Shown: piece by piece, positions 1 to 64,000 of the stretch
Numbering within the stretch: the stretch's first letter is position 1
Layout of the letters: the number at the start of each line of letters is the position of its first letter
Source of the DNA: Patiria pectinifera
Taxonomy: Eukaryota; Echinodermata; Asteroidea; Valvatida; Asterinidae
NCBI GenBank assembly: GCA_029964075.1
Contig: CM057144.1
Coordinates: 3,495,281 to 3,559,280, forward strand
Length of the DNA stretch: 64,000 nucleotides
Direction: 5' to 3'
Translations under genes and position numbers: made by a program
The notes under the pieces: generated by a model
Databases searched by the model: none
Seen by the model: only the letters and a program-made list of their open reading frames with translations
What the model was told of the DNA's origin: nothing

Positions 1-3000
1 CATGTAAACAAACCACGGAGTGAAGCCCGCTGACAGCCTACTCTATGGCAATTTCCACACAGAAAGAAATTCGGGCAAAATATTCTTGCTTATGTCCCAT
101 TTTCTCCACGAGTATTGGGTCTATGGACTTCAAACTTTTTGGACGTTGTAGCCTGACTAACTAGCTCTCCATACATGTCAAAAAATGTCAGAATTTTTCA
201 TAACAAGATACCGCCAAGACGAGATATAGCATGTAAACAAACCACGGAGTGAAGCCCGCTGACAGCCTACTCTATGGCAATTTCCACACAGAAAGAAATT
301 CGGGCAAAATATTCTTGCTTATGTCCCATTTTCTCCACGAGTATTGGGTCTATGGACTTCAAACTTTTTGGACGTTGTAGCCTGACTAACTAGCTCTCCA
401 TACATGTCAAAAAATGTCAGAATTTTTCATAACAAGATACCGCCAAGACGAGATATAGCATGTAAACAAACCACGGAGTGAAGCCCGCTGACAGCCTACT
501 CTATGGCAATTTCCACACAGAAAGAAATTCGGGCAAAATATTCTTGCTTATGTCCCATTTTCTCCACGAGTATTGGGTCTATGGACTTCAAACTTTTTGG
601 ACGTTGTAGCCTGACTAACTAGCTCTCCATACATGTCAAAAAATGTCAGAATTTTTCATAACAAGATACCGCCAAGACGAGATATAGCATGTAAACAAAC
701 CACGGAGTGAAGCCCGCTGACAGCCTACTCTATGGCAATTTCCACACAGGAATAAATTCGGGCAAAATATTCTTGCTTATGTCCCATTTTCTCCACGAGT
801 ATTGGGTCTATGGACTTCAAACTTTTTGGACGTTGTAGCCTGACTAACTAGCTCTCCATACATGTCAAAAAATGTCAGAATTTTTCATAACAAGATACCG
901 CCAAGACGAGATATAGCATGTAAACAAACCACGGAGTGAAGCCCGCTGACAGCCTACTCTATGGCAATTTCCACACAGAAAGAAATTCGGGCAAAATATT
1001 CTTGCTTATGTCCCATTTTCTCCACGAGTATTGGGTCTATGGACTTCAAACTTTTTGGACGTTGTAGCCTGACTAACTAGCTCTCCATACATGTCAAAAA
1101 ATGTCAGAATTTTTCATAACAAGATACCGCCAAGACGAGATATAGCATGTAAACAAACCACGGAGTGAAGCCCGCTGACAGCCTACTCTATGGCAATTTC
1201 CACACAGAAATAAAATCGGGCAAAATATTCTTGCTTATGTCCCATTTTCTCCACGAGTATTGGGTCTATGGACTTCAAACTTTTTGGACGTTGTAGCCTG
1301 ACTAACTAGCTCTCCATACATGTCAAAAAATGTCAGAATTTTTCATAACAAGATACCGCCAAGACGAGATATAGCATGTAAACAAACCACGGAGTGAAGC
1401 CCGCTGACAGCCTACTCTATGGCAATTTCCACACAGAAAGAAATTCGGGCAAAATATTCTTGCTTATGTCCCATTTTCTCCACGAGTATTGGGTCTATGG
1501 ACTTCAAACTTTTTGGACGTTGTAGCCTGACTAACTAGCTCTCCATACATGTCATAAACTTCTAACTTTCTCATAACAAAATACCGCCTAGACGAGATAT
1601 AGCATGTAAACAAACCACGGAGTGAAGCCCGCTGACAGCCTACTCTATGGCAATTTCCACACAGAAATAAATTCGGGCAAAATATTCTCGCTGATGTCCC
1701 ATTTTATCCACGAGTATTGGGTCTGTGGACTTCAAACTTTTTGGACGTTGTAGCCTGACTAACTAGCTCTCCATACATGTCAAAAAATGTCAGAATTTTT
1801 CATAACAAGATACCGCCAAGACGAGATATAGCATGTAAACAAACCACGGAGTGAAGCCCGCTGACAGCCTACTCTATGGCAATTTCCACACAGAAAGAAA
1901 TTCGGGCAAAATATTCTTGCTTATGTCCCATTTTCTCCACGAGTATTGGGTCTATGGACTTCAAACTTTTTGGACGTTGTAGCCTGACTAACTAGCTCTC
2001 CATACATGTAAAAAAAGTCACAATTTTTCATACCAAGATACCGCCAAGACGAGATATAGCATGTAAACAAACCACGGAGTGAAGCCCGCTGACAGCCTAC
2101 TCTATGGCAATTTCCACACAGGAATCAATTCGGGCAAAATATTCTTGCTTATGTCCCATTTTCTCCACGAGTATTGGGTCTATGGACTTCAAACTTTTTG
2201 GACGTTGTAGCCTGACTAACTAGCTCTCCATACATGTCAAAAAATGTCAGAATTTTTCATAACAAGATACCGCCAAGACGAGATATAGCATGTAAACAAA
2301 CCACGGAGTGAAGCCCGCTGACAGCCTACTCTATGGCAATTTCCACACAGAAATAAAATCGGGCAAAATATTCTTGCTTATGTCCCATTTTCTCCACGAG
2401 TATTGGGTCTATGGACTTCAAACTTTTTGGACGTTGTAGCCTGACTAACTAGCTCTCCATACATGTCAAAAAATGTAGGAATTTTTCATAACAAGATACC
2501 GCCAAGACGAGATATAGCATGTAAACAAACCACGGAGTGAAGCCCGCTGACAGCCTACTCTATGGCAATTTCCACACAGAAAGAAATTCGGGCAAAATAT
2601 TCTTGCTTATGTCCCATTTTCTCCACGAGTATTGGGTCTATGGACTTCAAACTTTTTGGACGTTGTAGCCTGACTAACTAGCTCTCCATACATGTCAAAA
2701 AAATTAGGAATTTTTCATAACAAGATACCGCCAAGACGAGATATAGCATGTAAACAAACCACGGAGTGAAGCCCGCTGACAGCCTACTCTATGGCAATTT
2801 CCACACAGAAAGAAATTCGGGCAAAATATTCTTGCTTATGTCCCATTTTCTCCACGAGTATTGGGTCTATGGACTTCAAACTTTTTGGACGTTGTAGCCT
2901 GACTAACTAGCTCTCCATACATGTCAAAAAATGTCAGAATTTTTCATAACAAGATACCGCCAAGACGAGATATAGCATGTAAACAAACCACGGAGTGAAG

Positions 3001-6000
3001 CCCGCTGACAGCCTACTCTATGGCAATTTCCACACAGAAATAAATTCGGGCAAAATATTCTTGCTGATGTCCCATTTTCTCCACGAGTATTGGGTCTATG
3101 GACTTCAAACTTTTTGGACGTTGTAGCCTGACTAACTAGCTCTCCATACATGTCAAAAAATGTCAGAATTTTTCATAACAAGATACCGCCAAGACGAGAT
3201 ATAGCATGTAAACAAACCACGGAGTGAAGCCCGCTGACAGCCTACTCTATGGCAATTTCCACACAGAAAGAAATTCGGGCAAAATATTCTTGCTTATGTC
3301 CCATTTTCTCCACGAGTATTGGGTCTATGGACTTCAAACTTTTTGGACGTTGTAGCCTGACTAACTAGCTCTCCATGCATGTCAAAAAAATTAGGAATTT
3401 TTCATAACAAGATACCGCCAAGACGAGATATAGCATGTAAACAAACCACGGAGTGAAGCCCGCTGACAGCCTACTCTTTGGCAATTTCCACACAGAAAGA
3501 AATTCGGGCAAAATATTCTTGCTTATGTCCCATTTTCTCCACGAGTATTGGGTCTATGGACTTCAAACTTTTTGGACGTTGTAGCCTGACTAACTAGCTC
3601 TCCATACATGTCAAAAAATGTCAGAATTTTTCATAACAAGATACCGCCAAGACGAGATATAGCATGTAAACAAACCACGGAGTGAAGCCCGCTGACAGCC
3701 TACTCTATGGCAATTTCCACACAGAAAGAAATTCGGGCAAAATATTCTTGCTTATGTCCCATTTTCTCCACGAGTATTGGGTCTATGGACTTCAAACTTT
3801 TTGGACGTTGTAGCCTGACTAACTAGCTCTCCATGCATGTCAAAAAAATGTCAGAATTTTTCATAACAAGATACCACCAAGACGAGATATAGCATGTAAA
3901 CAAACCACGGAGTGAAGCCCGCTGACAGCCTACTCTATGGCAATTTCCACACAGAAAGAAATTCGGGCAAAATATTCTTGCTTATGTCCCATTTTCTCCA
4001 CGAGTATTGGGTCTATGGACTTCAAACTTTTTGGACGTTGTAGCCTGACTAACTAGCTCTCCATACATGTCAAAAAATGTAGGAATTTTTCATAACAAGA
4101 TACCGCCAAGACGAGATATAGCATGTAAACAAACCACGGAGTGAAGCCCGCTGACAGCCTACTCTATGGCAATTTCCACACAGAAAGAAATTCGGGCAAA
4201 ATATTCTTGCTTATGTCCCATTTTCTCCACGAGTATTGGGTCTATGGACTTCAAACTTTTTGGACGTTGTAGCCTGACTAACTAGCTCTCCATACATGTC
4301 AAAAAATGTCAGAATTTTTCATAACAAGATACCGCCAAGACGAGATATAGCATGTAAACAAACCACGGAGTGAAGCCCGCTGACAGCCTACTCTATGGCA
4401 ATTTCCACACAGAAAGAAATTCGGGCAAAATATTCTTGCTTATGTCCCATTTTCTCCACGAGTATTGGGTCTATGGACTTCAAACTTTTTGGACGTTGTA
4501 GCCTGACTAACTAGCTCTCCATACATGTCAAAAAATGTCAGAATTTTTCATAACAAGATACCGCCAAGACGAGATATAGCATGTAAACAAACCACGGAGT
4601 GAAGCCCGCTGACAGCCTACTCTATGGCAATTTCCACACAGAAATAAATTCGGGCAAAATATTCTTGCTTATGTCCCATTTTCTCCACGAGTATTGGGTC
4701 TATGGACTTCAAACTTTTTGGACGTTGTAGCCTGACTAACTAGCTCTCCATACATGTCAAAAAATGTAGGAATTTTTCATAACAAGATACCGCCAAGACG
4801 AGATATAGCATGTAAACAAACCACGGAGTGAAGCCCGCTGACAGCCTACTCTATGGCAATTTCCACACAGAAAGAAATTCGGGCAAAATATTCTTGCTTA
4901 TGTCCCATTTTCTCCACGAGTATTGGGTCTATGGACTTCAAACTTTTTGGACGTTGTAGCCTGACTAACTAGCTCTCCATATATGTAAAAAAAGTCACAA
5001 TTTTTATATAACAAGATACCGCCAAGACGAGATATAGCATGTAAACAAACCACGGAGTGAAGCCCGCTGACAGCCTACTCTATGGCAATTTCCACACAGA
5101 AATAAATTCGGGCAAAATATTCTTGCTTATGTCCCATTTTCTCCACGAGTATTGGGTCTATGGACTTCAAACTTTTTGGACGTTGTAGCCTGACTAACTA
5201 GCTCTCCATACATGTCAAAAAATGTCAGAATTTTTCATAACAAGATACCGCCAAGACGAGATATAGCATGTAAACAAACCACGGAGTGAAGCCCGCTGAC
5301 AGCCTACTCTATGGCAATTTCCACACAGAAATAAATTCGGGCAAAATATTCTTGCTTATGTCCCATTTTCTCCACGAGTATTGGGTCTATGGACTTCAAA
5401 CTTTTTGGACGTTGTAGCCTGACTAACTAGCTCTCTATACATGCCAAAAAATTAGGAATTTTTCATAACAAGATACCGCCAAGACGAGATATAGCATGTA
5501 AACAAACCACGGAGTGAAGCCCGCTGACAGACTACTCTATGGCAATTTCCACACAGAAAGAAATTCGGGCAAAATATTCTTGCTTATGTCCCATTTTCTC
5601 CACGAGTATTGGGTCTATGGACTTCAAACTTTTTGGACGTTGTAGCCTGACTAACTAGCTCTCCATACATGTCAAAAAATGTCAGAATTTTTCATAACAA
5701 GATACCGCCAAGACGAGATATAGCATGTAAACAAACCACGGAGTGAAGCCCGCTGACAGCCTACTCTATGGCAATTTCCACACAGAAAGAAATTCGGGCA
5801 AAATATTCTTGCTTATGTCCCATTTTCTCCACGAGTATTGGGTCTATGGACTTCAAACTTTTTGGACGTTGTAGCCTGACTAACTAGCTCTCCATACATG
5901 TCAAAAAATGTCAGAATTTTTCATAACAAGATACCGCCAAGACGAGATATAGCATGTAAACAAACCACGGAGTGAAGCCCGCTGACAGCCTACTCTATGG

Positions 6001-9000
6001 CAATTTCCACACAGAAAGAAATTCGGGCAAAATATTCTTGCTTATGTCCCATTTTCTCCACGAGTATTGGGTCTATGGACTTCAAACTTTTTGGACGTTG
6101 TAGCCTGACTAACTAGCTCTCCATACATGTCAAAAAATGTCAGAATTTTTCATAACAAGATACCGCCAAGACGAGATATAGCATGTAAACAAACCACGGA
6201 GTGAAGCCCGCTGACAGCCTACTCTATGGCAATTTCTACACAGAAATAAATTCGGGCAAAACATTCTTGCTTATGTCACATTTTCTCCACGAGTATTGGG
6301 TCTATGGACTTCAAACTTTTTGGACGTTGTAGCCTGACTAACTAGCTCTCTATACATGCCAAAAAATTAGGAATTTTCATAACAAGATACCGCCAAGACG
6401 AGATATAGCATGTAAACTAACCACGGAGTGAAGCCCGCTGACAGCCTACTGTATGGCTATTTACACACAGAAATAAACTCGGGCAAAATATTCTTGCTTA
6501 TGTCCCATTTTCTCCACGAGTATTGGGTCTATGGACTTCAAACTTTTTGGACGTTGTAGCCTGACTAACTAGCTCTCCATACATGTCAAAAAATGTCAGA
6601 ATTTTTCATAACAAGATACCGCCAAGACGAGATATAGCATGTAAACAAACCACGGAGTGAAGCCCGCTGACAGCCTACTCTATGGCAATTTCCACACAGA
6701 AATAAACTCGGGCAAAATATTCTTGCTTATGTCCCATTTTCTCCACGAGTATTGGGTCTATGGACTTCAAACTTTTTGGACGTTGTAGCCTGACTAACTA
6801 GCTCTCCATACATGTCAAAAAATGTCAGAATTTTTCATAACAAGATACCTTCAAGACGAGATATAGCATGTAAACAAACCACGGAGTGAAGCCCGCTGAC
6901 AGCCTACTCTATGGCAATTTCCACACAGGAATCAATTCGGGCAAAATATTCTTGCTTATGTCCCATTTTCTCCACGAGTATTGGGTCTATGGACTTCAAA
7001 CTTTTTGGACGTTGTAGCCTGACTAACTAGCTCTCCATACATGTCAAAAAATGTCAGAATTTTTCATAACAAGATACCGCCAAGACGAGATATAGCATGT
7101 AAACAAACCACGGAGTGAAGCCCGCTGACAGCCTACTCTATGGCAATTTCCACACAGAAATAAATTCGGGCAAAATATTCTTGCTTATGTCCCATTTTCT
7201 CCACGAGTATTGGGTCTATGGACTTCAAACTTTTTGGACGTTGTAGCCTGACTAACTAGCTCTCCATACATGTCAAAAAATGTCAGAATTTTTCATAACA
7301 AGATACCGCCAAGACGAGATATAGCATGTAAACAAACCACGGAGTGAAGCCCGCTGACAGCCTACTCTATGGCAATTTCCACACAGAAATAAATTCGGGC
7401 AAAATATTCTTGCTTATGTCCCATTTTCTCCACGAGTATTGGGTCTATGGACTTCAAACTTTTTGGACGTTGTAGCCTGACTAACTAGCTCTCCATACAT
7501 GTCAAAAAAATTAGGAATTTTTCATAACAAGATACCGCCAAGACGAGATATAGCATGTAAACAAACCACGGAGTGAAGCCCGCTGACAGCCTACTCTATG
7601 GCAATTTCCACACAGAAATAAATTCGGGCAAAATATTCTTGCTTATGTCCCATTTTCTCCACGAGTATTGGGTCTATGGACTTCAAACTTTTTGGACGTT
7701 GTAGCCTGACTAACTAGCTCTCCATACATGTCAAAAAATGTAAGAATTTTTCATAACAAGATACCGCCAAGACGAGATATAGCATGTAAACAAACCACGG
7801 AGTGAAGCCCGCTGACAGCCTACTCTATGGCAATTTACACACAGAAATAAACTCGGGCAAAATATTCTTGCTTCTGTCCCATTTTCTCCACGAGTATTGG
7901 GTCTATGGACTTCAAACCTTTTGGACGTTGTAGCCTGACTAACTAGCTCTCCATACATGTCAAAAAATGTCAGAATTGTTCAAAACAAGATACCGCCAAG
8001 ACGAGATATAGCATGTAAACAAACCACGGAGTGAAGCCCGCTGACAGCCTACTCTATGGCAATTTCCACACAGAAATAAATTCGGGCAAAACATTCTTGC
8101 TTATGTCACATTTTCTCCACGAGTATTGGGTCTATGGACTTCAAACTTGTTGGACGTTGTAGCCTGACTAACTAGCTCTCCATACATGTCAAAAAAATTA
8201 GGAATTTTTCATAACAAGATACCGCCAAGACGAGATATAGCATGTAAACAAACCACGGAGTGAAGCCCGCTGACAGCCTACTCTATGGCAATTTCCACAC
8301 AGAAATAAACTCGGGCAAAATATTCTTGCTTATGTCCCATTTTCTCCACGAGTATTGGGTCTATGGACTTCAAACTTGTTGGACGTTGTAGCCTGACTAA
8401 CTAGCTCTCCATATATGTCAAAAAGTGTAAGACTTTTTCATAAAAAGATACCGCCAAGACGAGATATAGCATGTAAATAAACCACGGAGTGAAGCCTGCT
8501 GACAGCCTACTCTATGGCTATTTCCACACAGAAATAAACTCGGGCAAAATATTCTTGCTTATGTCTCAATTTCTCCACGAGTATTGGGTCTATGGACTTC
8601 AAACTTGTTGGACGTTGTAGCCTGACTAACTAGCTCTCCATATATGTCAAAAAATGTAAGACTTTTTCATAACAAGATACCTTCAAGACGAGATATAGCA
8701 TGTAAACAAACCACGGAGTGAAGCCCGCTGACAGCCTACTCTATGGCAATTTACACACAGAAATAAACTCGGGCAAAATATTCTTGCTTATGTCCCATTT
8801 TCTCCACGAGTATTGGGTCTATGGACTTCAAACTTGTTGGACGTTGTAGCCTGACTAACTAGCTCTCCATACATGTCAAAAAAATTAGGAATTTTTCATA
8901 ACAAGATACCGCCAAGACGAGATATAGCATGTAAACAAACCACGGAGTGAAGCCCGCTGACAGCCTACTCTATGGCAATTTCCACACAGAAAGAAATTCG

Positions 9001-12000
9001 GGCAAAATATTCTTGCTTATGTCCCATTTTCTCCACGAGTATTGGGTCTATGGACTTCAAACTTTTTGGACGTTGTAGCCTGACTAACTAGCTCTCCATA
9101 CATGTCAAAAAATGTAAGAATTTTTCATAACAAGATACCGCCAAGACGAGATATAGCATGTAAACAAACCACGGAGTGAAGCCCGCTGACAGCCTACTCT
9201 ATGGCAATTTCCACACAGAAATAAACTCGGGCAAAATATTCTTGCTTATGTCCCATTTTCTCCACGAGTATTGGGTCTATGGACTTCAAACTTGTTGGAC
9301 GTTGTAGCCTGACTAACTAGCTCTCCATACATGTCAAAAAATGTAAGAATTTTTCATAACAAGATACCGCCAAGACGAGATATAGCATGTAAACAAACCA
9401 CGGAGTGAAGCCCGCTGACAGCCTACTCTATGGCAATTTCCACACAGAAATAAACTCGGGCAAAATATTCTTGCTTCTGTCCCATTTTCTCCACGAGTAT
9501 TGGGTCTATGGACTTCAAACTTTTTGGACGTTGTAGCCTGACTAACTAGCTCTCCATACATGTCAAAAAATGTAAGAATTTTTCATAACAAGATACCGCC
9601 AAGACGAGATATAGCATGTAAACAAACCACGGAGTGAAGCCCGCTGACAGCCTACTCTATGGCAATTTACACACAGAAATAAATTCGGGCAAAATATTCT
9701 TGCTTATGTCTCATTTTCTCCACGAGTACTGGGTCTATGGACTTCAAACTTGTTGGACGTTGTAGCCTGACTAACAAGCTCTATATATATGTCAACAAAT
9801 GTAAGACTTTTTCATAACAAGATACCGCCAAGACGAGATATAGCATGTAAATAAACCACGGAGTGAAGCCCGCTGACAGCCTACTGTATGGCTATTTCCA
9901 CACAGAAATAAACTCGGGCAAAATATTCTTGCTTATGTCCCATTTTCTCCACGAGTATTGGGTCTATGGACTTCAAACTTGTTGGACGTTGTAGCCTGAC
10001 TAACTAGCTCTCCATACATGTCAAAAAATGTAAGACTTTTTCATAACAAGATACCGCCAAGACGAGATATAGCATGTAAACAAACCATGGAGTGAAGCCC
10101 GCTGACAGCCTACTCTATGGCAATTTCCACACAGAAATAAACTCGGGCAAAATATTCTTGCTTATGTCCCATTTTCTCCACGAGTATTGGGTCTATGGAC
10201 TTCAAACTTGTTGGACGTTGTAGCCTGACTAACTAGCTCTCCATATATGTCAAAAAATGTAAGACTTTTTCATAACAAGATACCGCCAAGACGAGATATA
10301 GCATGTAAACAAACCACGGAGTGAAGCCCGCTGACAGCCTACTCTATGGCAATTTCCACACAGAAATAAATTCGGGCAAAATATTCTTGCTTATGTCACA
10401 TTTTCTCCACGAGTATTGGGTCTATGGACTTCAAACTTGTTGGACGTTGTAGCCTGACTAACTAGCTCTCCATACATGTCAAAAAGGCAGGAATTTTACA
10501 TAACAAGATACTTTCAAGACGAGATATAGCATGTAAACAAACCACGGAGTGAGGCACGCTGACAGCCTACTGTATGGCTATTTCCACACAGAAATAAACT
10601 CAGGCAAAATATTCTTGCTTATGTCTCAATTTCTCCACGAGTATTGGGTCTATGGACTTCAAACTTGTTGGACGTTGTAGCCTGACTAACTAGCTCTCCA
10701 TATATGTCAAAAAATGTAAGACTTTTTCATAACAAGATACCGCCAAGACGAGATATAGCATGTAAACAAACCACGGAGTGAAGCCCGCTGACAGCCTACT
10801 CTATGGCAATTTACACACAGAAATAAACTCGGGCAAAATATTCTTGCTTATGTCTCATTTTCTCCACGAGTATTGGGTCTATGGACTTCAAACTTGTTGG
10901 ACGTTGTAGCCTGACTAACTAGCTCTCCATATATGTCAAAAAATGTAAGACTTTTTCATAACAAGATACCGCCAAGACGAGATATAGCATGTAAACAAAC
11001 CACGGAGTGAAGCCCGCTGACAGCCTACTCTATGGCAATTTCCACACAGAAATAAATTCGGGCAAAATATTCTTGCTTATGTCACATTTTCTCCACGAGT
11101 ATTGGGTCTATGGACTTCAAACTTGTTGGACGTTGTAGCCTGACTAACTAGCTCTCCATACATGTCAAAAAATGTAAGACTTTTTCATAACAAGATACCG
11201 CCAAGACGAGATATAGCATGTAAACAAACCACGGAGTGAAGCCCGCTGACAGCCTACTCTATGGCAATTTCCACACAGAAAGAAATTCGGGCATAATATT
11301 CTTGCTTATGTCACATTTTCTCCACGAGTATTGGGTCTACGGACTTCAAACTTGTTGGACGTTGTAGCCTGACTAACTAGCTCTCCATACATGTCAAAAA
11401 ATGTAAGAATTTTTCATAACAAGATACCGCCAAGACGAGATATAGCATGTAAACAAACCACGGAGTGAAGCCCGCTGACAGCCTACTCTATGGCAATTTC
11501 CACACAGAAATAAATTCGGGCAAAATATTCTTGCTTATGTCACATTTTCTCCACGAGTATTGGGTCTACGGACTTCAAACTTGTTGGACGTTGTAGCCTG
11601 ACTAACTAGCTCTCCATACATGTCAAAAAATGTAGGAATTTTTCATAACAAGATACCGCCAAGACGAGATATAGCATGTAAACAAACCACGGAGTGAAGC
11701 CCGCTGACAGCCTACTCTATGGCAATTTCCACACAGAAATAAAATCGGGCAAAATATTCTTGCTTATGTCACATTTTCTCCACGAGTATTGGGTCTACGG
11801 ACTTCAAACTTGTTGGACGTTGTAGCCTGACTAACTAGCTCTCCATATATGTCAAAAAATGTAAGAATTTTTCTTAACAAGATACCGCCAAGACGAGATA
11901 TAGCATGTAAACAAACCACGGAGTGAAGCCCGCTGACAGCCTACTCTATGGCAATTTCCACACAGAAATAAAATCGGGCAAAATATTCTTGCTTATGTCC

Positions 12001-15000
12001 CATTTTCTCCACGAGTATTGGGTCTATGGACTTCAAACTTGTTGGACGTTGTAGCCTGACTAACTAGCTCTCCATACATGTCAAAAATTAAGGCATTTTT
12101 CATAACAAGATACCTTCAAGACGAGATATAGCATGTAAACAAACCACGGAGTGAAGCAAGCTGACAGCCTACTCTATGGCTATTTCCACACAGAAATAAA
12201 CTCGGGCAAAATATTCTTGCTTATGTCACATTTTCTCCACGAGTATTGGGTCTATGGACTTCAAACTTGTTGGACGTTGTAGCCTGACTAACTAGCTCTC
12301 CATACATGTCAAAAAATGTAAGACTTTTTCATAACAAGATACCGCCAAGACGAGATATAGCATGTAAACAAACCATGGAGTGAAGCCCGCTGACAGCCTA
12401 CTCTATGGCAATTTCCACACAGAAATGAATTCGGGCAAAATATTCTTGCTTATGTCCCATTTTCTCCACGAGTATTGGGTCTATGGACTTCAAACTTGTT
12501 GGACGTTGTAGCCTGACTAACTAGCTCTCCATATATGTCAAAAAATGTAAGACTTTTTCATAACAAGATACCGCCAAGACGAGATATAGCATGTAAACAA
12601 ACCACGGAGTGAAGCCCGCTGACAGCCTACTCTATGGCAATTTCCACACAGAAATAAACTCGGGCAAAATATTCTTGCTTATGTCCCATTTTCTCCACGA
12701 GTATTGGGTCTATGGACTTCAAACTTGTTGGACGTTGTAGCCTGACTAACTAGCTCTCCATATATGTCAAAAAATGTAAGACTTTTTCATAACAAGATAC
12801 CGCCAAGACGAGATATAGCATGTAAACAAACCACGGAGTGAAGCCCGCTGACAGCCTACTCTATGGCAATTTCCACACAGAAATAAATTCGGGCAAAATA
12901 TTCTTGCTTATGTCCCATTTTCTCCACGAGTATTGGGTCTATGGACTTCAAACTTTTTGGACGTTGTAGCCTGACTAACTAGCTCTCCATACATGTCAAA
13001 AAATGTAAGAATTTTTCATAACAAGATACCGCCAAGACGAGATATAGCATGTAAACAAACCACGGAGTGAAGCCCGCTGACAGCCTACTCTATGGCAATT
13101 TCCACACAGAAATAAATTCGGGCAAAATATTCTTGCTTATGTCTCAATTTCTCCACGAGTATTGGGTCTATGGACTTCAAACTTGTTGGACGTTGTAGCC
13201 TGACTAACTAGCTCTCCATACATGTCAAAAAATGTAAGACTTTTTCATAACAAGATACCGCCAAGACGAGATATAGCATGTAAACAAACCACGGAGTGAA
13301 GCCCGCTGACAGCCTACTCTATGGCAATTTCCACACAGAAATAAACTCGGGCAAAATATTCTTGCTTATGTCCCATTTTCTCCACGAGTATTGGGTCTAT
13401 GGACTTCAAACTTGTTGGACGTTGTAGCCTGACTAACTAGCTCTCCATACATGTCAAAAAATGTAAGACTTTTTCATAACAAGATACCGCTAAGACGAGA
13501 TATAGCATGTAAACAAACCACGGAGTGAAGCCCGCTGACAGCCTACTCTATGGCAATTTCCACACAGAAATAAATTCGGGCAAAATATTCTTGCTTATGT
13601 CTCAATTTCTCCACGAGTATTGGGTCTATGGACTTCAAATTTGTTGGACGTTGTAGCCTGACTAACTAGCTCTCCATATATGTCAAAAAATGTAAGACTT
13701 TTTCATAACAAGATACCGCCAAGACGAGATATAGCATGTAAACAAACCACGGAGTGAAGCCCGCTGACAGCCTACTCTATGGCAATTTCCACACAGAAAT
13801 AAATTCGGGCAAAATATTCTTGCTTATGTCTCAATTTCTCCACGAGTATTGGGTCTATGGACTTCAAATTTGTTGGACGTTGTAGCCTGACTAACTAGCT
13901 CTCCATATATGTCAAAAAATGTAAGACTTTTTCATAACAAGATACCGCCAAGACGAGATATAGCATGTAAACAAACCACGGAGTGAAGCCCGCTGACAGC
14001 CTACTCTATGGCAATTTCCACACAGAAATAAACTCGGGCAAAATATTCTTGCTTATGTCCCATTTTCTCCACGAGTATTGGGTCTATGGACTTCAAACTT
14101 GTTGGACGTTGTAGCCTGACTAACTAGCTCTCCATACATGTCAAAAAATGTAAGACTTTTTCATAACAAGATACCGCCAAGACGAGATATAGCATGTAAA
14201 CAAACCATGGAGTGAAGCCCGCTGACAGCCTACTCTATGGCTATTTCCACACAGAAATAAACTCGGGCAAAATATTCTTGCTGATGTCCCATTTTTTCCA
14301 CGAGTATTGGGTCTATGGACTTTAAACTTGTTGGACGTTGTAGCCTGACTAACTAGCTCTCCATACATGTCAAAAATGTAAGCCTTTTCATAACAAGATA
14401 CCGCCAAGACGAGATATAGCATGTAACCAAACCACGGAGTGAAGCCCGCTGACAGACTACTCTATGGCAATTTACACACAGAAATAAACTCGGGCAAAAT
14501 ATTCTTGCTGATGTCTCAATTTCTCCACGAGTATTGGGTCTATGGACTTCAAACTTGTTGGACGTTGTAGCCAGACTAACTAGCTCTCCATACATGTCAA
14601 AAATTAAGGCATTTTTCATAACAAGATACCAACAAAACGAGATATAGCAAGCAAACACACCACAGAGTGAAGCCCGCTGACAGCCTACTGTATGGCTATT
14701 TACACACAGAAATAAACTCTGGCAAAATATTCTTGCTTATGTCCCATTTTCTCCACGAGTATTGGGTCTATGGACTTCAAACTTGGTGGACGTTGTAGCC
14801 TGACTAACTAGCTCTCCATACATGTCAAAAAATGTAAGAATTTTTTATAACAAGATACCGCCAAGACGAGATATAGCATGTAAACAAACCACGGAGTGAA
14901 GCCCGCTGACAGCCTACTCTATGGCTATTTCCACACAGAAATAAACTCGGGCAAAATATTCTTGCTTATGTCTCAATTTCTCCACGAGTATTGGGTCTAT

Positions 15001-18000
15001 AGACTTCAAACTTGTTGGACGTTGTAGCCTGACTAACTAGCTCTCCATATATGTCAAAAAGTGTAAGACTTTTTCATAAAAAGATACCGCCAAGACGAGA
15101 TATAGCATGTAAATAAACCACGGAGTGAAGCAAGCTGACAGCCTACTCTATGGCTATTTCCACACAGAAATAAACTCGGGCAAAATATTCTTGCTTATGT
15201 CTCAATTTCTCCACGAGTATTGGGTCTATGGACTTCAAACTTGTTGGACGTTGTAGCCTGACTAACTAGCTCTCCATACATGTCAAAAAATGTAAGACTT
15301 TTTCATAACAAGATACCTTCAAGACGAGATATAGCATGTAAACAAACCACGGAGTGAAGCCCGCTGACAGCCTACTCTATGGCAATTTCCACACAGAAAT
15401 AAACTCGGGCAAAATATTCTTGCTTATGTCCCATTTTCTCCACGAGTACTGGGTCTATGGACTTCAAACTTGTTGGACGTTGTAGCCTGACTAACTAACT
15501 CTCCATACATGCCAAAAAAAGCAGGAATTTTACATAACAAGATACTTTCAAGACGAGATATAGCATGTAAACAAACCACGGAGTGAGGCACGCTGACAGC
15601 CTACTGTATGGCTATTTCCACACAGAAATAAACTCAGGCAAAATATTCTTGCTTATGTCTCATTTTCTCCACGAGTATTGGGTCTATGGACTTCAAACTT
15701 GTTGGACGTTGTAGCCTGACTAACTAGCTCTCCATACATGTCAAAAAAATTAGGAATTTTTCATAACAAGATACCGCCAAGACGAGATATAGCATGTAAA
15801 CAAACCACGGAGTGAAGCCCGCTGACAGCCTACTGTATGGCTATTTCCACACAGAAATAAACTCAGGCAAAATATTCTTGCTTATGTCTCAATTTCTCCA
15901 CGAGTATTGGGTCTATAGACTTCAAACTTGTTGGACGTTGTAGCCTGACTAATTAGCTCTCCATATATGTCAAAAAATGTAACACTTTTTCATAACAAGA
16001 TACCGCCAAGACGAGATATAGCATGTAAATAAACCACGGAGTGAAGCCAGATGACAGCCTACTCTATGGCAATTTCCACACAGAAATAAATTCGGGCAAA
16101 ACATTCTTGCTTATGTCACATTTTCTCCACGAGTATTGGGTCTATGGACTTCAAACTTGTTGGACGTTGTAGCCTGACAGACTAGCTCTCCATACATGTC
16201 AAAAAATGAAGAATTTTTCATAACAAGATACCGCCAAGACGAGATATAGCATGTAAACCAACCACGGAGTGAACCCGCTGACAGCCTACTCTATGGCAAT
16301 TTCCACACAGAAAGAAATTCGGGCAAAACATTCTTGCTTATGTCACATTTTCTCCACGAGTATTGGGTCTATGGACTTCAAACTTTTTGGACGTTGTAGC
16401 CTGACTAACTAGCTCTCTATACATGCCAAAAAATTAGGAATTTTCATAACAAGATACCGCCAAGACGAGATATAGCATGTAAACTAACCACGCAGTGAAG
16501 CTCGCTGACAGCCTACTGTATGGCTATTTACACACAGAAATAAACTCGGGCAAAATATTCTTGCTTATGTCACATTTTCTCCACGAGTATTGGGTCTATG
16601 GACTTCAAACTTGTTGGACGTTGTAGCCTGACTAACTAGCTCTCCATACATGTCAAAAAATGTAAGAATTTTTCATAACAAGATACCGCCAAGACGAGAT
16701 ATAGCATGTAAACAAACCACGGAGTGAAGCCCGCTGACAGCCTACTCTATGGCAATTTCCACACAGAAAGAAATTCGGGCAAAATATTCTTGCTTATGTC
16801 CCATTTTCTCCACGAGTATTGGGTCTATGGACTTCAAACTTGTTGGACGTTGTAGCCTGACTAACTAGCTCTCCATACATGTCAAAAAATGTAAATTTTT
16901 TCATAACAAGATACCGCCAAGACGAGATATAGCATGTAAACAAACCACGGAGTGAAGCCCGCTGACAGCCTACTCTATGGCAATTTCCACACAGAAATAA
17001 ATTCGGGCAAAATATTCTTGCTTATGTCACATTTTCTCCACGAGTATTGGGTCTATGGACTTCAAATTTGGTGGACGTTGTAGCCTGACTAACTAGCTCT
17101 CCATACATGTCAAAAAATGTAAGAATTTTTCATAACAAGATACCGCCAAGACGAGATATAGCATGTAAACAAACCACGGAGTGAAGCTCGCTGACAGCCT
17201 ACTCTATGGCAATTTCCACACAGAAATAAATTCGGGCAAAACATTCTTGCTTATGTCACATTTTCTCCACGAGTATTGGGTCTATGGACTTCAAACTTGT
17301 TGGACGTTGTAGCCTGACAGACTAGCTCTCCATACATGTCAAAAAAATGAAGAATTTTTCATAACAAGATACCGCCAAGACGAGATATAGCATGTAAACA
17401 AACCACGGAGTGAAGCCCGCTGACAGCCTACTCTATGGCAATTTCCACACAGAAAGAAATTCGGGCAAAATATTCTTGCTTATGTCCCATTTTCTCCACG
17501 AGTATTGGGTCTATGGACTTCAAACTTGTTGGACGTTGTAGCCTGACTAACTAGCTCTCCATACATGTCAAAAAATGTAAGAATTTTTCATAACAAGATA
17601 CCGCCAAGACGAGATATAGCATGTAAACAAACCACGGAGTGAAGCCAGATGACAGCCTACTCTATGGCAATTTCCACACAGAAATAAATTCGGGCAAAAT
17701 ATTCTTGCTTATGTCACATTTTCTCCACGAGTATTGGGTCTATGGACTTCAAACTTGTTGGACGTTGTAGCCTGACTAACTAGCTCTCCATACATGTCAA
17801 AAAATCAGGAATTTTTCATAACAAGATACCGCCAAGACGAGATATAGCATGTAAACCAACCACGGAGTGAAGCCAGATGACAGCCTACTCTATGGCAATT
17901 TCCACACAGAAATAAATTCGGGCAAAACATTCTTGCTTATGTCACATTTTCTCCACGAGTATTGGGTCTATGGACTTCAAACTTGTTGGACGTTGTAGCC

Positions 18001-21000
18001 TGACTAACTAGCTCTCCATACATGTCAAAAAAATCAGGAATTTTTCATAACAAGATACCGCCAAGACGAGATATAGCATGTAAACAAACCACGGAGTGAA
18101 GCCCGCTGACAGCCTACTCTATGGCAATTTCCACACAGAAATAAATTCGGGCAAAATATTCTTGCTTATGTCACATTTTCTCCACGAGTATTGGGTCTAT
18201 GGACTTCAAACTTGTTGGACGTTGTAGCCTGACTAACTAGCTCTCTATACATGCCAAAAAATTAGGAATTTTCATAACAAGATACCGCCAAGACGAGATA
18301 TAGCATGTAAACAAACCACGGAGTGAAGCCCGCTGACAGCCTACTCTATGGCAATTTCCACACAGAAATAAATTCGGGCAAAATATTCTTGCTTATGTCC
18401 CATTTTCTCCACGAGTATTGGGTCTATGGACTTCAAACGTTTTGGACGTTGTAGCCTGACTAACTAGCTCTCCATACATGTCAAAAAATGTAAGAATTTT
18501 TCATAACAAGATACCGCCAAGACGAGATATAGCATGTAAACAAACCACGGAGTGAAGCTCGCTGACAGCCTACTCTATGGCAATTTCCACACAGAAATAA
18601 ATTCGGGCAAAACATTCTTGCTTATGTCACATTTTCTCCACGAGTATTGGGTCTATGGACTTCAAACTTGTTGGACGTTGTAGCCTGACTAACTAGCTCT
18701 CCATACATGTCAAAAAAATCAGGAATTTTTCATAACAAGATACCGCCAAGACGAGATATAGCATGTAAACCAACCACGGAGTGAAGCCAGATGACAGCCT
18801 ACTCTATGGCAATTTCCACACAGAAATAAATTCGGGCAAAACATTCTTGCTTATGTCACATTTTCTCCACGAGTATTGGGTCTATGGACTTCAAATTTGG
18901 TGGACGTTGTAGCCTGACTAACTAGCTCTCCATACATGTCAAAAAATGTAAGAATTTTTCATAACAAGATACCGCCAAGACGAGATATAGCATGTAAACA
19001 AACCACGGAGTGAAGCCCGCTGACAGCCTACTCTATGGCAATTTCCACACAGAAATAAATTCGGGCAAAACATTCTTGCTTATGTCACATTTTCTCCACG
19101 AGTATTGGGTCTATGGACTTCAAACTTGTTGGACGTTGTAGCCTGACAGACTAGCTCTCCATACATGTCAAAAAATGAAGAATTTTTCATAACAAGATAC
19201 CGCCAAGACGAGATATAGCATGTAAACAAACCACGGAGTGAAGCCAGATGACAGCCTACTCTATGGCAATTTCCACACAGAAATAAATTCGGGCAAAACA
19301 TTCTTGCTTATGTCACATTTTCTCCACGAGTATTGGGTCTATGGACTTCAAACTTGTTGGACGTTGTAGCCTGACTAACTAGCTCTCCATACATGTCAAA
19401 AAATGTAAGAATTTTTCATAACAAGATACCGCCAAGACGAGATATAGCATGTAAACAAACCACGGAGTGAAGCCAGATGACAGCCTACTCTATGGCAATT
19501 TCCACACAGAAATAAATTCGGGCAAAATATTCTTGCTTATGTCCCATTTTCTCCACGAGTATTGGGTCTATGGACTTCAAACTTTTTGGACGTTGTAGCC
19601 TGACTAACTAGCTCTCCATACATGTCAAAAAATGTAAGAATTTTTCATAACAAGATACCGCCAAGACGAGATATAGCATGTAAACAAACCACGGAGTGAA
19701 GCCCGCTGACAGCCTACTCTATGGCAATTTCCACACAGAAATAAATTCGGGCAAAATATTCTTGCTTATGTCCCATTTTCTCCACGAGTATTGGGTCTAT
19801 GGACTTCAAACTTGGTGGACGTTGTAGCCTGACTAACTAGCTCTCCATACATGTCAAAAAATGTAAGAATTTTTCATAACAAGATACCGCCAAGACGAGA
19901 TATAGCATGTAAACAAACCACGGAGTGAAGCCCGCTGACAGCCTACTCTATGGCAATTTCCACACAGAAAGAAATTCGGGCAAAATATTCTTACTTATGT
20001 CCCATTTTCTCCACGAGTATTGGGTCTATGGACTTCAAACGTTTTGGACGTTGTAGCCTGACTAACTAGCTCTCCATACATGTCAAAAAATGTAAGAATT
20101 TTTCATAACAAGATACCGCCAAGACGAGATATAGCATGTAAACAAACCACGGAGTGAAGCCCGCTGACAGCCTACTCTATGGCAATTTCCACACAGAAAT
20201 AAATTCGGGCAAAATATTCTTGCTTATGTCACATTTTCTCCACGAGTATTGGGTCTATGGACTTCAAACTTGTTGGACGTTGTAGCCTGACTAACTAGCT
20301 CTCCATACATGTCAAAAAAATCAGGAATTTTTCATAACAAGATACCGCCAAGACGAGATATAGCATGTAAACCAACCACGGAGTGAAGCCAGATGACAGC
20401 CTACTCTATGGCAATTTCCACACAGAAATAAATTCGGGCAAAACATTCTTGCTTATGTCACATTTTCTCCACGAGTATTGGGTCTATGGACTTCAAATTT
20501 GGTGGACGTTGTAGCCTGACTAACTAGCTCTCCATACATGTCAAAAAATGTAAGAATTTTTCATAACAAGATACCGCCAAGACGAGATATAGCATGTAAA
20601 CAAACCACGGAGTGAAGCTCGCTGACAGCCTACTCTATGGCAATTTCCACACAGAAATAAATTCGGGCAAAACATTCTTGCTTATGTCACATTTTCTCCA
20701 CGAGTATTGGGTCTATGGACTTCAAACTTGTTGGACGTTGTAGCCTGACTAACTAGCTCTCCATACATGTCAAAAAATGTAAGAATTTTTCATAACAAGA
20801 TACCGCCAAGACGAGATATAGCATGTAAACAAACCACGGAGTGAAGCCCGCTGACAGCCTACTCTATGGCAATTTCCACACAGAAAGAAATTCGGGCAAA
20901 ATATTCTTGCTTATGTCCCATTTTCTCCACGAGTATTGGGTCTATGGACTTCAAACTTGGTGGACGTTGTAGCCTGACTAACTAGCTCTCCATACATGTC

Positions 21001-24000
21001 AAAAATGTAAGATTTTTTTATAACAAGATACCGCCAAGACGAGATATAGCATGTAAACAAACCACGGAGTGAAGCCCGCTGACAGCCTACTCTATGGCAA
21101 TTTCCACACAGAAATAAATTCGGGCAAAATATTCTTGCTTATGTCCCATTTTCTCCACGAGTATTGGGTCTATGGACTTCAAACTTTTTGGACGTTGTAG
21201 CCTGACTAACTAGCTCTCTATACATGCCAAAAAATTAGGAATTTTTCATAACAAGATACCGCCAAGACGAGATATAGCATGTAAACAAACCACGGAGTGA
21301 AGCCCGCTGACAGCCTACTCTATGGCAATTTCCACACAGAAATAAATTCGGGCAAAATATTCTTGCTTATGTCCCATTTTCTCCACGAGTATTGGGTCTA
21401 TGGACTTCAAACTTGGTGGACGTTGTAGCCTGACTAACTAGCTCTCCATACATGTCAAAAAATGTAAGAATTTTTCATAACAAGATACCGCCAAGACGAG
21501 ATATAGCATGTAAACAAACCACGGAGTGAAGCCCGCTGACAGCCTACTCTATGGCAATTTACACACAGAAATAAACTCGGGCAAAATATTCTTGCTTATG
21601 TCCCATTTTCTCCACGAGTATTGGGTCTATGGACTTCAAACTTGTTGGACGTTGTAGCCTGACTAACTAGCTCTCCATACATGTCAAAAAAATCAGGAAT
21701 TTTTCATAACAAGATACCGCCAAGACGAGATATAGCATGTAAACAAACCACGGAGTGAAGCCCGCTGACAGCCTACTCTATGGCAATTTCCACACAGAAA
21801 TAAATTCGGGCAAAATATTCTTGCTTATGTCCCATTTTCTCCACGAGTATTGGGTCTATGGACTTCAAACTTGGTGGACGTTGTAGCCTGACTAACTAGC
21901 TCTCCATACATGTCAAAAAATGTAAGAATTTTTCATAACAAGATACCGCCAAGACGAGATATAGCATGTAAACAAACCACGGAGTGAAGCCCGCTGACAG
22001 CCTACTCTATGGCAATTTCCACACAGAAATAAATTCGGGCAAAACATTCTTGCTTATGTCACATTTTCTCCACGAGTATTGGGTCTATGGACTTCAAACT
22101 TGTTGGACGTTGTAGCCTGACTAACTAGCTCTCCATACATGTCAAAAAAATTAGGAATTTTTCATAACAAGATACCGCCAAGACGAGATATAGCATGTAA
22201 ACCAACCACGGAGTGAAGCCAGATGACAGCCTACTCTATGGCAATTTCCACACAGAAATAAATTCGGGCAAAACATTCTTGCTTATGTCACATTTTCTCC
22301 ACGAGTATTGGGTCTATGGACTTCAAACTTGGTGGACGTTGTAGCCTGACTAACTAGCTCTCCATACATGTCAAAAAATGTAAGAATTTTTCATAACAAG
22401 ATACCGCCAAGACGAGATATAGCATGTAAACAAACCACGGAGTGAAGCCCGCTGACAGCCTACTCTATGGCAATTTCCACACAGAAAGAAATTCGGGCAA
22501 AATATTCTTACTTATGTCCCATTTTCTCCACGAGTATTGGGTCTATGGACTTCAAACGTTTTGGACGTTGTAGCCTGACTAACTAGCTCTCCATACATGT
22601 CAAAAAATGTAAGAATTTTTCATAACAAGATACCGCCAAGACGAGATATAGCATGTAAACAAACCACGGAGTGAAGCTCGCTGACAGCCTACTGTATGGC
22701 TATTTACACACAGAAATAAACTCGGGCAAAATATTCTTGCTTATGTCCCATTTTCTCCACGACTATTGGGTCTATGGACTTCAAACTTGGTGGACGTTGT
22801 AGCCTGACTTACTAGCTCTCCATTCATGTCAAAAAAATCACGAAATTGTCATAACAAAATACCGCCAAGACGAGATATAGCATGTAAACTAACCACGGAG
22901 TGAAGCCCGCTGACAGCCTACTCTATGGCAATTTCTACACAGAAAGAAATTCGGGCAAAATATTCTTACTTATGTCCCATTTTCTCCACGAGTATTGGGT
23001 CTATGGACTTCAAACGTTTTGGACGTTGTAGCCTGACTAACTAGCTCTCCATACATGTCAAAAAATGTAAGAATTTTTCATAACAAGATACCGCCAAGAC
23101 GAGATATAGCATGTAAACAAACCACGGAGTGAAGCCCGCTGACAGCCTACTCTATGGCAATTTCCACACAGAAATAAATTCGGGCAAAATATTCTTGCTT
23201 ATGTCCCATTTTCTCCACGAGTATTGGGTCTATGGACTTCAAACTTGGTGGACGTTGTAGCCTGACTAACTAGCTCTCCATACATGTCAAAAAATGTAAG
23301 GATTTTTTATACCAAGATACCGCCAAGACGAGATATAGCATGTAAACAAACCACGGAGTGAAGCCCGCTGACAGCCTACTCTATGGCAATTTCCACACAG
23401 AAATAAACTCGGGCAAAATATTCTTGCTTATGTCCCATTTTCTCCACGAGTATTGGGTCTATGGACTTCAAACTTGTTGGACGTTGTAGCCTGACTAACT
23501 AGCTCTCCATACATGTCAAAAAAATCAGGAATTTTTCATAACAAGATACCGCCAAGACGAGATATAGCATGTAAACAAACCACGGAGTGAAGCCCGCTGA
23601 CAGCCTACTCTATGGCAATTTCCACACAGAAATAAACTCGGGCAAAATATTCTTGCTTCTGTCCCATTTTCTCCACGAGTATTGGGTCTATGGACTTCAA
23701 ACTTTTTGGACGTTGTAGCCTGACTAACTAGCTCTCTATACATGCCAAAAAAATCAGGAATTTTTCATAACAAGATACCGCCAAGACGAGATATAGCATG
23801 TAAACAAACCACGGAGTGAAGCTCGCTGACAGCCTACTGTATGGCTATTTACACACAGAAATAAACTCGGGCAAAATATTCTTGCTTATGTCCCATTTTC
23901 TCCACGAGTATTGGGTCTATGGACTTCAAACTTGGTGGACGTTGTAGCCTGACTAACTAGCTCTCCATACATGTCAAAAAAATTAGAAATTTTTCATAAC

Positions 24001-27000
24001 AAGATACCGCCAAGACGAGATATAGCATGTAAACAAACCACGGAGTGAAGCCCGCTGACAGCCTACTCTATGGCAATTTCCACACAGAAATAAATTCGGG
24101 CAAAATATTCTTGCTTCTGTCCCATTTTCTCCACGAGTATTGGGTCTATGGACTTCAAACTTTTTGGACGTTGTAGCCTGACTAACTAGCTCTCCATACA
24201 TGTCAAAAAATGTAAGAATTTTTCATAACAAGATACCGCCAAGACGAGATATAGCATGTAAACAAACCACGGAGTGAAGCCCGCTGACAGCCTACTCTAT
24301 GGCAATTTCCACACAGAAATAAATTCGGGCAAAATATTCTTGCTTATGTCCCATTTTCTCCACGAGTATTGGGTCTATGGACTTCAAACTTGGTGGACGT
24401 TGTAGCCTGACTAACTAGCTCTCCATACATGTCAAAAAATGTAAGAATTTTTTATAACAAGATACCGCCAAGACGAGATATAGCATGTAAACAAACCACG
24501 GAGTGAAGCCCGCTGACAGCCTACTCTATGGCAATTTACACACAGAAATAAACCCGGGCAAAATATTCTTGCTTATGTCCCATTTTCTCCACGAGTATTG
24601 GGTCTATGGACTTTAAACTTGGTGGACGTTGTAGCCTGACTAACTAGCTCTCCATACATGTCAAAAATGTAAGAATTTTTCATAACAAGATACCGCCAAG
24701 ACGAGATATAGCATGTAAACAAACCACGGAGTGAAGCCCGCTGACAGCCTACTCTATGGCAATTTACACACAGAAATAAACTCGGGCAAAATATTCTTGC
24801 TTATGTCCCATTTTCTCCACGAGTATTGGGTCTATGGACTTCAAACTTGTTGGACGTTGTAGCCTGACTAACTAGCTCTCCATACATGTCAAAAAATCAG
24901 GAATTTTTCATAACAAGATACCGCCAAGACGAGATATAGCATGTAAACCAACCACGGAGTGAAGCCAGATGACAGCCTACTCTATGGCAATTTCCACACA
25001 GAAATAAATTCGGGCAAAATATTCTTGCTTATGTCCCATTTTCTCCACGAGTATTGGGTCTATGGACTTCAAACTTGGTGGACGTTGTAGCCTGACTAAC
25101 TAGCTCTCCATACATGTCAAAAAATGTAAGGATTTTTTATACCAAGATACCGCCAAGACGAGATATAGCATGTAAACAAACCACGGAGTGAAGCCCGCTG
25201 ACAGCCTACTCTATGGCAATTTCCACACAGAAATAAATTCGGGCAAAATATTCTTGCTTATGTCCCATTTTCTCCACGAGTATTGGGTCTATGGACTTCA
25301 AACTTGGTGGACGTTGTAGCCTGACTAACTAGCTCTCCATTCATGTAAAAAAAATCAGGAATTTTTCATAACAAGATACCGCCAAGACGAGATATAGCAT
25401 GTAAACAAACCACGGAGTGAAGCCCGCTGACAGCCTACTCTATGGCAATTTCCACACAGAAAGAAATTCGGGCAAAATATTCTTGCTTATGTCCCATTTT
25501 CTCCACGAGTATTGGGTCTATGGACTTCAAACTTTTTGGACGTTGTAGCCTGACTAACTAGCTCTCCATACATGTCAAAAAAATTAGGAATTTTTCATAA
25601 CAAGATACCGCCAAGACGAGATATAGCATGTAAACAAACCACGGAGTGAAGCCCGCTGACAGCCTACTCTATGGCAATTTCCACACAGAAATAAACTCGG
25701 GCAAAATATTCTTGCTTATGTCCCATTTTCTCCACGAGTATTGGGTCTATGGACTTCAAACTTGGTGGACGTTGTAGCCTGACTAACTAGCTCTCCATAC
25801 ATGTCAAAAAAATTAGGAATTTTTCATAACAAGATACCGCCAAGACGAGATATAGCATGTAAACCAACCACGGAGTGAAGCCCGCTGACAGCCTACTCTA
25901 TGGCAATTTCAACACAGAAATCAATTCGGGCAAAATTATCTTGCTGATGTCCCATTTTCGCCACGAGTATTGGGTCTATGGACTTCAAACTTTTTGGACG
26001 TTGTAGCCTGACTAACTAGCTCTCCATTCATGTCAAAAAAAATGTAAGAATTTTTCATAACAAGATACCGCCAAGACGAGATATTGCATGTAACCAAACC
26101 ACGGAGTGAAGCCCGCTGACAGACTACTCTATGGCAATTTACACACAGAAATAAACCCGGGCAAAATATTCTTGCTTATGTCCCATTTTCTCCACGAGTA
26201 TTGGGTCTATGGACTTTAAACTTGGTGGACGTTGTAGCCTGACTAACTAGCTCTCCATACATGTCAAAAAATGTAAGAATTTTTCATAACAAGATACCGC
26301 CAAGACGAGATATAGCATGTAAACAAACCACGGAGTGAAGCCCGCTGACAGCCTACTCTATGGCAATTTCCACACAGATATAAATTAGGGCAAAATATTC
26401 TTGCTTCTGTCCCATTTTCTCCACGAGTATTGGGTCTATGGACTTCAAACTTTTTGGACGTTGTAGCCTGACTAACTAGCTCTCTATACATGCCAAAAAA
26501 TTAGGAATTTTTCATAACAAGATACCGCCAAGACGAGATATAGCATGTAAACAAACCACGGAGTGAAGCCCGCTGACAGCCTACTCTATGGCAATTTCCA
26601 CACAGAAATAAATTCGGGCAAAATATTCTTGCTTATGTCCCATTTTCTCCACGAGTATTGGGTCTATGGACTTCAAACTTTTTGGACGTTGTAGCCTGAC
26701 TAACTAGCTCTCCATACATGTCAAAAAATGTAAGAATTTTTTATAACAAGATACCGCCAAGACGAGATATAGCATGTAAACAAACCACGGAGTGAAGCCC
26801 GCTGACAGCCTACTCTATGGCAATTTCCACACAGAAATAAATTCGGGCAAAATATTCTTGCTGATGTCCCATTTTCTCCACGAGTATTGGGTCTATGGAC
26901 TTCAAACTTTTTGGACGTTGTAGCCTGACTAACTAGCTCTCCATACATGTCAAAAAAAAGAAGAATTTTTCATAACAAGATACCGCCAAGACGAGATATA

Positions 27001-30000
27001 GCATGTAAACAAACCACGGAGTGAAGCCCGCTGACAGCCTACTCTATGGCAATTTCCACACAGAAATAAACTCGGGCAAACTATTCTTGCTTCTGTCCCA
27101 TTTTCTCCACGAGTATTGGGTCTATGGACTTCAAACTTTTTGGACGTTGTAGCCTGACTAACTAGCTCTCCATACATGTCAAAAAATGTAAGAATTTTTC
27201 TTAACAAGATACCGCCAAGACGAGATATAGCATGTAAACAAACCACGGAGTGAAGCCCGCTGACAGCCTACTCTATGGCAATTTCCACACAGAAATAAAT
27301 TCGGGCAAAATATTCTTGCTTATGTCCCATTTTCTCCACGAGTATTGGGTCTATGGACTTCAAACTTGGTGGACGTTGTAGCCTGACTAACTAGCTCTCC
27401 ATACATGTCAAAAAATGTAAGGATTTTTTATACCAAGATACCGCCAAGACGAGATATAGCATGTAAACAAACCACGGAGTGAAGCCCGCTGACAGCCTAC
27501 TCTATGGCAATTTCCACACAGAAATAAATTCGGGCAAAATATTCTTGCTTATGTCCCATTTTCTCCACGAGTATTGGGTCTATGGACTTCAAACTTTTTG
27601 GACGTTGTAGCCTGACTAACTAGCTCTCCATACATGTCAAAAAATGTAGGAATTTTTCATAACAAGATACCGCCAAGACGAGATATAGCATGTAAACAAA
27701 CCACGGAGTGAAGCCCGCTGACAGCCTACTCTATGGCAATTTCCACACAGAAATAAATTCGGGCAAAATATTCTTGCTTATGTCCCATTTTCTCCACGAG
27801 TATTGGGTCTATGGACTTCAAACTTTTTGGACGTTGTAGCCTGACTAACTAGCTCTCCATACATGTCAAAAAATGTAAGAATTTTTCATAACAAGATACC
27901 GCCAAGACGAGATATAGCATGTAAACAAACCACGGAGTGAAGCCCGCTGACAGCCTACTCTATGGCAATTTCCACACAGAAAGAAATTCGGGCAAAATAT
28001 TCTTGCTTATGTCCCATTTTCTCCACGAGTATTGGGTCTATGGACTTCAAACTTTTTGGACGTTGTAGCCTGACTAACTAGCTCTCCATACATGTCAAAA
28101 AAATTAGGAATTTTTTATAACAAGATACCGCCAAGACGAGATATATCATGTAAACCAACTACGGAGTGAAGCCCGCTGACAGCCTACTCTATAGCAATTT
28201 CCACACAGAAAGAAATTCGGGCAAAATATTCTTGCTTATGTCCCATTTTCTCCACGAGTATTGGGTCTATGGACTTCAAACTTTTTGGACGTTGTAGCCT
28301 GACTAACTAGCTCTCCATACATGTCAAAAAATGTCAGAATTTTTCATAACAAGATACCGCCAAGACGAGATATAGCATGTAAACAAACCACGGAGTGAAG
28401 CCCGCTGACAGCCTACTCTATGGCAATTTCCACACAGAAAGAAATTCGGGCAAAATATTCTTGCTTATGTCCCATTTTCTCCACGAGTATTGGGTCTATG
28501 GACTTCAAACTTTTTGGACGTTGTAGCCTGACTAACTAGCTCTCCATACATGTCAAAAAATGTAAAATTTTTCATAACAAGATACCGCCAAGACGAGATA
28601 TAGCATGTAAACAAACCACGGAGTGAAGCCCGCTGACAGCCTACTCTATGGCAATTTACACACAGAAATAAACTCGGGCAAAATATTCTTGCTTATGTCC
28701 CATTTTCTCCACGAGTATTGGGTCTATGGACTTCAAACTTGGTGGACGTTGTAGCCTGACTAACTAGCTCTCCATACATGTCAAAGAAATTTGGAATTAT
28801 TTATAACAAAATACCGCCAAGACGAGATATAGCATGTAAACAAACCACGGAGTGAAGCCCGCTGACAGCCTACTCTATGGCAATTTCCACACAGAAATCA
28901 ATTCGGGCAAAATATTCTTGCTTATGTCCCATTTTCTCCACGAGTATTGGGTCTATGGACTTCAAACTTTTTGGACGTTGTAGCCTGACTAACTAGCTCT
29001 CCATACATGTCAAAAAATGTAAGATTTTTTCTTAACAAGATACCGCCAAGACGAGATATAGCATGTAAACAAACCACGGAGTGAAGCCCGCTGACAGCCC
29101 ACTCTATGGCAATTTCCAAACAGAAAGAAATTCGGGCAAAATATTCTTGCTTCTGTCCCATTTTCTCCACGAGTATTGGGTCTATGGACTTCAAACTTGG
29201 TGGACGTTGTAGCCTGACTAACTAGCTCTCCATACATGTCAAAAAATGTAAGAATTTTTCTTAACAAGATACCGCCAAGACGAGATATAGCATGTAAACA
29301 AACCACGGAGTGAAGCCCGCTGACAGCCTACTCTATGGCAATTTCCACACAGAAATAAACTCGGGCAAAATATTCTTGCTTATGTCCCATTTTCTCCACG
29401 AGTATTGGGTCTATGGACTTCAAACTTGTTGGACGTTGTAGCCTGACTAACTAGCTCTCCATACATGTCAAAAAGGCAGGAATTTTACATAACAAGATAC
29501 TTTCAAGACGAGATATAGCATGTAAACAAACCACGGAGTGAAGCCCGCTGACAGCCTACTCTATGGCAATTTACACACAGAAATAAACTCGGGCAAAATA
29601 TTCTTGCTTATGTCCCATTTTCTCCACGAGTATTGGGTCTATGGACTTCAAACTTTTTGGACGTTGTAGCCTGACTAACTAGCTCTCCATATATGTCAAA
29701 AAATGTCAGAATTTTTCATAACAAGATACCTTCAAGACGAGATATAGCATGTAAACTAACCACGGAGTGAAGCCCGCTGACAGCCTACTCTATGGCAATT
29801 TCTACACAGAAAGAAATTCGGGCAAAACATTCTTGCTTATGCCACATTTTCTCCACGAGTATTGGGTCTATGGACTTCAAACTTTTTGGACGTTGTAGCC
29901 TGACTAACTAGCTCTCTATACATGCCAAAAAATTAGGAATTTTTCATAACAAGATACCGCCAAGACGAGATATAGCATGTAAACAAACCACGGAGTGAAG

Positions 30001-33000
30001 CCCGCTGACAGCCTACTCTATGGCAATTTCCACACAGAAAGAAATTCGGGCAAAATATTCTTGCTGATGTCCCATTTTCTCCACGAGTATTGGGTCTATG
30101 GACTTCAAACTTTTTGGACGTTGTAGCCTGACTAACTAGCTCTCCATATATGTCAAAAAATGTAAGAATTTTTCTTAACAAGATACCGCCAAGACGAGAT
30201 ATAGCATGTAAACAAACCACGGAGTGAAGCCCGCTGACAGCCTACTCTATGGCAATTTCCACACAGAAAGAAATTCGGGCAAAATATTCTTGCTTATGTC
30301 CCATTTTCTCCACGAGTATTGGGTCTATGGACTTCAAACTTTTTGGACGTTGTAGCCTGACTAACTAGCTCTCCATGCATGTCAAAAAAATGTCAGAATT
30401 TTTCATAACAAGATACCACCAAGACGAGATATAGCATGTAAACAAACCACGGAGTGAAGCCCGCTGACAGCCTACTCTATGGCAATTTCCACACAGAAAG
30501 AAATTCGGGCAAAATATTCTTGCTGATGTCCCATTTTCTCCACGAGTATTGGGTCTATGGACTTCAAACTTTTTGGACGTTGTAGCCTGACTAACTAGCT
30601 CTCCATAAATGTCAAAAAATGTCAGAATTTTTCATAACAAGATACCGCCAAGACGAGATATAGCATGTAAACAAACCACGGAGTGAAGCCCGCTGACAGC
30701 CTACTCTATGGCAATTTCCACACAGAAATAAAATCGGGCAAAATATTCTTGCTTATGTCCCATTTTCTCCACGAGTAGTAGGTCTATGGACTTCAAACTT
30801 TTTGGACGTTGTAGCCTGACTAACTAGCTCTCGATTCATGGCAAAAAAAATTAGAAATTTTTCATAACAAAATACCGCCTAGACGAGATATAGCATGTAA
30901 ACCACGGAGTGAAGCCCGCTGACAGCCTACTCTATGGCAATTTCCACACAGAAATAAAATCGGGCAAAATATTCTTGCTTATGTCCCATTTTCTCCACGA
31001 GTATTGGGTCTATGGACTTCAAACTTTTTGGACGTTGTAGCCTGACTAACTAGCTCTCCATACATGTCAAAAAAATTAGGAATTTTTCATAACAAGATAC
31101 CGCCAAGACGAGATATAGCATGTAAACAAACCACGGAGTGAAGCCCGCTGACAGCCTACTCTATGGCAATTTACACACAGAAATAAACTCGGGCAAAATA
31201 TTCTTGCTTATGTCCCAGTTTCTCCACAAGTCTTGGGTCCATGGACTTCAAAAATTTTGGACGTTGTAGCCTGACTAACTAGCTCTCCATACATGTCAAA
31301 AAATGTAGGAATTTTTCATAACAAGATACCGCCAAGACGAGATATAGCATGTAAACAAACCACGGAGTGAAGCCCGCTGACAGCCTACTCTATGGCAATT
31401 TCCACACAGAAATAAAATCGGGCAAAATATTCTTGCTTATGTCCCATTTTCTCCACGAGTATTGGGTCTATGGACTTCAAACTTTTTGGACGTTGTAGCC
31501 TGACTAACTAGCTCTCCATATATGTCAAAAAATGTCAGAATTTTTCATAACAAGATACCTTCAAGACGAGATATAGCATGTAAACAAACCACGGAGTGAA
31601 GCCCGCTGACAGCCTACTCTATGGCAATTTCTACACAGAAAGAAATTCGGGCAAAATATTCTTGCTTATGTCCCATTTTCTCCACGAGTATTGGGTCTAT
31701 GGACTTCAAACTTTTTGGACGTTGTAGCCTGACTAACTAGCTCTCCATAAATGTCAAAAAATTAGGAATTTTTCATAACAAGATACCGCCAAGACGAGAT
31801 ATAGCATGTAAACAAACCACGGAGTGAAGCCCGCTGACAGCCTACTCTATGGCAATTTCCACACAGAAAGAAATTCGGGCAAAATATTCTCGCTGATGTC
31901 CCATTTTCTCCACGAGTATTGGGTCTATGGACTTCAAACATTTTGGACGTTGTAGCCTGACTAACTAGCTCTCCATACATGTCAAAAAATGTAGGAATTT
32001 TTCATAACAAGATACCGCCAAGACGAGATATAGCATGTAAACAAACCACGGAGTGAAGCCCGCTGACAGCCTACTCTATGGCAATTTCCACACAGAAATA
32101 AAATCGGGCAAAATATTCTTGCTTATGTCCCATTTTCTCCACGAGTATTTGGTCTGTGGACTTCAAACTTTTTGGACGTTGTAGTCTGACTAACTAGCTC
32201 TCCATAAATGTCAAAAAATGTCAGAATTTTTCATAACAAGATACCGCCAAGACGAGATATAGCAGGTAAACAAACCACGGAGTGAAGCCCGCTGACAGCC
32301 TACTCTATGGCAATTTCCAAACAGAAAGAAATTCGGGCAAAATATTCTTGCTGATGTCCCATTTTCTCCACGAGTATTGGGTCTATGGACTTCAAACTTT
32401 TTGGACGTTGTAGCCTGACTAACTAGCTCTCCATAAATGTCAAAAAATGTCAGAATTTTTCATAACAAGATACCGCCAAGACGAGATATAGCATGTAAAC
32501 AAACCACGGAGTGAAGCCCGCTGACAGCCTACTCTATGGCAATTTCCACACAGAAATAAAATCGGGCAAAATATTCTTGCTTATGTCCCATTTTCTCCAC
32601 GAGTATTGGGTCTATGGACTTCAAACTTTTTGGACGTTGTAGCCTGTCTAACTAGCTCTCGATTCATGCCAAAAAAATTAGGAATTTTTTATAACAAAAT
32701 ACCGCCTAGACGAGATATAGCATGTAAACAAACCACGGAGTGAAGCCCGCTGACAGCCTACTCTATGGCAATTTCCACACAGAAATAAAATCGGGCAAAA
32801 TATTCTTGCTTATGTCCCATTTTCTCCACGAGTATTGGGTCTATGGACTTCAAACTTTTTGGACGTTGTAGCCTGTCTAACTAGCTCTCGATTCATGCCA
32901 AAAAAATGTCAGAATTTTTCATAACAAGATACCGCCAAGACGAGATATAGCATGTAAACAAACCACGGAGTGAAGCCCGCTGACAGCCTACTCTATGGCA

Positions 33001-33072
33001 ATTTCCACACAGAAATAAACTCGGGCAAAATATTCTTGCTTATGTCCCAGTTTCTCCACAAGTCTTGGGTCT
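1..33072. repeat. Tandem satellite array, 229-bp monomer, about 144 copies
   Basis: The same 229-bp unit, taken here to start at CATGTAAACAAACC, recurs head to tail from base 1 (next starts at 230 and 459) until homology breaks at about 33072. Monomers differ by a few substitutions and 1-2-bp indels. Variation concentrates at monomer positions 61-71, 91-98, 135-140 and 182-197; the stretches 1-60 and 141-172 are nearly invariant. The array runs off the left edge, so its true size is larger. The length and homogeneity are those of a pericentromeric, centromeric or subtelomeric satellite; which of these cannot be told from sequence. No gene lies within it. The recurring minus-strand reading frames of about 75 codons come from the monomer itself and shift frame at each unit because 229 is not a multiple of 3. 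I do not recognise the satellite family. Confidence 0.97.
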
Positions 33073-34365
33073 AAAGACCTGCTTGTTTTTGCATGTTGTA
33101 GAATTAATCAGCAGCTTTCTAACAACGTAGAGTTTGCTTAGAATATTCTATTTTAAGGTACCTTTAGATTGAGATACAGAGAGGCGGCGTTGCCTGGCCC
33201 TGACAGGCCTTGCTTTGGGTTTACTGCACAAATCGCAACTTGCGGGATTGAGTGACTACATCTTGCATTTTCTCCACAAGTCTCTAATCTATAGACTTGT
33301 TTATTTTTGCATAATGTAGACCTAATCAGCAGCTTTCGAACAAGGTAGAGTTTGTCAACAATTTCCAATTTAAGGTTCCTTTTGATCGACATATAGAGAG
33401 GCGGTGTTGCATGTGGCTGACATGCCTTGCTATGGGATTTAATGCAGAAAACGCAACTAGCGAGATTGAGTGAATACATCTTCTGTTTTCTGCAAAAGTC
33501 TTGGGTCTAAAGACTTCCTTGTTTTTGCATGTTGTAAACCTAATCAGCAGCTTTCGAACAACGTAGAGTGGGTCTATAATTAACTGTTGTAAGGTACCTT
33601 TTGATCTACACATAGAGAGGCGATGTTGTGCGGCACTGACAGGCCTTGCTATGGGATTAACTGCACAAAACGAAACTAGCTGGATTCAGAGAGTACATCT
33701 TGCTTTTTCTCCACAAGTCTTGGGTCTCAATACTTGCTTGTTTTTGCATGTTGTAGACCTACTCAGCAGCATTTGAACAAGCTAGAAGTTGACTACAATT
33801 TTATGTTTTAAGGTACCTTTTGATCGACATTTATGAAGGCGGTTATGTGTGGCTCTGACAGGCCTTGCTATGGGATTTACTGCACAAAACTAAACTAGAT
33901 GGATCCACTGACTACATCTTGCATTTTCTCCTCGAGTCTCGGGTCTCAAGACTTGCTTGTTTTTTGTATGTTGTAGACCTAATCAACAGCTTTTGAACAA
34001 CGTAGAGTTTGTCTACAATTTCCTGTTTTAAGGTAACTTTTGATCGACTTTCAGAGAGGCGGTGTTGTATGGCTCTGACAGGCCTTGCTATGGGATTTAC
34101 TGCACAAAACGCAACTAGCGCGATTCAGTGACTACACCTTGCATTTTCTCCACAAGTTTTGCAATTTTGGGTCTCAAGACTTGCTTGGTACCTTTTGATC
34201 GAGAGTCAGAGAGGCGGTGTTGTATGGCTCTGACAGGCCTTGCTATGGGATTTACTGCACAAAACGCAACTAGCTGGATCCAGTGACTACATCTTGCATT
34301 TTCTCCTCAAGTCTTGGGTCTTAAGACTTGCTTGTCTTTGCATGTTGTAGACCTATAACCAGACC
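33073..34365. repeat. Degenerate edge monomers of a related ~219-bp repeat
   Basis: After the last clean monomer, about six diverged units follow, marked by recurring TTGGGT/CGGGT near 33065, 33501, 33720, 33940, 34167 and 34314 (a decayed one near 33283). Spacing is 218-220 bp, then 227 and a truncated 147. They share with the 229-bp satellite the blocks CTGACAG..CT..CTATGG, TTTTCTCCAC(A/G)AGT.TTGGGTCT and GTTGTAG.CCT, in the same order and orientation, so they are homologous. Each also carries AAGGTACCTTTTGATCGAC and AGAGAGGCGGTGTTG, absent from the satellite. The last two units have an internal deletion. This looks like the old, no longer homogenised border of the array. Confidence 0.9.
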
Positions 34366-34384
34366 TATAATAAAGGCTGATGTC

Positions 34385-34755
34385 GTTGGGGATAGGAATC
34401 ATTTGCCCTTGAGCATTATTACTTCTTGCCATAATGACTGATAGCCAGGCAAATGATTCCAATCCCAGGTGAAGCCCAATTTACAATATGAGGGATTTTA
34501 CACAGCTTACTTACACAGTACAGAAATTGGGTAAGGAAAGGAACTTGGTCACATTGTCCAAAATTTTTGTTGCGATCAACTGACCATTGTGTAGCACTGA
34601 TGCAAAACTGAAAATAAATGAAACTCATCATAGCCTAGGGGTAGAGGCCAATGCGTAGAAGTATCAGCAAGACCAAACAATTTCAATTGACCTCATGGTT
34701 TTGTAGTTATCTTAAATAGGCAGACGGACACTTTTTAGGACATACTGTGCCATTA
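34385..34755. repeat. Dispersed repeat with foldback head, copy A
   Basis: This segment aligns with 52160-52470: both have GATAGCCAGGC..TGATT..AAT.CCCA, GGATTTTACA.AGCTTAC and CACTTTTTTAGGACATACTG in the same order. The first about 80 bp form an inverted repeat (GGAATCATTTGCC against GGCAAATGATTCC at about 34397-34461). It is a non-coding mobile-element relic of unknown family. Confidence 0.7.
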
Positions 34756-34778
34756 ATTTCTGAAGAATCCAAACTCAC

Positions 34779-34861
34779 CATATTTGATTCCTCTGAGTTG
34801 CCGGAAGATGTCCCCGTGTCTCCGAATTAAGGATCTCATTTTAATTAGTTTCAATTGATAT
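34779..34861 (-). CDS. Candidate orphan coding exon, unrecognised
   Basis: On the minus strand this 83-nt stretch is bounded by a good acceptor (TTTCGTTTGCAG) and a good donor (ATG|GTGAGT). It contains an ATG at 34839 that opens a reading frame of 20 codons plus one base, MRSLIRRHGDIF..LRGIKY, rich in Arg. It would be a first coding exon with its 5' UTR exon upstream, perhaps near 36 kb. I do not recognise the peptide. Any next exon would have to lie in repeat sequence below 34755 or beyond the satellite, so this may be a relic of a gene interrupted by the satellite, or chance. Confidence 0.25.
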
Positions 34862-35125
34862 CTGCAAACGAAATAGAATTCAGTTTTGTAATCATGTTTG
34901 CACCGCAGCAGTGGCGAAAAGCACACTTACAGTTGAAGGACAGATATAGTCCGGTTGAAAATGTTCGTTAAGACAAGGTAAAAATTAATGAGTGTGTACA
35001 CTATGACGGTGTGGCTGGTCACTTTAACTTACTTTTAAAAACGGTTGTGCCATTTATATAATTCTAAAAAAAATCTTGTTCCGTCAGAGTTATCTGTTCC
35101 TGACCTTTTATTGTTGGATTGTACT

Positions 35126-35402
35126 CAAATTTCCTGGGTTAATTTTACAAAAGAAAGGGTGAAAACTGGAACTACCCAAACTTGGCTTGTTCTATAACCA
35201 ATCGTTTGGGTTAGAATTTCTGCTAAATTCAACCAACACTTGTGGTCATTCAAGACCAAATTTAATTTGGTCTTGTATGACTAAAACTTTTGGTTGAACA
35301 TAACAGAAACTCTAACCCAAACAATTGGTTATAGAACAACCCAAGTTTGGGTAGTTCCAGTTTTCACCCTTTCTTGTGTAAAATTAACCCAGGCAATTTT
35401 TC
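35126..35402. mobile_element. Large foldback (inverted-repeat) MITE
   Basis: Two arms of about 135 bp are near-perfect reverse complements. The left arm begins near TTTCCTGGGTTAATTTTAC and the right arm ends with AAATTAACCCAGGCAATTTT. The centre, near 35265, is an AGACCAAATT/AATTTGGTCT palindrome. There is no coding capacity. I could not identify a clear target-site duplication. Confidence 0.85.
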
Positions 35403-37502
35403 AGTGAAGTCTTTCTCCTTTTTTGACAAAATTTGCAATGACTTACCACTTCGAAATACATGTATAATTAGGCCTATAGGCCTATGTTGGGTAGAAAATG
35501 TGGTTTAGGATATTGCGTTCTCACTGCACAGTTTATTTTTATTTTTTATTTATGTTCCATTTTTGCAAAGCATGCCCGTGTTTGTCATACTGTCATAAAT
35601 TCGCAAAACATTTAGCAATCGACAACAGACCATGTTAACGTCAAAATGACACCAGCACGCATCGACATGTAGACGTATAACAATGTGGGGATTTTATCCA
35701 CCCAGCAGTAATTTTCTTAATCGTAACAGGCGGAAATGAAGGGCCACAGGTCCATATTCAAAACCTAGCTTTGTTAATACAGCTGCAGCCACAGGACACG
35801 TTTTGCGGAACTCCTCAGTCAAAAAAAGATTTCGGGTCGCCTAAAGACAAATAATGGCTGGCCGTCAACTTCACAAAATCTAATGGCTTTACTTACTTTG
35901 GATGCACGACTGTGACGCATACCTTTTCCTTCTTCCGTGTGTTCCGGTCGTCAAATTACATGTTTGAGGTCATTAACATTCAAGGCCGCTTGACGAGAAA
36001 ACTTGGAGTAGCAGTATAAAGCCACGACGTCTCCATCTTGTCTATCGTTCGTTAGTGCAACACCCAACACACCACGTCCTGGCTCGCCGTCAGCAGGGCT
36101 GTGTTAATGCCCTGAATATGTAGGCTATAATAGGCTCGAGTGTTTATGGAGCGCCCATACCACACGTAGCTCAAAAGAATACATTTTTCCTCCTTCGTTC
36201 TTGTGTTCATGGAAAAGACCGTATCCCCTGTCTGAGCATGGCGATTGCAATTTGAACAGCACAATAACTCCATGAAGTCACAATAATTATTACACGTAGC
36301 CTAATCTCCTGCTAATTCGCAGCGCTAGCGGCTGGTCCGGTAAAAAAAAGTTATTACTGTCTGAGCGCGGTTCGAACTATCGATGATATTATGTTCATAA
36401 CGGAGTGATGCAGTGGTATAGCCTTTTCACACTGTCGTCCTCTAGCCTCCATAACAACACGGGTCCACCTTGCAATGGAACCGGGTCCCTTGTAAACGGG
36501 TCGCTGTAGAGTTTGGATTTTCTACCAGGGTGTAGAGCTTCTCAACCCTGGTCCCGACCAGGGCTGGATTTTACCCGTGTAGAGTGCTGGACTCGTGAAG
36601 TAGCCGTGTAGAATTCTTGCTATATAATAGCGTGAGAAGGGTTCCTGAAATCTGTTGGATATGGGTCCAACAGGAAGATTTGAGATGGTGTGAATTAAAA
36701 GGCCCGCGGGGGAGGGGTCTCAAATGTTGACATCACTGTTTAATGTGGCCAAAATAACACACAAACGGATGCTGAATGTTTTAATTGATCGGCGATTGGC
36801 AATCGTGGTGACGTCACAACCAGGGAAAATGGTCTATCAACCTCGTCCTCAGTGCTTACTTTATTTCCAACCTCGTTTCCAATAATAAGCCCTGGATAGG
36901 AAACTTTCTCCCTGCATCCTGATTCGATACCGCACTTGGCTAGTAATGGATTAATATCGTGTACTTGGTGCTGTTTATTCACAACGTGCTGTACGTGTTT
37001 TCGCGATCATTCGTCCACGCCTTCTTGAAAATATTCATTTCCTTTCCCATCTTGTTAATATTAATATGAAATGTGATACTGCATTTTGTCTCGTTAAGAT
37101 CGTAACAGTTTAATAAAAATAAAATCATGTTTTTGTAACTCGCGCCGTGCTCGCGCTGCGACGAATTGATTGTTTTTACCCCAGACACCGCATACAAAAA
37201 CAAACGCAAATGTAACGCACAGACAGGCATCAGACTAGTCCTCATTTGCATACGTGTTCAAAAATCTTGCACATGCAATATTAATGATCCAATACCAGGG
37301 TGAGAGAGCAGGTAGTGGTGGGTGCGTACTGCTCGGCACGCTTGGGAAGAGGTTAATGGTCTATGTACCTGAAATATCACAATCACGATAACATGAAATT
37401 GAACGTTATCATATTTGGCAATTTAGTTTATACAGAAATCTTAACAACTCCCGTTATAAAAAGGCTCAGTTCACAGTTGCTCTCCCCGGGTCCCGTGCGC
37501 CC
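35403..37502. other. Intergenic, no gene recognised
   Basis: No open frame here has splice sites or similarity I recognise. It includes a TAGGCCTATAGGCCTA run near 35470 and a CpG-richer stretch at about 35880-36300. The longest open frames (about 70-90 codons on the minus strand) look random. Confidence 0.6.
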
Positions 37503-38236
37503 ATTCTGGAATTTGTATTCTCTTGGAGACATTTCTTTGTTCTCGTGTAGTAAAGTTTTCGAGTTTGAAATTGAAGTTTCAAAATGCTCTTATTTTAACC
37601 AGAATTAATTTCCTGGGCTGAAATTTGGACTAAATATCCCTTTTCTAAAACTCTTCCATTTGCGACTGATCCACCTACCTTGGAAATTCCTAGTTTTTGA
37701 GTAAAATCCATATATCTATTTCGTGAAATTCTTGTGGAGACGTAATCATCTATAGAAATGTTCTTGTGGAGACGTATACAATCTTTTGTTCCCTATTGTG
37801 TGCATGTCTCCGTAAGGTAGTAAATTCCAGCACGCTTTATCACACACACACCCACCCACCCACCCCTACTGGAATTTGTATCACTATGGAGACATTATTG
37901 TTTTCTTTCATCTCGTGTAGTAAAGTTTTCGAGTTTGAAAGTGAAGTTTCAAAATGCTCTTATTTTAACCAGAATTAATTTCATTGGCTGAAATTTGGAC
38001 TTAATATCCCTTTTCTAAATCTCTTCCATTTGCGACGGATCAACCCACCTTGGAAATTCCTGGTTTTTCAGTAAAATCCATATATCTATTTCGTGAAAAT
38101 CTTGTGGGGACGTATCCATCTATAGAAATTGTCCTGTGGAGACGTATACAATCTTTTGTTCCCTATTGTGCACACGTCTCCAGAGGGCACGGTGTACCAA
38201 CACACACACACACACCCACACACAAAAGTCAACCAC
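37503..38236. repeat. Tandem duplication, ~370-bp unit, with CA/CCCA microsatellites
   Basis: CTCGTGTAGTAAAGTTTTCGAG occurs at about 37542 and about 37912, and the similarity runs on through CCATATATCTATTTCGTG and ACAATCTTTTGTTCCCTATTG. The two units span about 37505-37867 and 37868-38236. Each ends in a CA-rich microsatellite (about 37840-37866 and 38199-38224), which may have mediated the duplication. The open frames across it are duplicated along with it and are not convincing genes. Confidence 0.85.
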
Positions 38237-39751
38237 AATAAAGCTGGTCACAGAACGCACAAATCTCTAATCGATTGATTCATACGTTTTTTTCCATACA
38301 TAATAGGCCGAATTTAGCCCATTTATTAGCGTTACGGGATAAACCTGTACGATAGCACTGCTCGGCTCTCAAGTAACAGTCAGTGATCATTGAGATGGGT
38401 AAAGGAAGACACTAGGCTGGCCCTCTGGGACCGTCAAAAACCCAGATCGCTTGAAAAAAGTCGAACATAAAGCAGCTCGCTTTGTGTGCATTGCACGTGA
38501 CAGATGTTTTCAAGTCTTGGTTGGTCATAAATCAAGGGAAATTGTATTAAGCTGTTTATTCTTTGGAAAAAAAATCATTGATGTATGCATGCGCATAAAC
38601 CCAAACGCTATACAGGGTGGTGCAAAAGAAGGAAACCCACTTTTGACAGGAGTTTTAACCCTCTTACTTTACTTAATTGAACTGTGGGGGCTTTTATAAT
38701 GTAGTGAAGTATAGCTCTTCAACCATACATGGTGAAAATATCTTTTAAAAAATCGCAAGAATAGTGTTATTATGCTAATTTGAATACAAGTCACCAAAAT
38801 CACTGTTGTCCACGTGTAAGTCTAGTGTAGTGATTTTTTTCTTCAAATCAAGCTCCGGAGCTCAGTCGAGCGGACAAACAGGTTTGGCACATGACATTTT
38901 TAAACTACCATATCTCAGAGACAAAATATGCATTTGCAATCTTTTTTTCGTCACTTACGTTTAAAGATCAATTAAAGATTATGTTTGAATTTTTGAAATA
39001 TCCTCAGCAAGTAGGTCAAAAATGTGTTGCCAAAAGGGGGTTTCCTTCTTTTTGCAGCCTGTAGGCACAAACTCTATGATAGTCAAGGTGCCAGAACATT
39101 TGTGGAAATATATGTAACCCATACAGGCACTGATCGTCATTTTATACAGGAATCGTGAAACAGTGGAATAAACGTCTACAGTATATAGGCCTAATGGATG
39201 AAATTGATAGAGCTTGTGCGTTAAGGCGGAGTTAGAGGGCACTGTTTTGTATTACTTGAACAGGCATTAGTAAACCCTTTGTGCAAGAAGCGACAAATTA
39301 TTCTCGTTCTGTGGACTAAAACACGCATAATTTTTAATAGGAAAACAACTAATTTGGCCACAATTTTGGAAGCCCTATTCGTTAAATGTGAGTGGATATA
39401 GCTGAAAGCCTGCATTAGGTATCCGTTGAGTAAACAATATGATAATGACGATAGACAGACACTGTCCATCTGTGCTGTGTTTAAGCAGTCTGTGTGTCAG
39501 TCCAAAGTACATGATTTCATTAATTGGCTGTCAGTTTAATATTTAATAGGACACTTTGAACGGTGCATGTAATTTTTCCTTTTAGGCCTAGTGCCACAAC
39601 GTACGTCTTTCACTTGTAAATGCATGATGTTGTTCAGAGAGCAGCCATTTTCACAGTCATAGTTGGCATAGAGTGCAGTCGCACTGTCGTCGAAGACTGG
39701 AGGAGATTAAGTAGAATTTGGTGGATTATTTAGTTGACCAATCCTGTCAGG
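38237..39751. other. Intergenic upstream of TMEM45-like gene
   Basis: AT-rich sequence with no recognised gene. The promoter and any 5' UTR exon of the following gene should lie in its distal part. TTATTTAG just before 39734 could be a 3' splice site for an upstream non-coding exon, but this is unproven. Confidence 0.5.
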
Positions 39752-40525
39752 ATGGGCACCTTTATAGGACATATTATCCCCGGTGTTTTCTTCATGGTCC
39801 TTGCTATATGGAACTTGCTTCGACCGTGTTTTCACTTCAGACCCTCAAGAAACACCAGTTGCTGCCACCAGTTCAAGAAGTTGCTGCTTAATCCCGTCTT
39901 CATGGAAGGAGTTGTGAAAGTCATCGGCACGGTGGCAGCTGCAATCGGGGAGCTGTGGTGGGGCGGTTGGAAGATCTCAAGTGGCGGTTCATTCAGGAGC
40001 CTCAACAATTACCAACACGCCACAATGTACAGCTTCTTCGGGCTGGCGGGACTGGTGGAGCTCCTCAGCGTGACATGCCTCAAGCTCCGGCCAGGACTTG
40101 ATAAAATATTTCAGGCCACGGCATTCGCCGTGGAAGGGTTTCTGTTTTACTACCATCTACACGGCCGTTCGGCTGTCGACGTGAGACTGCATGTTCTCTT
40201 GGTGCTTGCCATAGCTGGATGCGCCGTTGGCTCACTGTTGGAAGCTCTCGTTGACGTACCATCTGAGGCACACCCATCCTTCTTCAGATATGTGTGGATT
40301 ACTTGTACCATCCTGCAGGGCACGTGGTTTATCCAGACAGGTTTTGTACTGTACAACCCCTGGCATACTGGACCCAATTCTTGGATAAGTGATGAACTAT
40401 CGGCACTCAGTATACTGACCGCTAGCTACGCGTGGCACATACTTCTTTCTGTTTTCATCACTGCATTTGTTGACACTTTAGTGAATCTATGTGTGAGGAG
40501 AAGATCAAGACGGGATTCAAACTGA
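39752..40525 (+). CDS. TMEM45-family (DUF716) multipass membrane protein, intact single exon
   Basis: The 257-residue frame starts at the ATG giving MGTFIGHIIPGVFF, which matches the family's typical MG.F.GH..PG.FF opening; the codons before it in frame lack an ATG. Seven hydrophobic segments can be seen: about 8-23, 49-71, 88-110, 119-137, 145-167, 180-201 and 216-248. The conserved family features are HATMYSFFGLAG (89-100), EGFLFYYHLHGR (128-139) and LQGTWFIQTGFVLY (188-201). The tail is basic (RRRSRRDSN). Vertebrate TMEM45A/B are similar in length (about 275) and spread over several exons, whereas here the whole coding sequence is uninterrupted, so it may be a retrocopy under selection or an intron-poor lineage form. 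Family members sit in endomembranes or the plasma membrane; the biochemical role is not settled. The frame is free of stops and frameshifts. It is convergent with ECT2. TMEM45A and TMEM45B orthology cannot be separated. Confidence 0.9.
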   Translation: MGTFIGHIIPGVFFMVLAIWNLLRPCFHFRPSRNTSCCHQFKKLLLNPVFMEGVVKVIGTVAAAIGELWWGGWKISSGGSFRSLNNYQHATMYSFFGLAGLVELLSVTCLKLRPGLDKIFQATAFAVEGFLFYYHLHGRSAVDVRLHVLLVLAIAGCAVGSLLEALVDVPSEAHPSFFRYVWITCTILQGTWFIQTGFVLYNPWHTGPNSWISDELSALSILTASYAWHILLSVFITAFVDTLVNLCVRRRSRRDSN

Positions 40526-41722
40526 TACTTTCTAAATACTGTGTACAAAAGGGTCAACATGAGTTAGCAATGTGTGGAAACCACTGCATCGGATAATACG
40601 AGGTTCGTATACAACGAACATTTGTGTCAAGTCCAGCGGATTATGTACTAACGGGAGTTGACCGAATTAAGTACGGAGCAGGGTAAACCTGTTTAATGCT
40701 TGTATCATATGTTAATCGGCTTCCTCAAAATATGTTTACGTAGACTACATGCACACAAGACTTCACGATCAATGAAAGGCTGGGAAGCTATTCACATTTG
40801 GTTTGGGGCCAGAAGTGTAACATAATTCATTTGAAATGTGAATTGCCATATTATTTTTTTAACAAAAACTCATCTGGCATTCAAAAATATCTCACAAATG
40901 CTCCTGTCTATTTTGGTTTTTTTAACAAACCAGGTAATACCCAATCCAAATCAAGATTTTGAGTGTTTTGCTTTGCTATTAAATAGTGGTGTCAATTTCA
41001 ATGGTTTGAAATGTATATGTAATGTAGGTATTCAAAACATTAACTACATGTAGTATCATTTTTGGGACAGCTTCCAAGCATGTGGAACCAGGCCATATTT
41101 GAATACTTACTTGTAAATCACACACAAAAACTTTAAAAAGATTGAAATACATTGCCCAATGTGTGTTACTGTAGAACTTATGTTTACGAAGATATAGCAT
41201 ATGTACCATGTTCATACTTGTTTTCTATTCATAGTCACTTTTCAATGGTAAAGCAATTTCAAGTTAGGCCAACTTTTGCTGCTCATAAAAATTCACGCTT
41301 CTGGATCTACTATTTGAAAATTACATTTTTTTGTACATTGCCATTTATCACGCAATGTGATTTAGGGGAAAATGCAAAACTTGGCTGTACTCTGAGGTAG
41401 GGCCTACCCTTTTAAACCCTTGTGGTAAACCCCAAGATACCAACTGTTTAATTTTGCATTCTCTCCTCATTACTTGCAGATCCTTACTTAATGAGATTTC
41501 ATATCCAACAATGATTGTCAGGACTGAGAGACTGAGCAGTTTCGTTTGAAAAAAAAAGGGATTCTCAGACACTTTATTGATCCAAATATGGCACACAAAA
41601 TTTGCATATTTAATTAGTTAAAATAGTGAATCATTCTTTTTAAATATTACAATTTACAAACTATCGCTTTTAAGACTGTCTTGAAATAAGTCACTTCCCT
41701 TGATTGATTTATCATATCATGA
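40526..41722. other. 3' flank of TMEM45-like gene, intergenic
   Basis: AT-rich and non-coding. ATTAAA at about 40979 could serve as a polyadenylation signal for the upstream gene, but there are other AT-rich candidates. No second gene is recognised. Confidence 0.5.
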
Positions 41723-42286
41723 GCCTTAAAGGGTCATGCAATGTAATTTGTTTAATGGAATATTTGAAATGCATCTTTGTGTCCCATTTAACCCTATTTT
41801 CAATTTTCGTTTTGCCATTTTCAGGGGTTTTGGTGCATTTTTTTTATGCTAATGCAAATTCCATATTCATAAGCAAACATATGATGTCATTTCAGGCAGA
41901 ACCTCAATGTTACAGCCATTTGAGCATCAAAACTGCCCGAATTTTGGATATTTTGCTGTTGAGAATTTTCGTTTCTTGAGTGATACACGACAGTAAGCCA
42001 ATGAGCAAACTTTTCTCACAAATTAATGTTTTCAATGAGCAAATTTTGGGGTTCACAATTTGAATATAAAATCCCTAAGCTGAAAAGTGACTTCCAAAAA
42101 TGACATCGCAGCAACAGCGCCCTCAGTTGTTCGAAAAAGCATGGACAATTTAAAATGTTTAATAGAAGTGTACTTTTCAAAAAAATTAACCAAGAAGGGA
42201 TGTCAAATATTTTTCATACACTTAAAGAGTAGGAAGATGCACAAAATATGTGCCTAAGAAAAATTCAATTTAAGGCCCTTTAAGGC
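41723..42286. mobile_element. MITE-like element with GCCTTAAAGGG termini
   Basis: The left end reads GCCTTAAAGGGTC and the right end CCCTTTAAGGC, which are inverted 11-bp termini about 560 bp apart. The interior is AT-rich and non-coding. A non-autonomous DNA transposon is the likeliest reading; the target-site duplication is not clear. Confidence 0.5.
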
Positions 42287-43283
42287 ATGTTTAAGATTTT
42301 CCGCGGATTTCAGTGTAAAGCAACTTGGATGGGGTATAAACTGTGAGCATCACAATAAAGCTTCAATCGGTGACGTCTAAAAATTCTCCTTACTTTCGTA
42401 TTCAATATGAATCGGCCTTTTGTATGTTTACAAAGTGAACTACTTTTAAGGTAATAAGCAAACTTGTCTGCTATCCTTGAAAGAGTGCCATAAATTTAAC
42501 CCCTGATCATTCCAACAAACTAAAAACACATTCTAGAATGATTTGTTTTCATCTAAGCCCCAGCATGTCAAAAATTACAAAAAGCACACATTGTCTCCTT
42601 AACATGGCTGTAACTGAGTCAAAAATTGTACACAAATAAGAATTTTAATTTTCCAAGTAAAGTGCTATATTTATATCGATAGATCATTCTCATGTTAGAG
42701 AGTGCTTTGCTCATTCAGGTCAAGAACTCATCACATGGAACAGGATAATAATTGTTGAGAACAAATTTACATTCTGCATTCAGATATTTCCTTTTTGCAC
42801 TCCGCACAGTCAGTATTTTAGGCATACATGTACATGTATTAGGAATTAAGTTTAACGCAGTAAAAGTTAAAATGAATGCTATATTTCTGCATGCGTCGAT
42901 GAAAGCCATCCCAGCAAATTCCGAGTTACATTAAAAAACGAGACACTCTCTCATTGTATTTGCTAGCTGCACTTGTTAAGCCTTTAGCACTTGTATTACA
43001 TTGTACAATACAAGTTACCCCGAGTGCAAGTGCAACACGGAATAATGTAGTGCGTCTGTGTTCGGACTCGTAGTATTTGGGACACAGACACACTACATTT
43101 TCCGTGTTTTACAAACACGAGCATGATAACGAATTTATCTTCCGAGCAAACTTGATGCGCAGTAGAGTTGGAACTAGCTCGCTTTACACGAACCTTTTAG
43201 CGGTTTAGTGCATGCAGCTGGAATATTGCTAGCATCTTGGAACAGCGCAATATGCAGGGTGCGATATGGACCATGCGATACAG
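42287..43283. other. Intergenic, no gene recognised
   Basis: AT-rich sequence. At about 43010-43090 there are short complementary motifs around GTGTCTGTGTTCGG / CACAGACACACTAC. I see no gene. Confidence 0.5.
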
Positions 43284-43289
43284 TTTATT
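43284..43289 (-). terminator. Possible polyadenylation signal of ECT2
   Basis: TTTATT on the plus strand (AATAAA on minus) is the first canonical signal I see downstream of the ECT2 stop codon, giving a 3' UTR of about 800 nt. It abuts a dispersed repeat, so the assignment is tentative. Confidence 0.25.
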
Positions 43290-43424
43290 ATAACACCTCA
43301 CCCACAGATTCTGTGTCTTGATTGGCCGAGAGCGAGTCACATGTTACTTTCTAATTTTGCTATCTTTCTGTGCAAAGTACTATACTATAGCAACCAAAGT
43401 ACTATGCGCTATAGCAACAAAAGC
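43289..43424 (+). repeat. Dispersed repeat, inverted partner of 50690-50842
   Basis: TATAACACCTCACCCACAG, TTGATTGGCCGAGAGCG and TATAGCAACCAAAGTACTAT occur here in this order and appear reverse-complemented, in the matching order, at 50690-50842. It is an unclassified mobile-element relic. Confidence 0.7.
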
Positions 43425-44093
43425 AACTAAAGACCGGCGGCGTATTTGTGTGCATGTGTGCAAATGTGCTGCTGTGTGTGCAGCAGCGGCGCGATGATTA
43501 TTAATTAGAGCAAAGAGAGCGCGCCAGAGACTTGGGTTCAAACATTTTGTAAAGGTTTTAGAGAGAAATACATTTTCCATTATTTCAGCTGTGTTCAGAT
43601 TTAAATAATTTAAAATATTGAAATCAAGCAGAATATTTGTATAATATCACACTGTTGTCGCCATGGATCGACCAATCAGGATTCAGGATACAAGTTTGCT
43701 TGAAGATAACACTGTTAGAACTTACTTTTCCACGAATCAATAAAAGCCATGCAGTGGTGGACTGCTAGGGCGGTTAAGGGTAGTATATGAGGAGTAACAG
43801 GCAGGGCGGTTTGGGGCAGTACAAGTGTTAAAGGGTTTACACCTGTTTACACCTGTTCAGCTTTGGTACATCCATTTTACAAATGGGGAAGGTTGTTTGG
43901 TCTTTTACAATAAAAATGCTAGTAATCGTAAACTGGCCTTACTTCAACTGCCTCAGACCAATGATTTCACAAAAGATATACACATTTTTTTCAGAGCGTT
44001 ATTGAATGCAACAAAGGATATATACGGTGCTGTTGCGTTTAAGGTGAAATCCACCAATGTTGTCTGCAGGGTGTTTCATAGTGTCGGATGCTT

Positions 44094-44183
44094 TCACAGC
44101 CAGTTGGCGCTAGACGATCCATAGGTGACACTCTTCAGTTTGCTAGGGGTGCACGGCGGTAGAGTGGCCAGGGGTGACGTCAC
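44094..44183 (-). CDS. ECT2 coding exon 21, C-terminus and stop (residues 873-901)
   Basis: Acceptor TTTTCCGTACAG|GTGACG in phase 0, encoding TPSKLKSVTYGSSSANWL and then TGA. It is chosen because the acceptor is strong, the phase fits and the frame ends soon after; there is no clear similarity to the vertebrate terminal residues, so this exon is less certain than the others. Confidence 0.65.
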   Translation of the reverse strand: MTSPLATLPPCTPSKLKSVTYGSSSANWL

Positions 44184-47100
44184 CTGTACGGAAAAACAGA
44201 TCGACATTCATCAGAAACAGTCCAGACAGGAAAGCAGATGTGTGCATGAATTACATCCCCCCCCCTTCCGGGGAGCGTGTTATATAACATTGACAAAGGG
44301 AAACACAATGCATTGTCCTGGAGAGTTAAGTAAAACATGACTGTGTGTGTACTGTGCACGTACATGATTTCTGTTCCAATTTTGTAATATAATGTTCCTC
44401 GGTGACTAGCATCCTACGTCACAGAATGAAAGATAGCCAATGACTACCTAAACTCCATCTTATTATGTATTGATTCCCTAGTCAATCTAAAGGTATATGG
44501 GATATTTTTTTTCCCGTTTCAAACAACGAAATAACTCAAAAGCTTGCACAACAGCTAAGCTGTTGAAGTTTAAGCGAAGTGCCTACTATGCATTTTGAGA
44601 ATCAGAGAAAGCGTACAGACAACTTTTACGGTCTCGTAAGTGGATACAACAGAAGCTTAACAACAAAAAATGTGCCACATACAAACTTTTTTAAAGCCAC
44701 CTTAAGTGATACCTTTCTTTCCATCCAACCATATCTGGCCAAACAATTTTACTACAAATTTCAGACTGAACATGTCTTTGCTTTTAACATCATATCAATA
44801 GGAAAGTTTTCAGGGAATTTAGTAATGTTCCCACATGTACGTGCCTCTACTTCAAAGTTTTGCAATAAGTTGGATCGGCGCAACTCTGAGCAACGCCAGT
44901 GGCTGAGGGTTCCAAGACGGATTTACCTTTGCATTTAGGCTTGACGTACTAGCTAGTCTGGCACCGGTCAGGTCCATATGCTCAGCAGGATGAGCCTGAT
45001 CTACACTCATCACCATGGGACTCATGTTGAGTGTGGCAGTGGACGCGGCGCGTTGCAGGGTCCGGCGCGGTGTCTTGTTGAAGGAGAAGGTGCGTCCGAC
45101 CTTCCGCGTGGCTCGCCTGGCTTTCCTGCCATTGGACAAATGTTCAATCTCGTATTATGCTGACAACTAGAAATGTGTTTGTGGACAAACACAAGCTGTT
45201 TCGGATGTTTGAAATGACTCTTTGATGTGATGAACACATGATGACGTCACTTCAAATTTCCATAACACATCACATTATACGTACATATCAAGTTACAATC
45301 AAATTGAACATATAGTTCTGTAGATATAGGCCTTTAATAGAAAAATGCCCCTTTAATGGACGCCACATGACATCACTTGATTTTTCATATATAACACGTC
45401 CGGAAAAAAAGAAAAAAGAAAATCTTCACGAAAACAAGAGCTGTTTCGGAAAATTTCCGAAACGGCTAATTTTTTTTCACTGGCTGCACCTAATTACGCT
45501 TTAAACGGCCTTGACTTTACTTAATTACTGCTGTGAGATGCTGCACTTAAAAAAGTTGCTCTTAAAGAGAAAAGCAGGGGGCAACAGAGTAACTAAATGT
45601 AAACTAAACTAGAAAAAGTGAGGAAAAAACAACAACTAAAGAACCTGAACATAACTTGAATGGACTTTCAACAAAATGAATTCATCGATTATCACACAAC
45701 AACAAAACACACAGTGAGTACCATTTCCTACCTCATTGCTTTAGTCAGCTTGCCCTTGTCAAAATCACTCTTGGTGATTTCCAGTTCCTCTGGGGTTATT
45801 TTGGTCAGGAAGTTATCCTGAGAAGGAAAACAAGATGTATCGCTTAGAAAATATGTAGATTGGAATTAGTTTGAGTGTCATGGCCTAGCGGTTAAGAGCA
45901 CCAAACTCATGCTCTGGTGTTTCAGAGGCAACAGTGGCATGGGTTCGAGCCTGGGTGGACGCTTGTGCCCTTAAGCAAGGCACTTAACCATTATTTGCTT
46001 CGTCCTTCGGATGGGACGTAAAGCCGTAGGTCCCGTGTGTTGTGCAATGCACGTATAAGAACCCAGTGACATTTATTGCTAAGAGAAGGGGTTTGCCCCG
46101 GTGTTTCTGGCCTCCTGTATAAACTCCCACGTGGAGTATTTAGGAGAAGAACCACCAAGAACCAAGACAAAAAATAGGGCAGTGCATTGGAACCGGTTTC
46201 CTAAGTACCCGAACGCTGATGTCAGGAACCGGTTCCTCATTATGGGATTGGGTACCCGTAACCAACTTTACATACTACTTAGCAGCTTCTCAGACAGTGA
46301 AAAAGAAAGGTTTTTAATGTCATTTGTGGAGGATTTTCAAAATAAAGCCTGGCTACATGGGAAAACGAAACAAACCATGCTTATGAAGCTCGCTGAAGTT
46401 GCAATTTACACCGTAAAGCTATAAAGCTCACTGTACACACTTCTATCTTGCTGTATTGATGGCATTGACGCACGGATTTTGAAAAATTATGAATAATTTA
46501 AACAAGAACTTCCAGGATTTGAATATTGGGATTGGGTTTTCTTTAACGTGTAGCCGTGCTTTTTTCAATCTGGTACCTGGTTCTCCTACTACCCGTAAAT
46601 GCACGACCCTAGATTGGAATGAGTTTCTTGGAACGGAACAGTCACAAACAACGAACCGACGAATCTTTTCACTTGCAATATCAGAAGCTCTAAGCCCCTG
46701 TACTCACAGCATCTGTTTTGCAGGTGACGTCTGCCATGTGTTTGCACATTGTCTTCAGCCAGTCCTCTTTCTGTGGCTCTTCCCGGACAAGCGTGAAAAG
46801 GTACAGCCGATCCAGGCGATCTGTGGTGTCCATGGGCGGCTTGCACAAAATGCCAAACGTGTTTTTGCATTCTTAACAAAAACAAACGACAAAATTAGAA
46901 CAAAATTGGATAAAGAAAAACCTGTTCTTTAGAACTTAAAGATGTGTTCCCCATGCTCTGCAATAAATTTAATTTTTTTTCTTGTAATACATTTACAACT
47001 TGTATGTTTTATTCCACCAGAAAAAGTCCTTTTTTTTACGTCTGCAACCCTCAGAATATATTTCTTTAGGGGGGACACAAACAAAACCTCTTTGGGAGCA

Positions 47101-50100
47101 GACAGCTGGCACCCAGTCTGTACATCATCGATACTGATTGTGGGGCGGGAACCAGCCTACACTGCGAGAACGAAATTATTGTCTGGCAGCCAATAATTCA
47201 AAAATTGTGAAGTAATAATTCAGTAACTAAACATGTATCAACTCCGACTTTTTGTTGTTGTTGTGTACAGTTAAGGCCAGTTCAATCTCTATGTGAAAGA
47301 AAACATGAACAAGAATTGATTTATATATTTTTTATTTATTTATTCATTCTTATTTTAACTGAGTAGGCCATTCAGTGAAATCCACTGTTCTCTCATGGGG
47401 CCCAGTAAAGAGAACACAATGTGAAGAAGTTAAATTTAAGATGTGGAAGGAAAACCCCAGACGAATATTCTGAGGAAAACCCACGGAATCAAGTAGGGAC
47501 TGAAAACCCAATCCACATATTGACCCAGGCAGCAAGCGAACCCGGGTCACAGCAGTGGAAGATGAGTTAAGTACCGCTACGCCAGCCTGACTGAATTTGT
47601 GACCTCATGGACAGTTTTCATGCTACGAATTCGCAAGATTTGAACACATTTCAATTCTGGCGTCTTTCGCGGTGGATGTCAAAAGTCAAAATCGTTTTAC
47701 ATTCGCGTATTGTGTGAATCGGCCTTTACCTTCCGTTTCCTGCACGTCCAGAATCCTCCGGATGTGAGATAGTGGCACCAGCTCAATGTGCTTGTAGAAT
47801 TTCTGTGGGGCCTTGCTGCTATGAGGACTCTTGAAGGAGGCTCCTGGTTTACCACGCCGCTTGCAGATCTGTTACAAAAATACCACAAACAACTCCTAAA
47901 TTTTGTCAAAGTCTCAATAATCATTTGAGTAAATAAGGCTGCTTTACACATCACATAAATTTCTGTGATTGACATGATAAATCAACAATGTTTGACATTA
48001 TACATAAGGGCAGCCGTTGACAAAGTAGAAACTAATCAAGCTTCTAAGGTTTTGTAAAAATACATATGAAAACATCGTTAACTATTTGTGCTATGTATGT
48101 TTAACTCACAAGAAGTTTTTTGGGTTTCATTTTCACATTTTGAAAAATTTGTAAAGGAATTGAGGGGTGATCTTTGAATTGATATTTCTTCTGAAGTAGT
48201 CAGGTTAAACCCCCCCCCAAAAAAAATGAAAGATGAAATAAGCTTTAATTTGATGTGTGTCTCAAACACTTTGCAGAGTTGTGAGGTTATTTTAAACAGT
48301 TTTTGGAATTGGGCGTTAATATCACCGGGATCTACGTTAGTTCATTTACTGGTCTGCAACCGTCAGTGAGATACAAGTCTGGTTCACAGGTTACAATTAG
48401 TCATTGAGTGACTTAAAGGGAATATACAACATTTGCAAACATCGAAAAATAAAACTACCAAGTTTTTACGAAATACCCTACTAGGATGTTAGTAAATGAC
48501 AGTCTTAAGCATCCTGTAATATTATGGCACCTGGTGTGAAGTCATTTTCAAGAAAATGGTATTTTTGTATAGACCACCGTTGGAAAAACCTAACTATTTT
48601 TCAACTGCTGCTCCAAATTTACCATTTTTTTTCCAGTCCATGTTTTGTTTGCCATGGGTTATGTGTTCAGGAACGGGTGCAGGCCAGCTAGACTGGCTCC
48701 CTTACCTTACAACTTTCTGACATCTATAAAATTGATCCATTTTATAATGGTGGAGACAGGAAACCAGACTGCTTGAACATTCTTGTTTTTCTTGGTTGTT
48801 CCAGCATTTCCGAACACAAAACTTCAAACATGTCAGTGTAACAATATTTGATTTATTATATTAACCCCTCAAATAGTTCATTTCTGAAAGTTACAGCAAA
48901 AGCCAATGATGTGCATTCCCTTTAAGTATTTCTAAATGGCAAGTACAGTAAGTTAGTTAGTCAGTCAGGAACACAGAGGACTATATGGGACTAGCAACAA
49001 TCAGTAATACATGTAAACCTATTTCCCCAATCAATTAAGCAGGTGTAATCTCCTAGCACTGCACTGACCTCTAATGTGTCTGAGAACAGAAACATGCTGA
49101 TGCTGCCACCTTTCTCTGAGAAGTTCTCTCCTTTACCGTTCTCCTTGTCGCCGATCTCGGTCATGTCCGCGCGCATGACGAAGCTCCGATGGGCCGACAG
49201 CAGGTGCGGAGGCACATCCTCAATGTCGTTCATGACCTCAAACATCTGGGTGTGGCCCTCGGTCTTCCGCTTGTCCTCGTTGATGTGTCTGGCCAAAGTA
49301 AATTTGATCCATTGTTTCAGAATTGTTTGTCAGGTTAAGTTTTTCTCCCTGTACATATTCATTTTTTGGTTCTTCTCACACAATTTCAATTTTGGGCATT
49401 GGCAATCCTCCAGTGTTGTAGTCGAAAGTAAGTCAGATATGGTCAGATCATATAAATGTGATTTTTTGGTGGTTTCCCCAACTGAACAATAAGGTCTCGT
49501 ATGCTCGAGACCCCACATGATCTGGAGACTTTTGCTGTGAGATAGAGGCAGAGACCGAGCTCTTTGAGTCAAGACCTTATAATTGTCGAGGCCAACAAAA
49601 AATCGGTCTCAAGAGCGGTCTTGATACCGAGACCTGCCTCGAGACCTACATCACTGTCTAACACACACTGGACTACCTTTATTATTGTCAGGGCTGTAAA
49701 TAATTCAGAATTTACAGAGTGATTTTTTTATAGTGTCAACATGGGCAGACTTTTTCTGTCAATATCCCATTTGTATACGAAAAACGTTTGCACTGACATT
49801 AAAATTAAATATTTCAACTAATAAAAATAAAAATAACGGTCAAGCGTTCTTGAATTAATTAAAGATCATCCTTTTCCCAGATATTTCTTGAACTGCCTGT
49901 TTCTCTGGATTAATGTATTGTTCATCGCTCTGCTGTTTTATGCCCTTTGTGTATTTTCCCCCATTGTTAGTTGCCATGATCTTGGTATAGCGCGGTATAT
50001 TCTGTATTATTATAAGCCGAAAAGAAATATTGTATTGAAGAAAAACAAATGGACAAATTGTGTGGAATATTCCAGAGTTGAAGACTTGTGACTGACTTAC

Positions 50101-53100
50101 TCGGTGACCTTCCTGAGGGAATCTACTGCCTGGGCCAGGTGATCACGCTCTATGTGGCCCTCTGGAGTCCTCTTCTGTAAATCTGTAATGCATCAATAAC
50201 AATCAATCAGCCATGCAATCATCACATCAAACCACGGGAGTCGAATAAATCAATGAGTGAAAGAGGGCTCATAAAAGTATCTACAGGACGGCTAGACCTA
50301 TTCCGATGATTTAAACCAATAGGCTAGTATATAAACATTGAATGCTTCGAGTGGTGTAGTAAAACTAGCCTCCCGAGGTGATCCATGGACGGGAAAATAG
50401 AATGCTCCATGGATCACCGTGGGAGGCTATATTTTTAATATATCACAAGATAAAGCATTCCACATTTGTTTTATAACACTTCACCCACAAATTCTGCTTT
50501 GTTTAATATCTGAACACAGTTAACATTTACTTCAATTTCAGTACAAAATTGGTGGGAAATGTAATTTCTATCTTCCAAACCACCTCTTCACGAAAAGTTT
50601 AACCCAACTCTGTGGGGCGCTCTCTTGGGAACAATACGTGCAATGCTCACATGCACACCACCATGCATTTCCGCACAAATACCGTGCCATGGGTATAGTA
50701 CTTTGGTTGCTAATGGTATAGTACTTTGGTTGCTACAGGTATAGTATTTTTGGCCGTGCACAGAAACATAGCAAAAATAGAAAGTACCATGTGACACGCT
50801 CTCGGCCAATCAAGACACAGAATCTGTGGGTGAGGTGTTATAAGGCTTCCTACAACTAGACCATATGTGAGAAATTTTTTTACTGTGTGGCCAAAAATAC
50901 AGAACAGTTCAGTCGAGTAAAACCCTTCACAGTGCGCACAATTGGCCGTGCAATGAAAGCATTGTTTATAACAGTGTGTGTCTTTAGATAATTATGTCTT
51001 CATACAGACTTACCTGACAGTAGGAGGATCATGCTGGGCAGTCTCTGCACAGGTCGGATGAGTAGCTCAGTCAGGGTCTGGCGACCGCACTCTGGCTTAC
51101 TCTGACAAATCTAATCCAAAAGGAAAAGATGCAAATATTCACTAGCAGGTTAGGAGTTGTCTGGGTCCCAGACCAAAACATTTGGACTATTCTGACAAAT
51201 CTTTAAGTTACTCTTCAACAAATTTGATTTTTTTTTCTTTCATCAATGAATTTTTTTGAGCAGACTTTCTCCTTGTCCATACATTATTGACATTGATTGT
51301 CGGGTGGGAACCAGCCTACCCCGCGAAAACGGAATTATTGTCTGCCAGCCAATAGTTGGGAATTGTAAACTAATAATTTAACAACTAAACATGGGCTGAT
51401 TTTTGTTGAGGTCGATGTAAATAGTTTTTGTATTGCTAAAAAAATAGGAATTTAGAAAAAAAAATCTACTTTTCAGAATGAAATTAGAAAACAGCACGCC
51501 AAATGCAACTTTAAGATCATGAATACATCAATGGAAAAGTAGTGAATCCGGAAAGATTTCCACATACGAAGTTCACTAATTTTCCTCTGTATTGACTAAC
51601 AAGCCCCCAGATAGCAATTTCATGTCATCAAAGTCAATTTGAGCAGTGAGAAAATACAAGCATTTTCTTAGAAAACACAATTTTTCAGTCCAATCTCATA
51701 GGGTTTGTACACAGGGTGTTGAGTGAACTTCGTATATGGAAATTTTTCTGTGAATCCATCCACGTATTTAACACACGTGAGCAGCTTATATTACCTTGAG
51801 GAAGGCATGGAACCTGGGCTTCTGTTTGTCACAGTCAAGAACTGTCTGCTTGCTCAACTCAAAGAAGTTGACAAAAGCTGGATATGCTTTTATCATATCA
51901 GCTGACTGAAAGGATAAATAATCAAGATAAAAGTTATCACCTTACCTAACCAATATGATTGTTCATATTTTTTACATACTTGGTTGTTACCAGGCATGCA
52001 ACTGGGAAGTCACAAAAAAAGAGGAAATTCAAATCTTTCCAAGACTTTGTACAGTGTTTTTCTATTTTCAATGGCACACATGGGAAGTAAAAAAAAGAGG
52101 AAATCAGCTGATCCGAGGAAAAGTTGCATGCCTGTGTTACCTATGCAATGTCTTACTACACATCGGGGACTGGAATCATTTGCCTGGCTATCAATCATCA
52201 TGGCAACTAGACCTCAGTTTAACGCTAAAGGGCATATGATGACCGATAGCCAGGCGACTGATTTCAATTCCCAACTGCAGCCCTTTTGCACGACGTGAAG
52301 GATTTTACATAGCTTACATAACAAAGCACTGAAATTAAATAACGCTGAAAAGGGTTTAGGCCAAGGATTAGGAGTATCTGCACAATTAAACATTTTCAAA
52401 ATTTACTTTGAGCTTTTGTTATTTCAAAAATATTGAGGCAGACACTTTTTTAGGACATACTGTATTAAACTTCAGAGATAAGACTTAAAAATCTGAGGTT
52501 AGACACAAATGGAAAAGCATCATACTTATAAAACTGACAGATTTATCAACACAAAAAAAGAAAGAAATAGAAACCATGAGAGACGGAATAAGAGTGGTTT
52601 GCGTTTCTTACATGCTTAATGATGATCTGTGCAATGCTCTTATCTTCACTGTAATCATCCAGTAGTTTCTCGAGATCCTCCTGCAGACGCTGATGGACCT
52701 CGTGTATCTCGGGGATCTTACTGAAGATGGTCTTGATCTCCTCCTGGTCCAGAATGGGTCCTCCTGTCTGCTCCGTCTCCAGTGGTTCTTTGAAGACCTA
52801 TCATCAGAAACAAAAGTATGAAAAAAATAACACACTTGGAGCGTGGATGGTCGATAATAGCTCCCCGAGGTATTAGAAGTTGACAAACTAGTTCCCTGGG
52901 CAAAATATCCAACTGAAATAAACCATGTTATATTTGTTTAATTTCACATGTATTCACCAATTTTTTTTTGATTTACACATCGGTTATCTTGGAAAAACAT
53001 TGCTGCATGTGTGCTGCCATCTTTTCACATAGCAATTATGAATTTGTGCGTGTACACTATCCCCATGCAATGGATTCATGATTGCTTAGTATAGACCTTT

Positions 53101-56100
53101 ATCATGCTGCCACCATTTCAGTCATGCTCCCTGTATACAATAACAGTGCTGAATGATGATGATTTTTGTGCGAAAAAGGAACCAGACTATCTATCCTTTC
53201 AGCCTCGCTTTGGTTATGTTGATTTGAATGGGAAAAAATCAAGATGGCTGCAACATGATCATGGTCTAAGTGTACGCGTAGACTATCGCATGGGTCAAAC
53301 AATAATTTTGTATGTGACGGTGATTTGTTTGATGATTTTTGGAGATGCATGAGCTCAAGAAATACATATTTCTATTTTTCATGGATTTGTTTGCAGAAAT
53401 GACGCATTGGTTTTCATTTTTTTTCTGAAAGAACCGTATCCACACTATCTAGTGAGATAAACCTTTGAAATGCAAATGAACATGTTCAATAACTTGAATT
53501 CCAGACTGCGTTCAACTTTCCTCTTTGAAACTATTTCATTTTAAGAACCCTTGGGTCACAAATAGCTTTGTGATATTAAAACGACAATATTCTCATGCAA
53601 AGCACTTTCACAACTTACCGTAATGATAGTGTGCAGTATTCCTACATAATTGGTCTCTGTCTGTAGTAGTTCCATCGCTGTCAGGTGACGTTTGGAGATT
53701 GGCTGCGCCTGGCTGTTTCTACTGACTGGTGTGTCATCCACTTGCATGGGAGTGCATCGATCTGATGGCGAATAAAACCAAACACATCTCAAACTTGGAT
53801 TCTGAAGAAACTCTAAACCTGTCAGACTGTCAGATGTGAGACACTCAGGCATCGCATTCTACCGCTTCATCAAAATAGGTTTTTTTTTAATAGGTTTTGG
53901 AAATCAAAATATAGGTTTTAAAAGGTTTTCCAACATGTCCAAGTGCCAAAATACAGGCATTAATAGGTTTTCAGGGTGCAGAACCGTGCAATTGTTCAGC
54001 TTGCCTCAATTTCTTCACATTAGATAAAGTTCCCTGAAAACTATTTCATGCAAACAATGCCCAATTCTGAAACACTTATAAAAAATTTAAGAGAGGTGTA
54101 TTGACAATGTGGTTATTTTGGCATTGTGAAAACTAAAACTGTGGGTCAAATTATTTTTTTTGAAATTCTTTAAAACTTGTTAAATTGCATCCATGGTACA
54201 GTAAAAATATAGCTTTTTGTGGGTTATTTAGGTTACTTTTAGAGAAAAGTAGGCACCCAAGAAAAAAAATGATTTTTATGGGTTTTAACAGGTTTTCAGG
54301 TTTTTACACGTTTTATAGGTTTCGCTCAGGCTTGGACTCTACAACCATGACAACGGGTGTAAAAGCCTGTGGGACCTTATTGCAATAGGATCCTAGACTG
54401 CCAATTTTGAGACAATGGGAGCAAGGCCCATAGAACAATGTCATTGTTGTATCCTGAAACAGTTGGTGACCACAGACTCCAAGGCAGTTTAGCAGGGTGC
54501 CAAACTGCCCCCCCCCCCTCAATCTTCCCTATGACTTTAATTAATTTATGTACCATTTCCTGCCAGTGATTCGTCGGGAGTAGCATCCAGCAGAGACGAA
54601 GCCGACATGGATAAGACCGTGCCGGGATCGGGCAGGGTGCTGGATCGGCGCTTGGGTAGCCGCGGCGAAGCCAGGTCATCGTTTTCCTGGCTCAGCGCGG
54701 CGAGGCTGTCCTTCAAGCGTCGTCGTTTACGCGAAGTGCGCACGACTGGCGTGTTCCCTGGCGTGTTGAGGACTTCATCGGAGCTGACCATCTACTCAAG
54801 GAACGCAACCACATGAACAAATGATAACGGATTAACAATACAAAATAAACATCTCTTCAAACATGTTAACATGAATAACTTAAGATGTGTTATAAATGCA
54901 ATCTTATCACAAGGTATATGGGTCATTCTATAAATTTAGGGTCCAAAGTGTGACATTTTCCTGTCTCTGTTACCTTGGCACTTTGCAATTTGCCATTCAA
55001 GTATTGTTAAAAATACTTCAAGTGATTTCTTTTATTTGATGGGTAGGTAGTTTGCTATTCATAATCACTCTTGGAGGAGGATTGACTGCATTAAGGAGTG
55101 CATTAGAATAATAAAAATCATAGATGTCAGATGTAACAGGGACAGGAAAAATAAATGGGCCCCAAATTTATACAACTCATTTTCGGTTATTAATCAATCC
55201 ATTAAGCCCCACCTCATAATGTTTTAACCAATTAAAGCCGTGTTTAATGTCAAAAGTTCAACATGCGGCTGGAACACGTAGTGTTGCAACTTGCATCTTT
55301 TTAGAGAGGCGTACAGCTGTTGCCAACGTGCGCAATGGACAGGCCTTAATTGAAACGGTCCAATGTGAAAGCAACAAAACTTTAAGTCCTAAATATATAA
55401 CAGGAGCATGGTTAATATATCTAGAATATCTTACCCTGTGGTATGAGTATAAACTCTCATCAGCACAGGCATCCATCTGAACACTGGCCCAGAACCACTG
55501 TGCGATGAAAAGGAACATCGGGTAAAATTATCATGTTATGCTATTCTGTAGCTGTTTAAGGACTATTTCTATCTGCATAAAGACTTGAACGCTAGTCTAC
55601 TATAGATGCAAACATATTTACCCTGTGCGTGAACCCTCGCGTGCACGCTTGGTAAAACAGCAAAACTAGTGGCTGACATGTGATGGTAAATGCACAAGTG
55701 CGAATTTAGCTCTTGATCATGAACATTTTTTAGACATAGTTATACCCTATGCTCTCATGCAACAGTCAATCTTTTATGTGTAGACACTCCTGTGTGTAAA
55801 TGTTGCAAATGTGGAGAATATACAAATATACACATCTTCAGGATATACAATAGTTTGGTGGTGGTACCTGCTGCGAAATCAGATTCGAACCAGCCAACCA
55901 ACCCCGGCAAGCTTGGTACTCAAGTGGTAAGGAGGTCGTGGGTTCAAGTCCCACTCAAGTAGTTTGTGATTTTTTTCTCACAAAATCATTTCGACATTGG
56001 GATCAATGAGTACGCAGTATTTACATAAATACATAGGTGAATGGCAAACCCAATATTAAATCTTCAGAATAAGTAAGTTCTAGAACGACAGTCTACAATG

Positions 56101-59100
56101 GGTCTTGGACCTACCTCTTGCTTGACTCGTTTCACATCAGTAGTTGGCATTTCAGTGGTGGCATTGTCTTCAATGACTAGATGTGTACAAGTGGAATCTT
56201 CTACCTCGGCGTAAGTACCACCTGACAATAAACATACTTCGTTTAGAAACACTGTGCCATTGTCTTAAGCCTTGTCTGATGGATGCAACTTTCCTCTTCA
56301 TTCACACGAGCAATTGAATGAATTTGATGCATATTCTGGTCAAGTGGCCTTTGTTTTTTGTTATGGATATACTTTTTAAATTCACGTTGCACTTTTAGAG
56401 GCAAATAGGATCATTTGCTTTCGACGCATTTTGTTCATTTCCAATAATAACACAACTCAAAATCCAAAGAGGAGTGTTCAAAACCTTACCTTATGAAGTT
56501 TCAGCAGATATTGAGGGAAAAAGGGAGGGAAAAAAAACATGCACGACGGCCTTTTGATCACGAAACATGATTTTGTCAACAGCTTACTTTATTTCCAAAA
56601 GTCAGTCAACTGACTGATTGTTAGACATCACCTACATTTCTTCTAAATGACAGTAGTCCAGACGGAACAATTTCAATTGGTGTTTAGTACAAGTACAATC
56701 TTTAATCCAAGTAAGCTTTTGATAATATTCTGGCAGCGTACTCTTGGGATAAATGCAAACGATCCTATATTCCAATACAGTTCGCATTCTTGTGGTAAGT
56801 CTTATGTGGACTGTTTTGCAGTACATTTAAAGTACTGGTTTTATGGACTGGGCATGTGGCTGTTGTAAACCAAATCCAAAGAAACTTTTTTCCCTTTTTT
56901 CCCAAGGTTTGTTTTTCCTACAAATTACCTTGTGTGAGAGTGACCTCCTCCATGTGTTTCTGTTCCTCTGCAGAAAATCCGACGAAAGCCAGCACACACT
57001 TGAAGAACGGTGCCATTTTATATTGCAACTGTATGCACAAATCATACAAAGAAAACAGTAAGTTTATAATATGCGAGGCTTTGCCTCACGCTCTTTGTGG
57101 GGTGGGTGGCATGTCGCCCGTTATGCGGGGTAGGTGGCATGCCTCCTGTCGCCCGTTATGCGGGGTAGGTAACATGCCTACCGTTACCACACTGTTTATA
57201 GACTTGGCTCTGCACAGTCTTTGTGGGGTGGGTGGCATGTCGCCCGTTATGCGGGGTAGGTGGCATGCCGCCTGTCGGCCATTATGCGGGGTAGGTAACA
57301 TGCCTACCGTTACCACACTGTTTATAGACTTGGCTCTGCACAGTACAGTTGACTCTCATTATCATGTTTCATGTTTGCTATAACCGAAATTTGTATTAAC
57401 AGTGTTTGTATTAACGAGAGTCGACTGTACCAACCTGTTTGTTCATTATGCAGAAATCAATAGAGCATGAAAAATTGACAAAAGTTTAACAGTTTAAAGG
57501 TGTAAAGATTGTTCCACGAAACTCTACTCTCCATTTTTTTTGTGCAAAAAAGAGGAAAGTAAACGCCTTTTGTTTAATCTGGTCCTATTTATGAAGCTGC
57601 AAGTCATTTCACACAGATCTCAGTCATCATGCTAGCACATTCACATCTTGATCAACGCACTCCAAACATTTGAACATTCAAGCGAATCCAAGTTAGAATA
57701 ATCAAATAATATCGATTATTTGAAAAATGCACAGCACCAACTTGACAGGGAGTGCTCACCATAGCTTCGGTCGTTGCAGATATCTGTGTGTCATGTCTAT
57801 GCTGCCAGGCCGTGTTGATCCATTCTTTGGTCATGATTGGTGTCCCGAGACTGACTGCCACCTGCAAATCAGAAGTAAGTACATGCACCACTTACAATGT
57901 AATGTGCACACTTTTAACCCTAACCCCCTGCAGTATTTTGGCTACAAACCCTGCTGGACACAGCAACATGCAACACTTATCAAGTCGACTAGCCTGATCA
58001 GTGTAGCAAGGTCCATCAGGTAAAAATTGCAAGGCCAAACCGCCTCAACAGAGTCTGTGGTCACCAACTGCAGCAGGATACAACTGTGGCATTGTTCAAT
58101 GGCCGTGTATGCACTGGTGTTGATGGCTTAATGCAACAAGGTCTCACAGACTTTTATACCTGGTGCACTGTGTTACATGTATGTCTGGCAAGGTTAGGAT
58201 TAACAACAAACAAATTCAAAACACAATCAGAAATATAAATTCTCTAAATACAGAATAAATTGCATAAATTACATGCAATAAGCCTCTGTACTGACGACGT
58301 CCCACTTTGTTTACACGTGTGCTTTCTTATGAGAGCCTGGTGGGGACGACGGTTTCGTAGCCCCATAGAAAAGCGCACAAGTAAACAATGTGTAACGTCA
58401 TCAGTACAGACGCTTATTAAGACGATGCGCTATGAAACTTGAGCAAACATATTGGCTTGCCTTCTCTAGGGGGGCGACTTATTGGCTCGCAGAATGCAAA
58501 GACTTCGTACATGGCGGGGAGGGGGAACACAGGCCTCTCCCTAATGCCATGTGCACTCCATGTTCCAGCTACACATGTCATGCTCAAAAGCACATTATGC
58601 CAGATTAGTCGGACATTTGGTTGCAAACTTCGGGCTGTGATTGGTCGGGAAAAAATCAAGGGGCGGGGCTTAAGGGATCGTTCTATAAGCTTACCCTGTA
58701 TTTGTTACCAGTGGTTCCATTGGCAACCAGGTGAGTGACCTTAGCGCTGAAGTCCCTCCGGACGCTGCCTCCCATGTGATGAACCAGCTCGGCGAGCCGT
58801 TTCAGTTCTTCCTTCTCGACGAACCCCGTGAAGCAAATCACAAGCTGGGACATGTGGCAGCAGTACAAGGGTCGACTAGTCAATGGCAGCGGCTGTAATG
58901 TATGGATATGAAGTAAGATAGTTTACAAATTACAACATGGTTTGGGGTAATCACTAGACCTGGGTGTTGGTTGATTTGACCATGCTCCTGACACGAAGCA
59001 GAGGGAGGTAGTCAAAGTCAGCAAACAATAACCGACTAAGGGACCAGTACTTTTGCACTTCTTCTAGCAAAACGGAGGAAATCAGCTTATTAGAGGAAAA

Positions 59101-62100
59101 GTTTCACGCCTGTACTACAGGCTTACAATTCTGTGGAAAATCCCTCACACAGAGTGCATAATTATTTGTCTGCCGCAAGGTTTTCATTCGGTACCACCAT
59201 AAACCTCAATTGGGATCACAACTGTTGCATGGTGGGACCGGAGTCTTGGAGGTGGGAGTCTTGGGGTACTACATGCACATGTATTTCTCTAGAACTACCA
59301 CAACAGACCTTTATCATGCTGCCACCATTTCAGTCGTGCTCCCTGTATCCAATAACTGTACTGAATGATGATGTTTTTTTGTGCAAAAAGGAACCAGACA
59401 TTTTTGTCCTTTCAGCCTTGCTTTGGTTACATTGATTTGAATGCGAAAAAAATCACGGTGGCTGCAACATGATGATCGTCTACACGTGTGTGGGGTTTCT
59501 ACTTTTAGTTCCCAGGTGTGTTGGAACATCGACCGATGAAAGAAGTGCATTTGGCTCATAAATATGTAGCATATTTTTTATTTATTATTTTTTATTTAGC
59601 ATAATTAATGCATGATTAATTTTTATCTTCATGTTCGTAAATGGCGTCCACATCTACAGACTAACCTGTTTTTCGGCAGCACATTTATAAATGACAGGTG
59701 CCCCCAACACTCGGCAGCCGTTGCGTCTCAAGTTCTCAAAGCCTTCTCCTTCAAACTCGGTCAGAACAAAGAGCGTTTCGACTCCGGCCGGTTCTATCAC
59801 ATTCTCCATACCTGTCTCGGATGTCGTAACTGGCAAACCGAGAGTCTAAACAACAAAATGCATCAGCAATGTTATTTAAAAATGTGAAATTTTTAACTGA
59901 AAAAAACCCACAAATATTTGAGGGTAGGGCTGTGCATCGGAACCGGGTACCCGACTGCTGATGTCAGAAACCGGTTCCAGATTCACGGATCATGTGCCCA
60001 TAACAAACTTCACAAATTACTTACATGTAGTAACTTCTCAGACGATGACATAATGAAAACCGAAAGGTTTTGAATGTCATTTTTGTGGGAAATTATCAAA
60101 GTGAACACCAGGCTACATGGAAAAACAAAACAGGCTTTACGTTTCAGTCCCTGCAGGACAGGCAGGACTAGACCGCTGCTGTTTTGACTAGCATTTGGCT
60201 AGCGGGGTACGCCTAAAGTCGAACCCTGCTGCAGGACCTTTCTCAAAGGCAAAATGACAGTGGTACAGAAGCAAACAGGTTGGGGACGAGTCATTGAGCT
60301 TACCACAAATTTGATCTGCTGGTTTTGGACTGACTGTAGTTTGTATAAAGGTGTGGCAGGGGAAGGGGAATGATTTTGGGCAGTCTGTGACTGTTCGGAA
60401 CTCCGGACAGCAGTAGGGTTTTCAATTTTTCTGTGGACAAAAATATACATGTATGGCAACATTAAACAAACCTGCAAATCTTGTAGAAGCTGCTGATTGT
60501 TGGCTGTCTCTTCTCCAACAAGGCATATCCTATGCTCACAATCTACATTGAATGGAAAAAGATTTTTTTAAAAGTTGCATCCTGAGAAATTTCCACAATT
60601 CCATGAGATTCAGAAATGTATCCACTTCAACAAGTTTGCTGGGAAGTCAAGAGGTGGTTGCAGCAAAGCAACTAAGATACTGATGATACACAGGAAACTT
60701 GTTGACAAGCAATGGCCTCCTTTCATGCCCTTCTCTCTAACTAGAGCCATCTTTCAGGCTATGCAGAGACATATACATGTACAAGACAGTAAACTGGCGA
60801 AAACCCAGACTAGGACCTTAAGTGCTTAACGTTAGACTGTCAATTTTTAACTTTTAATAGTTAGAATTATACCTCCATGAATACCCCGTGGTCTGGAATG
60901 CACCTTTCTGTATAGCTAACGGAAAGGATGTCAGGTACTAGGTCCCAAATTTTCGGACTAAGTCAGCTGACAGTTGATTGATGCAGTACTGAAGAGTTGT
61001 GGGACGGATTGTTTCATGTGCCAGTCCTTAAGTTTTGAGACTCTCATACACAGTATTGAGAGTCCCAAATTTTCGGACTAGCGAAAATCTTTCCCTTCTA
61101 GGCCTATATGTCCATCCATGGTCCAACTGTTTGATCAGCCCCTGGCGTCAACATGTTCAAGGTCTCTTTTGTCTTGATATGTTTGATTGTTACCAATAAA
61201 AAACAGATATTAATAATAATAAAAGGGAAAGAATGTTGCAACCTGACGCTGCTTTTTTCTTCATTCATGTGTATATCATCTCAATTAAGGTCATTCATTG
61301 CAAAAATGACGATAAGACATGAAACTGGGACTGAGAAATATTTCCAATTTTGTTGGGAAACACTTAGAAAATTGTCTTGACTCTCCATAGACTTTGTACA
61401 CAACCACTGAAGTAGCATCAGGTTGCAACATTCTTTCCAATAATAATAGTAACAATTCTTGACAAATGACAGGCTGAACATGACCTACAAATGAAATTAG
61501 AATTTAGATATTTATTGAAGACCTAATTTCTGAACCTTAAAAACGTGACGAAAACAACAAACATGATGATGATGTCACGCCCCAACTATCGCATCGGTCC
61601 CAACTATAGTTGGGCCTGTCCCAACTATAGTTGGGCCTGTCCCAACTGTAGTTCCACAGTTGGGCTGGCCCAACTATAGTTGGGCCTGTCCCAACTATAG
61701 TCCCAACTGTAAGTTCCATTGTTGGGCTGGCCCATCTATAGTTGGGCCACTCCGATCTTTTTATTTTGCGGTGTCCCAACTATAGTTTACATTGATGTAC
61801 AACCATAAAACGTTCCCTACAGCTCTGATACACGTCTGACTTTACTGGGGACCACTGAAATTAGCTATTGATGGGGCAAATCTATAGTTGGGCCATCCCA
61901 ATCTTTTTATTTTGCGGTCCCAACTATAGTGTACATTGTTGTACGATTATAAAACATTCCCTACAACTCTAATACACATCTGACTTTACTGGGGACCAAT
62001 GAAATTATCTATGGGTGGGGACCATCTGTAGTTGGGCCACCGCAATATTTTTATTTGGCAGTCCCAACTATAGTTTACATTGATGTACGACTATAAAACA

Positions 62101-62689
62101 TTCTCTACAGCTCTGCTTACATGTCCGACTTGGGACCTTTGACATTAGCTATGGGTGGGGCCCATCTCAGAGTTGGCCGGCCATGGCAATCTTTGAATTT
62201 TGCAAAATGTTGCTGGATAATAAAACCCAGCAGCTGGACAACTCATCCAACTAGGCAGTACCACGTGACCGGCCAGCCTTGCGGCATGCATGCATGACGA
62301 ATACACGGTGCCAGCGCCACAGAACATTTAATCCAACAAGATCTATCAAGCATGAAGCATCCGGCGCAACTCCAGTCCTAACTATAGTTGGGCCGACCCA
62401 ACTGCCGCACTATATAGTTGGGACAGTCCCAACTATAGTTGGGACCGATGCGATAGTTGGGGCGTGACAATGACATTGACAAACATGAAAAATAAAGTCA
62501 AAACAGTTAGAGCAATAACATTAACAACAATAGGGCCTACCAGTTTTATATCTATTCCAAAATTTAAAAAAGTCTTAGGATGTTTATACCTGCATCTTGG
62601 TCTTGAATGGTAGTGACCGACATGCTGACTGAAGAACTGACAGTCACATCATTCAACATGTTCATCTCGCTAGCACATGCAGCCGCCAT
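44094..62689 (-). CDS. ECT2, Rho guanine nucleotide exchange factor (gene span, 21 coding exons)
   Basis: Joined coding exons in transcript order: 62689-62590, 60542-60472, 60333-60304, 59845-59666, 58892-58695, 57861-57760, 57028-56929, 56221-56115, 55497-55435, 54791-54554, 53761-53619, 52797-52612, 51905-51795, 51110-51014, 50182-50101, 49288-49069, 47868-47730, 46871-46708, 45817-45732, 45125-44927, 44183-44094. They total 2706 nt, 901 residues plus stop, close to vertebrate ECT2 (about 880-915). All introns are GT-AG and phases agree at each junction. Order: three BRCT-type units (about 38-127, 128-227, 230-320), basic NLS-like stretches (338-344, 364-366), DH domain (about 425-612), PH domain (about 617-775) and a polybasic tail (806-833). 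In animals ECT2 is recruited to the central spindle by phosphorylated centralspindlin through its BRCT units and activates RhoA for cytokinesis. The BRCT Thr/Lys phosphate-binding pair is present (T149, K178), as is the DH helix RPVQRLP (562-568). No break is seen. Start chosen at the first ATG (62689); M9 and M11 are possible alternatives. Confidence 0.95.
44927..45125 (-). CDS. ECT2 coding exon 20, polybasic tail (residues 806-872)
   Basis: Acceptor AATGGCAG|GAAA, donor GCAAAG|GTAAAT. Encodes KARRATRKVGRTFSFNKTP then RRTLQRA, the basic cluster that in vertebrate ECT2 binds membrane phosphoinositides, then ARLASTSSLNAK, similar to the RLSSTSSL motif near the vertebrate C-terminus. Confidence 0.92.
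45732..45817 (-). CDS. ECT2 coding exon 19 (residues 778-805)
   Basis: Acceptor CCTTCTCAG|GATA, donor ATGAG|GTAGGA. Encodes DNFLTKITPEELEITKSDFD, a linker between the PH domain and the polybasic tail. Confidence 0.88.
45873..46115 (+). mobile_element. tRNA-derived SINE with conserved body
   Basis: The head contains a full A box, TGGCCTAGCGG (45881-45891), and a near-perfect B box, GGTTCGAGCCT (45942-45952). It is followed by the body AAGCAAGGCACTTAACC..CCTTCGGATGGGACGTAAAG and TAGGTCCCGTGTG, and by AGAAGGGGTTTGCCCCGGTG near the 3' end. This is an old Pol III retroposon in ECT2 intron 18 (antisense to ECT2). The body resembles conserved central domains of metazoan SINEs; I have not assigned the family. 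Confidence 0.8.
46175..46611. mobile_element. hAT-like MITE with TAGGGC.GTGCAT termini
   Basis: The left end TAGGGCAGTGCATTGGAACC and the reverse complement of the right end (TAGGGTCGTGCATTTA, ending at 46611) are inverted termini. The left half is also related to 59932-60140 (GCATCGGAACCGGG.., CAGGCTACATGG). hAT-type transposons commonly have TAGGG/CAGGG-type ends; no clean 8-bp target duplication was seen. It lies across ECT2 intron 18. Confidence 0.6.
46708..46871 (-). CDS. ECT2 coding exon 18, end of PH (residues 723-777)
   Basis: Acceptor TTGTTAAG|AATG, donor GATGCT|GTGAGT. Encodes NTFGILCKPP, LYLFTLVREEPQKEDWLKTM and CKHMADVTC. W760 is the invariant Trp of the PH C-terminal helix. Confidence 0.93.
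47121..47235 (+). repeat. Dispersed repeat, partner of 51281-51391
   Basis: GGGAACCAGCCTAC, ATTATTGTCTG.CAGCCAATA and AACTAAACATG recur in the same order and orientation at 51281-51391. Both copies are in ECT2 introns. Family unknown. Confidence 0.7.
47326..47604 (-). mobile_element. tRNA-derived SINE, minus strand
   Basis: On the minus strand the head has an A box TGGCGTAGCGG (47584-47574) and a decayed B box GGTTCGCTTGC (47542-47532). Then come GGATTGGGTTTTCAGTCCC and GGGTTTTCCTCAGAATATTC and an AATAAATAAATAAA tail. It is a different SINE family from the one at 45873 and sits in ECT2 intron 17, in the sense orientation. Confidence 0.75.
47730..47868 (-). CDS. ECT2 coding exon 17, PH (residues 677-722)
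   Basis: Acceptor TTGTAACAG|ATCT, donor GGAAG|GTAAAG. Encodes ICKRRGKPGASFKSP and YKHIELVPLSHIRRILDVQE, the middle of the PH domain. Confidence 0.94.
48411..48927. mobile_element. MITE-like element with ACTTAAAGGGAAT termini
   Basis: ACTTAAAGGGAATATAC at the left and GTGCATTCCCTTTAAGT at the right are inverted termini about 515 bp apart, with a non-coding interior. It lies in ECT2 intron 16. Confidence 0.6.
49069..49288 (-). CDS. ECT2 coding exon 16, DH-PH junction (residues 603-676)
   Basis: Acceptor TTGGCCAG|ACAC, donor TTAGAG|GTCAGT. Encodes HINEDKRKTEGHTQMFEV, ending the DH domain, then LLSAHRSFVMRADM and SISMFLFSDTLE, the first strands of the PH domain. Confidence 0.95.
49485..49655. 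repeat. GGTCTCGAGACC-rich repeat fragment
   Basis: Several variants of AAGGTCTCG, CTCGAGACC, GGTCTCAAGA and CGAGACC in both orientations within 170 bp, a pattern of nested short inverted repeats. It is in ECT2 intron 15; family unknown. Confidence 0.45.
50101..50182 (-). CDS. ECT2 coding exon 15, DH (residues 576-602)
   Basis: Acceptor CATTACAG|ATTT, donor ACCGA|GTAAGT, phase 2 at its end. Encodes DLQKRTPEGHIERDHLAQ then AVDSLRKVT, part of the late DH helices. Confidence 0.92.
50369..50426. repeat. Hairpin: inverted repeat around CCATGGATCACC
   Basis: The 20-bp arm 50369-50388 (CCTCCCGAGGTGATCCATGG) pairs with 50407-50426 with two mismatches across an 18-nt loop. It is followed by TATAACACTTCACCCACA, like the repeat at 43289, so it may be the end of a mobile element. 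Confidence 0.65.
50690..50842 (-). repeat. Dispersed repeat, inverted copy of 43289-43424
   Basis: Reverse complement of the 43289 repeat, with the 20-mer GTATAGTACTTTGGTTGCTA in two copies plus a decayed third between about 50694 and 50750. Confidence 0.7.
51014..51110 (-). CDS. ECT2 coding exon 14, DH CR3 (residues 544-575)
   Basis: Acceptor GGATTAG|ATTT, donor CTGTCAG|GTAAGT. Encodes KPECGRQTLTELLIRPVQRL, the CR3 helix that contacts Rho GTPase, the most conserved part of the exchange domain. Confidence 0.95.
51281..51391 (+). repeat. Dispersed repeat, partner of 47121-47235
   Basis: Same family as the 47121 copy, in ECT2 intron 13. Confidence 0.7.
51795..51905 (-). CDS. ECT2 coding exon 13, DH (residues 507-543)
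   Basis: Acceptor CCTTTCAG|TCAG, donor CTCAAG|GTAATA. Encodes YPAFVNFFELSKQTV and KQKPRFHAFLK, the CR2 helices of the DH domain. Confidence 0.94.
52160..52470. repeat. Dispersed repeat with foldback head, copy B
   Basis: Partner of 34385-34755. The head is an inverted repeat: GGAATCATTTGCCTGGCTATC near 52170 against GATAGCCAGGCGACTGATTTC near 52246. It lies in ECT2 intron 12. A related stretch, AGGAAATCAGCT..GAGGAAAAGTT, occurs just upstream at about 52098 and again at about 59079. Confidence 0.7.
52612..52797 (-). CDS. ECT2 coding exon 12, DH (residues 445-506)
   Basis: Acceptor TGATGATAG|GTC, donor AAGCAT|GTAAGA. Encodes GGPILDQEEIKTIFSKIPE and LQEDLEKLLDDYSEDKSIA, closely matching vertebrate ECT2 in the CR1-CR2 region. 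Confidence 0.94.
53098..53280 (+). repeat. Dispersed repeat, partner of 59311-59495
   Basis: TTTATCATGCTGCCACCATT, CATGCTCCCTGTAT.CAATAAC and GGCTGCAACATGAT occur in the same order and orientation at 59311. In ECT2 intron 11. Confidence 0.8.
53619..53761 (-). CDS. ECT2 coding exon 11, start of DH (residues 397-444)
   Basis: Acceptor GCCATCAG|ATCG, donor ATTACG|GTAAGT. Carries two TP motifs (CTP, DTP) followed by ELLQTETNYVGILHTII, the first conserved helix (CR1) of the Dbl-homology domain. Confidence 0.93.
54347..54486 (-). repeat. Dispersed repeat, inverted partner of 58048-58166
   Basis: On the minus strand it reads GAGTCTGTGGTCACCAACTG, AGGATACAAC, CATTGTTC and CA.ACTTTTA.AC, the same order as on the plus strand at 58048. 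Between exons 10 and 11 of ECT2. Confidence 0.65.
54554..54791 (-). CDS. ECT2 coding exon 10, linker with NLS (residues 318-396)
   Basis: Acceptor TTGAGTAG|ATGG, donor AAATG|GTACAT. Encodes the central regulatory linker: TP sites (NTPGNTP), RKRRRLK (338-344), a second basic stretch PKRR, and SASSLLDATPDES. In vertebrates this S-loop holds the nuclear localisation signal and Cdk/Plk1 phosphosites. GC content is clearly higher than in the neighbouring introns. Confidence 0.92.
54841..55434. other. ECT2 intron 9, nothing recognised
   Basis: AT-rich intron sequence without an identifiable element. Confidence 0.5.
55435..55497 (-). CDS. ECT2 coding exon 9, end of BRCT2 (residues 297-317)
   Basis: 63 nt; acceptor TCGCACAG|TGG, donor CACAGG|GTAAGA. 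Encodes WFWASVQMDACADESLYSY, the conserved BRCT Trp helix. Confidence 0.93.
55905..55970 (+). mobile_element. tRNA-like relic (SINE head)
   Basis: GTGGG-TTCAAGT-CCCAC (55938-55954) forms a perfect T arm with a B box GGTTCAAGTCC, preceded by a degenerate A-box-like TGGTACTCAAGTGG. There is no complete cloverleaf, so it is a tRNA-derived relic rather than a tRNA gene. Confidence 0.4.
56115..56221 (-). CDS. ECT2 coding exon 8, BRCT2 (residues 261-296)
   Basis: Acceptor TTGTCAG|GTGG, donor CAAGAG|GTAGGT. Encodes GGTYAEVEDSTCTHLVIED and ends KRVKQE, the strand and helix before the BRCT2 Trp motif. Confidence 0.93.
56929..57028 (-). CDS. ECT2 coding exon 7, start of BRCT2 (residues 228-260)
   Basis: Acceptor GCATACAG|TTGC, donor ACAAG|GTAATT, ending phase 1. 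Encodes APFFKCVLAFVGFSAEEQ, matching the PPFQDCILSFLGFSDEE motif of vertebrate ECT2. Confidence 0.93.
57093..57344. repeat. Tandem duplication, 126-bp unit, two copies
   Basis: CTTTGTGGGGTGGGTGGCAT starts at 57093 and again at 57219. Each copy contains internal repeats of GTTATGCGGGGTAGGT, so it is a repeat within a repeat. Because 126 is a multiple of 3, it yields a repetitive open frame that is not a gene. In ECT2 intron 6. Confidence 0.85.
57346..57427. mobile_element. Short Tigger/pogo-like MITE
   Basis: 82 bp bounded by CAGTTGACTCTC and GAGAGTCGACTG as inverted termini, flanked on both sides by TA (57344-57345 and 57428-57429), the target site of the Tc1/mariner-pogo superfamily. No coding capacity. 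Confidence 0.65.
57760..57861 (-). CDS. ECT2 coding exon 6, end of BRCT1 (residues 194-227)
   Basis: Acceptor TTTGCAG|GTGG, donor GCTATG|GTGAGC. Encodes VAVSLGTPIMTKEWINTAW, with the conserved Trp of the BRCT C-terminal helix, nearly identical to vertebrate ECT2. Confidence 0.95.
58048..58166 (+). repeat. Dispersed repeat, inverted partner of 54347-54486
   Basis: Shares GAGTCTGTGGTCACCAACTG and following blocks with the 54347 copy. Confidence 0.65.
58277..58418. mobile_element. 142-bp MITE with ~50-bp terminal inverted repeats
   Basis: The left arm AATAAGCCTCTGTACTGACG and onward through TTGTTTAC pairs with the right arm ending ..TCAGTACAGACGCTTATT, about 50 bp with several mismatches, around a short unique centre. 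In ECT2 intron 5. Confidence 0.75.
58695..58892 (-). CDS. ECT2 coding exon 5, BRCT1 (residues 128-193)
   Basis: Acceptor ATTACAG|CCG, donor TACAGG|GTAAGC. Encodes SRPLYCCHMSQLVICFTGF then LVHHMGGSVRRDFSAKVTHL. T149 in CFTGF and K178 in KVTHL are the pair that binds phosphopeptide in BRCT domains, so centralspindlin binding is probably intact. Confidence 0.95.
59311..59495 (+). repeat. Dispersed repeat, partner of 53098-53280
   Basis: Same family and orientation as the 53098 copy; in ECT2 intron 4. Confidence 0.8.
59666..59845 (-). CDS. ECT2 coding exon 4 (residues 68-127)
   Basis: Acceptor TTGTTTAG|ACTC, donor AAACAG|GTTAGT, phase 0 at both ends. Encodes the remainder of the N-terminal BRCT-type unit, including VETLFVLTEFEGEGFENL and CRVLGAPVIYKCA, parallel to vertebrate ECT2 FVVTDF..CRVIGPPVVLNC. 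Confidence 0.92.
59932..60140. repeat. Fragment related to the 46175 hAT-like element
   Basis: TAGGGCTGTGCATCGGAACC, CTGATGTCAG, AACTTCTCAGAC and CAGGCTACATGG match the 46175 element in order; the right terminus is not seen, so it is probably truncated. In ECT2 intron 3. Confidence 0.6.
60304..60333 (-). CDS. ECT2 microexon 3 (residues 58-67)
   Basis: Only 30 nt, encoding SVQNQQIKFV. The acceptor CTACAG follows a strong pyrimidine tract (CATTCCCCTTCCCCTGCC on the minus strand) and the donor is GTG|GTAAGC. It is needed to bridge exons 2 and 4 in phase 0 and supplies the IK.FV strand. Other in-phase acceptors further upstream (after TCACAG) or nearer (after AACCAG) are possible, so the 5' edge is less certain than the donor. 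Confidence 0.65.
60472..60542 (-). CDS. ECT2 coding exon 2 (residues 34-57)
   Basis: Acceptor AATGTAG|ATTG, donor TTGCAG|GTTTGT. Encodes the first strand of the N-terminal BRCT-type unit, RICLVGEETANNQQLL, which aligns with RVILVQEAGKQEEL of vertebrate ECT2. Confidence 0.85.
61211..61450. mobile_element. Foldback MITE with GAATGTTGCAACCTGA arms
   Basis: TAATAATAATAAAAGGG..GAATGTTGCAACCTGACGCT at the left and AGCATCAGGTTGCAACATTC..AATAATA at the right are inverted arms of about 40 bp. In ECT2 intron 1. Confidence 0.7.
61573..62469. mobile_element. 897-bp TIR element with CCCAACTATAGTTGGG palindromes and internal ~145-bp repeats
   Basis: The outermost 42 bp (beginning TGTCACGCCCCAACTATCGC) are perfectly inverted at both ends, flanked by ATGA on each side (61569-61572 and 62470-62473), a possible 4-bp target duplication. 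The perfect 16-bp palindrome CCCAACTATAGTTGGG occurs at 61599, 61620, 61669 and 62428, with several decayed copies. The interior has about four tandem units of 143-146 bp, marked by ATCTTTTTATTTTGCGG near 61755, 61901, 62045 and 62188. There is no transposase. It is a recently active-looking non-autonomous DNA transposon in ECT2 intron 1; I do not recognise the superfamily. Confidence 0.85.
62590..62689 (-). CDS. ECT2 coding exon 1 (residues 1-33)
   Basis: Begins ATGGCGGCTGCATG and encodes MAAACASEMNMLND..; donor CAG|GTATAA, phase 1. It is Ser/Thr-rich with no domain. Just upstream, TTTCTGTGTAG at about 62714-62724 on the minus strand could be an acceptor, so a separate 5' UTR exon is possible. 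Confidence 0.8.
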
Positions 62690-63149
62690 TTGGCCAGCCG
62701 TCGGTGCGTAGGCCTACACAGAAACGCAGCACAATAAATGTTACGTTAAATATATCGCTGCAAATAACACTTTAACTTGTATATCACCAGTTCAAATGTA
62801 TACAGATTTATGCCGCAGTTGTCGATTGCAATACATGCTGTGAGTACGTTGACAAAAGATGCGCCTTATTGATGAATTATTGACGTAGAAAATTAATCAT
62901 GCATAATTCGGTAACGATCTCCATTTTAAACTGTGCCCCATTTCACGTTCAGAAACGAGCACTGTGATTGGTCAGTTTGTGAGGTAATGGAAGTTACATT
63001 ACGGCTTGGAAGGGGGAACTAGACTGACGAACGGCGATTTCAGTACGTAAATAGTCTGGTGCTATATACATTATCCGCCACATGTTGTTGCAAACATCGA
63101 GGATTGGAGTTGAGTGTGCAGATCGAAAGGCCTAATTTTTATTTTCAAA
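62690..63149. promoter_or_regulatory. Bidirectional promoter between ECT2 and PUDP-like gene
   Basis: The two start codons are 460 bp apart on opposite strands. Landmarks: an inverted CCAAT box, ATTGG at 62967-62971 (TGACCAATCA on the minus strand), a CHR-like TTTAAA at 62925-62930, and TATATA-like CTATATACATT at about 63062. CCAAT plus CHR is the usual architecture of G2/M-expressed genes such as ECT2. Positions are read from sequence; promoter function is inference. Confidence 0.55.
62967..62971 (-). promoter_or_regulatory. CCAAT box (NF-Y-like site)
   Basis: TGACCAATCA on the minus strand, 36 nt upstream of a TTTAAA CHR-like element as read from ECT2. This spacing resembles CCAAT-CHR pairs in cell-cycle promoters. 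Confidence 0.45.
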
Positions 63150-63210
63150 ATGAGTTCAAAACGAGCTGATATTACGCATGTAATATTTGATATGGATGGA
63201 CTCTTGCTAG
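63150..63210 (+). CDS. PUDP/HDHD1-like HAD phosphatase, first coding exon (partial gene)
   Basis: ATG in AAAATGAG context followed by 20 codons, MSSKRADITHVIFDMDGLLL, then a phase-1 donor CTAG|GTAAAC. HVIFDMDGLLL is HAD motif I, with the nucleophile Asp and the acid/base Asp two residues later. The DMDGLLL(D) form is typical of pseudouridine-5'-phosphatase (PUDP, HDHD1) and close relatives, which remove phosphate from pseudouridine 5'-monophosphate or similar substrates in the cytosol. The next exon is not in the window. A GTG at 63114 in frame is a less likely start because it lacks ATG. Divergent from ECT2. Confidence 0.75.
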
Positions 63211-64000
63211 GTAAACGAATGTTACCCACAAGCGCAGACGGAAAAGGTTCAGCGCAGCGCGAGTGGAAGTCGGGAGTTGATTTACGCGCTCATGATGCTT
63301 GTGCTTTGCGCACGTATACGTCCGCACACGTGGGCGTGGCCTACTCCTAGAACTATGAGGCTCCACTACGTGGAGCCTAGGAGTAGGCGTGGCCCACTGA
63401 AGTTGCAGCAAATGACACTAACTTTTTAACAATAGGGGCCGAGCAATTCAGTAGCATGTTAAACTTTAGTAAAAGGCCTAGGCCAAAAATGTAATTTCGG
63501 GCGCTGATCCAGAGGGTGGTTTTAGGGGGTCAAATTTCCCCATATTTTTATTGGCATAGAAATTCCTGAAAAAAATTGCAAACCCGTACCCCGCCCCCCC
63601 CCCCCCTGTTTCGACACCCAAATTTGTGTTGCTAGTATGTCCGCCTTGCACAAAATACGTACAAAGCCAGCTTGTTTAGGAGGTATCTGAGACTGTGTTA
63701 ATAATAATATTTGAACAGCGCCCCCATTGAAAGTATGGTATGAGCACCCCCCCCCCCCCCATAACAGTAGCTGTTGAAAATCAGGGTACGGCTGCCTTAA
63801 CCACCTATTATTAATGATAAGCCACTAAATTTTGTTTTTATTTAATTTATTTTCACGGAGACCCCTTATGATTAGGATGAGTATCACCTGTTGGTCGGAG
63901 CCAAGTCTATGTCAGAGCATGCAGATTTATGCAATCTCGTGCCTCAGCCAATCGGAGTTGACTTTACTAAAACGTGACGTCATTTCATTCCCAAATCAGG
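63211..64000. other. Start of PUDP-like intron 1
   Basis: No second exon beginning with the expected DTE-type continuation is seen. Includes a foldback at 63331-63396 and C tracts near 63595 and 63750. Confidence 0.5.
63331..63396. repeat. Nested hairpin / foldback element, 66 bp
   Basis: Outer arms 63331-63350 and 63377-63396 (TGGGCGTGGCCTACTCCTAG and its near inverse, three mismatches) enclose an inner perfect hairpin GCTCCAC-TAC-GTGGAGC (63360-63376). It lies about 120 bp into the PUDP-like intron. Confidence 0.75.

Follow-up and report, generated by a model that had tools for sequence, protein, structure and literature searches.

The sequence between positions 61573 and 62469 of the window (the whole stretch of DNA analysed here, 64,000 nucleotides) is best explained as a young non-autonomous DNA transposon of the cut-and-paste type with TG..CA ends, moved in the way proposed below, and we put the probability of this overall explanation at about 80%. 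Recognition of a transposon in the original prediction is supported by genomic copies that share the same ends and carry target-site duplications (TSDs). The features of the element and its borders are as follows, in order of position.

61569..61572: left TSD, ATGA, with T-G outside it at 61567-61568; fits the family target TR-NNNN-YA
61573..62469, + strand: complete non-autonomous element, 897 bp, without visible coding capacity
61573..61614, + strand: left terminal inverted repeat (TIR), perfect over 42 bp and, allowing one mismatch, extending over 57 bp to 61629
61599..61614: first copy of the palindrome CCCAACTATAGTTGGG, lying in the left TIR; left-end copy intact in 38 of 40 genomic copies
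61615..61746, + strand: remaining left palindrome array, with full, partial and decayed palindromes whose number differs among genomic copies
61620..61635: palindrome, copy 2, offset from copy 1 by 21 bp
61669..61684: palindrome, copy 3, perfect over 20 bp at 61667-61686
61734..62204, + strand: 144-bp tandem repeats, three units and a fragment, with an inverted half-site pair in each unit
62205..62371, + strand: interior in which no repeats were found
62372..62427, - strand: remainder of the palindrome array on the right, which is shorter than that on the left
62428..62469, - strand: right TIR, perfect over 42 bp and, allowing one mismatch, extending over 57 bp from 62413
62428..62443: palindrome, copy 4, part of the right TIR, perfect over 20 bp at 62426-62445; right-end copy intact in 38 of 40 genomic copies
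62470..62473: right TSD, ATGA, followed by C-A at 62474-62475

Ends of the element

The perfect 42-bp TIRs of the original prediction are present as described: positions 1-42 match throughout, position 43 is a mismatch, and 56 of 57 positions agree through position 57. With one gap allowed, the match between the arms extends over about 93 bp, and blastn aligned 97 bp of one arm with 116 bp of the other at 77% identity. Single-strand folding of the element is much stronger than that of 20 shuffles (z -12), and the longest stop-free stretch inside its 897 bp is 70 codons.

ATGA stands immediately outside both ends, and none of the other boundary offsets examined (-3 to +11) yields a direct repeat of more than 2 bp. 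When local 4-mers are drawn at random from either flank, 0.5-1.2% of the pairs are identical, and this single match is therefore not strong evidence alone, but the genomic copies also show 4-bp TSDs, and the duplication that had been proposed as possible is thereby confirmed. The CACTA/Chapaev/Transib group was rejected, as most of its members have CA..TG termini according to the available text of PMC12730594, whereas the element has TG..CA ends and shifting its end to CAC gives no direct repeat.

Genomic copies and age of the family

The search for further copies in the assembly (613.5 Mb in 1020 contigs) yielded 491 candidates, of which 40 were scored and gave at least 175 matches; the matches listed include 42 near-complete copies, the window's own being one of them, with 88-100% identity. 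The 25-bp end, with up to two mismatches, occurs 202 and 205 times on the two strands of the assembly (407 places in total), and a reversed 25-bp control pattern occurs 0 and 0 times. The aligned set (n = 40) comprises the window copy and 40 of the 41 other near-complete copies, minus L043, which was left out for a nested insert in its left end. Gaps aside, these copies differ from their consensus by 1.1% on average and from each other by 2.1%, with 0.1% for the closest pair. The low distance to the consensus indicates a young family, in agreement with the recent mobility that had been predicted from the identical ends.

The further copies end at the same TG/CA, the termini of the family being fixed as TGTCACGC..GCGTGACA; neither of the two outcomes that the original prediction named as refuting it, a lack of other copies or ends at different places, was thus observed. 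Positions of the element adjoining both ends are nearly invariant among the 40 copies (TGT at the left end is missing in two, L010 and L019), and positions outside it vary, the target motif excepted. Within 30 of the 40 copies the two 42-bp arms are identical to each other. L012 and L014 have common flanks and may therefore be one insertion on two contigs; the flanks of L069 and L070 are likewise shared. No matches to the element were found in phages, IMG/VR or GTDB genomes, as expected for animal DNA, and no Rfam family reached its gathering score in window positions 33000-64000.

Target site

A perfect 4-bp TSD flanks 24 of the 40 aligned copies against an expectation of 0.23 per 40 from mispaired flanks, with a 5-bp TSD in one and a 6-bp TSD in none. 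In a larger sample, the 65 retrieved copies in which both ends are present, the 4-bp TSD is perfect in 42 (40 of 63 if the two flank-sharing pairs are counted once each), and two copies have a 5-bp TSD. The base next to the TSD in these 65 copies is a purine on the left in 61 and a pyrimidine on the right in 59, and one base further outward T occurs in 52 on the left and A in 50 on the right. Among 23 copies of the first set with a perfect TSD (L014 being omitted as the double of L012), a purine precedes the TSD in 23 and a pyrimidine follows it in 23, with T in 17 and A in 16 as the next base outward. The information content, counted outward from both ends in 39 copies, is 0.66 bits at position 5 and 0.68 bits at position 6, as compared with 0.12-0.26 bits at positions 1-4. 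Thus, the insertion target of the family is a symmetric TR-[NNNN]-YA, to which the window's own site, TG-ATGA-CA, conforms. The core itself is diverse: none of the perfect TSDs listed (24 and 19 more) is CCGG, CCGT or ACGG, and TATA was found in two of 42 (L027 and L054).

A perfect 4-bp TSD is absent from 23 of the 65 copies (two of these have 5 bp), which is many for a family diverged by 1%, so that copy-to-copy exchange or untidy joining must be assumed. The 16 such copies of the first set retain the motif, with T at -6 in 12 and A at +6 in 14, and hence were probably also inserted at 4-bp spacing and later altered or untidily joined. In L011, L026, L034 and L045, for example, the 4-bp duplication is imperfect and the flanking motif is kept; several of the imperfect duplications differ by one mismatch.

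Palindromes and internal repeats

The exact 16-bp palindrome CCCAACTATAGTTGGG occurs four times in the window, as originally counted, starting at 61599, 61620, 61669 and 62428. With up to three mismatches there are ten matches in the window, all within the element, against a shuffle mean of 0.26. Its half-sites, CCCAACTATAG and CTATAGTTGGG, occur 28 times within the 897 bp at up to two mismatches, in largely alternating directions, and four times in the surrounding 28.9 kb of non-satellite DNA, where exact half-sites number zero. The first palindromes of the left array, full or partial, follow each other at start-to-start distances of 21, 21, 28, 21 and 41 bp; three of the first four are thus 21 bp, about two helical turns.

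About four internal repeats of 145 bp had been predicted. Tandem repeats are indeed present, but with a period of 144 bp and as three units and a fragment (3.2 copies). When the three repeats are compared, 21 of 22 half-site columns are invariant as against 88 of 130 other columns (Fisher p 0.004), and five of 152 circular placements do equally well.

The palindrome array varies among the 40 copies, which contain three palindromes in eight cases, four in 14, five in 15 and six in three. Most of the changes in number affect the left array, where lengths often differ in roughly 21-bp steps, and gaps are 25 times commoner in consensus positions 1-190 than elsewhere. Length also varies by whole internal units: L060 and L063-L065 (727-775 bp) align as lacking one 144-bp unit and have TSDs, whereas L058, slightly longer than 1 kb, aligns as if it had one extra. 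Variants of 518 bp and 588 bp retain both ends and 4-bp TSDs, and L072 is reduced to 167 bp of arm sequence and lacks a matching 4-bp TSD.

From their symmetry, their spacing of about two turns and their conservation, we infer with a slight preference that the palindromes are binding sites of the mobilising enzyme. This role, suggested in the original prediction, receives mild support from the half-site substitutions and from the conservation between internal repeats. Substitutions affect 0.58% of half-site positions versus 1.10% of other non-CpG positions, a difference given without a significance test, and 0.3-0.5% of positions in the outer 42 bp. Each end, moreover, has an intact first palindrome in 38 of 40 copies. 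A somewhat less favoured but still serious alternative is that the palindromes arose as a by-product of tandem duplication of an AT-centred dyad, or serve as host-factor sites, and that mobility depends on the outer 25 bp only. Arrays of three to six palindromes, TSDs on copies of many sizes and the arm-only L072, even though it lacks the 4-bp match, are in line with this alternative. When gaps are counted, half-site columns are also more variable than the others (5.1% versus 2.0%) owing to gains and losses of units in the left array, which means that palindrome number is under no tight constraint. Against it stand the intact outermost palindromes, the lower substitution of half-sites and their conservation between the internal repeats.

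Search for an autonomous partner

A full-length copy with the same TIR and a transposase, whose existence the original prediction had proposed to check, was sought among the first 100 of the 407 TIR places, and no transposase-coding copy was found there. All five spans longer than 1.2 kb between inward-facing TIRs were fetched from these places, together with some shorter spans, and the remaining pairs were assessed from their spacing alone. The long copies among those fetched contain unrelated inserts. In L049/L050 (contig C8, 11.2 kb between TIRs), element positions 1-692 and 683-897 flank a foreign insert that has separate termini, TAGCCC..GGGCTA, and a 10-bp duplication. The insert encodes a match to DUF6589 (5.6e-8), a domain which we take to be associated with Academ, two weaker DUF6589 matches below the cut-off and, on the opposite strand, a Helicase_C match (1.2e-9). 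Since AcademH elements are described in the accessible part of PMC10045372 as having a helicase and 9-10 bp TSDs, the insert was rejected as the partner and is read as an AcademH-like element nested inside a copy of the transposon.

In L051-L053 (C11, 16.4 kb), which was examined by a listing of open frames, element positions 875-397 and 399-1 flank an insert bounded by GCCCTTACC.. and adjoining TA. Parts of the element flank two foreign stretches in L054 (C11, 2.3 kb), and single inserts were found in L055 (C10, 1.5 kb) and L056 (C1, 1.3 kb); L057, slightly longer than 1 kb, also contains an insert.

For 19 of the 21 unpaired ends in the listed 100 places, about 1.2 kb was fetched (C4:3371911 and C5:10730081 were left out); three additional single ends were covered by the existing copies L035, L038 and L045. 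In ten of the 19 a second end follows, after 829-946 bp in nine cases and after 167 bp in L072. The other nine (L071, L073, L078, L080-L082 and L084-L086) have no second end and are truncated, rearranged or interrupted. Two of these nine were traced further. In L085/L088 (C10), a palindrome is interrupted by roughly 2.5 kb of inserted DNA that gives a weak THAP match (1.1e-4, 23.4 bits versus a cut-off of 23.9), and the element resumes beyond the insert up to the other end; in L073/L089, an insert of about 3 kb is followed by element part 591-814 only. No partner was recognised in the fetched spans, the 19 fetched single ends and the two traced ends from the first 100 of the 407 places, and a coding partner may sit among the other 307 or carry diverged ends.

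Inspection of the left arm of L043 by eye showed a nested element, about 160 bp long and bounded by TCCGGTTCGTAAG..CTTACGAACAGGA, placed at TA in the middle of a palindrome. Three cases, L043, L085/L088 and L073, hint that the AT-centred palindromes attract other insertions.

Proposed mechanism

The TG..CA ends and the 4-bp duplication point to an enzyme of the integrase type that acts in trans, and with the R/Y-flanked target they make such an enzyme the probable agent of mobility. An integrase-type DDE enzyme, similar to that of Ginger or to the Gypsy integrase and supplied by a separate element, would bind the CCCAACTATAG half-sites on the palindromes as a dimer, pair the two arms, cut at the TG/CA ends and join the cut ends to the target 4 bp apart. 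Given the spacing of about two helical turns in the left array, the bound dimers would face the same side of the DNA. Half-sites in the 144-bp repeats may contribute further binding, and slippage or unequal exchange would shift the number of units in the array.

A transposase from outside the integrase group, for example of AcademX, with TG..CA ends that are coincidental, is unlikely but deserves consideration. TSDs of AcademX are 3 or 4 bp in the available text of PMC10045372, and PlavakaA, from another clade and with 2-bp TSDs, nonetheless has TGT..ACA ends in that of PMC12730594, so that the enzyme cannot be told from the terminal letters by themselves. On the other hand, the 4-bp target with its symmetric R/Y flanks resembles the RTATAY of Ginger2 as given in the accessible part of PMC2836005 and argues for the integrase type. 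Within that type, the stronger claim of a new transposon lineage, defined by a free 4-bp core in a strict TR-[4]-YA and by variable-number arrays of 16-bp palindromic sites as ends, appears improbable; if it were true, the number of repeats could serve to adjust the strength of an end.

Least probable, with only a slim chance, is a solo LTR of a Gypsy-like retrotransposon, in which a retroviral-type integrase would produce the ends, TSD and target and the repeats would be U3 enhancers. It agrees with the TG..CA ends and 4-bp TSD and with TATAAA at 61948 and 62092 and AATAAA at 62219. However, the TIR (57 bp at 98%, about 93-97 bp overall) greatly exceeds the inverted repeats that LTRs usually have at their ends. 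Among the first 100 of the 407 TIR places no two in the same direction lie 3-10 kb apart, and the 518-bp and 588-bp variants with both ends and 4-bp TSDs also speak against an LTR, although the TGTNR start is common to Gypsy LTRs in the available text of PMC2836005.

Surroundings and significance

Positions 1-33073 of the window are a satellite array of 144.5 copies of a 229-bp unit, followed by a second array up to 34161 (unit of about 219 bp, 5.1 copies). A 273-bp stretch at 35127-35399 matches its own reverse complement at 90% and is probably a further foldback element of small size. The DUF716 domain (E 3.3e-21) encoded by an open frame at 39734-40522 is presumably of the TMEM45 type. Just upstream of the transposon, at 61226-61438, lies another inverted-repeat element with 29-bp arms at 93% around AGAATGTTGCAACCTGA, and similar sequence is visible by eye in L086.

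For most readers this will be another non-autonomous transposon family of an animal genome. Being young, with hundreds of ends and a naturally varying palindrome number, the family offers a series for studying how repeated end sites set mobility, and its strict target rule could help to find the missing enzyme.

Comparison with known systems

As far as the literature search shows, the family is undescribed: no account of it and no mention of the palindrome CCCAACTATAGTTGGG were found in the literature searched, which for the family is weak evidence, as repeat libraries such as Repbase lay outside the search. Among integrase-type elements, Ginger1 is described in the available text of PMC2836005 as having a TGTNR start, TIRs of 40-270 bp, 4-bp TSDs, a CCGG or CCGT/ACGG target and non-autonomous copies with shared ends. 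The element is similar in its TGTCA start, its TIR (42 bp perfect, about 93-97 bp imperfect) and its 4-bp TSD, but the CCGG or CCGT/ACGG target is absent from its listed perfect TSDs, and no Ginger1 transposase (Gypsy-integrase-like, with YPYY, H2C2, DDE and GPY/F) was seen at the first 100 of the 407 TIR places. For Ginger2/TDD the same text gives a TGTNR start, TIRs of about 50-180 bp and TSDs of 4-5 bp (4 bp in metazoans). The element shares this start, the TIR length, the 4-bp TSD and the R and Y around a 4-bp core. Ginger2 prefers RTATAY, whereas here the core is free and T and A are added outside (TR-NNNN-YA). Because its target differs from those of both, we file the element as neither, though the mechanism may well be alike. 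By description only, the 4-bp TSD also falls within the 3-4 bp of AcademX (PMC10045372, available part); the Academ-like protein encountered in L049/L050 belongs to the nested insertion.

In layout, the element has the long TIRs, tandem subrepeats, non-coding sequence and many copies of a foldback-like non-autonomous TIR element, which is a descriptive class. Tetris of Drosophila virilis, a non-autonomous foldback element whose autonomous partner was not found, likewise has long TIRs and internal tandem repeats that vary in number by copy, but its TSDs are 8-10 bp, its TIRs reach 1,735 bp, its 220-bp repeats lie inside the TIRs and the accessible portion of the source reports no palindrome array (PMC4079207). 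Galileo, of the P superfamily, also has TIRs lengthened by tandem repeats (PMC4168063, available text), and these repeats are said to contain extra transposase-binding sites (PMC4079207, same portion). It differs in its 7-8 bp TSDs, its THAP-domain transposase and its palindrome, which lies at the target and not within the element, according to the available text of PMC4168063. With Tetris and Galileo as precedents, the layout of the element is a variation on a known theme.
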